In this document: positions 1 through 36,396 of the stretch, one piece after another | Numbering within the stretch: the first letter of the stretch is position 1 | Layout: each line of letters begins with the position of its first letter | Translations under genes and position numbers: made by a program | The notes under the pieces: generated by a model | What the model was told of the DNA's origin: nothing | What the model saw: the letters and a program-made list of their open reading frames with translations, nothing else | The model's database searches: none | Virus record (IMG/VR): IMGVR_UViG_3300028589_000023 | Location: 1 to 36,396 of that record | Origin: a virus | Length of the DNA stretch: 36,396 nucleotides | Strand: one strand, 5' to 3'

Positions 1-77
1 GACTCCCCATGGATCGGGCAACACACCTTATCACCGGATGTCTCTAGACCGTAGTACTTGAGAACATCTCTAATCAA
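1..77 (-). CDS. DnaG-type primase, N-terminal fragment (cut by window edge)
   Basis: A strong AAGGAGG site (RC of 84-90) sits 6 bases before a TTG codon at 77-75 that opens a frame running off the left edge. The 25 visible residues read as an N-terminal helix (IRDVLKYYGLETSG) followed by KVCCPIHGES. That is the start of a CHC2-type zinc-binding domain as in DnaG and phage primases, where the usual form is CPFHNEKTPS. The role would be RNA primer synthesis at the phage fork, and the rest of the gene and probably other replication genes lie outside the window. It follows the 89-592 gene with an 11-base gap. The only ATG near the ribosome site (67-65) hits a stop after seven codons, so TTG is the start. 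The family call rests on one short motif but the fit is good. Confidence 0.75.
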   Translation of the reverse strand, partial: MIRDVLKYYGLETSGDKVCCPIHGE

Positions 78-88
78 TTACAACCTCC

Positions 89-592
89 TTACAGCTGACG
101 AACGAAAATGGTGTTCTCCAAAGTCATGTCCTTGATGTCATAATTGTGAGCAATCCGACTGATTACACCATCAGAACCACCTTCTTCATCCAACCACTCC
201 CATTCTTCGTCACTTGGACTTAGTTGATATGGACTATTGTCGATATGGAAAGATCGAATATGCTCACCCTCAACATGCACATCGAGGAATGCACTACCAC
301 TGCTGCTGAATGGTGGATATCCATCTAATCGTTTCTCAGCGTAAACGTATGCCCTGTCACCTTCAGAAAGGTCGAGTGTAATGATCTCGTTTGGGTCACC
401 GTCATATTCAAGAAACGCAATGTACTTGATCTTCTCCAGACCGTTCTTCGCACCCTGACCAATCCGAGTGATACGAGTCAGATCATACTTGACAATGAAT
501 CGTGAAGGAGACATCTCATACTGGTCAACGAAATATTCAAGACCACTCTCAGTGGCTACATCAGTCAGCCAATCACCGTTAATCATTTGCAT
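89..592 (-). CDS. Hypothetical phage protein (167 aa)
   Basis: Not recognised. The protein begins MQMINGDWLTDVATESGLEYF, is acidic, and has a patterned middle part with alternating hydrophobic residues (a stretch around KYDLTRITRIGQG, then YIAFLEYDG) that suggests a beta-rich fold. There are no signal peptide, membrane segments or cysteine clusters. The start chosen is the ATG at 592-590, 8 bases after GGAG; a GTG at 601 in the same frame is too close to that site. The N-terminus overlaps the end of the preceding 583-774 gene by 10 bases, consistent with coupled translation. It lies directly upstream of the primase, so a part in DNA metabolism is possible but only by position. Confidence 0.75.
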   Translation of the reverse strand: MQMINGDWLTDVATESGLEYFVDQYEMSPSRFIVKYDLTRITRIGQGAKNGLEKIKYIAFLEYDGDPNEIITLDLSEGDRAYVYAEKRLDGYPPFSSSGSAFLDVHVEGEHIRSFHIDNSPYQLSPSDEEWEWLDEEGGSDGVISRIAHNYDIKDMTLENTIFVRQL

Positions 593-774
593 GGTTCCCA
601 CTCCTTCATGTAAATTAAATGTTGCACAGCCTTTGCCAGATCGTCAACACACCGAGTGTTGAAGCAAGTACTGATGTACGAATCGCCATCCACACAACGA
701 ATCCATCCGCGTGCAAAGTCAACCTGCATACCATACTTCATCATCCGCTCAAGGATGAATGTTTGGTCACTCAT
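583..774 (-). CDS. Small hypothetical protein (63 aa)
   Basis: Unrecognised. Starts MSDQTFILERMMKYGMQVDF and carries three cysteines (in IRCVDG, STCFNT and TRCVDD) with a helical, fairly charged C-terminus. The ATG at 774-772 overlaps the TGA of the preceding gene by 8 bases. The ribosome site is weak (GGTGG), so it is probably translated by reinitiation from the neighbour. The longer reading from 873 would overlap the neighbour by more than 100 bases and is unlikely. Confidence 0.6.
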   Translation of the reverse strand: MSDQTFILERMMKYGMQVDFARGWIRCVDGDSYISTCFNTRCVDDLAKAVQHLIYMKEWEPCK

Positions 775-979
775 AACGGGCCACCAATTCACGCAGTTGT
801 TCACCACGGACGTACCGTTTGTGCATTGACTGTACAACTCGCTCACCCGTGGTGTTGTCAATAGCAAAGTCAATTTCGAATTCTGCTACTCCGTATCTAT
901 CCTCGTACACACCGAGTTCGACGTTGTACTCATCCAGCAGCTCTGCAAACTTGTTCATGAACTCTTCATACCGAGTCAT
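767..979 (-). CDS. Small hypothetical protein (70 aa)
   Basis: Unrecognised acidic protein beginning MTRYEEFMNKFAELLDEYNV: an amphipathic helix, a short beta-rich centre with VAEFEIDFAIDN, then a basic C-terminal helix. GGAGG lies 8 bases before the ATG. The start codon directly abuts the TAA of the upstream 56-residue gene (TAAATG). It is part of the tightly packed leftward early operon. Confidence 0.75.
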   Translation of the reverse strand: MTRYEEFMNKFAELLDEYNVELGVYEDRYGVAEFEIDFAIDNTTGERVVQSMHKRYVRGEQLRELVARYE

Positions 980-1150
980 TTAGTGTTCCTCCACAACATG
1001 TACAGAAAGATCGTTGGTGCGAGCATTGCACTTCTCCTCAAATTGTTTTAGAAAGATTGACATGTGAGCACGTAGCTGATCAGTAGACGCAAAAGTCTTG
1101 GCCAGCTTTGTGAGCTTGTTTACCTCTTCTCGGAATTCATGGTCTTTCAT
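980..1150 (-). CDS. Small helical protein (56 aa)
   Basis: A short gene of 56 residues, MKDHEFREEVNKLTKLAKTF at the start and HVVEEH at the end, predicted almost wholly helical with heptad-like spacing (possible coiled coil). It fills the space between two neighbours exactly: its ATG shares bases with the upstream TGA (ATGA at 1150-1147) and its TAA abuts the next ATG. That packing is the main evidence it is coding. No family recognised. Confidence 0.65.
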   Translation of the reverse strand: MKDHEFREEVNKLTKLAKTFASTDQLRAHMSIFLKQFEEKCNARTNDLSVHVVEEH

Positions 1151-1344
1151 AGGCCCAACCTCTTGTTGAAAATTTCAGCTTCTGACCTACATTTGGTGAG
1201 TGCTTGCTCTGGGGTATCACCAGACTGAACAATCACCATAACCATAGGTCTACGGATCATGCACTCGTAATTATCTGGATCGGAATCGAACTCTTTCTTG
1301 TTGAAGAGTTCTACTAGATACCAACCTTCAGGAAGATCAAACAT
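1147..1344 (-). CDS. Small hypothetical protein (65 aa)
   Basis: Unrecognised; begins MFDLPEGWYLVELFNKKEFD and ends with a helix containing GDTPEQALTKC. The beta-beta-beta-helix pattern and the phrase 'sGdTpEeALtkc' resemble small phage proteins of the kind with a single alpha/beta fold, but no function follows. The ATG at 1344-1342 lies 7 bases after AAGGAG. It overlaps the upstream stop by 8 bases and the next start by 4. Confidence 0.75.
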   Translation of the reverse strand: MFDLPEGWYLVELFNKKEFDSDPDNYECMIRRPMVMVIVQSGDTPEQALTKCRSEAEIFNKRLGL

Positions 1345-1558
1345 CACCCTTCTCCTTTTTTAAATATTCCGTGTACTCATTGGCGAACTGCAATGCTTGA
1401 GCGCCTTCAATCGGCATGTCATGAATCATGTTTGCGGCCACCAAGAGGTCTTTGATGGCATCGATCAGCAGTCGTTGCCTACGCTCTGATTGTATCAATT
1501 CCATACGGAGATCATCAACCTCTGTTGGATACTCAGTTTTCAATCGGGTTTGCATCAT
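1337..1558 (-). CDS. Small coiled-coil-like protein (73 aa)
   Basis: Unrecognised helical protein. The segment VDDLRMELIQSERRQRLLID has heptad spacing typical of a short coiled coil, and a second helix follows (ALQFANEYTEYLKKEK). Two adjacent ATGs (1558 and 1555) follow GGAGG by 4 and 7 bases; the second is better placed, so the real protein may be one residue shorter. The start overlaps the upstream TGA. Confidence 0.75.
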   Translation of the reverse strand: MMQTRLKTEYPTEVDDLRMELIQSERRQRLLIDAIKDLLVAANMIHDMPIEGAQALQFANEYTEYLKKEKGDV

Positions 1559-1743
1559 CTCACCTCCATCATTTGAACTGCTGCCTGATACACTTCCCAG
1601 TCATTCCGTGCCTGATCCGAGATGTACTCACCCTCGAACATCTTCAGATGTGGGGTCTGGCGACCATAACTACCTCTACGAATCTGCCAGTCGTATTTCT
1701 TGGTGAACCACTTCTCGAACTCTTCACGGATGCTAGGTTTCAT
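1555..1743 (-). CDS. Small hypothetical protein of a common phage type (62 aa)
   Basis: Starts MKPSIREEFEKWFTKKYDWQ and ends with a helix around DQARNDWEVYQAAVQMM. The pattern of a helix 'REEFEkWf', a middle stretch with EGEYISD, then 'W-x-x-[WY]-q-A' is one I recognise from short uncharacterised proteins common in proteobacterial phages; none has a known role. The ATG at 1743 shares one base with the upstream TGA (TGATG), with GGAG 10 bases ahead. A longer reading to 1788 would run far into the neighbour and is rejected. Confidence 0.75.
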   Translation of the reverse strand: MKPSIREEFEKWFTKKYDWQIRRGSYGRQTPHLKMFEGEYISDQARNDWEVYQAAVQMMEVR

Positions 1744-2090
1744 CAGATGCTTGCTCCAGTAATTGCTTTGATAACCGCTACTCGACATTGCCTATCGATC
1801 TCATTTGCGAAGAAATCAACAGCGTGTCGCTTCATCTCAGCCTGTTCCTCGATAGGTAGAATATAGGCTGCATGAACCATGGTGTCAACACTCGGAGTCA
1901 AAACATTTTCATCCTCTAGGAAGCTACGGAGGTCATCGATTGTGGTACCACTCTGACGGGCTATCTGAGCCTGTCTGGCGAATTCCATGACTGGTCCACA
2001 CACGACATCCGCTACGGTGCTTTCCGTTGCGAGAGCGGTGCTAGAGGACGCTACAGCTAGGGTTAATGCTATTGCTTTGATCAGTTTCAT
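1743..2090 (-). CDS. Exported small protein with Sec signal peptide, two-cysteine family, copy B (115 aa)
   Basis: Residues 1-21 form a classic Sec signal peptide (basic MKLIK, hydrophobic core, ALA cleavage site), so the mature protein of about 94 residues should lie in the periplasm. It has one cysteine near the start of the mature form (VVCGPV) and one near the end (DRQCRV), placed to form a disulfide. The next gene upstream has the same layout: signal peptide, early Cys, a segment R-x-x-G-x-(T/S)-x-D-x-L, a Y-x-L-P motif, and a late Cys. I read the two as tandem relatives. Start overlaps the upstream TGA as ATGA. Function unknown; envelope modification or blocking of a periplasmic target is only inference. 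Confidence 0.8.
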   Translation of the reverse strand: MKLIKAIALTLAVASSSTALATESTVADVVCGPVMEFARQAQIARQSGTTIDDLRSFLEDENVLTPSVDTMVHAAYILPIEEQAEMKRHAVDFFANEIDRQCRVAVIKAITGASI

Positions 2091-2380
2091 TTCATCTTAC
2101 CAGCTTCACGCATTGCTCGAAGACAGCCACCACGAATCATGTCACCATGCTCTTGTGGATCAGTGGCCCTTGGTAGACTGTAGACATACTCGATTGCGTC
2201 CACCTTGGTGCTGTCATCCGCCCAAGCGTAAATGAGAGAGTCTTTGGAAACTCCTTCAATCCGTTTCTCCATGATAATCTCGTTGAAATCACCAACATGC
2301 ATGCAGAAGGTGACAGGGTTCGCGTGTGCTGTGAATGCTGCAACAGACAAAGCTGTGGCCAGTACTAGTTTCTTGATCAT
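2087..2380 (-). CDS. Exported small protein with Sec signal peptide, two-cysteine family, copy A (97 aa)
   Basis: The ATG at 2380 has AGGAG 7 bases upstream and begins MIKKLVLATALSVAAFTAHA, a signal peptide with AHA cleavage site. The mature part of about 77 residues holds two cysteines (TFCMHV and GGCLRA) and the shared segments R-x-x-G-x-S-x-D-x-L and Y-S-L-P seen in the following gene. It is the first gene behind a sigma-70-type promoter (2436-2407), which puts the predicted start of transcription about 20 bases before the ATG. That promoter also serves the chain of genes leading to the primase. The longer reading to 2473 crosses the promoter and is not used. Confidence 0.82.
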   Translation of the reverse strand: MIKKLVLATALSVAAFTAHANPVTFCMHVGDFNEIIMEKRIEGVSKDSLIYAWADDSTKVDAIEYVYSLPRATDPQEHGDMIRGGCLRAMREAGKMK

Positions 2381-2406
2381 GGTGGTTCTCCTGTTTAATT
2401 GAGCCC

Positions 2407-2436
2407 AGTCTAAGGGATATGACCCGGGCTTGTCAA
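2407..2436 (-). promoter_or_regulatory. Sigma-70-type promoter for the 2380-to-primase operon
   Basis: On the minus strand TTGACA (2436-2431) is followed by an 18-base spacer and TAGACT (2412-2407; four of six consensus bases). The predicted start near 2400 leaves a leader of about 20 bases with the AGGAG site of the 2087-2380 gene. It lies just downstream of a terminator, so it restarts transcription. Confidence 0.65.
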
Positions 2437-2448
2437 CCCTCAGATACG

Positions 2449-2470
2449 AAAAATCCCGCCGAAGCGGGAT
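2449..2470 (-). terminator. Rho-independent terminator with UUCG loop
   Basis: Minus-strand stem ATCCCGC / GCGGGAT closes a TTCG tetraloop (2470-2453), followed by a run of T (2453-2449). It starts 5 bases after the stop of the 2475-2780 gene. Confidence 0.85.
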
Positions 2471-2474
2471 CATT

Positions 2475-2780
2475 TCACTTGTTCAACATTTCCTTCACAC
2501 GGCTGTCAGTGGCCTCGTATTCAGCCTTGCGTTTTGCATCACGTTCAGCTTCACTCAGGGGCTTGGACATCCGGTCAACCATTGGCTTGTCGCTTGCTAC
2601 GGGAGCTACGAACACAGTTGGCTTTACCTCACCTTTCGGCATGTAAGACGGCTGGAAATGGTTGTACAGAAAAATTGCCAGAATGGTGGCTACAGCGATC
2701 TTCCAACTCTTGCGACGGTAGGCCACGTAGAAGCCAGTACCAGCAATCAGGAAGATAATCAGGTTCATTGCTGCGATCAT
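2475..2780 (-). CDS. Small two-helix membrane protein (101 aa)
   Basis: Two hydrophobic segments close to the N-terminus (about residues 5-20 and 26-41, separated by the basic turn AYRRKSWK) predict a hairpin in the inner membrane. A charged, proline- and lysine-rich tail of about 60 residues follows (SEAERDAKRKAEYEA) that should be helical and soluble. With the basic turn in the cytoplasm, both ends would face the periplasm. GAGGAG lies 6 bases before the ATG. The gene follows 2784-2984 with 3 bases between and is closed by a UUCG terminator. No family recognised. Confidence 0.75.
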   Translation of the reverse strand: MIAAMNLIIFLIAGTGFYVAYRRKSWKIAVATILAIFLYNHFQPSYMPKGEVKPTVFVAPVASDKPMVDRMSKPLSEAERDAKRKAEYEATDSRVKEMLNK

Positions 2781-2783
2781 TTA

Positions 2784-2984
2784 TTACTCCTCAGAGAAAT
2801 AGGTTTTATAGCTTCGACCGAACATATCAGGTTCGATAGTAAATAAACAACCTTCAATTGTTAGACAACCATTTGCGATGTGGTCAATCCTCACGCGTTC
2901 AGGCATCCAATTACCACCTGTGCCACCGTCGCGCTTTATCAAGCCTTCGTACCGCTTGTACAACACTTGTCCGACTTTCAGCAT
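2784..2984 (-). CDS. Small hypothetical protein (66 aa)
   Basis: Begins MLKVGQVLYKRYEGLIKRDG and is predicted mostly beta. The opening 'KVGQVLYKRYEG' and 'WMPERVRIDHI' resemble small SH3-like or KOW-like phage proteins, but the resemblance is weak. AAGGAG sits 6 bases before the ATG. The gene lies between the UUCG terminator at 3004-3021 and the two-helix membrane protein. No separate promoter is visible, so it is probably expressed by read-through. Confidence 0.7.
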   Translation of the reverse strand: MLKVGQVLYKRYEGLIKRDGGTGGNWMPERVRIDHIANGCLTIEGCLFTIEPDMFGRSYKTYFSEE

Positions 2985-3003
2985 CTCACTCTCCTTGAAA
3001 GAA

Positions 3004-3021
3004 GGCTCCCCGAAGGGAGCC
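3004..3021 (-). terminator. Hairpin terminator with UUCG loop after the SPFH gene
   Basis: Minus-strand stem GGCTCCC / GGGAGCC (3021-3004) closes a TTCG loop and is followed by TTCTTTC. It lies 6 bases after the stop codon of the SPFH lipoprotein gene. The T-run is interrupted, so some read-through into 2984 is likely. Confidence 0.75.
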
Positions 3022-3027
3022 GTTCAA

Positions 3028-3921
3028 TTACTTAGACGCTGGAAGTTGCATCAACATCGAAGTTCCAGAGCCTACCATAGTCTGTGGGTATTTTCCATCC
3101 CACTTCTCGGCCTTAATCTGCTCTACTTCCAGTTCCTTCATACGAATGGTCTGAGAAGTTACGGCCTGTGCCTGTGCTTGGATCTTGATAGATTCGGTTT
3201 CAGCCTTTTCCTTCTCGATCTGACGTTGCAGCTTGGCTTCTTGCAGTTCACGCTCCAGTTGGACCTTGCTCACAGCCAGCTGAGCTTCTTCCTGCTGAAT
3301 TGCCTCACGACGCTTAGCACTGTTCTCCTGAGCCTGAGTGATGATTGGCGGCAGGCTGAACTTGGTGATGCCAGCATACTTCACGTTGAATGGAGTGTTC
3401 TTCTCCATCGACTTTTGCAGAATCACTTGGATGTCAGTGTTGATCTTGTCATTGTTCGAAGTGATTTCAGCAATGGTGTACTGAGTCAGGTAAGCTCGAA
3501 CTTCTGCCAGCATAATCTGCTGAGCGTAAGTGTTGTAGATCGACTGAGCAGTAATGTTGGAGAACTGAGTAGTCTCAGCAACCTGTGGGAGCGAGCCGAA
3601 CAGTGGGTTCACTCGTTTCGGGTCAACCGACAGAGTTGCCTTCAACTGAATACCAATCTTCAGCTTGTCCGATGGAATGAAGATCTCCATCTCTTCGCTG
3701 TATGGGCGGTCGGTACCGTCAACCACAACCAGACGGTCACAGTAAGTCACACAGGCTGGAAGTCGAAACTTCGATGCTGGGATCATTTCTTCCTGATAAC
3801 CATCTTTGGTCAGCAGCTTGGCGAAGTGACCCGGTGGAACTTCAACCTTCTCACCACAGCCAACCATCAGAGCAGCTGCCAGAGCCAGAGCGGATGCTTT
3901 TGCTACGATACTGAATTTCAT
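3028..3921 (-). CDS. SPFH/Band 7-domain lipoprotein (297 aa)
   Basis: Residues 1-21 are a lipoprotein signal peptide ending in the lipobox LMVGC (lipidated Cys22); the following GEK does not carry an Asp+2 inner-membrane signal. Residues about 25-200 look like an SPFH (stomatin/prohibitin/flotillin/HflK-C) domain: 'VPPGHFAKLLTKDGY', the beta-rich 'IFIPSDKLKIGIQLKATLSVDP', then a helix-rich half with 'AEVRAYLTQYTIAEI' and 'YAGITKFSLPPIITQAQ'. Residues about 205-275 are a long Glu/Lys/Gln-rich coiled coil, usual after SPFH domains, where it drives ring assembly. Cellular SPFH proteins such as HflK/C form large membrane cages. A lipid-anchored version would assemble at the periplasmic face of a membrane. 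It has its own promoter and terminator, making it a stand-alone unit. Family call is good; the role in infection is unknown. Confidence 0.82.
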   Translation of the reverse strand: MKFSIVAKASALALAAALMVGCGEKVEVPPGHFAKLLTKDGYQEEMIPASKFRLPACVTYCDRLVVVDGTDRPYSEEMEIFIPSDKLKIGIQLKATLSVDPKRVNPLFGSLPQVAETTQFSNITAQSIYNTYAQQIMLAEVRAYLTQYTIAEITSNNDKINTDIQVILQKSMEKNTPFNVKYAGITKFSLPPIITQAQENSAKRREAIQQEEAQLAVSKVQLERELQEAKLQRQIEKEKAETESIKIQAQAQAVTSQTIRMKELEVEQIKAEKWDGKYPQTMVGSGTSMLMQLPASK

Positions 3922-3951
3922 TTATCTCTCCTTTGTTTGTTGATGGCGCCC

Positions 3952-3980
3952 ATCATACAGGAACCATTTTAGTGTGTCAA
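3952..3980 (-). promoter_or_regulatory. Strong sigma-70 promoter of the SPFH gene
   Basis: Minus-strand TTGACA (3980-3975), 17-base spacer, TATGAT (3957-3952). Predicted start near 3945, leaving a leader of about 24 bases that contains ACAAACAAAGGAG. Confidence 0.85.
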
Positions 3981-3984
3981 GCTT

Positions 3985-4143
3985 TTATTTTGCTTTGAAG
4001 TCAGATTTGTAAACCAGCACTTCATCTTGATCGTCAACCATGTAAACCTTGCGACGATCTTCAAATCTTACTTCAATTTCAGGGTAGAAGTCAAGAGTGG
4101 TGCCAACTATGACCACGCTGCCTAACCTCACCATCAGGGTCAT
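3985..4143 (-). CDS. Small beta-rich hypothetical protein, start uncertain (52 aa)
   Basis: The C-terminal part (VVIVGTTLDFYPEIEV, then RRKVYMVDDQDEVLVYKSDF) has a clear beta-strand pattern and looks coding. No start in this frame has a good ribosome site: ATG at 4143, ATG at 4134 and TTG at 4206 are all possible. A short gene in another frame (4219-4091) overlaps the N-terminal half and looks like the natural N-terminus of such a protein. A +1 shift near 4100-4160 would join the two, so this may be one gene split by a one-base change, or two overlapping genes read by reinitiation. Confidence 0.5.
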   Translation of the reverse strand: MTLMVRLGSVVIVGTTLDFYPEIEVRFEDRRKVYMVDDQDEVLVYKSDFKAK

Positions 4144-4219
4144 AGTTGGAGTACAGACCTTCCAATTCGGTTGGCCATTCTTTATATCTTTCCCGTACAG
4201 CTTCAAGTAAGGTTTGCAT
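4091..4219 (-). CDS. Short ORF, possible N-terminal half of the 3985-4143 gene (42 aa)
   Basis: ATG at 4219 opens MQTLLEAVRERYKEWPTELE, continues through GLYSNYDPDGEVRQRG and ends at a TGA at 4093. The 'YKEWP' helix and 'DPDGEV' turn look protein-like. The nearest ribosome site (AAGGA) is 13 bases away, which is long. The overlapping promoter candidate at 4248-4221 would start transcription after this ATG, so both cannot be fully right. Confidence 0.4.
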   Translation of the reverse strand: MQTLLEAVRERYKEWPTELEGLYSNYDPDGEVRQRGHSWHHS

Positions 4220-4220
4220 T

Positions 4221-4248
4221 ATTCTATACTGTTCCTTTTGGTTGTCAA
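4221..4248 (-). promoter_or_regulatory. Candidate sigma-70 promoter
   Basis: Minus-strand TTGACA (4248-4243, overlapping the TGA stop of the 4245-4454 gene), 16-base spacer, TAGAAT (4226-4221). Good hexamers. The predicted start near 4214 falls inside the short ORF that begins at 4219, which weakens either call. Confidence 0.45.
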
Positions 4249-4454
4249 GCGGTTTTCTTCATTACGTGTTTGAGAATCTGAAACACCCTAACCCATGCAA
4301 ACAGAACCCAAGTGACAGGCCAGATTGCGGTGAACAGCAGAGTGAATACAACATTCTCATTCTCTGTCACACATTTTGGTCTGCCGTTCTTACGGAAGGT
4401 TCGGATGAACAGAGCGAGGGTGATGATAAACCCTACGATGTAAATTGCAAGCAT
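4245..4454 (-). CDS. Small two-helix membrane protein, 'WP' family member C (69 aa)
   Basis: ATG at 4454 with AAGGAG 6 bases upstream. Two hydrophobic helices (about residues 2-18 and 35-56) are joined by a basic loop (RTFRKNGRPK), so both termini should face the periplasm and the loop the cytoplasm. The second helix contains A-I-W-P-V-T and the C-terminus is basic (HVMKKTA). The genes at 5527-5745 and 5742-5966 have the same size, topology and W-P position. I take the three as relatives. The longer reading to 4574 overlaps the neighbour by over 100 bases and is rejected. Confidence 0.75.
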   Translation of the reverse strand: MLAIYIVGFIITLALFIRTFRKNGRPKCVTENENVVFTLLFTAIWPVTWVLFAWVRVFQILKHVMKKTA

Positions 4455-4464
4455 TTCTTTCTCC

Positions 4465-4815
4465 TTAGTAATTTCGATTGTGCCAGTTGCAGCATGGACA
4501 ATCGCCGCAAGCTTCAGGCTCGTCATCGTCTTCTTCATCATGCTCTTGTTGCATACGACGATTACGGGCATCAAGTAGGCGTTGAACCTTTACATCGTCA
4601 ATGCGACCATCTGTGACTTGGCGGTCTTCTCGAACCAAAAGGTTGTCGTTGCGGACCCAGAGACAGTCCGCACTCATTGCTCCTCCTCGACCGATCCGCA
4701 CCTGAACCCGGGCCATCTGGTTCTCAGCGTCGATCACGATTGCATCTCGACCATGGTATTCACTACCGTTGGTGATACGAACAAGATCACCTTCAACCAG
4801 CTTACGGTAAGCCAT
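4465..4815 (-). CDS. Hypothetical protein with SH3/KOW-like N-terminus and Cys-rich tail (116 aa)
   Basis: Residues about 5-60 (LVEGDLVRITNGSEYHGRDA, then IVIDAENQMARVQVRI) resemble the small beta barrel of KOW or SH3-like proteins: G-D-x-V-x-I, a G turn, then I-V-I-D. A basic helical segment follows (VQRLLDARNRRMQQE), then a run of Glu and Asp, then a cluster CGDCPCCNWHN with four cysteines and a histidine that could bind a metal. GGAG lies 8 bases before the ATG; the start overlaps the upstream TAA by one base. A nucleic-acid or RNA polymerase contact is possible but unproven. Confidence 0.7.
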   Translation of the reverse strand: MAYRKLVEGDLVRITNGSEYHGRDAIVIDAENQMARVQVRIGRGGAMSADCLWVRNDNLLVREDRQVTDGRIDDVKVQRLLDARNRRMQQEHDEEDDDEPEACGDCPCCNWHNRNY

Positions 4816-5030
4816 TACTTAATCTCCTCAAACTCACCCACAAACAAGATCCATGGGTAGCCTACACTATCAATCACTTCATATGCAATGAGTGGGCTAG
4901 TTTCATCACCTTCGCTTGTATAAGCGATCCCACTCACATCATACTCATGGTCTCGGTGAATGTCGCATTCTTGGATCAGTGCTCGAACACGAATCTCTTT
5001 GGTTGGACGAGTCCAATACTTGTAAGGCAT
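4815..5030 (-). CDS. Small hypothetical protein (71 aa)
   Basis: Begins MPYKYWTRPTKEIRVRALIQ and ends FVGEFEEIK; mostly beta-strand by pattern, acidic in the middle. The phrases 'EVIDSVGYPWILFVGEFEEI' are typical of short single-domain phage proteins but carry no known function. AGGAG is 6 bases before the ATG and the stop shares one base with the next start (TAATG). Confidence 0.75.
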   Translation of the reverse strand: MPYKYWTRPTKEIRVRALIQECDIHRDHEYDVSGIAYTSEGDETSPLIAYEVIDSVGYPWILFVGEFEEIK

Positions 5031-5039
5031 TTCTTTCTC

Positions 5040-5399
5040 CTATTGAATAGTTCGTGAAGCATAATACTCTTCGTATCTACCTGTCAACTCCAACCATCGA
5101 TCTTTTACTTCAGACCAACTATTCATCTTCGCCTTGAAGATTGGAGTGAACTTGTACTCAGTGTCATACTCACTCCAGTATGAGTCGTGGTAGTGACTGA
5201 TGTCAAGCCTGAAAACCACCTTCCACAACCCAAGTTCTTCAGTGTTGTTGAAATGGTCACTGATGAAATGGTCACCCATGTACTCCGAGATGTCAACATC
5301 GTAATAGTGTGTTGTATCAGTGTCAAGCGAAATGATCGTCTGTTCGTAAATATCTGAACGGAACGGGGAACACCACGCTTCGATGATTACTGATTTCAT
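5040..5399 (-). CDS. Hypothetical protein rich in Tyr, His and Asp (119 aa)
   Basis: Unrecognised acidic protein beginning MKSVIIEAWCSPFRSDIYEQ. It is unusually rich in Tyr, His, Asp and Trp, e.g. DTTHYYDVDISEYMGDHF and HYHDSYWSEYD. The ATG at 5399 shares ATGA with the stop of the newly seen 42-residue gene just upstream, which fixes the start; the GTG at 5435 has no ribosome site and would run through that gene. Function unknown. Confidence 0.72.
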   Translation of the reverse strand: MKSVIIEAWCSPFRSDIYEQTIISLDTDTTHYYDVDISEYMGDHFISDHFNNTEELGLWKVVFRLDISHYHDSYWSEYDTEYKFTPIFKAKMNSWSEVKDRWLELTGRYEEYYASRTIQ

Positions 5400-5524
5400 C
5401 GCCAAGACTCTCTTACGGTCACTTGTTTCTGACACCTATGACACTGCATCAGTCGGTGAGTGTTGGTGTGCTGTAGCTGAAACCAGTTGTGTTTGCAAAC
5501 CATTTTGTGAATAAGGCGGATCAT
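5396..5524 (-). CDS. Zinc-finger-like microprotein (42 aa)
   Basis: ATG at 5524 with GAGG 5 bases upstream; ends at a TGA that overlaps the next ATG. The sequence has C10-x-H12, two further His (H19, H23) and C28-H-R-C31 (MQCHRCQKQV). This C/H then C-x2-C spacing is frequent in very small phage zinc proteins of unknown function. The tight coupling on both sides (3 bases after the previous TAA, ATGA with the next gene) supports real coding. Confidence 0.65.
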   Translation of the reverse strand: MIRLIHKMVCKHNWFQLQHTNTHRLMQCHRCQKQVTVRESWR

Positions 5525-5526
5525 CG

Positions 5527-5745
5527 TTACCTCTCGTTAAAGTAGTTGGCTATACGGTTTAAGACAACAATTGCCCCAAACAGTATTCCAAGAAATGGCC
5601 AAGCGAACACACTAACCACCAAGATGCCACCAACATCTCCAGCGTCGAGGTAGTTACTCCTTGAGTAATCCCAGAGGATTCGGAATCCTATCACAAGTCC
5701 TACCACCATGTAAAGCGTGATTTGCCACCATTCTAACTCAATCAT
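5527..5745 (-). CDS. Small two-helix membrane protein, 'WP' family member B (72 aa)
   Basis: Two hydrophobic helices (about residues 8-25 and 40-62) joined by a polar loop with R-S-N-Y-L-D-A-G-D-V-G-G. The second helix contains V-F-A-W-P-F-L-G. The preceding gene (5742-5966) has the same G-D-V-G then W-P-F layout, so the two are tandem relatives; 4245-4454 is a third, more distant copy. The start overlaps the upstream stop as ATGA. Inner-membrane location is predicted; the role is unknown. Holin-like topology is possible but the gene is in the early region, away from the lysis genes. Confidence 0.78.
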   Translation of the reverse strand: MIELEWWQITLYMVVGLVIGFRILWDYSRSNYLDAGDVGGILVVSVFAWPFLGILFGAIVVLNRIANYFNER

Positions 5746-5966
5746 TCCACACCCTTGTTAACGATGTACTTGACGCCTTCCACGAACCCAATCGCCAACA
5801 GGAATACTAAAGTGAATGGCCAGACAATGCTCAGTACTACCAGGAACCCTACGTCACCACCTCCGATTTTATTCTGATACTTCCTAGCTCCATACATCTC
5901 TACCATCAGGACCAACAGGAACACCACCACAATACCCACTGGATACACGAGCGCAGCCCACTCCAT
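5742..5966 (-). CDS. Small two-helix membrane protein, 'WP' family member A (74 aa)
   Basis: Two hydrophobic helices (about residues 4-24 and 39-62) with a loop G-G-G-D-V-G and the motif I-V-W-P-F-T in the second. Close in pattern to the following gene. AGAGGAG is 7 bases before the ATG. Its first 83 bases overlap the 3' end of the preceding gene in another frame, which is long for this genome; the membrane-helix pattern here makes this frame the better supported of the two. Confidence 0.75.
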   Translation of the reverse strand: MEWAALVYPVGIVVVFLLVLMVEMYGARKYQNKIGGGDVGFLVVLSIVWPFTLVFLLAIGFVEGVKYIVNKGVE

Positions 5967-6282
5967 CTTGAATCTCCTCTTTAATGTATTTCTTGAAAAT
6001 GTGTTTGTACTTTAGCTCATCCTGAAGACCTTGTCTACAGGCGATTTCATGAAGGTACTCAACGTACCCCTGACACCAATCTGCTGACTTATACAACTCT
6101 AACAATCCACTAGAGATCTCAGACAACGCAAAATCGATGTCAGACTGAAGCCCGTCACGATCACTCACACAATCGTATATCGACTCACTGGTTTCCTTGA
6201 TCACTTCTAGATTCAGTTCAGCATGGAGTAGACCCTTCATCCACTCAGACTGAATTACAGCCTTCTGTTTACGTTTGAACAT
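5884..6282 (-). CDS. Helical hypothetical protein, first gene of the leftward early operon (132 aa)
   Basis: The start is the ATG at 6282 (MFKRKQKAVIQSEWMKGLLH) behind GAGGAGG. The longer reading to 6336 would include the promoter itself. The first 100 residues are helical and charged with no recognised family. From about residue 106 the frame overlaps the next gene and becomes Gly/Val-rich (GYCGGVPVGPDG), unlike a folded domain, so the tail is probably free of constraint. As the first gene behind a near-consensus promoter it should be made early and in quantity. Confidence 0.68.
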   Translation of the reverse strand: MFKRKQKAVIQSEWMKGLLHAELNLEVIKETSESIYDCVSDRDGLQSDIDFALSEISSGLLELYKSADWCQGYVEYLHEIACRQGLQDELKYKHIFKKYIKEEIQDGVGCARVSSGYCGGVPVGPDGRDVWS

Positions 6283-6284
6283 AA

Positions 6285-6305
6285 CACCTCCTCGAAATGG
6301 AGGTG
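6285..6305. promoter_or_regulatory. Inverted repeat over the leftward start site and ribosome site
   Basis: Arms CACCTCC (6285-6291) and GGAGGTG (6299-6305) with a 7-base loop. One arm is the ribosome site of the 5884-6282 gene, the other lies at the predicted start of transcription (near 6301). It could be an operator over +1 or, if the RNA starts early enough, a hairpin hiding the ribosome site. Confidence 0.55.
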
Positions 6306-6307
6306 AC

Positions 6308-6336
6308 ATCATATGTATGAGAAAACCTCTTGTCAA
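6308..6336 (-). promoter_or_regulatory. Strong leftward early promoter
   Basis: Minus-strand TTGACA (6336-6331), 17-base spacer, TATGAT (6313-6308): five to six consensus bases in each hexamer at ideal spacing. Leader to the ATG at 6282 is about 19 bases. It drives the leftward early operon. Confidence 0.88.
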
Positions 6337-6346
6337 GTACTATTTC

Positions 6347-6362
6347 TCATCGTTAACGATGA
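6347..6362. promoter_or_regulatory. 16-bp perfect palindrome upstream of the leftward promoter
   Basis: TCATCGTTAACGATGA reads the same on both strands. It ends 10 bases upstream of the leftward -35 element. A perfect palindrome of this size in an otherwise AT-rich gap is a likely binding site for a dimeric regulator; no regulator gene is recognised in the window. Confidence 0.6.
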
Positions 6363-6412
6363 ATATCTTATAGAAAGAAACAATAAATAACACTACCATA
6401 CTAAAGCTCTCG

Positions 6413-6449
6413 CTTTTCAACACCAATCTTTCCGCTATCGCTTGAAAAG
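6413..6449. repeat. Inverted repeat, 8-bp arms with 21-base loop
   Basis: CTTTTCAA (6413-6420) pairs with TTGAAAAG (6442-6449). It lies in the middle of the divergent gap, between the two promoters. Could be part of a looping operator or of an origin; the sequence alone does not decide. Confidence 0.4.
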
Positions 6450-6476
6450 GCAGTTTACTAAACGGTGCCAGCGTTT

Positions 6477-6490
6477 GTCAAGACCTTGAC
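6477..6490. promoter_or_regulatory. Dyad upstream of the rightward promoter
   Basis: GTCAAG-AC-CTTGAC: perfect 6-bp arms around two bases. It contains a TTGAC on each strand, so it could alternatively be overlapping -35 elements, but no good -10 follows on either strand. It lies 23 bases before the rightward -35. Confidence 0.45.
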
Positions 6491-6513
6491 GAAAAAGATT
6501 TCTGAAAAATGTG

Positions 6514-6541
6514 TTGACACAAGGTTCCAACCTTGTAGAAT
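6514..6541 (+). promoter_or_regulatory. Strong rightward early promoter
   Basis: TTGACA (6514-6519), 16-base spacer, TAGAAT (6536-6541). Predicted start near 6548, leader of about 27 bases to the ATG at 6575. The whole spacer is an inverted repeat (6520-6535). Confidence 0.85.
6520..6535. promoter_or_regulatory. Operator-like dyad filling the rightward promoter spacer
   Basis: CAAGGTT-CC-AACCTTG, perfect 7-bp arms around two bases, occupies exactly the 16 bases between -35 and -10. A protein bound here would block RNA polymerase, or could twist a short-spacer promoter into activity as MerR-type regulators do. The coincidence with the spacer argues against chance. Confidence 0.65.
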
Positions 6542-6574
6542 GAGCACCAATCAACGACAACAGAGGTGTTAGAA

Positions 6575-6802
6575 ATGAATTACATCGAGATCTGGCATAC
6601 CCTGCCACCAAAGGGTATTGGTGTGCCATTCATGGCTTGTGAGCCTACTATAACCGGAATTGACGTATCCGAGTATCGATGGAATGGTGACACACTGCAA
6701 TACTCAGTTGAGTACGAACCGGGGTGTGTGCGGTGGTGCGAGGATAACACAGGGCAACTCTTCTATGAAGGGACTGTCTTCCTTGTTCAGATAGGAGTGT
6801 GA
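6575..6802 (+). CDS. First gene of the rightward early operon, hypothetical (75 aa)
   Basis: MNYIEIWHTLPPKGIGVPFM at the start, then a beta-rich stretch (YSVEYEPGCVRWCEDN) with two cysteines four apart. No family recognised. ATG at 6575 lies 8 bases after GAGG; the in-frame GTG at 6566 is too close to that site. Directly behind the strong rightward promoter. Confidence 0.75.
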   Translation: MNYIEIWHTLPPKGIGVPFMACEPTITGIDVSEYRWNGDTLQYSVEYEPGCVRWCEDNTGQLFYEGTVFLVQIGV

Positions 6803-6967
6803 ATGGCTAGATTAATCACGACAGGCGTACCAAAAGGTAAAATGGTACCGACTGTGACAGGGAACGCCTTCAACAGCAACATCCCACCACCGAGTAAGGT
6901 GCCGTTGCTGCCGAAGAAAATGAACATGCCTTTCTGGCAACGTGTAAAGGAGTGGTGGACAGAATGA
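6803..6967 (+). CDS. Small basic protein (54 aa)
   Basis: Starts MARLITTGVPKGKMVPTVTG, directly after the previous TGA (TGAATG), with GGAG 5 bases upstream. It is basic and proline-rich (NIPPPSKVPLLPKK) and ends in an aromatic-basic helix (FWQRVKEWW). The overlap of its stop with the next ATG supports coding. Function unknown; the charge could suit binding to nucleic acid or an acidic host protein. Confidence 0.65.
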   Translation: MARLITTGVPKGKMVPTVTGNAFNSNIPPPSKVPLLPKKMNMPFWQRVKEWWTE

Positions 6968-7173
6968 GTATTGTGGTAGAATGTCCAAAGGGTGTATTCA
7001 CTCGCCTTATGAAAGGTCGTCGGGCACTGGAACTATACGAACTAGCTAAGGGTCCAAACGGTAAGAAAGGGACGAAGCAGAAACCTAGCTTTGCTGACCA
7101 GTTCGTACACCATATGACAGAACTTGAACGTAAATATCAAAAGGAGATCGGAAATGTGGCGACCAATCGCTGA
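6964..7173 (+). CDS. Small basic helical protein (69 aa)
   Basis: MSIVVECPKGVFTRLMKGRR opens a short strand and basic helix; a Lys/Gly linker (GPNGKKGTKQK) and a second helix (HHMTELERKYQKEIG) follow. ATG shares ATGA with the previous stop. GGAG is 11 bases away, so coupling is probably important. No family recognised. Confidence 0.68.
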   Translation: MSIVVECPKGVFTRLMKGRRALELYELAKGPNGKKGTKQKPSFADQFVHHMTELERKYQKEIGNVATNR

Positions 7174-7354
7174 GCTTCCACAGGTTTACAAAGACACTCG
7201 ACGGATGTTCGTTGTGAGAGGTCGTGCTCCATATGGAAGAGAAAAAACCTATATTACAGACCCATATTGCGTCTGGCTAAGCAAGGTCAATGAGTATGTT
7301 CGTTGGCCACACAAGAACATCCAACCAACTGAATTTATGGAGCTACCGGAATGA
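7154..7354 (+). CDS. DUF551-like small protein (66 aa)
   Basis: Begins MWRPIAELPQVYKDTRRMFV and ends with PTEFMELPE. The frame 'W-x-P-I-x-e-L-P ... r-x-v-v-x-G ... D-x-x-c-x-W ... P-T-x-f-M-x-L-P' follows the pattern of the DUF551 family, short proteins common in phages and phage remnants with no known role. GGAG lies 7 bases before the ATG, and the first 20 bases overlap the previous gene. Confidence 0.7.
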   Translation: MWRPIAELPQVYKDTRRMFVVRGRAPYGREKTYITDPYCVWLSKVNEYVRWPHKNIQPTEFMELPE

Positions 7355-7509
7355 AACCTACGCACATCACCAAACCAGAGTTTCCATACCCTGTCGAGTA
7401 TTACCTGATCGATGGTGTGTTCTACGTCAAGGACTACCACGACGAGCTTCAGGCAGGGATGATAAACCAGTTGGAAGATCCTTATGAACTCGTGGAAGAG
7501 ATTCAATGA
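7351..7509 (+). CDS. Small acidic hypothetical protein (52 aa)
   Basis: MKPTHITKPEFPYPVEYYLI at the start, a beta hairpin around DGVFYVKDYHD, and an acidic C-terminus (LEDPYELVEEIQ). ATGA overlaps at both ends with its neighbours are the chief evidence for coding. Confidence 0.65.
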   Translation: MKPTHITKPEFPYPVEYYLIDGVFYVKDYHDELQAGMINQLEDPYELVEEIQ

Positions 7510-7745
7510 AACCAGTTGCCTACATGAAAGGTGAAGTACTCGAAACCCTGCACCCACAGGACTGCTTCTACGCCTTTGCTAGCCCAGCAAAAGGTGCAAC
7601 AATAGGTCTGTACACAGAAGACCAAGTTCGTGAGCTATGGTCAAAGCTGCACGTTGAGACTGGGTTGCTTCAGGTTGTAGACGCGACAACATCTGGCACC
7701 ATGTCATCAGTGACCAACATCGAACCCTTGATGCTGATTTCCTAG
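7506..7745 (+). CDS. Small hypothetical protein of a common phage type (79 aa)
   Basis: Starts MKPVAYMKGEVLETLHPQDC. The phrase 'KPVAYm...' followed later by 'GLYTEDQVREL' resembles a loose group of phage proteins in which a substrate-like 'vAym' strand and a 'pLYt' strand frame a short loop. None has a known role. The start shares ATGA with the previous stop; the tail (TSGTMSSVTNIE) is low in structure. Last gene before the helicase promoter. Confidence 0.68.
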   Translation: MKPVAYMKGEVLETLHPQDCFYAFASPAKGATIGLYTEDQVRELWSKLHVETGLLQVVDATTSGTMSSVTNIEPLMLIS

Positions 7746-7754
7746 AAAATATTG

Positions 7755-7784
7755 TTGACAAGGCTATTGAGCTAGGTCTATAAT
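7755..7784 (+). promoter_or_regulatory. Helicase promoter with both consensus hexamers
   Basis: TTGACA (7755-7760), 18-base spacer, TATAAT (7779-7784). Predicted start near 7791, leader of about 30 bases to the ATG at 7821. Confidence 0.88.
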
Positions 7785-7820
7785 CTCGCTCATCAAAACG
7801 AACACAACTGGAGAAACACA

Positions 7821-9464
7821 ATGAGCGTTATCGTACCAACCGCTGAACAGAAGGGTGTTATTGAGCTTTCCAAGATCCATAACGAGATCAAGATTGCTGC
7901 GTATGCCGGTGCAGCAAAGACTAGCACCCTCACGATGGTTGCAGAAGAACACATCGTTCCGAGTCTGTTTCTGACTTTCAACAAGGCTCTGGCTGTTGAT
8001 GCGCAAGCTCGTTTCCCATCGTGGGTCGAATGTCGCACTACTCACAGCTTGGCGTATCAAGCGTTTGGTGCACCTCTCCAGAACAAGCTGTCGCGACCAA
8101 AGGGTGCGTACAAGAACGTTGCTGGAACTGGTACCGAGATTGCCAAGTACTTCAAGCTTGGTGACTTCTTGTATCTCCTTCAGGGTGAGCGTGAGGAACG
8201 TAAGATCAAGAAAGGTGGTGTAGGAGTAGCCATTAAAGAGACTGTGGCGCGCTATGAACAGTCTGGTGACAAGGATATGGAGTTTAAGCATGTATCGACT
8301 ACTGTTTGCGATACAGCACTCCTACATGATGAGAAAGCAATGCGTTCGTTTAAATACCACATTCTGACCTATGCTCAGAAGCTGTGGGCACTTCGCATCA
8401 ATCCTAAGATTGATGTACTGTGCACTCACGACACATACCTGAAGCTCTACCAGTTGTCGAAGCCTGACCTTAGCAAGTATGAGATTCTGTACCTTGATGA
8501 GGTGCAAGACACAGCTGGTGTTGTTCTTGACATTTTCCTGAACCAGATCGGTCGTTGTAAACTGATTGCTGTCGGTGATGAATACCAGAACATTTATAGC
8601 TGGCGTGGTGCTCAGAACGCAATGCTTAAACTGGACTGGCCTGAAGCCCGTCTCACTAAGAGCTTCCGCTTTGGTCAATCCGTTGGCGACATCGCGGACT
8701 GTGTACTTGCCCGAAATGGTGAAAAGATCACCGATGTGAAAGGTTGGGAGAAGTTGTCCACCTTCGTGTACGCACCGACTGACATTCCACAGGAAATCAT
8801 GGACGGTCAGTATGCAATGCTGTTCCGTACCAACGGTGCACTGATCTTTGAAGCTGTCCGCCTGATGGAGATGGGTAAGACTGTCAACTTGGAAATCGAC
8901 GTATCCGATTTCACGAAGATGCTTGACTCTGCTATCGAACTGTACAAGGGTAACCAGTGGAAGGTGAAGCACGAAAACTTCCTTCAGTTCGAAGACTGGC
9001 AGGAATTCGGTATCGAAGCTGAGGTTGTGAAAGGTGAGATGCTTCGAATCTTCAAGATGGTCGAGAACGGCAGCGTATACCAAATCCTCGGACTTCTGTC
9101 GAAGCATGAGAACGTCGAAAACCCAGATGTGGTACTCACCACTGCCCACAAGGGTAAAGGTCGTGAATGGGATGTTGTGGTGCTTGCTGAGGACTTCCCA
9201 AGCCCATGGGATAACGAAGGTAAGTGGGTTGGTCTGACTGACGCTGAACGCAACCTGCTGTACGTCGCTCTGACCCGGGCGAAGAAGGTGTTGTGCTACA
9301 ACGTGACTGTCATGGAGATGATCGAACGCTGCATGAATAAGAACAAGTATGACTACGACGATCTTCTGTCTGAAGAACAGCTTGAGGCTCAACGCAACAT
9401 CGAAGAGATCCTTCGTCGGGAAGCTCAGGAATTGAACACCATCGTCATCGGTATGGGAAAGTAG
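7821..9464 (+). CDS. Superfamily 1 DNA helicase, UvrD/Rep-like (547 aa)
   Basis: ATP-driven unwinding of DNA, presumably in phage replication or recombination. Motifs in order: Q-motif T7-A-E-Q10; Walker A region A29-G-A-A-K33-T-S-T36; motif Ia 'FLTFNKALAVDAQ'; 'TTHSLAY'; Walker B D226-E-V-Q-D230; motif III G252-D-E-Y-Q-N-I-Y-S-W-R-G-A264 (Q256, R262); motif V T440-T-A-H-K-G-K-G; motif VI Y481-V-A-L-T-R-A-K488. All fit UvrD_helicase/FBH1-type enzymes. The Gly before the Walker A lysine is Ala here (AGAAKT rather than AGxGKT). At 547 residues it is shorter than UvrD (about 720), with reduced inserted subdomains. GGAG is 7 bases before the ATG. It has its own strong promoter. Confidence 0.92.
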   Translation: MSVIVPTAEQKGVIELSKIHNEIKIAAYAGAAKTSTLTMVAEEHIVPSLFLTFNKALAVDAQARFPSWVECRTTHSLAYQAFGAPLQNKLSRPKGAYKNVAGTGTEIAKYFKLGDFLYLLQGEREERKIKKGGVGVAIKETVARYEQSGDKDMEFKHVSTTVCDTALLHDEKAMRSFKYHILTYAQKLWALRINPKIDVLCTHDTYLKLYQLSKPDLSKYEILYLDEVQDTAGVVLDIFLNQIGRCKLIAVGDEYQNIYSWRGAQNAMLKLDWPEARLTKSFRFGQSVGDIADCVLARNGEKITDVKGWEKLSTFVYAPTDIPQEIMDGQYAMLFRTNGALIFEAVRLMEMGKTVNLEIDVSDFTKMLDSAIELYKGNQWKVKHENFLQFEDWQEFGIEAEVVKGEMLRIFKMVENGSVYQILGLLSKHENVENPDVVLTTAHKGKGREWDVVVLAEDFPSPWDNEGKWVGLTDAERNLLYVALTRAKKVLCYNVTVMEMIERCMNKNKYDYDDLLSEEQLEAQRNIEEILRREAQELNTIVIGMGK

Positions 9465-9487
9465 TACCTCAACTTGAGATTGGAAGC

Positions 9488-9721
9488 GTGTCGATTGTTG
9501 ATTGGAGGGACTACGGTCCCTCATTCGATACTCAGGTTGAGATAATGTTTGACGACGATAGTAATTGTATGTATGATGAGGACACAAAGTCGTACTGGGG
9601 CACTACAACCTTCCAAGGTGAAAAGACCCGTACAGAATGGCATGACGACGGTCGAACAACCTATCATTGGGGTGGGCCATGTTTGCCAACTACTTACGAT
9701 TCCAATGGGGAAGAGTGTTAA
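9488..9721 (+). CDS. Small acidic hypothetical protein (77 aa)
   Basis: Rich in Asp, Trp, Tyr and Thr (FDDDSNCMYDEDTKSYWG, then RTEWHDDGRTTYHWGG), predicted all-beta. GTG at 9488 has GGA just ahead, a weak site; an internal ATG at 9545 is an alternative start. The stop shares one base with the next ATG (TAATG). Confidence 0.65.
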   Translation: MSIVDWRDYGPSFDTQVEIMFDDDSNCMYDEDTKSYWGTTTFQGEKTRTEWHDDGRTTYHWGGPCLPTTYDSNGEEC

Positions 9722-10041
9722 TGAAGATCTTAGTTATCACCGGCGATACACCGTGGATCAACTCAGGAAAGAGTCAGTTTAATGACCTACTGATTACAGC
9801 AATGTCAGAGCAAGGTCATGAGGTGGAGATCATGACGCTGGGCGAATATGCAAAAACGTACCCAGAGCAAAACAATACAGTATTTATTGGTGAAATGGCT
9901 GAGCTTGGTGACAAGTTAAAGCATTTTGATTATGTACTTGAACACAGTTACAAGGTTCCACATTACAGGGAGTTCCCGATTACAACTAACTTCAAGGAAC
10001 GCAAACCTAAACCCTATTACAGAAAAGGGGAACGTTGGTGA
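9721..10041 (+). CDS. Hypothetical alpha/beta protein (106 aa)
   Basis: MKILVITGDTPWINSGKSQF followed by a helix and 'QGHEVEIMTLGEYAKTY' looks like the first beta-alpha-beta of a Rossmann fold as at the N-terminus of GT-B glycosyltransferases ('SG...f...L...a-l-s-x-x-G-H-e-V'). Only that half is present, so a catalytic glycosyltransferase is not supported. The C-terminus is basic (FKERKPKPYYRKGERW). Start at 9721, overlapping TAA, with GAAGAG upstream. A longer start at 9667 would run into the previous gene. Confidence 0.68.
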   Translation: MKILVITGDTPWINSGKSQFNDLLITAMSEQGHEVEIMTLGEYAKTYPEQNNTVFIGEMAELGDKLKHFDYVLEHSYKVPHYREFPITTNFKERKPKPYYRKGERW

Positions 10042-10181
10042 GATATGAAATTGCAGAGTTGACAAAGTGGGGTTGGTTCATTCATACTTTCGACACGTTC
10101 ATGGACCTGCACAGGTTCTGCGAAAGTCGGAAAGGTAAAGTCCAATCCACTGTTGAACCATTCAAAACTGAACCATTTTAG
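10038..10181 (+). CDS. Small hypothetical protein (47 aa)
   Basis: GTG at 10038 shares GTGA with the previous stop; GGGG lies 7 bases upstream. The 47 residues begin MRYEIAELTKWGWFIHTFDT with an aromatic strand-helix pattern and end in a polar tail. The overlap and spacing support coding; no family recognised. Confidence 0.6.
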   Translation: MRYEIAELTKWGWFIHTFDTFMDLHRFCESRKGKVQSTVEPFKTEPF

Positions 10182-10190
10182 GAGAACTAA

Positions 10191-10424
10191 ATGAAACTGA
10201 TTGATGAACGCACAGCCACTATCAACTACACTCGCGATACTATGAAACAAGGCAAGGTGTATCAGCAAATTGATGATAAAAACGTGGTAATTTATGTTGT
10301 TGATGAAGGCAAAGTCGTTGACTTGTGTACCAATGAACTGCTCAGCCTTGCCTATGACTTCGACATAGAAGACCGATTCGTAGAACTGGAAGCCACTCTC
10401 ACTATCAAAAGAGTAACCGTATGA
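10191..10424 (+). CDS. Tandem small beta-rich family, copy 1 (77 aa)
   Basis: MKLIDERTATINYTRDTMKQ at the start. The remainder follows a pattern shared with three nearby genes: G-x-x-Y-x-x-(I/x), then a strand pair (VVIYVVDEGKVVDL), T-N-E-L-L, and a final strand L-T-I near the C-terminus. GGAG is 6 bases before the ATG. The stop overlaps the next start (ATGA). Function unknown. Confidence 0.75.
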   Translation: MKLIDERTATINYTRDTMKQGKVYQQIDDKNVVIYVVDEGKVVDLCTNELLSLAYDFDIEDRFVELEATLTIKRVTV

Positions 10425-10654
10425 CTATAGTAATCAAAGACAATCGTGAAGAAACCCGGAAAGACGCTTATCCGCAGGAACTGGTTTACGGTCAAGCATA
10501 TTTCTGTAACAAGCATCAGCAGGCCGTGTTTGTAGATATGGAGGAGAAAAACATCATCTACTTCGATGATGGTGTGGTCCAAGAAATTGAAAAACTTCAA
10601 TATGATAGGACTTTCACCCCGATCCGTATCACTTTGACTATTGACCATGCGTGA
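10421..10654 (+). CDS. Tandem small beta-rich family, copy 2 (77 aa)
   Basis: Begins MTIVIKDNREETRKDAYPQE. Shares with its neighbour the core 'Y-G-Q-A-Y-F', a strand pair, an acidic turn, then 'FTPIRITLTI' at the end matching 'LEATLTIKR' of copy 1. Coupled to the previous gene by ATGA; overlaps the next by 8 bases. Confidence 0.72.
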   Translation: MTIVIKDNREETRKDAYPQELVYGQAYFCNKHQQAVFVDMEEKNIIYFDDGVVQEIEKLQYDRTFTPIRITLTIDHA

Positions 10655-10937
10655 ATTTCCGTGTGAGTATACAGTCCAGCTTGGGTGTGTTAGCATCGTC
10701 GTCAACGTAACCAGCGATGTTAACCACCCGGGGTCTGGCGATCCTTTCGAAGTGTCCGACTGGGATTACTACGGCTGGCGTGATACTGAGTGGGAGATCG
10801 TATCAGGTGCTTGGACGATGTGGGATGGTAGTCGTGAAGCTATGACCAGTCAGGAATGTGAGTCTGTGGTAAACTCATACTATGAGAAATTTCAAGGACT
10901 GGTTCAATACATGATTGACAAAGAGAGTGAGATGTGA
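10647..10937 (+). CDS. Acidic, tryptophan-rich hypothetical protein (96 aa)
   Basis: MREFPCEYTVQLGCVSIVVN opens a beta-rich half; the middle is Trp/Asp/Gly-rich (VSDWDYYGWRDTEWEI); a helix follows (ECESVVNSYYEKFQGLVQYM). No ribosome site precedes the ATG, so translation must be coupled to the overlapping upstream gene. Three cysteines. No family recognised. Confidence 0.65.
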   Translation: MREFPCEYTVQLGCVSIVVNVTSDVNHPGSGDPFEVSDWDYYGWRDTEWEIVSGAWTMWDGSREAMTSQECESVVNSYYEKFQGLVQYMIDKESEM

Positions 10938-11140
10938 AATTATTCATGTTCTGGGCAACTGTCACCCTCGCTGTAGGAGGTTGGAATGTTTCCAAGCATA
11001 ACGGACATGACCCAGCAGTGGTTGTCGAAACCCAATACAAGAAGTGGCTGATGGACCAACGTCAACTTCCACCGACACCAGTTGTTGACAGGGAATGGCC
11101 TGACACATTTGAACATCACGTTAAACGTACAACAGACTAG
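10934..11140 (+). CDS. Small protein with N-terminal hydrophobic segment (68 aa)
   Basis: GTG at 10934 shares GTGA with the previous stop. Residues 1-17 (MKLFMFWATVTLAVGGW) are one hydrophobic stretch, so this is a signal anchor or a short membrane helix with about 50 soluble residues after it (VVETQYKKWLMDQRQLPP). An ATG at 10946 could be an alternative start but would shorten the hydrophobic part. Role unknown. Confidence 0.65.
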   Translation: MKLFMFWATVTLAVGGWNVSKHNGHDPAVVVETQYKKWLMDQRQLPPTPVVDREWPDTFEHHVKRTTD

Positions 11141-11150
11141 GAGAAACAAA

Positions 11151-11378
11151 ATGGCTATCAACATCTTTGGAACACCACCAAAACCAAGCATTCACTTCAA
11201 AGATCTGAAGTGGGGGCATACTTACCGGAATATTGCATCTAGAGAGATTGTCCTCTTATCAACCGGGTGCGAGTTCCCAATCGTTCTAAGTCATGAACTG
11301 TTTGCAGCATTTACACAGGAATACTTTGGAGATCCATATTTTGAAGAAGTTGACCTGAATGTGGAGGTGTTGGCATGA
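11151..11378 (+). CDS. Tandem small beta-rich family, copy 3 (75 aa)
   Basis: MAINIFGTPPKPSIHFKDLK shares 'PPKPS' and 'hTYrNIaSreIVl' with the next gene ('PPKPAS', 'RAYQNIHSGQVVI') and a final strand 'DLNVEVL' with 'DISLEIKV'. GGAG lies 7 bases before the ATG. Clearly paralogous to 11375-11596 and more distantly to 10191-10654. Confidence 0.75.
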   Translation: MAINIFGTPPKPSIHFKDLKWGHTYRNIASREIVLLSTGCEFPIVLSHELFAAFTQEYFGDPYFEEVDLNVEVLA

Positions 11379-11596
11379 GTGTTAAATTTGAAGTACCACC
11401 AAAACCAGCAAGTAATATCCTCAGCTATGAAGCCTTACGGCAGGCACGAGCCTACCAGAACATTCACTCGGGTCAAGTAGTCATCGCTACGGACGACCTT
11501 TACGTTCTTGAAATCTCAACAGGTGAACTACTTGAGGAAGGTCACTTCGATGTGAACGCTTGGATTGACATCTCTCTCGAAATCAAGGTGGTGTGA
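11375..11596 (+). CDS. Tandem small beta-rich family, copy 4 (73 aa)
   Basis: MSVKFEVPPKPASNILSYEA, then R-A-Y-Q-N-I-H-S, a strand pair (QVVIATDDLYVLEI), S-T-G-E-L-L and a C-terminal strand. Shares the T/S-x-E-L-L element with copy 1 and the N-terminal PPKP with copy 3, which links the four copies. ATGA coupling with the previous gene. Confidence 0.75.
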   Translation: MSVKFEVPPKPASNILSYEALRQARAYQNIHSGQVVIATDDLYVLEISTGELLEEGHFDVNAWIDISLEIKVV

Positions 11597-11597
11597 A

Positions 11598-11747
11598 ATG
11601 GATCATATCACCCGTCAATATAATCCTACTCAACATTTTGATGAAATGTTTGAACTACTAAAGTCGATTGCCGTATTTGGTAATGACGAATATTCAAAAC
11701 AAGCGATGCAGCTTGTACAACGAATTAACATGGAGAAACAAAAATGA
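11598..11747 (+). CDS. Small helical protein (49 aa)
   Basis: MDHITRQYNPTQHFDEMFEL followed by a second helix (SKQAMQLVQRINMEKQ). ATG at 11598 lies 6 bases after AAGGTGG, one base beyond the previous stop. The stop overlaps the next ATG. No family recognised. Confidence 0.68.
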   Translation: MDHITRQYNPTQHFDEMFELLKSIAVFGNDEYSKQAMQLVQRINMEKQK

Positions 11748-11959
11748 ACTGCCCCGGCTGCAACAAACCAATGGTTGATGGTCAAGAGTTCAATGGTCTG
11801 CTAAAATGTCACTGGGATTGCTCCGATCTCACCCGTGACAAGATGGGTCACCAGAATGCTGACGATCTGGTTCAGTTCCGAATCAACAATCGTTTGGCCA
11901 TGGATGGTATCTTCCCGGGTCTTCACCATCTGTTTGAACGTCTTGGAGGTAAGATGTGA
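11744..11959 (+). CDS. Zinc-ribbon-like small protein (71 aa)
   Basis: C3-P-G-C6 and C22-H-W-D-C26 form a C-x2-C / C-x3-C pair 15 residues apart, the layout of a small zinc ribbon. The remaining 45 residues are helical (DLVQFRINNRLAMDGIFPGL). GGAG is 8 bases before the ATG. It could bind nucleic acid or a host polymerase subunit, but nothing specific is visible. Confidence 0.72.
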   Translation: MNCPGCNKPMVDGQEFNGLLKCHWDCSDLTRDKMGHQNADDLVQFRINNRLAMDGIFPGLHHLFERLGGKM

Positions 11960-12345
11960 GTAGTCCAGAATACCGATATAGCATCAATGGTGAAGACTAC
12001 AACTTCGATGACATTGGTGAGGCTGTTAGTGACTTGCTAGCAGGCGATGAGGAAGGTGTGTTCCAAGTGGGAGACACTGTGACTATTCACAGAGGTACTG
12101 TAGTTCCACGTAAAGCGTCCTGCTATTTTAGTGACGCAGCAGGTGAACTGTTGGAGTTTGCTCAGTGTCGGGCTGAAGATATTGCTGGTGAGTGGGCTGA
12201 ACACTTCACGTATTGCACACCAGATGCCCGTGAGTCATTACAAAAGCTTATTGAAGAATGGGCTGATAACAACCTCACTTGTGATTTCTATGGTGTTAAT
12301 GACTTGACAGAAATCAAATATGTAATTTCCGAAGACTATTTCTAA
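11956..12345 (+). CDS. Acidic hypothetical protein, last gene of the rightward operon (129 aa)
   Basis: GTG at 11956 with GGAGG 6 bases upstream, overlapping the previous TGA. Starts MSSPEYRYSINGEDYNFDDI; strongly acidic throughout, e.g. VSDLLAGDEEGVFQVGDTVT and AQCRAEDIAGEWAEHF. The 'F-x-V-G-D-T-V-T-I-H-R-G' stretch looks like a small beta barrel and the second half is helical. An acidic protein of this type could mimic DNA, but that is speculation from charge alone. Confidence 0.72.
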   Translation: MSSPEYRYSINGEDYNFDDIGEAVSDLLAGDEEGVFQVGDTVTIHRGTVVPRKASCYFSDAAGELLEFAQCRAEDIAGEWAEHFTYCTPDARESLQKLIEEWADNNLTCDFYGVNDLTEIKYVISEDYF

Positions 12346-12351
12346 GACATG

Positions 12352-12380
12352 AAAAGCCCCGGTGCAATTAAGCCCGGGGC
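12352..12380 (-). terminator. Terminator between the convergent operons
   Basis: Stem GCCCCGG / CCGGGGC (12356-12380) around an 11-base loop. On the minus strand it is followed by TTTT (12355-12352), so it ends the leftward late transcript just after the 12385-12681 gene. On the plus strand no U-run follows, yet the same stem may slow the rightward transcript. Confidence 0.8.
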
Positions 12381-12384
12381 GTAG

Positions 12385-12681
12385 TCATTTCTGTTGGGAC
12401 TTCAAGAAGTCCCTGATGTCTTGTCGAAGTCCAGCAGTCTCACGAATCCAAGACTCTTGAACGTTCTTCAGTTCTTCCTTACTAACCTTTCCTTCCTGAA
12501 GCCTTCCGATAGCCCGTCGGTTAGTGGCTACCTCTTTCTCAACAGAAGCAAAGCGAGCCTCTGTAGATGCCTTGTCACCATTGTACATCGTTGCAGCAAG
12601 ACTGATGAGAGCGATAGCCGCCCAACCGCCAAACTTCTCTATAAGCTGTTGGAGCTTACCTTCACTCTTTGCCTCGCTCAT
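12385..12681 (-). CDS. One-helix membrane protein with coiled coil, lysis-cassette member (98 aa)
   Basis: A charged N-terminus, one hydrophobic helix (about residues 17-33, GGWAAIALISLAATMY) and a long charged coiled-coil half (FASVEKEVATNRRAIGR, KEELKNVQESW). Position after the spanins suggests a role in lysis as a second holin or an antiholin, with the coiled coil either periplasmic (T4 holin-like topology) or cytoplasmic. AAGGA lies about 10 bases before the ATG. Overlaps the o-spanin gene by 20 bases. Last gene of the late transcript. The holin label is not certain. Confidence 0.62.
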   Translation of the reverse strand: MSEAKSEGKLQQLIEKFGGWAAIALISLAATMYNGDKASTEARFASVEKEVATNRRAIGRLQEGKVSKEELKNVQESWIRETAGLRQDIRDFLKSQQK

Positions 12682-12970
12682 TGTTTGTATTTCCTTTTAT
12701 GGTGTAGTTTTCAATCAACCCACGCACGAGTTCCTTATGTGCACGCAAGCATCCAGTGTTATTAGCCCAGCTAGCCCCCAGAGACCTCACTGTAAGCCCC
12801 GGAGGAGTCTCATCACACTCGATCAGCAACAGGTTTAAGGGTATGTACTGCTTCTCGTAGATCGTCTCTCTAATCGGCTCATTGGGCCTTGTTGAGCAAC
12901 CTAACAAGATCGTCAGGAAGACGATCATCGAGATCAGCAACAGGTGGACTGGTTTGATCATTCGCAGCAT
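12662..12970 (-). CDS. Outer-membrane lipoprotein spanin, Rz1-like (102 aa)
   Basis: ATG at 12970 lies 8 bases after GAGG. A hydrophobic signal ends in the lipobox ILLGC (Cys25). The mature part has the usual o-spanin series: 'IRETIYEKQYIPLNLL', a Cys, a proline pair 'ETPPGL', then 'LGASWANNTGCLRAHKEL'. It would be attached to the inner leaflet of the outer membrane and pair with the i-spanin to fuse the two membranes in the last step of lysis. Its start lies inside the i-spanin gene in another frame (92-base overlap), the overlapping type rather than the fully embedded one. A GTG at 12979 is a less likely start. Confidence 0.85.
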   Translation of the reverse strand: MLRMIKPVHLLLISMIVFLTILLGCSTRPNEPIRETIYEKQYIPLNLLLIECDETPPGLTVRSLGASWANNTGCLRAHKELVRGLIENYTIKGNTNNERGKE

Positions 12971-13298
12971 GGTTAGCACCTCGCTGTTTGGTTGGTGGGA
13001 GATTCAAAATCTGAGACTCCAACACCTTCCCATTGCAAACTTCCCTAGTCACATCTTTTGTGATGGTCACAACCTTCTCAGGCTGATTTCGAAGTTCATC
13101 TCGAAGTTTCTGGTTCTCATCATTGATCCTGTTTACTTTTCCAGTGAGAATTACAACCTGCTCATTCTGAACTGAAAGTTGTTTAGTTACATCATTGAGT
13201 GTCAGTGTCTTTGTAACGAGCAGAGTACTGAGAACCAGCACAACCGCCCACAACATCCTCGAAGACACCTTACTTAGCAGTCCTATCAGGAACTTCAC
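12879..13298 (-). CDS. Inner-membrane spanin, Rz-like (139 aa)
   Basis: N-terminal signal anchor (about residues 13-32, MLWAVVLVLSTLLVTKT) followed by a coiled coil (VTKQLSVQNEQVVILTGKV, NDENQKLRDELRNQ) and a C-terminal tail with a cysteine (REVCNG) and a proline-rich end. This is the layout of Rz: a type II inner-membrane protein whose periplasmic coiled coil binds the o-spanin. GTG start at 13298 with GGAGG 8 bases upstream. Overlaps the holin candidate upstream by 29 bases and the o-spanin downstream by 92. Confidence 0.85.
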   Translation of the reverse strand: MKFLIGLLSKVSSRMLWAVVLVLSTLLVTKTLTLNDVTKQLSVQNEQVVILTGKVNRINDENQKLRDELRNQPEKVVTITKDVTREVCNGKVLESQILNLPPTKQRGANHAANDQTSPPVADLDDRLPDDLVRLLNKAQ

Positions 13299-13530
13299 AA
13301 GTGTGCCCTCCTACCTTATCGAGATCTTCAATCTCTTGGTTCAATAGTTTACCAACTCCGTACATTACCGCGAACAATACACCCCACGACATCAACATAG
13401 CAGCAGTGAACGAATCGTTCAGGACACCCAGAAGAGTTAGTCCAGCCATTGAGATAGCCATGAGAAGGTTAGCAATGAATGAATAGAGGTGGTAGTGCTT
13501 GCGAATGTTGTTGTAAAGCTTATTTAGCAT
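13270..13530 (-). CDS. Two-helix holin candidate (86 aa)
   Basis: Two hydrophobic helices (about residues 17-37 and 43-63) with a short turn (LNDSFT), a basic N-terminus (MLNKLYNNIRKHYH) and an acidic then basic tail: class II holin topology. It sits directly between the endolysin and the spanins. With a SAR endolysin beside it, a pinholin that only depolarises the membrane would be enough. AAAGGTGG precedes the ATG by 4 bases, and the start overlaps the endolysin stop by 11 bases. Confidence 0.72.
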   Translation of the reverse strand: MLNKLYNNIRKHYHLYSFIANLLMAISMAGLTLLGVLNDSFTAAMLMSWGVLFAVMYGVGKLLNQEIEDLDKVGGHTCEVPDRTAK

Positions 13531-14086
13531 TCATCCACCTTTCCATTGTTGGTTTGTAATCTGCTGGTTCATCACCCATGCAGTATTTGTATTGCTCAGT
13601 TGCTCGAATCTCCAATCCCGGGAGAACAACCTTCTTCCCATTTACGGTACCATACACCCAACGAGTTAGCTGCTCACAGGCTGCGTCGTAACGCTTTCCG
13701 TTGAGGTTGGCTAGCAGAGTCGAACTGGCGAGGTTACCCACACCCTTGTTGAAGGTGAAGTCTGTGAAAGCACCTTTCATCCATTCACTACGATATGGTA
13801 CCTTTACCATCTGATCCATCAGGCGAATATGCTTCGTCCAGTCCTTCACAAAGATATCGATACACTCAGCTTCGGTGTACACCTTCTTGGGCGTCTCACC
13901 CTTCTGTACGAGGTGTCCGATGCATGTGGTAGCCTTACCCACAGGGTCCATGTGAAGATTGAGCATGAAGCCTTCTGAGGGCACTGTGTGCTGTGTTGCA
14001 ATGTAGGCGCTAGGCCCACTAACACCAGCAGCAAGTAGTGCAACAAAGATTCTCTGCTTCACAGCGTCAGTGAGCTTGAGTTTCAT
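13520..14086 (-). CDS. SAR endolysin, GH24 lysozyme (188 aa)
   Basis: Cleaves the glycan backbone of peptidoglycan. The catalytic triad has the P21/T4 spacing: E38 (in SEGF), D47 (in MDPVG) and T53 (in ATTCIGH), i.e. E-x8-D-x5-T. Residues about 12-31 (IFVALLAAGVSGPSAYIA) form a weakly hydrophobic, Ala/Gly/Ser-rich segment typical of a signal-anchor-release domain. The enzyme would be exported by Sec, held inactive at the membrane and freed when the holin drops the potential. No Cys lies in the anchor, so control is unlike P1 Lyz and more like R21. ATG at 14086 has GGAGG 5 bases upstream; the longer reading to 14128 runs past that site. Confidence 0.9.
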   Translation of the reverse strand: MKLKLTDAVKQRIFVALLAAGVSGPSAYIATQHTVPSEGFMLNLHMDPVGKATTCIGHLVQKGETPKKVYTEAECIDIFVKDWTKHIRLMDQMVKVPYRSEWMKGAFTDFTFNKGVGNLASSTLLANLNGKRYDAACEQLTRWVYGTVNGKKVVLPGLEIRATEQYKYCMGDEPADYKPTMERWMNAK

Positions 14087-14087
14087 A

Positions 14088-14444
14088 TTAACCTCCGTTG
14101 TATGCTTTCTTTCCTCCAATGCGAACACCTACCCACATTAACCATGCCCGCCACCTAGCAACACCTTCATCTCTCAGAGCTTCATAGAACACCCTGTCAG
14201 CGTCCCTACGACTCATCTGTGCTGTTGTGTATAGGTAGTCATGCACTGTGCTGGAGTAGTTCCCGTAGCCCGCGAAGAGAGCATAGAGAGGAAACAGAAA
14301 GACGTTGTGGAAAACCTCAATACTTGCGTAGTTTGTAATGAAGCTTTTGGGGACAATAATGTCCCCATAGACCAAGTCATCAGTCAGCTTCCAGCAGGTA
14401 CGGGCAATCTGTTCTGTCCGCAACGTGCTTTTGAATTTACGCAT
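14088..14444 (-). CDS. DUF1353 family protein (118 aa)
   Basis: Pattern 'VPKSFITNYASIEVF ... GNYSSTVHDYLYTT ... MSRRDADRVFYEAL ... GVRIGG' matches DUF1353: (T/F)-x-(T/D)-(F/Y)-A-S-(V/I), then V-H-D-x-L-Y, then R-x-x-A-D-x-(I/V)-F. Members lie beside lysis genes in many phages. Conserved His and Asp suggest a small enzyme but no activity is established. ATG at 14444 overlaps the upstream stop by 8 bases and lacks a strong ribosome site. Ends one base before the endolysin ATG. Confidence 0.85.
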   Translation of the reverse strand: MRKFKSTLRTEQIARTCWKLTDDLVYGDIIVPKSFITNYASIEVFHNVFLFPLYALFAGYGNYSSTVHDYLYTTAQMSRRDADRVFYEALRDEGVARWRAWLMWVGVRIGGKKAYNGG

Positions 14445-14727
14445 CTGCTGGCTTTTCTGGCCAAGTGATAACCTTATGATATCCAACTTGCTGAGGTACA
14501 CGACTCAGATAGACCCGGTAACGTTTCCATTCAAGAAGTAATGCCGATTCCTCTGGTGTAGCCATTTCCAGATCAACAGCGTCTTGCAAAGGAACGATTA
14601 CTTTATCAGCTTCCAGTCTTCGTTTCACAAGTTCAGCTTCTACAGCAGCCAGTAGTTCAGCATCCTCTTTCTCAGCTTTCATTTCAGATGTGATCATTTT
14701 AGACCAATCAATATAAATGTTACTCAT
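14437..14727 (-). CDS. Tail fibre assembly chaperone (96 aa)
   Basis: The second half 'TPEESALLLEWKRYRVYLSR' and the end 'VITWPEKP' match the conserved tail-fibre-assembly pattern (E-x-x-x-L-x-x-W-k-x-Y-R-V-x-L ... I-x-W-P-x-x-P). These proteins help fold and attach tail fibres. The N-terminal half is a Glu/Ala-rich helix. GGAGG is 6 bases before the ATG. It lies two genes after the fibre, as usual. Confidence 0.82.
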   Translation of the reverse strand: MSNIYIDWSKMITSEMKAEKEDAELLAAVEAELVKRRLEADKVIVPLQDAVDLEMATPEESALLLEWKRYRVYLSRVPQQVGYHKVITWPEKPADA

Positions 14728-15070
14728 TAATCACCTCCATGACTTCTACATCTGAGTTTTCTAGTTGAACGGGGATGTCGTAGGCAGGTAGGGTAATTTC
14801 ACCATCTGCTAATACAGTGATTGGTGATGGGAACCGAGTCTCTACAGGAGCATTGGGTCCGTGTGGTAGGCGAATTGTCAATACGAGTTCGCTATCCACT
14901 CGTGAAACGTCACCTACAAACCAGTCACTTTGGATAGAACCATAAGGGAGCGTTGCTCCCTCTATCAATTGAGTGAAATCAGCAACGTCACCATTTACAT
15001 AAATCAGGTTACCTACTTTACTCAAGACAAGCTCAGTGTCCATTCGGACTGGTGAGAAATTAATAATCAT
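14720..15070 (-). CDS. Fibre-associated hypothetical protein (116 aa)
   Basis: Starts MIINFSPVRMDTELVLSKVG. The pattern 'i-N-F-S-P-V-R ... L-x-(V/x)-S-x-x-G-x-x-(L/I)-x-(I/V)-N-G ... LPHGPNAP ... P' is one I recognise in small all-beta proteins placed between tail fibre and fibre chaperone in Pseudomonas-type phages and prophages. A structural or folding role next to the fibre is likely but unproven. AGGAGG is 5 bases before the ATG. Overlaps the chaperone by 8 bases. Confidence 0.72.
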   Translation of the reverse strand: MIINFSPVRMDTELVLSKVGNLIYVNGDVADFTQLIEGATLPYGSIQSDWFVGDVSRVDSELVLTIRLPHGPNAPVETRFPSPITVLADGEITLPAYDIPVQLENSDVEVMEVINE

Positions 15071-15084
15071 TTAAACCTCCTAAA

Positions 15085-16224
15085 TTAGAACCACCGACCA
15101 ATGGCTACTGCGTCAATGTTTGCAGTTGTCGCATCTGCCGCAACAAAGGCACCAATGGACAAGACTGAGCAGTTTGCAGAAACGGCAGAACGACTGTATG
15201 CGGTAACCGCTGTAATAGCTTTCTGTGTAGGTAGAGTTGAGGATACAAGGTTTACACTCACTACAGGAGCAAGTACGAAAGCTACAGGATAAGTCCAAGT
15301 AGTCATTAGGTTTGAAGCATTACTGTAAGTAACTGGACGACCCACTACAGTACAGATCATTGTACCGTCAGCGAATTTAATGTAATCACCTGCTGTATTA
15401 CTACCACGTTCAATCACTGCACCAGTTGGTACACCAGCTGTTTGACTTACTGTACCAAGAAGGTCACCTTTACCAATTAACTTATCCCATGAATTCCATG
15501 TTCCACCAACGTTATTCCTCCAAAACACGCCAGCACCATTAGGTCCGCGAGCACCGTAAGAAACTACAAGTTGACCACCAACTTGAGTAGAACGGGCTAG
15601 AGAAATACCCATCGGGTATGAGCCACCACCACCATTGGAAATCCAATCTGGTGGGTTAGCGTCTGTGGCCGAAATGAAAGAAGCCCTGTCAAGAGAATCA
15701 AGCCGTACTCCAGCTGCTGGGTAGTTTGCAGAACCAACACCATATTCACCAATAGCAGCAACCCCAAGGTTTGTTCGTGCACCACTTGTACTGGTTGCAC
15801 CAGTACCACCTTGAGCAACTGACAAGCCTGTAGTCAAACCTGTAATCGACGTAATATCATTGTTTGCACCAGACTTAGCGGCACCGATGTTTGAACGCAA
15901 ACCAGCTGTATCAGTTGGTGTACCCAGCAGACCAAGTGTAGTACCATACTGGTTTGTAATGGCTCGCAATTGGTCAGCCGATTCTTTTACATAGCCTTGC
16001 ATTGGAGCAAGAGCATACACACCACCAGTTGCAGTTGCGGAGGTGTATGCTGGAAGGATCGAGAGGACTGTCGCGGAAGCAATGTTGGTAATCTCATACC
16101 ACTTACCATCTGGACCTTGGAAGGCATCACCCACTCGTGAGTTTTGTGCAAAGTTTGTACCAGTACCCGTCACAGTTGTAGAGTTCAGTGTGACAGCTAC
16201 GGTACCTGTTCTATACCATGGCAT
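15085..16224 (-). CDS. Tail fibre / receptor-binding protein (379 aa)
   Basis: N-terminus MPWYRTGTVAVTLNSTTVTG ... GTNFAQN ... 'GDAFQGPDGKWYEIT' is a virion-attachment domain frequent on Pseudomonas phage fibres. Then comes a helical linker and the repeat 'LTTGLSVAQGGTGATSTSGA', the typical glycine-rich trimer-forming fibre element. The C-terminal half is beta-rich with 'NTAGDYIKFADGTMIC' and ends AIGRWF, a knob probably contacting the receptor. AAGGAG is 7 bases before the ATG. About the length of short siphovirus side fibres. Receptor unknown. Confidence 0.85.
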   Translation of the reverse strand: MPWYRTGTVAVTLNSTTVTGTGTNFAQNSRVGDAFQGPDGKWYEITNIASATVLSILPAYTSATATGGVYALAPMQGYVKESADQLRAITNQYGTTLGLLGTPTDTAGLRSNIGAAKSGANNDITSITGLTTGLSVAQGGTGATSTSGARTNLGVAAIGEYGVGSANYPAAGVRLDSLDRASFISATDANPPDWISNGGGGSYPMGISLARSTQVGGQLVVSYGARGPNGAGVFWRNNVGGTWNSWDKLIGKGDLLGTVSQTAGVPTGAVIERGSNTAGDYIKFADGTMICTVVGRPVTYSNASNLMTTWTYPVAFVLAPVVSVNLVSSTLPTQKAITAVTAYSRSAVSANCSVLSIGAFVAADATTANIDAVAIGRWF

Positions 16225-16238
16225 ATTATTACTCCTTA

Positions 16239-17093
16239 TTATCTAAATGGGAAAGGGTAGTGAGATGTGTCGATCATTTGCATTACTGGATATCGGCTAG
16301 TTGGAATATCAACCCAAGCAGGTCCTTCAGTTGTAAAACCGTTCAAAGAGGTTGCTGACATAACCGCCATGAATCTAGGTGACGTTCCTCCCGTGCAACC
16401 ATCCATAGCGGAAACACTACTACCTCTGTTTACATGACCAAAGGCGCGTGAGAAAGTCAATCTAACAGCAACTTCATCAGCACCATTCTTATCTTGGACT
16501 GGGCTGTATGAGTGGTCCCAGTTTCTTCCCTGCTCGCGACTCTGGCTTACATAGTAACTGATTTTTTCATTTGTGCTCCCACTTCCATATACACTCGCGT
16601 AATAGACGTTACCGTTCCAACTAGTACCACCAGTTGGTGCTGGTGCTGTGATGGTATTGATAATATTCAGTCCGGGCATGTCTGTTGTAAATGTCAGCGT
16701 ACCACTTGCGTTGAATATCTGCATGCCTGTTCGACCACCAAGATCTTGCATGAGATCGAATATGTATACCTTTGGGTTATTCCTAACAGACGCAAAGTAG
16801 AATGTTGTAGTTGTTCCTGACTTTGAAGACCCAACACTAACATTGTCACCAGCAAGGAAGCAAATTGGAGCAGTGGCACCATCGACACTAATTGTCCAAA
16901 TAGGAGAGTGGCCAATGGTCTCTCTCGCCCAACTGTTAGGATCGTTAGGGTCCAGACCCTCAGAACGATAGTGCCACCAGTACCACCATTCGGTTTGTGT
17001 TAAATACCCCGATTTAATCAAACCATATTGAATTAAATCGGCATCAAACAGAAGTGAACCATCTTCTTTAAAAGCTTGAAATCCTGTAGGCAT
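16239..17093 (-). CDS. Tail-tip accessory protein, large MPTG paralog (284 aa)
   Basis: ATG at 17093 opens MPTGFQAFKEDGSLLFDADL, nearly the same opening as the next gene upstream (MPTGIQVWDEDGRLLIDMT). This signature is found in small proteins following J in siphoviruses. The remainder is Gly/Ser/Thr- and aromatic-rich and beta-patterned, with a C-terminal 'SRYPVMQMIDTSHYPFPF'. Likely a decoration of the tail tip or a second adhesin. The start codon follows the previous TGA by two bases with only a weak ribosome site, so it is probably coupled. The longer reading to 17168 overlaps the neighbour and is rejected. Confidence 0.72.
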   Translation of the reverse strand: MPTGFQAFKEDGSLLFDADLIQYGLIKSGYLTQTEWWYWWHYRSEGLDPNDPNSWARETIGHSPIWTISVDGATAPICFLAGDNVSVGSSKSGTTTTFYFASVRNNPKVYIFDLMQDLGGRTGMQIFNASGTLTFTTDMPGLNIINTITAPAPTGGTSWNGNVYYASVYGSGSTNEKISYYVSQSREQGRNWDHSYSPVQDKNGADEVAVRLTFSRAFGHVNRGSSVSAMDGCTGGTSPRFMAVMSATSLNGFTTEGPAWVDIPTSRYPVMQMIDTSHYPFPFR

Positions 17094-17095
17094 TG

Positions 17096-17398
17096 TCAAT
17101 AGTATCCATAGTGAATTACTGCGTTCTGCGAGTATTGTCCAAACCAAGTTGAGTGTAAGTATTGCCAAGATAAGGTATTACCACTTACCGTTACACCGGG
17201 TAATTTACCTTGCCAAGAGTTACTCGACCCAACCGGGACTGTGAAATAAAATCGTTGCTTACCAGCAGGTAATGCTGGCATCGTAGTGCTACCATTAGCA
17301 GCACCCGTTGTTACAGATCCTTGATGTTGGCTATATGATCGGGTCATGTCAATTAAAAGACGACCATCCTCATCCCATACTTGGATACCTGTTGGCAT
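17096..17398 (-). CDS. Tail-tip accessory protein, small MPTG paralog (100 aa)
   Basis: MPTGIQVWDEDGRLLIDMTR at the start, followed by a Gly/Ser-rich middle and a beta-rich end (LSWQYLHSTWFGQYSQNA). Same N-terminal module as 16239-17093 but with a much shorter C-terminus. AAGGAGG lies 5 bases before the ATG at 17398. It directly follows the hairpin after J. Expected to sit with J at the tail tip; exact role unknown. Confidence 0.75.
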   Translation of the reverse strand: MPTGIQVWDEDGRLLIDMTRSYSQHQGSVTTGAANGSTTMPALPAGKQRFYFTVPVGSSNSWQGKLPGVTVSGNTLSWQYLHSTWFGQYSQNAVIHYGYY

Positions 17399-17410
17399 CA
17401 CACCCTCCTT

Positions 17411-17437
17411 AAATAAATGGGAGACTCATGGTCTCCC
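17411..17437 (-). terminator. Hairpin after J
   Basis: Stem GGGAGAC / GTCTCCC (17419-17437) with a 5-base loop, followed on the minus strand by ATTTATTT. It starts 7 bases after the J stop. The U-run is broken, so partial termination or 3'-end protection is likely. The stem is almost the same as that at 24282-24301. Confidence 0.65.
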
Positions 17438-17443
17438 TAAACA

Positions 17444-20400
17444 TTACCACGAACCCATGCGCACCCGAAGAACGCCAGCCACATACACCCTAGTACCAGT
17501 TTGGTCCATAACAGTGTATGTATTTGCTTCAGTTGCTTTTCGAACTGTAATTGTACCGCTGTTGAAGTTCTGCTCCATAACAGGGCCACCCCAGTTCGTC
17601 TGTGCGGTAGACGTTAATGTCGAACCGATGATTGCATTGGTGATGGTGGCCTTGTTGATCAGAGCATCGTTAATGAACACCTGACCACCAGTAACCACAA
17701 ATGGAGCACTCTTTGTTCCGTTCAAACCAGACACAACAGCAAACCTATCAGCACGAACAAGGAACTGGGACTGAAGACCAGCTGGACCGTTTTCAATACC
17801 GAGACCAATACCAGCAGCAACATAGTCACCGTTAGACTGAGCCTCAATTTTCAACGTCCAAGCACTGTTCACTTTTCCGTCAGTCGTTGCAAGTGCAGAC
17901 TTCGTTTCTTGTATTGCGGCAGTGTTGTCACCAGCAGTAGCCTGAACAGTTTCAACTTGCCTACTAATGGCAGCATCTGCTGTCGCTCGAACCAGCGCCT
18001 CGTTCTTAATAGCCGCTGAAAGCTCAGAGTTAGCTGTGTTGAAATCAGCACGAAGAATTTCAACCCGTTGCGTCATAGCTTCGTTTTCATTGGTCCGAGT
18101 TTTTACTTCGAGACCATAGTTAGCTGAAGTCTTCCAGTTTCCAAGAGCATCCTGCAACGCACCTTCGTCATTGTCATCACGACCAGCAACGTAGATGGAT
18201 GAGATGTTGGTTGTGATCCTTGCAACACTTTCTTCAAGGCTAACTTGAGCTTCCTCGACCTGTTGGATGTTGGCTGTGTTTTCACCAATAGCCGCCTCAG
18301 TCGTATCGATCCTGACACCAAGTGCAATGTCAGCGTTTGCCCGAGTTGTTGCTTCACTACCAACCGAAGCTTCTCGATCTGAGATTTCTTTGTCAATGGC
18401 ATCGTTCGTACCATCGATACGAGAGTTAACCAGTTGCAAAGACGAAGCAGTTGTTGAATCTAGGTTTGTAACCGAAGTCTCAAGTGTGCTAATCTTAGAC
18501 GAGTTGTTGTTAACCGAGGTTTGCAGTGTGCTGATTCGTTCAGCTGTAGCTGAGTTGTTATTCGCAACAACCGTTTCAAGTGTGGCGATGCTTGCCTTGT
18601 TATTACCAACTTCAGCACTCAACGTAGTGATACGCTGAGCAAGTGCTTCGTCCTCTTTGGCTCGAACTTTAACTTCGACACCATACTTAGCTGCTGCTCC
18701 CCAACCGTTCAAAGCATCTTGCAAGTCACCTTCACCATTATCATCACGCCACATGGCTTGAAGACCTGTGATCTGGTTAGCAGTAGCGGTAACCTTACCG
18801 TCAACCTCTTCAATCTTCTGAGTGTTGACGTTTACCTGATTCACTACAGCATTTGCACTTTCAAGGATTGTACCAACGTCCTTCCAGTAATTAATGTTCG
18901 GCGGTGTGGTGTTGATCGGTACATCTTGTTGGGCTTGATACAGCTTGCTACCAACACGAACGATATCACCTGTCGAGTATGTCTTTGTCGGATCATACAC
19001 AAGAGCATCTGTGATGTTGGCGATCTGATCCTCAAGATCACTTACAGCATTGTTGAGGTCATTGTTGGTTTGATCAATTCGGTCATTGACCGTTTCAAGC
19101 CTTTCGTTTACACTACCGGGACCGTTTCCATCAATCAATTCTATGCGATCATACAACGATTTGTCAAGCATTGTTTCATTGATCATCTCAGCGAGATAAT
19201 CGTTATATGCTCCATTATCGTTGATCAGAGAACTGCCAGTGATACCAACATCAGTGGAAAGAGGACTCCACACACTGTAATTACCAGTACGGTCTTGTGT
19301 GCGTGCCCAGAACCAGAAACGTTGTCCAGCTTTCAAACCGTGCATTTCATGGTAATCAGTTGGGTATGAGAAGTCACCCAGCAAGACGCTGTTCTCAAAG
19401 TTGGTTGTTTCGCTATATCGAATCTCAGTCTTCTGCAAGTCTTCACTGCCGGGGCTAAACTTCCAATCCAGACGAATACCAAAGAACATCGGGCTGGTGA
19501 TCAAGCTTGCCAGTGGTGGTGGAGCACCAGTTTTACCAGCCAGAGAAGTCATTGGACTAACTGTCCAGATAGATGCTACGTTGATAGCGTTCCGTGCACG
19601 AACCCTAGCTGTATAATTACCAGCATAGATCCCCTTCACTTCAACTTCCGTTGCACCAGTGAAACCAAGGTTAACCCAGTCCCCGTCACCAACTCGCCAC
19701 TGAACCTCATACGATGTGGCATTTACGGTTTGTGGCCAGCTGATTGTCATGGTGGTAACTGCCATGGTTTGCTCAACATAGGTCCTAGACGAAATGCTGA
19801 CACTAGCCGGTGGGGCTTGCAAGCTTGGTGGGACTCGATTGATTGGTCGGGTTTCCAGTCTTGCACCGCTATCGATTGCACCGTACTTACTTTCGTTGTA
19901 TTCAACCCCACTGATTTCATACAGACCGTTACCGGGAGATGTAACTTTGGTAACTCGGAAAAGCTGAGACTTTAAATCGCTAGTCTCAAGGTACCACACA
20001 GCATTAGGCTGAGGAACCTCTGTGTAGCTAACACTCACTGTCACACTGTTACCTGATGCACGAAGAACTGTACGACCTTCAGTCACACCATTCTTTCGAG
20101 TGATGTACAGTACGTCTCCAGCCTTTGCATCAGTTTCCCGATCAAGGATGATCTCTCGGTTCGCTGTTTTAACAGAAGCTACTCGACCTGTAAACGCAGC
20201 ACCACTCAAGAGAGGGTCAGCTACATGGATCAGGTTGCCCGGGAGAACAGCTTGGTTAAGCCCCTGCAAGCCCGTCTGGAACGTTACTTGACGGTCAAAC
20301 ATGTTGGTCAGCAGTACATACTTACCACGCCGCTGAGCCTCACCACGGGACGTACAACCGATAGCACTAATGCTAGTTTGACGGTCGCCACCAAATCTCA

Positions 20401-21703
20401 GGATTTGAGAGCGTTCCCATGTTGCTTCGATTGCTGTATTGTAATGGTTTTCTGGATCATCATAAGAAATCAATGCAGATGTGAAGATCGATTTGTCATC
20501 AGCACTGTGATAGTCGAATCGACCATTCGTTACGTTGGACCGGGAGAATACCGGCAGGTTAGCCAAAGACTCTTCCTTGTCTGGTTTCGCAACGAAGTGC
20601 TGACCATCCCAGAAGGTCATAGCATTGAAGATGTTGGAAATGTCACGGAGTACAGTCCACGCATCATTTTGTTCTTGGATGAAAATGTTACAGGTGTGTC
20701 TTGGTTCTTTGTCACCACTACCATCACCCTTATCAACCATGACATCGCAGTACTGGGCAGCTTCGTACATTGCCCATTTATCAACCATGTCTGGAGTGAT
20801 CTTGTGACCAAGTCCAAACCGATCATTGGTTAAGATGTCATACAGAACCCAAGCAGGGTTGTTAGTGTAGGCCCACTTAAACACGCCAGACCAAACACCA
20901 GTATACGTTCTGCTCTCAGGGTCATAGTTGTCAGGAACTTGGATGATCCGACCTTTGGTACGAACCGAGACTCGTGGAATATTACCACCACCAAAAGTAC
21001 GGGCATCGAACTCAACGTACAGCATAGCCGTGTGCGGATACTTTTGACGTTGGTCAGTAACTTCAGCAAAACTGGCAACAGCTATCTTGTCTTGTACACG
21101 AGCAGAAGTTGCATCAGGGGTGAGACGACGTACTCGAATGGTCCAACCACCACCATTGGACTTAGGTAGTTCAATACGGTGAGTTCGTTGGTACTGACCG
21201 TTGTTCTTACCATTCACTTCAGTGTTGATAGCTGTCTCGAATGCTCCACCGTCAGTAGCAACCTCGATAACATACTTAACAACTACACCGTTAGTATCAC
21301 CATTCTCTTCTTGCTTTTGAAGTGCTGCCCACGAAAGTGTAACACGAGCAGCATCCAAGTTTTTCTTCGTAATTGCACGAGTCCATGGAGTGCTTGCAGT
21401 AACCTCAACACCAACACCATACTCAGAAACAATGGACGGTATGCCCGGGATGTGAGTTTGAGTCAGAGAACCCGGACGCCATTCCCACTTAACACCTGAG
21501 AAGTTTGCACTTCCGTCTGGGTTGATAAGAGGGGTACCATCTAGATAGATATCTCTACCTGTCGGGGTCCCTGCTAATTCACCCTCAGCAACAGCCATAA
21601 GTACTTTAGCATACGCTGTAGAGATTAGGTTGTTTGGTGTTTCAATAGGTGTGTGTGGTTTAGACTGACCACCTTTACCACCTTGATAATTGAATTCTAC
21701 CAC
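17444..21703 (-). CDS. J: Tail tip / central fibre protein J (1419 aa)
   Basis: Lambda gpJ homologue: forms the tail tip hub and central fibre that finds the receptor. The N-terminal 600 residues are the conserved J body ('LISTAYAKVLMAVAEGELAG', 'YDPESRTYTGVWSGVFK', 'EPRHTCNIFIQEQNDAW'). Two fibronectin-III-like domains follow (about 624-728 and 728-825). At about 901-946 is a small aromatic-rich module 'YSTGDIVRVGSKLYQAQQ ... YWKDVG' like carbohydrate-binding modules of the ChtBD3/CBM5 type. Coiled coils with an internal repeat (about 983 and 1173) follow, then a C-terminal DUF1983-like domain and the end VLRVRMGSW. GTG start with AGGAGG 5 bases upstream. Length exceeds lambda J (1132) mostly through the coiled-coil part. 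Confidence 0.95.
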   Translation of the reverse strand: MVEFNYQGGKGGQSKPHTPIETPNNLISTAYAKVLMAVAEGELAGTPTGRDIYLDGTPLINPDGSANFSGVKWEWRPGSLTQTHIPGIPSIVSEYGVGVEVTASTPWTRAITKKNLDAARVTLSWAALQKQEENGDTNGVVVKYVIEVATDGGAFETAINTEVNGKNNGQYQRTHRIELPKSNGGGWTIRVRRLTPDATSARVQDKIAVASFAEVTDQRQKYPHTAMLYVEFDARTFGGGNIPRVSVRTKGRIIQVPDNYDPESRTYTGVWSGVFKWAYTNNPAWVLYDILTNDRFGLGHKITPDMVDKWAMYEAAQYCDVMVDKGDGSGDKEPRHTCNIFIQEQNDAWTVLRDISNIFNAMTFWDGQHFVAKPDKEESLANLPVFSRSNVTNGRFDYHSADDKSIFTSALISYDDPENHYNTAIEATWERSQILRFGGDRQTSISAIGCTSRGEAQRRGKYVLLTNMFDRQVTFQTGLQGLNQAVLPGNLIHVADPLLSGAAFTGRVASVKTANREIILDRETDAKAGDVLYITRKNGVTEGRTVLRASGNSVTVSVSYTEVPQPNAVWYLETSDLKSQLFRVTKVTSPGNGLYEISGVEYNESKYGAIDSGARLETRPINRVPPSLQAPPASVSISSRTYVEQTMAVTTMTISWPQTVNATSYEVQWRVGDGDWVNLGFTGATEVEVKGIYAGNYTARVRARNAINVASIWTVSPMTSLAGKTGAPPPLASLITSPMFFGIRLDWKFSPGSEDLQKTEIRYSETTNFENSVLLGDFSYPTDYHEMHGLKAGQRFWFWARTQDRTGNYSVWSPLSTDVGITGSSLINDNGAYNDYLAEMINETMLDKSLYDRIELIDGNGPGSVNERLETVNDRIDQTNNDLNNAVSDLEDQIANITDALVYDPTKTYSTGDIVRVGSKLYQAQQDVPINTTPPNINYWKDVGTILESANAVVNQVNVNTQKIEEVDGKVTATANQITGLQAMWRDDNGEGDLQDALNGWGAAAKYGVEVKVRAKEDEALAQRITTLSAEVGNNKASIATLETVVANNNSATAERISTLQTSVNNNSSKISTLETSVTNLDSTTASSLQLVNSRIDGTNDAIDKEISDREASVGSEATTRANADIALGVRIDTTEAAIGENTANIQQVEEAQVSLEESVARITTNISSIYVAGRDDNDEGALQDALGNWKTSANYGLEVKTRTNENEAMTQRVEILRADFNTANSELSAAIKNEALVRATADAAISRQVETVQATAGDNTAAIQETKSALATTDGKVNSAWTLKIEAQSNGDYVAAGIGLGIENGPAGLQSQFLVRADRFAVVSGLNGTKSAPFVVTGGQVFINDALINKATITNAIIGSTLTSTAQTNWGGPVMEQNFNSGTITVRKATEANTYTVMDQTGTRVYVAGVLRVRMGSW

Positions 21704-21716
21704 ATTATCCTCCTAG

Positions 21717-22343
21717 TTACTTTTGATCTTCTGCGACGATTTCGGCAGAAACGATTGCACCGCCGACCTCCCTTTCACCATAGAACAAAGGAACTGGTTG
21801 ACCTTGTGCGGTTGTGTTAACAGGCCCACCAAATGCGTAAGACGCTTCGTTCTCGGGAGCCTGTCGAGTTTTGATACCGGGTGGTTGTGGTGCAAGCAGC
21901 TGTGTAATACCACCTAGGGCAAGGGAAATTGCAACAGAGGTGGCAATAGCCAACGAAGTACTACCAGCGGCCAACCAACCACTTGCGGCTAAACCAGCTG
22001 GTGGGAACGCGATAACAAGAGCAATTGCTGCTGCTGCAAAGATCATACCTAAACCACTATTACTTTTGCGACCAAAATATTTAGGGACAATCTTCAATAC
22101 TTTTGGTTTGCCCATTCTGAGTTCAGCAAGATCATTTACGTTCCGATCATTGGTTACCAAAGCAAAACCTAGTCCCTTTTTGTCAGCACTTTTGAAGGCT
22201 TCTTCAAAACCTTTCACTTGCATGAACATGGCTTTCAAAGCTTCAGCAGAATCCTTTACGAAAAACTTATGGTTACCAAATTTCTTCAAATACCCAGAAG
22301 GCTTAACTTCAATCCAAGTGTCACACACTTTAGTATCACTCAT
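21717..22343 (-). CDS. I: Tail assembly protein I (208 aa)
   Basis: Lambda gpI-like. It has an N-terminal alpha/beta domain, 'GFALVTNDRNVNDLAEL', a hydrophobic Ala/Gly-rich centre (about residues 98-150, AAAIALVIAFPPAGLAASGW) and a C-terminal 'FGGPVNTTAQGQPVPLFYGE ... VGGAIVSAEI', the conserved end of this family. Needed for tip assembly in lambda but not found in the mature virion. AAGGAG lies 6 bases before the ATG. Ends 13 bases before J, overlaps K by 8. Confidence 0.9.
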   Translation of the reverse strand: MSDTKVCDTWIEVKPSGYLKKFGNHKFFVKDSAEALKAMFMQVKGFEEAFKSADKKGLGFALVTNDRNVNDLAELRMGKPKVLKIVPKYFGRKSNSGLGMIFAAAAIALVIAFPPAGLAASGWLAAGSTSLAIATSVAISLALGGITQLLAPQPPGIKTRQAPENEASYAFGGPVNTTAQGQPVPLFYGEREVGGAIVSAEIVAEDQK

Positions 22344-23151
22344 GTTTTACTCCTTTGTGCCTAAGAATCAATCTCGCTCTCTGGCTCCATTGACCTCCAT
22401 AAACAATCACGTTACTTTCCTGACCCCATAGGTGATGGAACATCAATGGTGACCCGTGGAGCTTTTCACCTTCGAACTCTGTCACCTCACCAAGGTAAAT
22501 CCCAGCATGGTTTGGGTGATAGGTTCTTCCGATCTGCATGACAATCATGTCACCGGGCTCAGGTGTTTCCACTCGATAGAAGCCCCAGTCTTCATACCTA
22601 GCCTCATACATCGACTCAGCGTCTTTGTCTTCCCACCACAGGTCAGTACGTTCTACTGCTGGGAATTCAATATTGTGATACTTCTTATAGTAAGCTTCAC
22701 AACTTGCCCAGCAGTCCCAAATATTATGTACAAATGGACGACCGAGTAGTGACTTGTTGACTTCTGGTACCACTTGCCTATAATCACCTTCAGGCCAACT
22801 GACAATGTGCCATGGGACTGGATCACTGTCTGGATCAATTTCAAGCTCAAGCTCTCGGTGTCGGGTCATGACTGCAATATCCATGAGGCTTGGTCGGGTT
22901 GTTTGATCTGGATGGCTATGAACAATACCTACCACGGTTCCGATCTCTTCAGCTTTTGCGAACTCCTCGGGGCAAATTGCAAACTCTTGTGTTTGATCGG
23001 TTGCTACGTTTTCACAAGGAATGTAGATCTCTGTTTTGTTGTCAGACTTATCAATCACGATTACCCCACAAGCTTCCCGAGGGTATCGATTTTCAGCATC
23101 CTTCAAGATCTGCTTGATTGTTTTTGCCTTGAGTTTCTTGGGGGCTTTCAT
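22336..23151 (-). CDS. K: Tail tip assembly protein K: JAB protease plus NlpC/P60 (271 aa)
   Basis: Two catalytic domains as in lambda gpK. Residues about 10-125 form a JAB/MPN metalloprotease with the JAMM signature H78-S-H80-x7-S88-x2-D91 and an upstream Glu (E26). Residues about 135-270 form an NlpC/P60 domain with the nucleophile Cys147 (IWDCWA) and His215 (PNHAGIYL), which cleaves peptidoglycan cross-links or peptides. It acts in tip assembly and probably in cell-wall penetration. Both active sites look intact. AAGGAG is 5 bases before the ATG. Confidence 0.92.
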   Translation of the reverse strand: MKAPKKLKAKTIKQILKDAENRYPREACGVIVIDKSDNKTEIYIPCENVATDQTQEFAICPEEFAKAEEIGTVVGIVHSHPDQTTRPSLMDIAVMTRHRELELEIDPDSDPVPWHIVSWPEGDYRQVVPEVNKSLLGRPFVHNIWDCWASCEAYYKKYHNIEFPAVERTDLWWEDKDAESMYEARYEDWGFYRVETPEPGDMIVMQIGRTYHPNHAGIYLGEVTEFEGEKLHGSPLMFHHLWGQESNVIVYGGQWSQRARLILRHKGVKHE

Positions 23152-23160
23152 ATTATCTCC

Positions 23161-23898
23161 TTAGTTGATAGCCGTACTTGCAATGAATCCACCGAATGGT
23201 AGAGGTTCGTCCTCACCAAATCGAAGCCTGCAACTCTTACCAAGCCCAGCACACACATCCTCTACGGGGTTACTGGTTGGGACATCTTTATCCGTAAAAT
23301 AGTTAGTTCCTGTGTACCCACAGTCAGGACCACGATATCCACCATTCAGTGCCCAGTGGCAAAGAGAGTGAATCTGGCGACGAGGGCATTTCTGACCAGC
23401 GAAATCTGCTGGCGACGACAATTCGAATGTCACAGATGTCTGGTTCTCACCACTCTTACGAGTAATGAACCACAGTTGCTTGAACTCCATGCTAGGATCG
23501 GGATCATCACCATCTGGAAGGTATTGACGGAATGTGATATGCTCGGTAACCTTAGCACCATACAAGTTCTTCAGCAGACTACATAGGTTGGAAATACTAC
23601 CGTCGATATTAGCAACTTCCAATGTTGGTTGTGGGGATTGACCAGTACCATCCCACTCAATGCCATCGAACGTATATGGCCAAGCATCATATTGGTTACC
23701 CTGCCAGAAGATTGGCTTTGGTGCCAAATCCGTACCATTGGCTACAGCTGCTTCGATCTCAGCTGGTGTGTGTGGAACGTTGTAGTTGTGGAAGCGTAGT
23801 ACGGTGCCACCAAAACCAGTTGCATCCACTTCGATCAACCGAACTTTACTTCCCGGTTCCAAACTCTGAATTGTTTCAGTGATAGGGACTAATGCCAT
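23161..23898 (-). CDS. L: Minor tail protein L, iron-sulfur tail tip protein (245 aa)
   Basis: Lambda gpL-like. The C-terminal part has the cysteine series C171-P-R-R, C180, C193-G-Y, C216 and C223-R-L-R-F-G, then 'LPFGGF'. Lambda gpL is known to bind an iron-sulfur cluster through its C-terminal cysteines; four of the five here are probably ligands. The N-terminal half is beta-rich and carries 'SPQPTLEVANIDGSISNL' characteristic of the family. AAGGAGG is 4-5 bases before the ATG. Part of the tip between M and the J hub. Confidence 0.92.
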   Translation of the reverse strand: MALVPITETIQSLEPGSKVRLIEVDATGFGGTVLRFHNYNVPHTPAEIEAAVANGTDLAPKPIFWQGNQYDAWPYTFDGIEWDGTGQSPQPTLEVANIDGSISNLCSLLKNLYGAKVTEHITFRQYLPDGDDPDPSMEFKQLWFITRKSGENQTSVTFELSSPADFAGQKCPRRQIHSLCHWALNGGYRGPDCGYTGTNYFTDKDVPTSNPVEDVCAGLGKSCRLRFGEDEPLPFGGFIASTAIN

Positions 23899-23907
23899 AA
23901 GTCCTCC

Positions 23908-24258
23908 TTAGATTGTAATGTTAGAGAACGCTCGCTTGAATGTCGCATTGATTACCCACACGCCACCACCCTCATGTTGGGGATCTGGATCAATGCATGT
24001 GAATAATGATAAGCTTCCAAGCGGTGGCGTCCAAGCAAAGGATCTAGTACCATTGTGCCTATCAAAGAAGGCCATGATCACCTTTGCTTCAGCATCGTTC
24101 TTCGCTGTGATTCTCACCACATATTGCTCTTCTTTAGTGTTGATACCATCAGCGGAAACCTGCTCATACCCATCGCCAAATTGTGCTCGAATAGTTCTAT
24201 ACTTAGCTGGCATGGATACAGCTTTTTCAATTCTCCACGTAAACTTCTCAGTTGTCAT
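23908..24258 (-). CDS. M: Minor tail protein M (116 aa)
   Basis: Lambda gpM family: 'KYRTIRAQFGDGYEQVSADG' and 'GTRSFAWTPPLG' are the family signatures (R-x-x-x-x-F-G-D-G-Y-x-Q; F-x-W-T-P-P). It forms the ring joining the tail tube to the tip. ATG at 24258 has GGAG 7 bases upstream; the longer reading to 24273 runs past that site. It is the first gene after the promoter-hairpin gap and probably the first of a tip sub-operon M-L-K-I-J. Confidence 0.9.
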   Translation of the reverse strand: MTTEKFTWRIEKAVSMPAKYRTIRAQFGDGYEQVSADGINTKEEQYVVRITAKNDAEAKVIMAFFDRHNGTRSFAWTPPLGSLSLFTCIDPDPQHEGGGVWVINATFKRAFSNITI

Positions 24259-24277
24259 GTTTATTCTCCACAAATAG

Positions 24278-24301
24278 AAAAGGGGAGACTGTTGTCTCCC
24301 C
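24278..24301 (-). terminator. Hairpin terminator between tape measure and M
   Basis: Stem GGGGAGAC / GTCTCCCC (24282-24301) with a 4-base loop, then TTTT on the minus strand (24281-24278). It lies 50 bases after the tape-measure stop and just downstream of a promoter (24341-24312), so it also forms the 5' end of any RNA begun there. Confidence 0.82.
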
Positions 24302-24311
24302 AGTTGAAAAC

Positions 24312-24341
24312 ATTCTACTATGATGCACTTGCATTTGTCAA
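24312..24341 (-). promoter_or_regulatory. Sigma-70-type promoter inside the tail operon
   Basis: Minus-strand TTGACA (24341-24336), 18-base spacer, TAGAAT (24317-24312). Predicted start near 24305, immediately before the hairpin at 24301-24282. It lies in a 92-base gap, not in coding sequence, unlike chance matches elsewhere. Confidence 0.7.
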
Positions 24342-24350
24342 TAGAATGTG

Positions 24351-27300
24351 TTATCGCTTGTCGTTGGCTTTCAACGATCCACCCGGACGGGTTTCCTTGT
24401 TGATTACCGTATAAACCTGCTGGATGATGTACTGACCCAACTGTTGACCAAACTGATCATAGTTGCTGTCACTAGACGACGACTTAGCGTTACCATCCAT
24501 GATGTTCACCTCAACGTGGACAACTGGTGCAGAGTTACCACCCATACCTTCAACCTTGACACCCAGATCACCGTTACGGGTTCTCTGCAATGGCATGATT
24601 GCTTCAGGACGACCACCTTCGCCAGCTTCACCAACACCCGGGTTAACACCACCAATTGCAAACCTTGTAGGGGTTGTTACAATTGAGTTGGTTAGTACAT
24701 CGCCTTTGGCGAATCGAGATACTGGGCCACTGTACGCTCCACCCTTCGCATTCCGTGCAAGGTTAGGGAAATACTCAGGACCATAACCAGAAGCTGTACT
24801 ACCCAAGCTAGATGCACCACCAGACGCAAATCCACCAGTGAAACCACCAAAAATGGCACCGAGGATACCCATTGCTGCTTGTTGTGCTGCGATCTTGGCC
24901 ATGTCACTGATGATACTAGAAGCAAAGTCCTTAAACTGGAACTTACCAGTAGTGACGAATTCACCAAGTGCTGCACCAGCAGAATTGAACGCTCCACTCA
25001 GTGCTGTGTTTACACTGGATGCAAAGTTCATACCCGCATCTTGAGCATTCTCTACAGCTTTGGTAAATCCATTGGTCCAATCAAAGTTTGCATCTTGAAT
25101 CTTCTGATCGTTCTCAAGGATAGCATCCGTCATCTCATCGTGAGAGTTTTGCAACTCCTTCAACTTCCGAGCATGTTCCTCTGGACCAATCTCATTCGAA
25201 GCAAGCTGTTCAGCAAGCCTACGCTGCTGTTTAGCGTAGTCACGATCAGCATCAAACAGACGATCACTTAATGCTCCCTGACGATCACCACGACCGATGT
25301 TTGTTACAGCACGGTCTCCCTGTTCTCGCACAGCACGAACTTGCTCTTCCAGTGCCTGAGTATACGCTCGAATGGAATCCTCACGTTTCTTCATGTCACC
25401 TTGGAACTTGATGGTCAACTGTTCCTGCTTGGACTGGTTATCTTCCAGAGCCTTAGTGCGAGCCGCTTCAGCTTTAGTCATCTGGTTCTCAAGAGAGATG
25501 GACTGCTGTGCAGTAACACCTTTCTTGTTCTGAAGCTTTTCGATTTCAGAAATCTGATTATTGTAAGAACCTTCTAAAGCTTTACCCTGTGCTTGCAAGA
25601 TTGCCATCTGAGCGTGATACACAGCTTCCTCAGATACAACGTTGGCTTTACCCAGAGCGTCCATCTGCTTGTAGTAACGGTCATACTCTTGAAGCAGTGC
25701 TCCAGTTGCAGACTTTACTTCTTGCAGGTTGGTGCTGTCAAGTCCACCTTTCGGCTTGTTCTTGCGAGCCTCAGACTCTTTCGCGTCCTCTAACTCCTGC
25801 TTGCGTGCAGCCAGTTCAGCCTTGAGCAACTTCTCCTCATTTGCTGTAACTTGCACACCAGCCTTGGATTGACGTTCACGGAACGCTGCAATCTTACGCT
25901 CAGTCTCGTTCAGCTTCTCTTGGGCACCTTGTACCTTATCGATTGCTGAAACGTTGGCTGTGTAGTTAGACGCAAGCTTACCAATGAACTGAGCACTCTT
26001 TTCACGTTCCCGGTTAGCAGCACCTTCAGCAGCCGCAGCTTCCTGAGTCTTCTTAATAGAGGCCTCAAGGGCTTCAATATTGCTTTTGTTTGCCTGATAC
26101 CGACGATCCGACTGAGCTTTCTCTTCATCACCATCGTACCAGTTCTTAATGATTGCGGCTTGATCAGCTTGAAGCTTTGCAAGACGTTCAGCTTCCGGTC
26201 GAGTACTACCAACGTTCTTCATAGCTGTCCACGTTGCGTTAATGGCATTTGTAACACCATGCCAAGCACGCTCAATGAAACCAGCTTGCTCAATTATCTC
26301 ATCAGCTGTATCTTTTGCAGCAGACGCCATTTCACCTTGAATCAACTTAACAGCTTCTTGTTCCTTACCCTGTCTAACCAGAGCGTCAGCCTGTGCTAGA
26401 ACAGATGAAGTCAGGAACTTATAGGTTTCATCCAGTCGCAGAGCCGCTTCTACTGGATCTTTACCAATGGATGCAAAGTCATCAACCACATCCTTCACAG
26501 AGGTACCAGTTGCCCGAGACCACTGAATAACAGCAGCACCAACTTCACCAAACATGTCACCAGCAATACGACCACTCGACTGCATTGCAAGGAGAGCTGC
26601 ACCAGCTTTACCAGAAGTGTCTGTAACATCATCAAGTTGGTTGGTTAGTCTGTACAAATCATTGACAGTCGCACCAGATGCGTTTTTCATCTGAATGGTT
26701 GCACGGTTAAACGCCACGATTTCTTCACTACCTTGATAAGCAGCAAGACCAAAGGCACCCAACACGGTAAGACCAACACTCAATGGTGTGATCATTGCTG
26801 CAACAGCACGAGCCATACCAGAGATAGCTGGACCAATACCACCAAACATATCTTTGATCTGACCACCCTGTTGAAGCAATACAGTCAGAGGTGCTTGACC
26901 CCCTTGCAACGAAACCACGATGTCAGTAATCTGAGCAGGCATACCACGAAGGGCTGCTTGTTCCTGCTTGAAGGAAATGCCAGCGTTGTTACCTTCTTCA
27001 ATCCGTTTCCGGTACTCAGCAGTTTGACGTTTAATGGCTGCTGTCGCATCATCATAGTCTTTGACTTGTTGAGCAGTGGTGATCTTACCTGCACGTTTAG
27101 CTGCATCGAGACGCTGTTGCTGAAGCTCCAAGTTCTTCAATTCTGTGCGATACGGAAGAACTGCGTTAAGAGCTTGGTCATACTCGGACGAGATCTTACC
27201 TTGACCAGTGCTGGCATTCTTCACAGCATCGAGTGCTGCTACCTGCTCTGTAAGGGCCTTGTTGAATTGATCGGCAGAAATGATACCATTCTGTAGACCA

Positions 27301-28307
27301 TCGGACAAAACCCTCACAGCAGCTGCGTAGGAGGTCTGAGCACGGATCACAGGGTCATACACACCCATTACTTGACGAAGCTGTCGCTCCAGCCTTTCTT
27401 CAGCAGCAGCATTGCTATTCGCAGCAGCAATCGACTTATCACGAGCAGCGGCAAACTCACTGATGCGAGCATCAAATTGAGTCTGTGTGACCAGACCAAG
27501 ACGAAGTGCTTCAGTCATCACATCCGTTGCCCGGGCGTATTCTACCTCAGCACGCTCAGCTTTACCAAGTGTTGCCACATAGGTGTCCATCTTGCTTTTA
27601 GCCCGCTCTACTTCACGGGCGTTATCCTGTACAGCCAAAGCAGCATCACGCTGTGCAGCGGCCTGTTTAGCAAGATGTTCATACTCAGCACCTGACATCT
27701 GATTACCACCCGGACCAGCCATACCAGACAACGCACGAGTGCGGTCCAATACTTCCATGGCTCGGTTGTATTCATTCTGTGCTTTGATTTGACGATCCAG
27801 ACCGTTGATGGTCTGTTCAATCTGTCGTGCCTGCCGGGCTGTTGCGTTGGTTACAACGTTCTCTTGACGTTCAGTGGCTCGTACCAAACGTTCCTGAGCA
27901 GCTAACTCGGCTTGTATTTGTTTCTCATACCGATTTTGATCTCGGTACCGCACCTCACTCAGTCGCTCAACAGCATTACCCTGACGTTGAACCAGAGCAA
28001 TGTTAGCATCAATGATGTTGTTGAGTCGAGTGTATTCTTGAGGGTTAGTAGACTTCATACCAGTGTTGTCGAGTTGCTTACGAGCATCTGCGAGGTTCTG
28101 AAGTTTACGAGTTTGAGTATCAATGGCAGCAGAGAGGTCTGCTACCTTCTTTGGCTCACCCTGTGGAACTACGCTTGGTCGAGAACCACCTTTACTAATC
28201 GCATCATTTGCCTTCTGGGCAGCATCTGCCAATCCGTAAAGTTCTTCCTTACCAGCACGTGCTTCTTGGGCGTTAACCTTAATTTGCAGTTCAGCGATTG
28301 TCGACAT
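24351..28307 (-). CDS. H: Tail tape measure protein H (1318 aa)
   Basis: Long helical protein that sets tail length and is ejected with the DNA. Begins MSTIAELQIKVNAQEARAGK (typical tape-measure N-terminus), then long Ala/Gln/Glu coiled coils. A hydrophobic segment lies at about residues 496-526 (MARAVAAMITPLSVGLTVLG), then more coiled coil, then the lambda-type C-terminal part 'NFASSVNTALSGAFNSAGAA ... FKDFASSIISDMAKIAAQQA' and a Gly-rich end. At the usual 0.15 nm per residue the tail would be near 200 nm. The start overlaps the T frame by 17 bases; the ribosome site is 12 bases away. Confidence 0.95.
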   Translation of the reverse strand: MSTIAELQIKVNAQEARAGKEELYGLADAAQKANDAISKGGSRPSVVPQGEPKKVADLSAAIDTQTRKLQNLADARKQLDNTGMKSTNPQEYTRLNNIIDANIALVQRQGNAVERLSEVRYRDQNRYEKQIQAELAAQERLVRATERQENVVTNATARQARQIEQTINGLDRQIKAQNEYNRAMEVLDRTRALSGMAGPGGNQMSGAEYEHLAKQAAAQRDAALAVQDNAREVERAKSKMDTYVATLGKAERAEVEYARATDVMTEALRLGLVTQTQFDARISEFAAARDKSIAAANSNAAAEERLERQLRQVMGVYDPVIRAQTSYAAAVRVLSDGLQNGIISADQFNKALTEQVAALDAVKNASTGQGKISSEYDQALNAVLPYRTELKNLELQQQRLDAAKRAGKITTAQQVKDYDDATAAIKRQTAEYRKRIEEGNNAGISFKQEQAALRGMPAQITDIVVSLQGGQAPLTVLLQQGGQIKDMFGGIGPAISGMARAVAAMITPLSVGLTVLGAFGLAAYQGSEEIVAFNRATIQMKNASGATVNDLYRLTNQLDDVTDTSGKAGAALLAMQSSGRIAGDMFGEVGAAVIQWSRATGTSVKDVVDDFASIGKDPVEAALRLDETYKFLTSSVLAQADALVRQGKEQEAVKLIQGEMASAAKDTADEIIEQAGFIERAWHGVTNAINATWTAMKNVGSTRPEAERLAKLQADQAAIIKNWYDGDEEKAQSDRRYQANKSNIEALEASIKKTQEAAAAEGAANREREKSAQFIGKLASNYTANVSAIDKVQGAQEKLNETERKIAAFRERQSKAGVQVTANEEKLLKAELAARKQELEDAKESEARKNKPKGGLDSTNLQEVKSATGALLQEYDRYYKQMDALGKANVVSEEAVYHAQMAILQAQGKALEGSYNNQISEIEKLQNKKGVTAQQSISLENQMTKAEAARTKALEDNQSKQEQLTIKFQGDMKKREDSIRAYTQALEEQVRAVREQGDRAVTNIGRGDRQGALSDRLFDADRDYAKQQRRLAEQLASNEIGPEEHARKLKELQNSHDEMTDAILENDQKIQDANFDWTNGFTKAVENAQDAGMNFASSVNTALSGAFNSAGAALGEFVTTGKFQFKDFASSIISDMAKIAAQQAAMGILGAIFGGFTGGFASGGASSLGSTASGYGPEYFPNLARNAKGGAYSGPVSRFAKGDVLTNSIVTTPTRFAIGGVNPGVGEAGEGGRPEAIMPLQRTRNGDLGVKVEGMGGNSAPVVHVEVNIMDGNAKSSSSDSNYDQFGQQLGQYIIQQVYTVINKETRPGGSLKANDKR

Positions 28308-28626
28308 CTTTTTGGTTTTCTCCCATAGTGATGAGTGCTTCGTTCTCCATCACTCTAAGGTCTGGGAACAACGCAGCAATTTCTTTTTTGTTGAACCCTA
28401 ACATCTTACCTGTAGCTGGGATAACGCTGTAATCTAAACCAGTGGGGCTGCCCATACCACCAGTACGCCATTGAGTAGTCAAAGTCTCAAACAGCGTGAA
28501 GGCGTTCCAATTGCAATCCCAGATAAGGACATCTTCATTTGGAACTTCTTCTAGATCGAGACCGAACAAACCAGCTTGGTGTTGAGTGGTCTCTTTCACA
28601 TAAAGTTCGTGAGCAGCCTTAATCAG
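28291..28626 (-). CDS. T: Tail assembly chaperone T extension, read by -1 frameshift as GT (111 aa of a 244-aa fusion)
   Basis: In lambda the T part is made only as a fusion to G. Here this frame is -1 to the G frame and is open from the slippery site, reading LIKAAHELYVKETTQHQAGL onward, so the GT product would be 133+111=244 residues. The T part contains 'WDCNWNAFTLFETLTTQWRT' and 'GLDYSVI', the DUF1799 pattern found as T in other siphoviruses. GT holds the tape measure and recruits major tail protein during tube assembly. The in-frame ATG at 28599 has no ribosome site, which supports frameshift expression. Confidence 0.88.
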   Translation of the reverse strand: MIKAAHELYVKETTQHQAGLFGLDLEEVPNEDVLIWDCNWNAFTLFETLTTQWRTGGMGSPTGLDYSVIPATGKMLGFNKKEIAALFPDLRVMENEALITMGENQKDVDNR

Positions 28627-29024
28627 TTTCCCTTGCGAGCCTGATCATAAGCACTGTGATACTGCTGGACAATCGCATCAGTTACAGATACAGAGATCGA
28701 CACGAGCGCTTCAATGTTCTCATCATTGAACTCGTCATCAAAGCCCCAACCGAGAACAATGTCCTTCACCTGCTTGGCTTGCAGTTCAACTTCCCGGGAA
28801 GTCAGTTTCTCAAGAGACCATGGATTGTCATTGACGGCATCCTCTCGCATCTCAGCAATCATTGCTTGACCCTCTTCAGCCCATTTATCAATAACCTTTG
28901 CCAGCCCATGACGGTCGAAGGTCTTGAAGGTGAAAGTGGTCTTCATTGGGGTGGAACCAACAATCGGAATCTCTACTACGGATTTGAAGGTTGGTTTGAC
29001 TTGCAGTTTAAAAGACTTAGCCAT
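28623..29024 (-). CDS. G: Tail assembly chaperone G (133 aa)
   Basis: MAKSFKLQVKPTFKSVVEIP at the start, a helix-rich second half with 'ELQAKQVKDIVLGWGFDDEF' and the end QARKGN. Size, place between major tail protein and tape measure, and 'KDIVxGW' match chaperone G of lambda-like and HK97-like phages. It keeps the tape measure soluble and, through the rarer GT form, starts tube assembly. Preceded by a strong terminator (29045-29075), which may lower its level relative to the major tail protein. Confidence 0.9.
   Translation of the reverse strand: MAKSFKLQVKPTFKSVVEIPIVGSTPMKTTFTFKTFDRHGLAKVIDKWAEEGQAMIAEMREDAVNDNPWSLEKLTSREVELQAKQVKDIVLGWGFDDEFNDENIEALVSISVSVTDAIVQQYHSAYDQARKGN
28626..28632 (-). 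other. Programmed -1 ribosomal frameshift site (GGGAAAC)
   Basis: The heptamer G-GGA-AAC is in the correct phase of the G frame, directly before its TGA stop. It matches the X-XXY-YYZ rule and differs from lambda's GGGAAAG only in the last base. Confidence 0.88.
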
Positions 29025-29044
29025 ATCATATATCTCCTATAGAA

Positions 29045-29075
29045 ACAAAAAAGCCCCTGCCATTACGGCAAGGGC
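29045..29075 (-). terminator. Terminator after the major tail protein gene
   Basis: Minus-strand stem GCCC-T-TGCC / GGCA-G-GGGC with one mismatch and a 5-base loop (29075-29053), followed by TTTTTT. It should cut transcription between the abundant major tail protein and the chaperones. Confidence 0.85.
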
Positions 29076-29098
29076 GAATTGGCACTTGCGTGCGTTAC

Positions 29099-29752
29099 TT
29101 ATGCACTTTTTTTATACCTAGTAACTCGTCCTTGTTGAGCCAGAGTAATGGTCCGCACCATCAGCTGGTTACGAGTCAGCGATGGGGTGTTGGAAATCGA
29201 TGCAATCGAGTTGTACAGTACGATGTCACCGTTAACCAAGTTCAGACGTTGCAGACGTTCTTCTTTCAGTTCGTCAGCAGCTTCAACAACTGGCACGAAA
29301 GGCTGATCCGGGTCGTCAGCTACAGTCAGGGTCAGAGTCGATGGAGACTTGGTGGTTGGGATTTGACGGTCTTCGTCTTCTTCGAGGAAGCCGAACTGGT
29401 AGAACTGCTGCTCACCACCAGACGAAGCTACTTCGGTGATCTGTGGAATGTTAACCCATTTCTCAACCGACTTTGCCGAACCAGCCGAAGAACCAGTTGG
29501 GTAACGCTGGGTGGAAGTGGTATCAACACCAACCAGTTCAAAAGTACCAGAGGCAACAGTACCAACTTTGAAGCCTCGACCCGACAGCTTCAGCCAGCCG
29601 GTTTGCAGAACAATGATATCACCCTCTACGAAGGTATGACCAGCAGCGGAAACAACAGCTGGGTTAGCGTTGCTAATTGCGGTTACCACGACCGGGGCGC
29701 TGTATTCCTCAGCAAAGTCGAAAGTGGAACCGTTAGGAAGACGGAATGCCAT
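29099..29752 (-). CDS. V: Major tail (tube) protein V-like (217 aa)
   Basis: Beta-rich protein placed as lambda V. Signatures 'AGHTFVEGDIIVLQTGW', 'SGTFELVGVDTTSTQRYPTG', 'KWVNIPQITEV' and 'GGEQQFYQFGFLEEDEDRQ' are found in tail tube proteins of this group. No C-terminal Ig-like domain follows, so it is shorter than lambda gpV (246). Many copies stack as hexamers round the tape measure. AGAGGA lies 9 bases before the ATG and a terminator follows. Confidence 0.9.
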   Translation of the reverse strand: MAFRLPNGSTFDFAEEYSAPVVVTAISNANPAVVSAAGHTFVEGDIIVLQTGWLKLSGRGFKVGTVASGTFELVGVDTTSTQRYPTGSSAGSAKSVEKWVNIPQITEVASSGGEQQFYQFGFLEEDEDRQIPTTKSPSTLTLTVADDPDQPFVPVVEAADELKEERLQRLNLVNGDIVLYNSIASISNTPSLTRNQLMVRTITLAQQGRVTRYKKSA

Positions 29753-29757
29753 ATTTA

Positions 29758-30234
29758 TTAATCCTCTTTTGGTGGTGGAGTTGAGACATACGATTTGTAT
29801 TCAATAGAACAAGGAGTCACCCACCAAGCAGTAGCATCAACAGCCCTGCGACTTGGCTTTGTGTGTAGTGGCTTTGTAACTTGCGTACTGAATACGATGT
29901 TACCGCTGTCATCATATTCATGGAACATCTTGTTGACTCTCAACAGTTTGAAGAACCTGTCAGCCAACTCAGCGTTCAGTGATGTGTCGTGGCCAAGTCC
30001 CCAAGGGCTGAATATGTCCACATTGTAAATCCCATGGAACAGTGTGATATCACCATCCAAAGTTTCATCATTCGTTTCAACAGGAAGACAACTCAAACGG
30101 ACGTAAGGGTCTGTCTCGTTGTGACCGTCGTCAATCCCAGCGTATACGATATGAAACTTTTTATCGGCTGGTGATCCAGCTTCGAAATCGAAGATCACAC
30201 CATCAAGGATTCGTTTAATCCTATCATGGCTCAT
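29758..30234 (-). CDS. U: Tail terminator / completion protein U-like, DUF4128 (158 aa)
   Basis: Placed as lambda U, just before the major tail protein. The central part 'HNETDPYVRLSCLPVETND' and 'ITLFHGIYNVDIFSPWGLG' fit the DUF4128 pattern of tail terminators (a strand with 'p-Y-x-R', then 'G-x-y-x-v-d-(I/V)-x-x-P-x-G-x-G'). It caps the finished tail tube so that it can join the head. Confidence 0.8.
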   Translation of the reverse strand: MSHDRIKRILDGVIFDFEAGSPADKKFHIVYAGIDDGHNETDPYVRLSCLPVETNDETLDGDITLFHGIYNVDIFSPWGLGHDTSLNAELADRFFKLLRVNKMFHEYDDSGNIVFSTQVTKPLHTKPSRRAVDATAWWVTPCSIEYKSYVSTPPPKED

Positions 30235-30243
30235 TTGGTCTCC

Positions 30244-30681
30244 TTAGATTGTGAGCTTCACAGCCTCATTTACAATCGAAAGGAACTTAGCCTCTGTGAC
30301 GGAAACCATACCAGCGGGAGCTTGTCGGCTAAAACCATCATCGGTAACCTTTGCGGTTGGACCGTTGTACAAACCTAATTCAAGGTCAGTACCATAAAGC
30401 ACGTGGTTCTGGATGTAAGCCATTTGACCGGCTGTGAACCTGTTGGCGACACGTGCCATGTCGTTGAGAGTCTGAGTCCCTTCTGGGTCATATCGGACAA
30501 GACTGTTGTCTATCGTTTCGTCGATACTCATCTGCCAGTTACCTTTGAATCTACCGGTATCGACTGGAGACAAAGTTACAACACTCCGACCAACTAATAG
30601 TACCACTGTTTGAAGCACTCTGTCAATATCACGATCTACTTTCTCTACCCACTCATTGATAACATCCATGAAATTATCCAT
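30244..30681 (-). CDS. Neck / tail completion protein, HK97 gp10-like or Z-like (145 aa)
   Basis: 'SPVDTGRFKGNWQMSI', 'MAYIQNHVLYGTDLELG' and 'SRQAPAGMVSVTEAKF' follow the HK97-gp10-like pattern (S-P-V-D-T-G-x-(F/L)-x-x-x-W; Y-x-x-x-(L/H)-E-x-G; Q-A-P-x-G-M-V). Its place between stopper and terminator is that of lambda Z. The likely role is making the tail able to join heads. ATG at 30681 overlaps the previous gene by 8 bases. Confidence 0.75.
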   Translation of the reverse strand: MDNFMDVINEWVEKVDRDIDRVLQTVVLLVGRSVVTLSPVDTGRFKGNWQMSIDETIDNSLVRYDPEGTQTLNDMARVANRFTAGQMAYIQNHVLYGTDLELGLYNGPTAKVTDDGFSRQAPAGMVSVTEAKFLSIVNEAVKLTI

Positions 30682-31063
30682 TTCGCACCTGCAATTTCCA
30701 TCCGCAATTGGCACTGTTATCATTGAATGGTGATACTGCGATCACCTTGACAATCTCACTTTGAATTATGATCGTATCACCCGGGCGAGGTTTTGGACAC
30801 TCTGTCCCGTCCTGCAATACAGGAGACAAGTAAAGCTGGAAGTCACCATAGACGATAACTTCACTTTTGTAGGCTGTGTCTTTGTAATTAACTCTGACAC
30901 CAGATCCAACAAGTGTTACAGTGGTAGCCCCTTCAACCTTACCAGCTTTTGGGTTATAAACACCCGGGGTAGTCTTGTCCAGTAATACATCAACACCTTT
31001 ACCTCGACCACCAACACCCAATTGCCTGATGACCATATTTCTCATTCGGTCGTGAAAGCCCAT
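30674..31063 (-). CDS. Head-tail stopper candidate (129 aa)
   Basis: MGFHDRMRNMVIRQLGVGGR at the start, then a beta-rich body with 'VTLVGSGVRVNYKDTAYKS', 'YGDFQLYLSP' and 'PRPGDTIIIQSEIVKVIAVS', a small-barrel pattern expected of stopper or FII-type proteins. It lies where lambda FII lies. AGGAGG is 6 bases before the ATG at 31063, which shares one base with the previous TAA. Assigned by position and fold pattern, not by a sequence signature. Confidence 0.6.
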   Translation of the reverse strand: MGFHDRMRNMVIRQLGVGGRGKGVDVLLDKTTPGVYNPKAGKVEGATTVTLVGSGVRVNYKDTAYKSEVIVYGDFQLYLSPVLQDGTECPKPRPGDTIIIQSEIVKVIAVSPFNDNSANCGWKLQVRNG

Positions 31064-31506
31064 TAGCAACCTCCTGAGCATGCACTCTCAAGAACTCCTT
31101 GGGTGGTACCAAATGGTCGGAATGTGTTGTAAGCAATCCATGCTGGGTCACAACGAGAGAAGGTCAATAGCTTATTCTGAGAACAACTATCAGCACCTGC
31201 AAACCACGGCATAAGGTTAGGAGGTGGAACCTTACCAACTTCAGCAATCAGGTAATCAAGCAGCTTCAGGTAATTGGTTGATGTCGATTGCGAGATTTGC
31301 AACTCACCGATAACCTCTCGACTGGATTCACCGGCAACCATGTAACCAGCTGAGATTGCAGCAAATACAGTTGCTCGGCTAACATCACCTCTGGCAGCAG
31401 CTAGAAATTGCTTATACTGTGCCTCAGTAAACATCGGGTAATACGGACCACCGGGGATGTCACCAAGGATAAGTGCAATCAGACTGATCTTTTCATCATC
31501 TGTCAT
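31063..31506 (-). CDS. Head-tail adaptor candidate (147 aa)
   Basis: Helical N-terminal two-thirds: 'YPMFTEAQYKQFLAAARGDV', 'AAISAGYMVAGESSREVIGE', 'NYLKLLDYLIAEVGKVPPPN' fit adaptor proteins that bind the portal (T-x-x-Q-(Y/f)-x-x-F-L-x-x-A-x-G-D; A-a-i-S-x-g-x-m-(V/A)-A). A loop-like C-terminus with four cysteines (DSCSQ, RCDP, ACSGGC) follows. It is the first gene after the capsid protein. Confidence 0.68.
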   Translation of the reverse strand: MTDDEKISLIALILGDIPGGPYYPMFTEAQYKQFLAAARGDVSRATVFAAISAGYMVAGESSREVIGELQISQSTSTNYLKLLDYLIAEVGKVPPPNLMPWFAGADSCSQNKLLTFSRCDPAWIAYNTFRPFGTTQGVLESACSGGC

Positions 31507-31527
31507 TTTGTTCTCCTCAGATACAAC

Positions 31528-31550
31528 AAAGGGCCGGCCTAAGCCGACCC
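31528..31550 (-). terminator. Hairpin after the major capsid protein gene
   Basis: Minus-strand stem GGGTCGGC / GCCGGCCC with one G-T pair and loop TTAG (31550-31531), then TTTG. Starts 20 bases after the capsid gene. Likely partial terminator or mRNA end stabiliser. Confidence 0.72.
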
Positions 31551-31569
31551 CTTGGGAACACTTCTCGTA

Positions 31570-32670
31570 TTAGGAGAAGGTGATGTCGAAGATTGCAGCT
31601 GGGTACAGCAGCACGTTCAGGAAGTTCTTTTGGACCTTCATTTGAATCAGGTTATCTTCATCGTTCAGGCGCTCGAAGTAGTACTCACCTTTCGAAACCT
31701 TGTTGATCGCCTTGAAGGTGTTAGCCGGGGCGAAGTAGGTTTTGAACATACCCGGGATACCCAGAGGGATAGCAACACCCTTGTCATCTTCAATCCACTG
31801 TACGAAGTTACCGTCAGCGTCGTCGTAACCACCGGTACCAGCGTCGATGAAGGTCAGACCCCACAGAGTTACGGTACGGAAGTTGGCGTCGTAGCCAGCA
31901 GCGGTGTCAGGGGTTTTCAGCAGGAGCTTGTTCAGATCCTGTTGGAAGTACTTGACCGCTTCAGTGATGAACGGGTTGGTGTACAGGGTGTCGAAGAAAG
32001 TGGTACCGCACAGGATAACGATAGCACGGTAGTTACCACGGGTTGGGGTATTACGCAGAGCCATACGCATCTTACGGATCAGCTGGGAGCAAGCGATACG
32101 AGGATCGTTCGAGCCAGTGATGTTGATGTCATGGGTCTGACGGGTTACACCCATCTCTTGGTAGTAGTCGATGGTATCACCATACGAGGTAGCCAGAGTA
32201 CCGTTTGGAGCATAGGCGGTACCTTTCATCAGCAGCTGCATACGAGCTACTTCTTCGGTCAGGCCGAAGGTTGCTTTGATAGCCGAAAGCTTCTCAAGAC
32301 GTACATCCATCACGGTTGCCAGCATAGCAGCTTCCATGATCGAGTCAACCGAAGCAACGCCGTCGATGTCGTGTGGCTTGATAGCGTCTTCCAGTTCGAA
32401 GTTCGGGATCGACATTTGGATGAAGCCTTTTACTGGCTTAGCAACCATGGTGTCTGCTTTTGCATCCCAGTTTTTATCTTTCAGCAGATGGTTGCTGTAC
32501 TGGGTGCGTTGGATCTCGATTTTCTTCAGAGAAACATACTTCTCTTCGAACAGACCCAGTTGATCGATGATCGAAATCTGACGAGGCAGTTCAACCAGCA
32601 TGTCGGTCAGTTCAACGTATTTGCCCTGTTCCAGACGGGAACGATTTTTATCAAGAATCTGAATGCTCAT
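31570..32670 (-). CDS. E: Major capsid protein E (366 aa)
   Basis: Lambda gpE family (HK97 fold). Signatures: 'SRLEQGKYVELTDMLVELP', 'FEEKYVSLKKIEIQRTQ', 'HDIDGVASVDSIM', 'GTTFFDTLYTNPFITEA', 'VAIPLGIPGMFKTYFAPAN', 'GEYYFERLNDEDN'. Length is close to the 341 of lambda E. AAGGAG lies 7 bases before the ATG in a leader with ACAAACAAAGGAG, and hairpins stand on both sides of the gene. That fits a protein needed in hundreds of copies. Confidence 0.95.
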   Translation of the reverse strand: MSIQILDKNRSRLEQGKYVELTDMLVELPRQISIIDQLGLFEEKYVSLKKIEIQRTQYSNHLLKDKNWDAKADTMVAKPVKGFIQMSIPNFELEDAIKPHDIDGVASVDSIMEAAMLATVMDVRLEKLSAIKATFGLTEEVARMQLLMKGTAYAPNGTLATSYGDTIDYYQEMGVTRQTHDINITGSNDPRIACSQLIRKMRMALRNTPTRGNYRAIVILCGTTFFDTLYTNPFITEAVKYFQQDLNKLLLKTPDTAAGYDANFRTVTLWGLTFIDAGTGGYDDADGNFVQWIEDDKGVAIPLGIPGMFKTYFAPANTFKAINKVSKGEYYFERLNDEDNLIQMKVQKNFLNVLLYPAAIFDITFS

Positions 32671-32696
32671 GTATAACTCCTTTGTTTGTTTGAATA

Positions 32697-32712
32697 AGGG
32701 GCCGAAGCCCCT
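32697..32712 (-). terminator. UUCG hairpin between decoration and capsid genes
   Basis: Minus-strand stem AGGGGC / GCCCCT closes TTCG (32712-32697), followed by TATTC. Thirteen bases after the stop of the decoration gene. Weak U-run; may act as a processing or stabilising element. Confidence 0.65.
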
Positions 32713-32724
32713 ATTGGGTGATGC

Positions 32725-33183
32725 TTAGATGGTGTGCTTGTAGTCCGAAACATCGTTCAGTACTACCAGACCCTGATCAGCCATCAGCTGCTTCAGTACG
32801 TCGTAAGGAGCAGCACCCAGCTTGGTGGCATACTGTTCTTTGATGTAGAACTCTTTGAACTCAGCAGGACCACGTTTAACCACGACTGCGTTGAATCGAC
32901 CAGCCGCAATCGGGGCAAGTACGAAGTCTTGCTTGTAGCCATAGCCATCACCCAGAATCACAGCGAACTCGTTGGTTGCAACAACGTCGGCAGCATCAGC
33001 CAGTACGGTCCAAGGAGCGGCTTTACCCAGACCCTTAGCACGGAAAGCAATCGAACCAAGCAGCACTTTACCGTTAGCAGCAAGCGGGGTAATGTTTGCG
33101 TCGTCGTTGTTGTAGTTGTTGATGTAGTGACCAATCAGCAGATCGCTGAGGTTCTTCAGGAAAGTCATGTTTTGGAAAGCCAT
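32725..33183 (-). CDS. Head decoration protein candidate, D position (152 aa)
   Basis: Lies between the protease/scaffold and capsid genes, the place of lambda D. The beta-rich body 'PLAANGKVLLGSIAFRAKGL', 'VATNEFAVILGDGYGYKQDF', 'GRFNAVVVKRGPAEF' suits a capsid decoration fold; the C-terminal 'YDVLKQLMADQGLVVLN' is unlike lambda D and recalls decoration proteins of the longer type. GAGGA is 8 bases before the ATG. Called by position and pattern. Confidence 0.65.
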   Translation of the reverse strand: MAFQNMTFLKNLSDLLIGHYINNYNNDDANITPLAANGKVLLGSIAFRAKGLGKAAPWTVLADAADVVATNEFAVILGDGYGYKQDFVLAPIAAGRFNAVVVKRGPAEFKEFYIKEQYATKLGAAPYDVLKQLMADQGLVVLNDVSDYKHTI

Positions 33184-33211
33184 TCTCGGTATCCTCTAGT
33201 TGTGAATAATC

Positions 33212-33670
33212 TTATCGTGCAACTGCTTTAGCAGCGGCAACACCAGCAGCGAGCAGAGCTTGGTACGAGGTGTCTTCCGAAGCTTCCGCTTCATCCGATT
33301 CTTCTTCCGCACCATTCTCACCATGCGGTTTGAAACTTGCAGCACGTGCTTCTTTAGCGGCTCGCAGTTCACCTGCAATAAAGTCAAAAGTGGCTTGGTC
33401 CAGAGAACCATACGATGCCAGCTTGGCTTCGACTTGATCAGCAGGCAGAAGCTCTTTCAGAACAGCTTGACGGCTTTCCAGTTGAGCAGCAGCTTCAGCA
33501 TCCTTGATAGATGCAAGAGCTTGTTTTACTTCATCCAGCTGTGCAGTCAGAACACCAACTTGGGCAACGGCACTGGCCAGTTGAGTATCAGCAGCAGCAC
33601 GGGCTGCGGTTTCAGATTCCAGCTTGGCAGTTGCCTTAGCCAGAGCATCAGTAAGTTCAGCAGCGTTCAT
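33212..33670 (-). CDS. Nu3: Nested scaffold protein, Nu3-like (152 aa)
   Basis: In-frame ATG at residue 311 of the protease gene (MNAAELTDALAKATAKLESE) with a strong AAGGAG 5 bases upstream, far better than expected by chance. The product is a long Ala/Glu helix, a 'LKELLPADQVEAKLASYGSL' middle, and a charged C-terminal part (GAEEESDEAEASEDT) ending in an Ala-rich capsid-binding helix (LLAAGVAAAKAVAR). It would direct procapsid assembly and be removed by the protease. Confidence 0.85.
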   Translation of the reverse strand: MNAAELTDALAKATAKLESETAARAAADTQLASAVAQVGVLTAQLDEVKQALASIKDAEAAAQLESRQAVLKELLPADQVEAKLASYGSLDQATFDFIAGELRAAKEARAASFKPHGENGAEEESDEAEASEDTSYQALLAAGVAAAKAVAR

Positions 33671-34600
33671 GTCAGCTCCTTCTTGTTTAAAGTTCATTTT
33701 CAAAACACTCTTGAGTGGATTCACAGAGTTCCCCTTGTTAGTAGTTGCAAAGTCAACCAAATAATGGCTGAACTCTTCAGGAGTCATTGTCTTATCAGCC
33801 AGACCCAAAGCAATGGCCTTATCAGCCATGAAGACGTTAGCCTCAGTACCTTTTACAGCAGAGATATCAATCTTCCGCTTAGCAGCAACGTGAGACGTAA
33901 ATCCTTCGTACAGTGTGTCAACTTGCTCTTGCAGCTTGTCGATAAACGATTTAGTGAAAGCACCATCTTTGTCGAAAGGAACTTTGTCCTTACCGGCAGT
34001 AATGAATGTGCGTTCGTAACCAATCTTCTCAAGGTACTTACTGTCGTTATACAACTGAATCAAAACACCAATCGAACCAACTTGAGAGTCAGACGACATA
34101 ACGATTTCATCAGCGATACAAGAAATACCATAAGCAGCAGAAGCAGACATACCATCGACATATGCAATGATCTTGATACCATTCTCATCAGCGAGTTTTC
34201 GCATATAGTTGGCACTGTCAATCATTCCGTGTGCTTGACCACCACCCGAGTCAACTCGCATTGCTACAGTGGTTGCACCTTTGTCTACAAAGTATTCCAT
34301 CTGGCTTTTCAACATCTCGTAAGATGTACCACCACACATCGCTTCCCAACCAGAGGTTCGATAAGTGAGTGGACCAGTAATCTCCATAACACCAAGTTTC
34401 AGGTTGGCGTCATAACGACTCTTGAAGTCACCTTCCATGTCAGCGAATGTAGCGGCTTCAGGAGTGCCAATTTCAGCACTCCCTTTGATCCGGTCATTCA
34501 CATAACCCATGATGGTGTTAAACGTGTTAGGTTCAATCAAGTGTGGTACGTTGACCATCGTGCTCTTGATTCGAACGAGGCTATGTGGTTTCATCGTCAT
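33212..34600 (-). CDS. C: S49 (SppA-like) head maturation protease with C-terminal scaffold, C-like (462 aa)
   Basis: Residues about 70-280 form an S49 serine protease: 'TVAMRVDSGGGQAHGM', then 'AYVDGMSASAAYG' with probable nucleophile Ser154, 'SQVGSIGVL', and the Lys dyad partner at 204 or 206 (AGKDK). Residues 311-462 are an Ala/Glu-rich scaffold (ATAKLESETAARAAADTQLA) that can also be made alone from an internal start. This is the lambda C/Nu3 arrangement. Start at 34600 shares one base with the portal stop; the ATG at 34594 is better spaced from AAAGGA and may be the true one. Confidence 0.92.
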   Translation of the reverse strand: MTMKPHSLVRIKSTMVNVPHLIEPNTFNTIMGYVNDRIKGSAEIGTPEAATFADMEGDFKSRYDANLKLGVMEITGPLTYRTSGWEAMCGGTSYEMLKSQMEYFVDKGATTVAMRVDSGGGQAHGMIDSANYMRKLADENGIKIIAYVDGMSASAAYGISCIADEIVMSSDSQVGSIGVLIQLYNDSKYLEKIGYERTFITAGKDKVPFDKDGAFTKSFIDKLQEQVDTLYEGFTSHVAAKRKIDISAVKGTEANVFMADKAIALGLADKTMTPEEFSHYLVDFATTNKGNSVNPLKSVLKMNFKQEGADMNAAELTDALAKATAKLESETAARAAADTQLASAVAQVGVLTAQLDEVKQALASIKDAEAAAQLESRQAVLKELLPADQVEAKLASYGSLDQATFDFIAGELRAAKEARAASFKPHGENGAEEESDEAEASEDTSYQALLAAGVAAAKAVAR

Positions 34601-36126
34601 TATCCTTTATTGGCGGTTGCAGGGTCTCCGCTAGCTCCAGTACCTTCACCATTGCTTCCGTTCATCCCAGACTCCATACCACCACCTGACTCCGATTTGA
34701 AGTTGGTCATGATCTTGCGAAGTTCTTCTGTAGACATGTCTTCGGAAACTTGGTAGTCGATACCAGCACGGGCCAGTACGAAGTTGACAACCTCTGGGAC
34801 CAATGGGATGAGGCCAGTAGCAGCAGTCTTTTGCAGGTAACTACCTACGTTCTCAAGCGATTCGGCATTCGGTAGTTCGAAGTCAAAGTACGGCATGATA
34901 TCCGTAGGCCAGCCGTTCTGTTCAAAAAGCGTCTTCACCAGCTTATGGTTAAGCTGATCTTTGATCTCAGTCAGTCGTGCCTTAACCGCCATATCAATGA
35001 TCGATACTTTGGATTCAGCAAGCGAGTAACTACCACCAGAACCACCACCCAGCGACAGTACGTCTGCAAACAGAGCGACTTGAATCTCACGTACATAACG
35101 TGCGATGATCGCGTTCACATCGTAAGCCTTAGAGCCAGAGATGTTCTTGATGTCGAACTCAAACATCTTATTACCTTCGTTGTCCGTCAGCTGTGGTAGA
35201 ATGAATCCACTCTGTTTGGCTTGATGGGCACGTTCCATCATCTGCTGATACATCCTGAAGCTGGCCTTGCGGTCCTCATCAGCATCCTCAACCAGATATT
35301 CTGGGGGTAGGTACAAGATCTTGAATGCGTTGTTGTCTTGAGCCACACCAATCATCTCAGACTCTTGGTATGCTAGTTTAAGCTTCCATGGTTGCCATGC
35401 TGCAACCAATGGCGAAGTACCTGATGGGCTACCGTTCTCAGGGTCGTGCCTGAAGTGGAGGCAAGTCTTCATCGGAATGAACTTGGTAGCGATCTCTAGT
35501 TCAGCTTTCGCCTTAACTACTTCCCAACCAGCATTCTGAATCGAAACATCACCATCAGTAGAAGGGATGACTACTCGCTGATCAAAACCATCAAGGACTC
35601 GACCTTTATCCTTCCACCACCACCGAACGATTGTTCCTTGACTTCGTGGCCAGAGACCACCGATACCAACGTAACCGTCATCAAAGTTACTTCCGTATTT
35701 CTTGTTCCTAAATCGAAGTTCCATCTCAAGGATACTGAAACCATATCGGTTAAAGGTTGCAGCATTCTTGATGGCTGTGTTCCAACTGTGATCCATGTCG
35801 TTCATACATTCTTCAAGGAACTTAGCGTAAGCTCGTTGCTCAGCCTCTCGATTCTTTGGAATGTCTTTGCGTACACGAACCCGCCAGTTTGCTTCAGCCA
35901 CCTTACCCTCAACATAATCAAGGGCTGGGCGAACGGTAGAGTCAGTAGACATCTTCTTGAATGTCTTGTAAGCATAAGGCCACCGTAACTCATGTTGGCA
36001 GTCATCCCAGACCTGACCACCTAGAGTGACCAGACCAGAGTAGCCTTGTTGACCGTATACCATTGGAGGTACCTTACCGTCACCTTTGGGAAGGGAGATG
36101 GTCTTTTCATCATCTTTATCAGCCAT
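34600..36126 (-). CDS. B: Portal protein (508 aa)
   Basis: Forms the dodecameric ring through which DNA enters and leaves the head. 'PALDYVEGKVAEANWRVRVR' in the wing, 'GFSILEMELRF', 'LHFRHDPENGSPSGTSPLVA' and 'RYVREIQVALFADVLSLGGG ... SYSLAESK' are typical of portals, the last group resembling the DUF935/Mu gp29 branch more than lambda B. The C-terminus is a low-complexity Gly/Ser tail (SGGGMESGMNGSNG). AAGGAG is 6-7 bases before the ATG. The symbol is by position. Confidence 0.9.
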   Translation of the reverse strand: MADKDDEKTISLPKGDGKVPPMVYGQQGYSGLVTLGGQVWDDCQHELRWPYAYKTFKKMSTDSTVRPALDYVEGKVAEANWRVRVRKDIPKNREAEQRAYAKFLEECMNDMDHSWNTAIKNAATFNRYGFSILEMELRFRNKKYGSNFDDGYVGIGGLWPRSQGTIVRWWWKDKGRVLDGFDQRVVIPSTDGDVSIQNAGWEVVKAKAELEIATKFIPMKTCLHFRHDPENGSPSGTSPLVAAWQPWKLKLAYQESEMIGVAQDNNAFKILYLPPEYLVEDADEDRKASFRMYQQMMERAHQAKQSGFILPQLTDNEGNKMFEFDIKNISGSKAYDVNAIIARYVREIQVALFADVLSLGGGSGGSYSLAESKVSIIDMAVKARLTEIKDQLNHKLVKTLFEQNGWPTDIMPYFDFELPNAESLENVGSYLQKTAATGLIPLVPEVVNFVLARAGIDYQVSEDMSTEELRKIMTNFKSESGGGMESGMNGSNGEGTGASGDPATANKG

Positions 36127-36136
36127 CTCTCGCTCC

Positions 36137-36396
36137 TTAGCTTAGTGGGTTTCGATTCTGGAGATTGACAGAGGCTAAAGCCTGTGCCATATTAGGGATG
36201 TGAACACGTTGAGCCAATACAGCAGTTGCGTCACTAATGGCGTCACAAATGTCATCGTGACCAGCTTCACCAGTACGCTTCTTACCGTTGAAGGCTTCAA
36301 GCTCTCGGTACATGAAACTGTTGTTACCTTCGATGTTGTTCTCAAGGTCATATGCACAACCTTTCAAGATCTGAACATGACCGTTCATTGCAAGAG
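36137..36396 (-). CDS. Terminase large subunit, C-terminal end (cut by window edge)
   Basis: The frame is open to the right edge; only about 86 residues are visible. 'ENNIEGNNSFMYRELEAFNG' and 'GHDDICDAISDATAVLAQ' match the end of the terminase nuclease domain, where H-D-D-x-x-D-A carries metal-binding acidic residues. It packages DNA into the head. The remaining ATPase part and any small subunit lie outside. Stop codon lies 11 bases before the portal gene. Confidence 0.82.
   Translation of the reverse strand, partial: LAMNGHVQILKGCAYDLENNIEGNNSFMYRELEAFNGKKRTGEAGHDDICDAISDATAVLAQRVHIPNMAQALASVNLQNRNPLS

Follow-up and report, generated by a model that had tools for sequence, protein, structure and literature searches.

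Whether a phage gene for an SPFH (Band 7) lipoprotein forms a unit by itself, and what its product could do in the envelope of an infected cell, is the question raised by positions 3,004 to 3,980 of the analyzed DNA, a viral stretch of 36,396 nucleotides (IMG/VR record IMGVR_UViG_3300028589_000023; hereafter, the window). SPFH proteins are long-standing annotations in phages, and no tested functional role was found for them in the literature. Judging from its sequence and neighborhood, the SPFH gene is half of a conserved two-gene module, which is the unit to study: it encodes a predicted secreted lipoprotein, in which SPFH domains are combined with a helical rod, and adjoins a co-inherited gene for a protein with two transmembrane (TM) helices. 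A strong promoter of host type precedes the module and a terminator closes it.

The SPFH protein and its predicted lipid anchor

The sole Pfam match of the 297-amino acid product (positions 3028..3921, minus strand) was Band_7 (PF01145; E = 1.4e-7, 32.2 bits against a cut-off of 23.6), and PHROG 200, annotated as ‘lipoprotein’, matched it at 1.3e-42 over residues 3-295. A protein search found more than 500 phage records with an SPFH protein of the PHROG 200 family, to which the Band 7 or stomatin-like proteins of KVP40 (KVP40.0339), V22 (ORF42) and T5/BF23 (ORF trn 1.1) also belong; the V22 protein has been classified as a ‘stomatin-like’ class II auxiliary gene (PMC7289586). The SPFH family was therefore already known, but no earlier description of its pairing with a small two-TM partner was found. 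A single profile of 20 phage SPFH proteins diverged too much to be used in scans, for which the narrower A3 and A4 alignments served.

The AlphaFold model (AF2, 56 aligned relatives; mean pLDDT 80.5) consisted of an SPFH region of beta/alpha type, after which came a long helix (residues 192-253) and a second one (256-273), with pLDDT values below 50 in the last 20 residues. In Foldseek searches this model matched human prohibitin best (2.8e-13), followed by the HflK/C assembly (4.4e-10), stomatin (1.5e-9) and QmcA (1.7e-8), with global TM-scores against full-length cage subunits of only about 0.5. Stomatins and prohibitins were also matched in a profile search against PDB sequences. Prohibitins PHB1/2 thus agreed with the window protein in both structure and sequence profile, but they form a mitochondrial TM-anchored heteromer and have no lipobox. 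With HflK/HflC, which build a cage around FtsH, the protein has in common the order of SPFH domain and coiled coil, the periplasmic side and the fold (4e-10), whereas it carries a lipoprotein signal peptide with Cys22 in place of the N-terminal TM anchor, has one subunit type instead of two, and is accompanied by a partner that is no AAA protease. Orthology to HflK or HflC was rejected, given that the NCBIfam equivalogs (TIGR01933 and TIGR01932) yielded no match at E ≤ 0.1.

The signal peptide ends in a lipobox, M-V-G-C (residues 19-22, positions 3856..3867, minus strand), followed by G-E-K, with Cys22 as the predicted lipid-anchored residue, as in bacterial lipoproteins. This cysteine and the glycine at +2 were each kept in 52 of the 56 aligned relatives. 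A cysteine pair, Cys57-x3-Cys61 (positions 3739..3753, minus strand), was complete in 54 of the 56 and entirely missing in the other two, and the mature proteins had no cysteine beyond these and the lipobox one, the pattern expected of a periplasmic disulfide. Moreover, the SPFH domain begins about 5 residues past Cys22, which is the point at which the TM helix of T5-type homologues has just ended, so that the lipid appears to stand in for the TM anchor. The earlier note had read an SPFH domain, a coiled coil and a lipobox with Cys22 from the letters, and had named HflK/HflC and stomatin as folds to compare; all of these readings were borne out, and profile, fold, lipobox and cysteine pattern together make it very probable that the product is a periplasmic lipoprotein. 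Under the enterobacterial rule, lipoproteins without Asp at +2 go to the outer membrane; with a lipobox lacking Asp+2, the SPFH lipoprotein could sit in that membrane and its partner in the inner one. In Pseudomonas aeruginosa, inner-membrane lipoproteins rarely have Asp+2 and favor nearby acidic residues, Asp+2 not being decisive (PMC6469965).

Transcription unit

The near-consensus promoter described by the earlier note was confirmed as a sigma70-type site (TTGACA-17-TATGAT, 11/12; positions 3952..3980, minus strand), which heads the two-gene unit. Matches of 11-12/12 within 200 nt upstream of the SPFH gene were present in 8 of 29 non-redundant phage relatives, compared to 1.9% of stretches of 200 nt taken at random from these loci (p = 5e-8), and are therefore beyond chance; similar promoters precede the homologues in SYP, KVP40, 1.081.O, XacN1 and others. 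The UUCG hairpin between the SPFH gene and the downstream genes (GGCTCCC-TTCG-GGGAGCC, positions 3004..3021, minus strand; fold z = -2.1), which had been taken as the gene's own terminator, was also found, but its tail is merely TTCTTT, so termination is probably partial and the element probably a leaky terminator. A stable hairpin occupied the same intergenic gap in many relatives with non-overlapping SPFH and partner genes.

Beyond the hairpin lie an ORF of 66 amino acids (positions 2784..2984, minus strand) and the partner gene (positions 2475..2780, minus strand), which is thus the next gene but one after the SPFH gene. No promoter-like site of 9/12 or better was detected on the minus strand between position 3952 and these downstream genes, leaving the partner without a strong promoter of its own, and both ORFs are most simply read through the hairpin. 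Partial termination there would lower the dosage of the partner relative to the SPFH protein. A second UUCG intrinsic terminator (GATCCCGC-TTCG-GCGGGATT followed by TTTTTCG; positions 2452..2471, minus strand), stronger than the first, lies 3' of the partner and marks the end of the module. The description of the SPFH gene as a stand-alone, independent cistron was consequently rejected, on the lack of a promoter past 3952, the linkage of the partner to the SPFH gene (see below) and the position of the terminator after the partner. Its assignment to an early region found only indirect support, in the sigma70-type promoters and in SYP, where genes for a helicase and a DNA polymerase neighbor the homologue. 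ORFs about as long as the 66-amino acid one were inserted between the SPFH and partner genes in some Pseudomonas-phage relatives and absent elsewhere.

An RNA hairpin whose loop, CUGACUAUAUGCGG, is conserved and whose stem varies on both sides was observed between the SPFH and partner genes of Pseudomonas-phage relatives (L036:3926, L039:2960, L012:4867 and L060:3926, plus strand; also L106, L116 and L119, the latter phiPMW). The CUGACUAUAUGCGG hairpin also occurred at other places in phiPMW-like contigs, and has the appearance of a hairpin or terminator element specific to phages.

The two-TM partner

The partner is a 101-amino acid protein with two TM helices, a basic loop and a predicted periplasmic tail with a C-terminal helix. 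Its AF2 model placed helices at residues 2-23 and 26-42, followed by an extended stretch and a helix at 77-100. Just past TM2 it carries the signature QPSYMPKG (residues 43-50, positions 2631..2654, minus strand), which is the mark of the partner family in the branch of the window. The TM1-TM2 loop had a mean charge of +3.0 (YRRKSWK in the window) compared to +1.1 at the start of the tail. By the positive-inside rule a basic loop marks the cytoplasmic side; the loop is therefore predicted to be cytoplasmic and both ends periplasmic, the tail sharing its compartment with the SPFH domains.

No Pfam, PADLOC or NCBIfam match above cut-off was obtained for the partner, and good PHROG matches were limited to phage families of unknown function (e.g. 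phrog_15523). The structural search against solved folds gave nothing similar (best E = 4). Two candidate identities were discarded: FxsA (PF04186), the label of the SPFH neighbor in the KVP40 record, which had no Pfam match now, and NfeD, for which there was neither a Pfam match above cut-off nor a structural one. The SPFH-NfeD pairs (QmcA-YbbJ, FloA-NfeD) are likewise operons of an SPFH gene and a membrane-protein gene, and QmcA was matched at fold level (1.7e-8); however, the partner in the window matches neither NfeD nor any other Pfam family and its tail is predicted to be periplasmic, and the QmcA(YbbK)-YbbJ cage faces the cytoplasm (PMC13086221).

Linkage between partner and SPFH lipoprotein

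Among the neighbors of 19 phage SPFH homologues, a small two-TM protein of the same kind adjoined the SPFH gene in most cases. A profile built from 16 of these neighbor proteins and run on the 4,293 ORFs of 102 loci (E ≤ 0.1) matched solely SPFH-adjacent ORFs, many of them outside the training set. The profile missed Microbulbifer and several viral contigs, yet the downstream protein had the same topology there. Clustering of the SPFH proteins at 80% resulted in 44 clusters, 38 with a lipobox and 4 with a TM anchor (T5 type). By profile or topology, the partner was present in about 34 of the 38 lipobox clusters and in none of the 4 TM-anchored ones (Fisher p = 6e-4, with relatives counted as independent); the SPFH versions of T5, BF23, SE131, AD45 and 60AhydR15PP have a TM anchor and no partner, whereas that of the window has a lipid anchor and a partner. 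The lipobox clusters without partner were L083 and L088 (contig end or transposase-like ORF adjoining), L101 (none found) and KB57 (a distant branch). A two-TM neighbor occurred in 29 of the 38 lipobox clusters, against a background of 7%.

The most stringent check ran in the reverse direction: a motif-only scan for QPSYMPKG over 2.9 million viral contigs, which covers this branch of the partner family, retrieved 20 contigs, all 20 of which had already been found through the SPFH lipoprotein; no partner of this branch was detected away from an SPFH gene. In named phages, the partner was restricted to groups carrying the SPFH lipoprotein, at one place per record. The pairing of the two genes can thus be regarded as almost certain. 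It was present in no library searched, and no paper on the phage SPFH-partner pair or on a functional test of it was found.

Distribution and origin

The pairing spans KVP40-type phages, T5-like Aeromonas and Vibrio phages, PS119XW, XacN1, Pseudomonas phages and chromosomes with different flanks. In KVP40, both genes lie on the opposite strand within the baseplate operon, behind their own 11/12 promoter, a placement indicating that the pair behaves as a movable unit. Cellular copies were found in Comamonas, Lampropedia, Thiopseudomonas, Microbulbifer, Neiella, Methylotuvimicrobium and others, and in Microbulbifer, Neiella and Methylotuvimicrobium both genes were on ordinary chromosomes. The flanks, with genes named by eye from translations, looked chromosomal in Neiella (ATP synthase beta gene), Microbulbifer (aminotransferase, proteases) and Methylotuvimicrobium; the Comamonas testosteroni locus had phage-like genes 3-5 kb away on one side and UspA- and PpiD-like genes on the other. 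These chromosomal copies point to an exchangeable envelope module rather than a phage-only weapon. In the maximum-likelihood tree, phage and cellular SPFH sequences interleaved, which suggests that the module was probably exchanged between phages and cells more than once.

Some SPFH loci deviated from the common arrangement. The jumbo phage XacN1 (AP018399.1) was matched at two places in the protein search, perhaps two SPFH paralogues. In the contig L007 (5000-5120)/L055 the SPFH frame starts only within the domain (VPPG...), a signal peptide in frame is missing and the partner is intact, the broken start being a frameshift or sequencing error, and a Bermanella metagenome-assembled genome (L102) had a broken SPFH copy in three pieces.

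Proposed mechanism and alternative explanations

Two pairings of SPFH proteins with membrane proteins are known, SPFH-NfeD (PMC13086221) and HflKC-FtsH (PMC12005517). In the mechanism proposed here, the SPFH lipoprotein would be held by Cys22 at the periplasmic face of the membrane, where HflC and the T5-type homologues have a TM helix, and would assemble into a ring or cage comparable to those of HflK/C, prohibitin and stomatin, the SPFH domains lying on the membrane; by homology with these, closure of the cage is rather probable. The two-TM protein, with both termini periplasmic, would be its dedicated inner-membrane partner, and a physical complex of both proteins is likely. Bacterial SPFH cages often have an integral membrane element (FtsH, NfeD), which makes the partner a natural candidate for that part: like NfeD/YbbJ for QmcA or FtsH for HflKC, it would seat the cage and/or recruit clients via its tail. 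The leaky hairpin would provide many cage subunits per partner. During infection, such a cage would enclose inner-membrane proteins of phage or host, or protect them from proteolysis or stress; the phage module would then be a bacterial module for envelope maintenance that was borrowed and is expressed early.

Such shielding or grouping of membrane proteins in early infection seems the most economical reading and would fit a cellular role too, and protease modulation, superinfection exclusion and lysis were ranked below it; a protective or scaffold role in infection is nonetheless put forward only tentatively. As a whole, a two-gene envelope module with a cage and a dedicated inner-membrane partner is the best explanation, with evenly balanced chances of being right. 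The same balance applies to whether the module adds a third type of SPFH operon to HflKC-FtsH and SPFH-NfeD, namely a lipid-anchored periplasmic cage with a two-TM partner family of its own, mobile between many lytic phages and proteobacterial chromosomes. An obligate-looking partner turns an orphan gene into a testable two-component system, carried by well-studied phages such as KVP40 and by bacteria that can be grown in culture (Comamonas testosteroni, Microbulbifer), and the lipid-anchored variant lets one ask how membrane cages choose their clients and whether phages protect the envelope in this way.

Among the alternatives, the phage lipoprotein could join or mimic the HflKC cage and alter the activity of FtsH, for instance sparing phage membrane proteins. 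Compartment and topology are those of HflK/C (periplasmic SPFH by the inner membrane), HflK/C chains were among the best solved matches of the model, and HflKC-FtsH affects lambda CII (PMC12005517). Modulation of the host protease is however unlikely, since identity in the structural alignments was about 15-18%, no NCBIfam hflK or hflC match was obtained, HflK touches FtsH via an additional C-terminal extension that lies within the cage (PMC12005517) and the SPFH protein of the window is short, and chromosomal hosts have the module as a separate locus. Quite improbable is superinfection exclusion, by which an envelope cage would keep out the DNA of later phages or deny them the receptor. An early-type promoter, the envelope location and the occurrence in many lytic phages agree with it, and a T5 phage lipoprotein is described as mediating such exclusion (PMC9586334), but the non-prophage chromosomal copies weaken it as the ancestral role, the module occurs in phages that differ widely in group and host, and no known defense gene was matched in PADLOC.

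That the two genes are mere neighbors with unrelated functions, kept together by the shared ancestry of the region, would agree with the extensive gene order shared by related phages; it is very improbable in view of a pairing that holds across unrelated phages and chromosomes with different flanks, and of a QPSYMPKG scan that found no partner of this branch without SPFH. Hardly credible, finally, is a spanin-like lysis pair of an outer-membrane lipoprotein and an inner-membrane protein spanning the periplasm, as a lipoprotein without Asp+2 adjoining an inner-membrane protein with a periplasmic tail, and weak matches of partners to holin and spanin profiles, might suggest: those matches were far under cut-offs, cellular copies lie outside prophages, the promoter is of early type, and the window has a separate endolysin (PHROG 7; 13520-14128, minus strand) and an Rz-like ORF with a weak spanin match (12662-12979, minus strand) some 9-10 kb away, so that the module is outside the lysis cassette and an Rz/Rz1 role was rejected.

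Other genes of the window

The lysis genes (13520-14128 and 12662-12979) were located downstream of tail fiber genes. Just downstream of the module, two tandem genes (1743-2090 and 2087-2380, minus strand) encode secreted proteins, both assigned to PHROG 2315 (unknown function), and similar secreted proteins were likewise found downstream of the module in relatives. Three further minus-strand ORFs (5527-5745, 5742-5966 and 4245-4574) encode small, probably paralogous membrane proteins whose second helix has a conserved ‘WP’ (AFAWPFLG, SIVWPFTL and TAIWPVTW), and similar proteins were present in SYP, L006 and L007.
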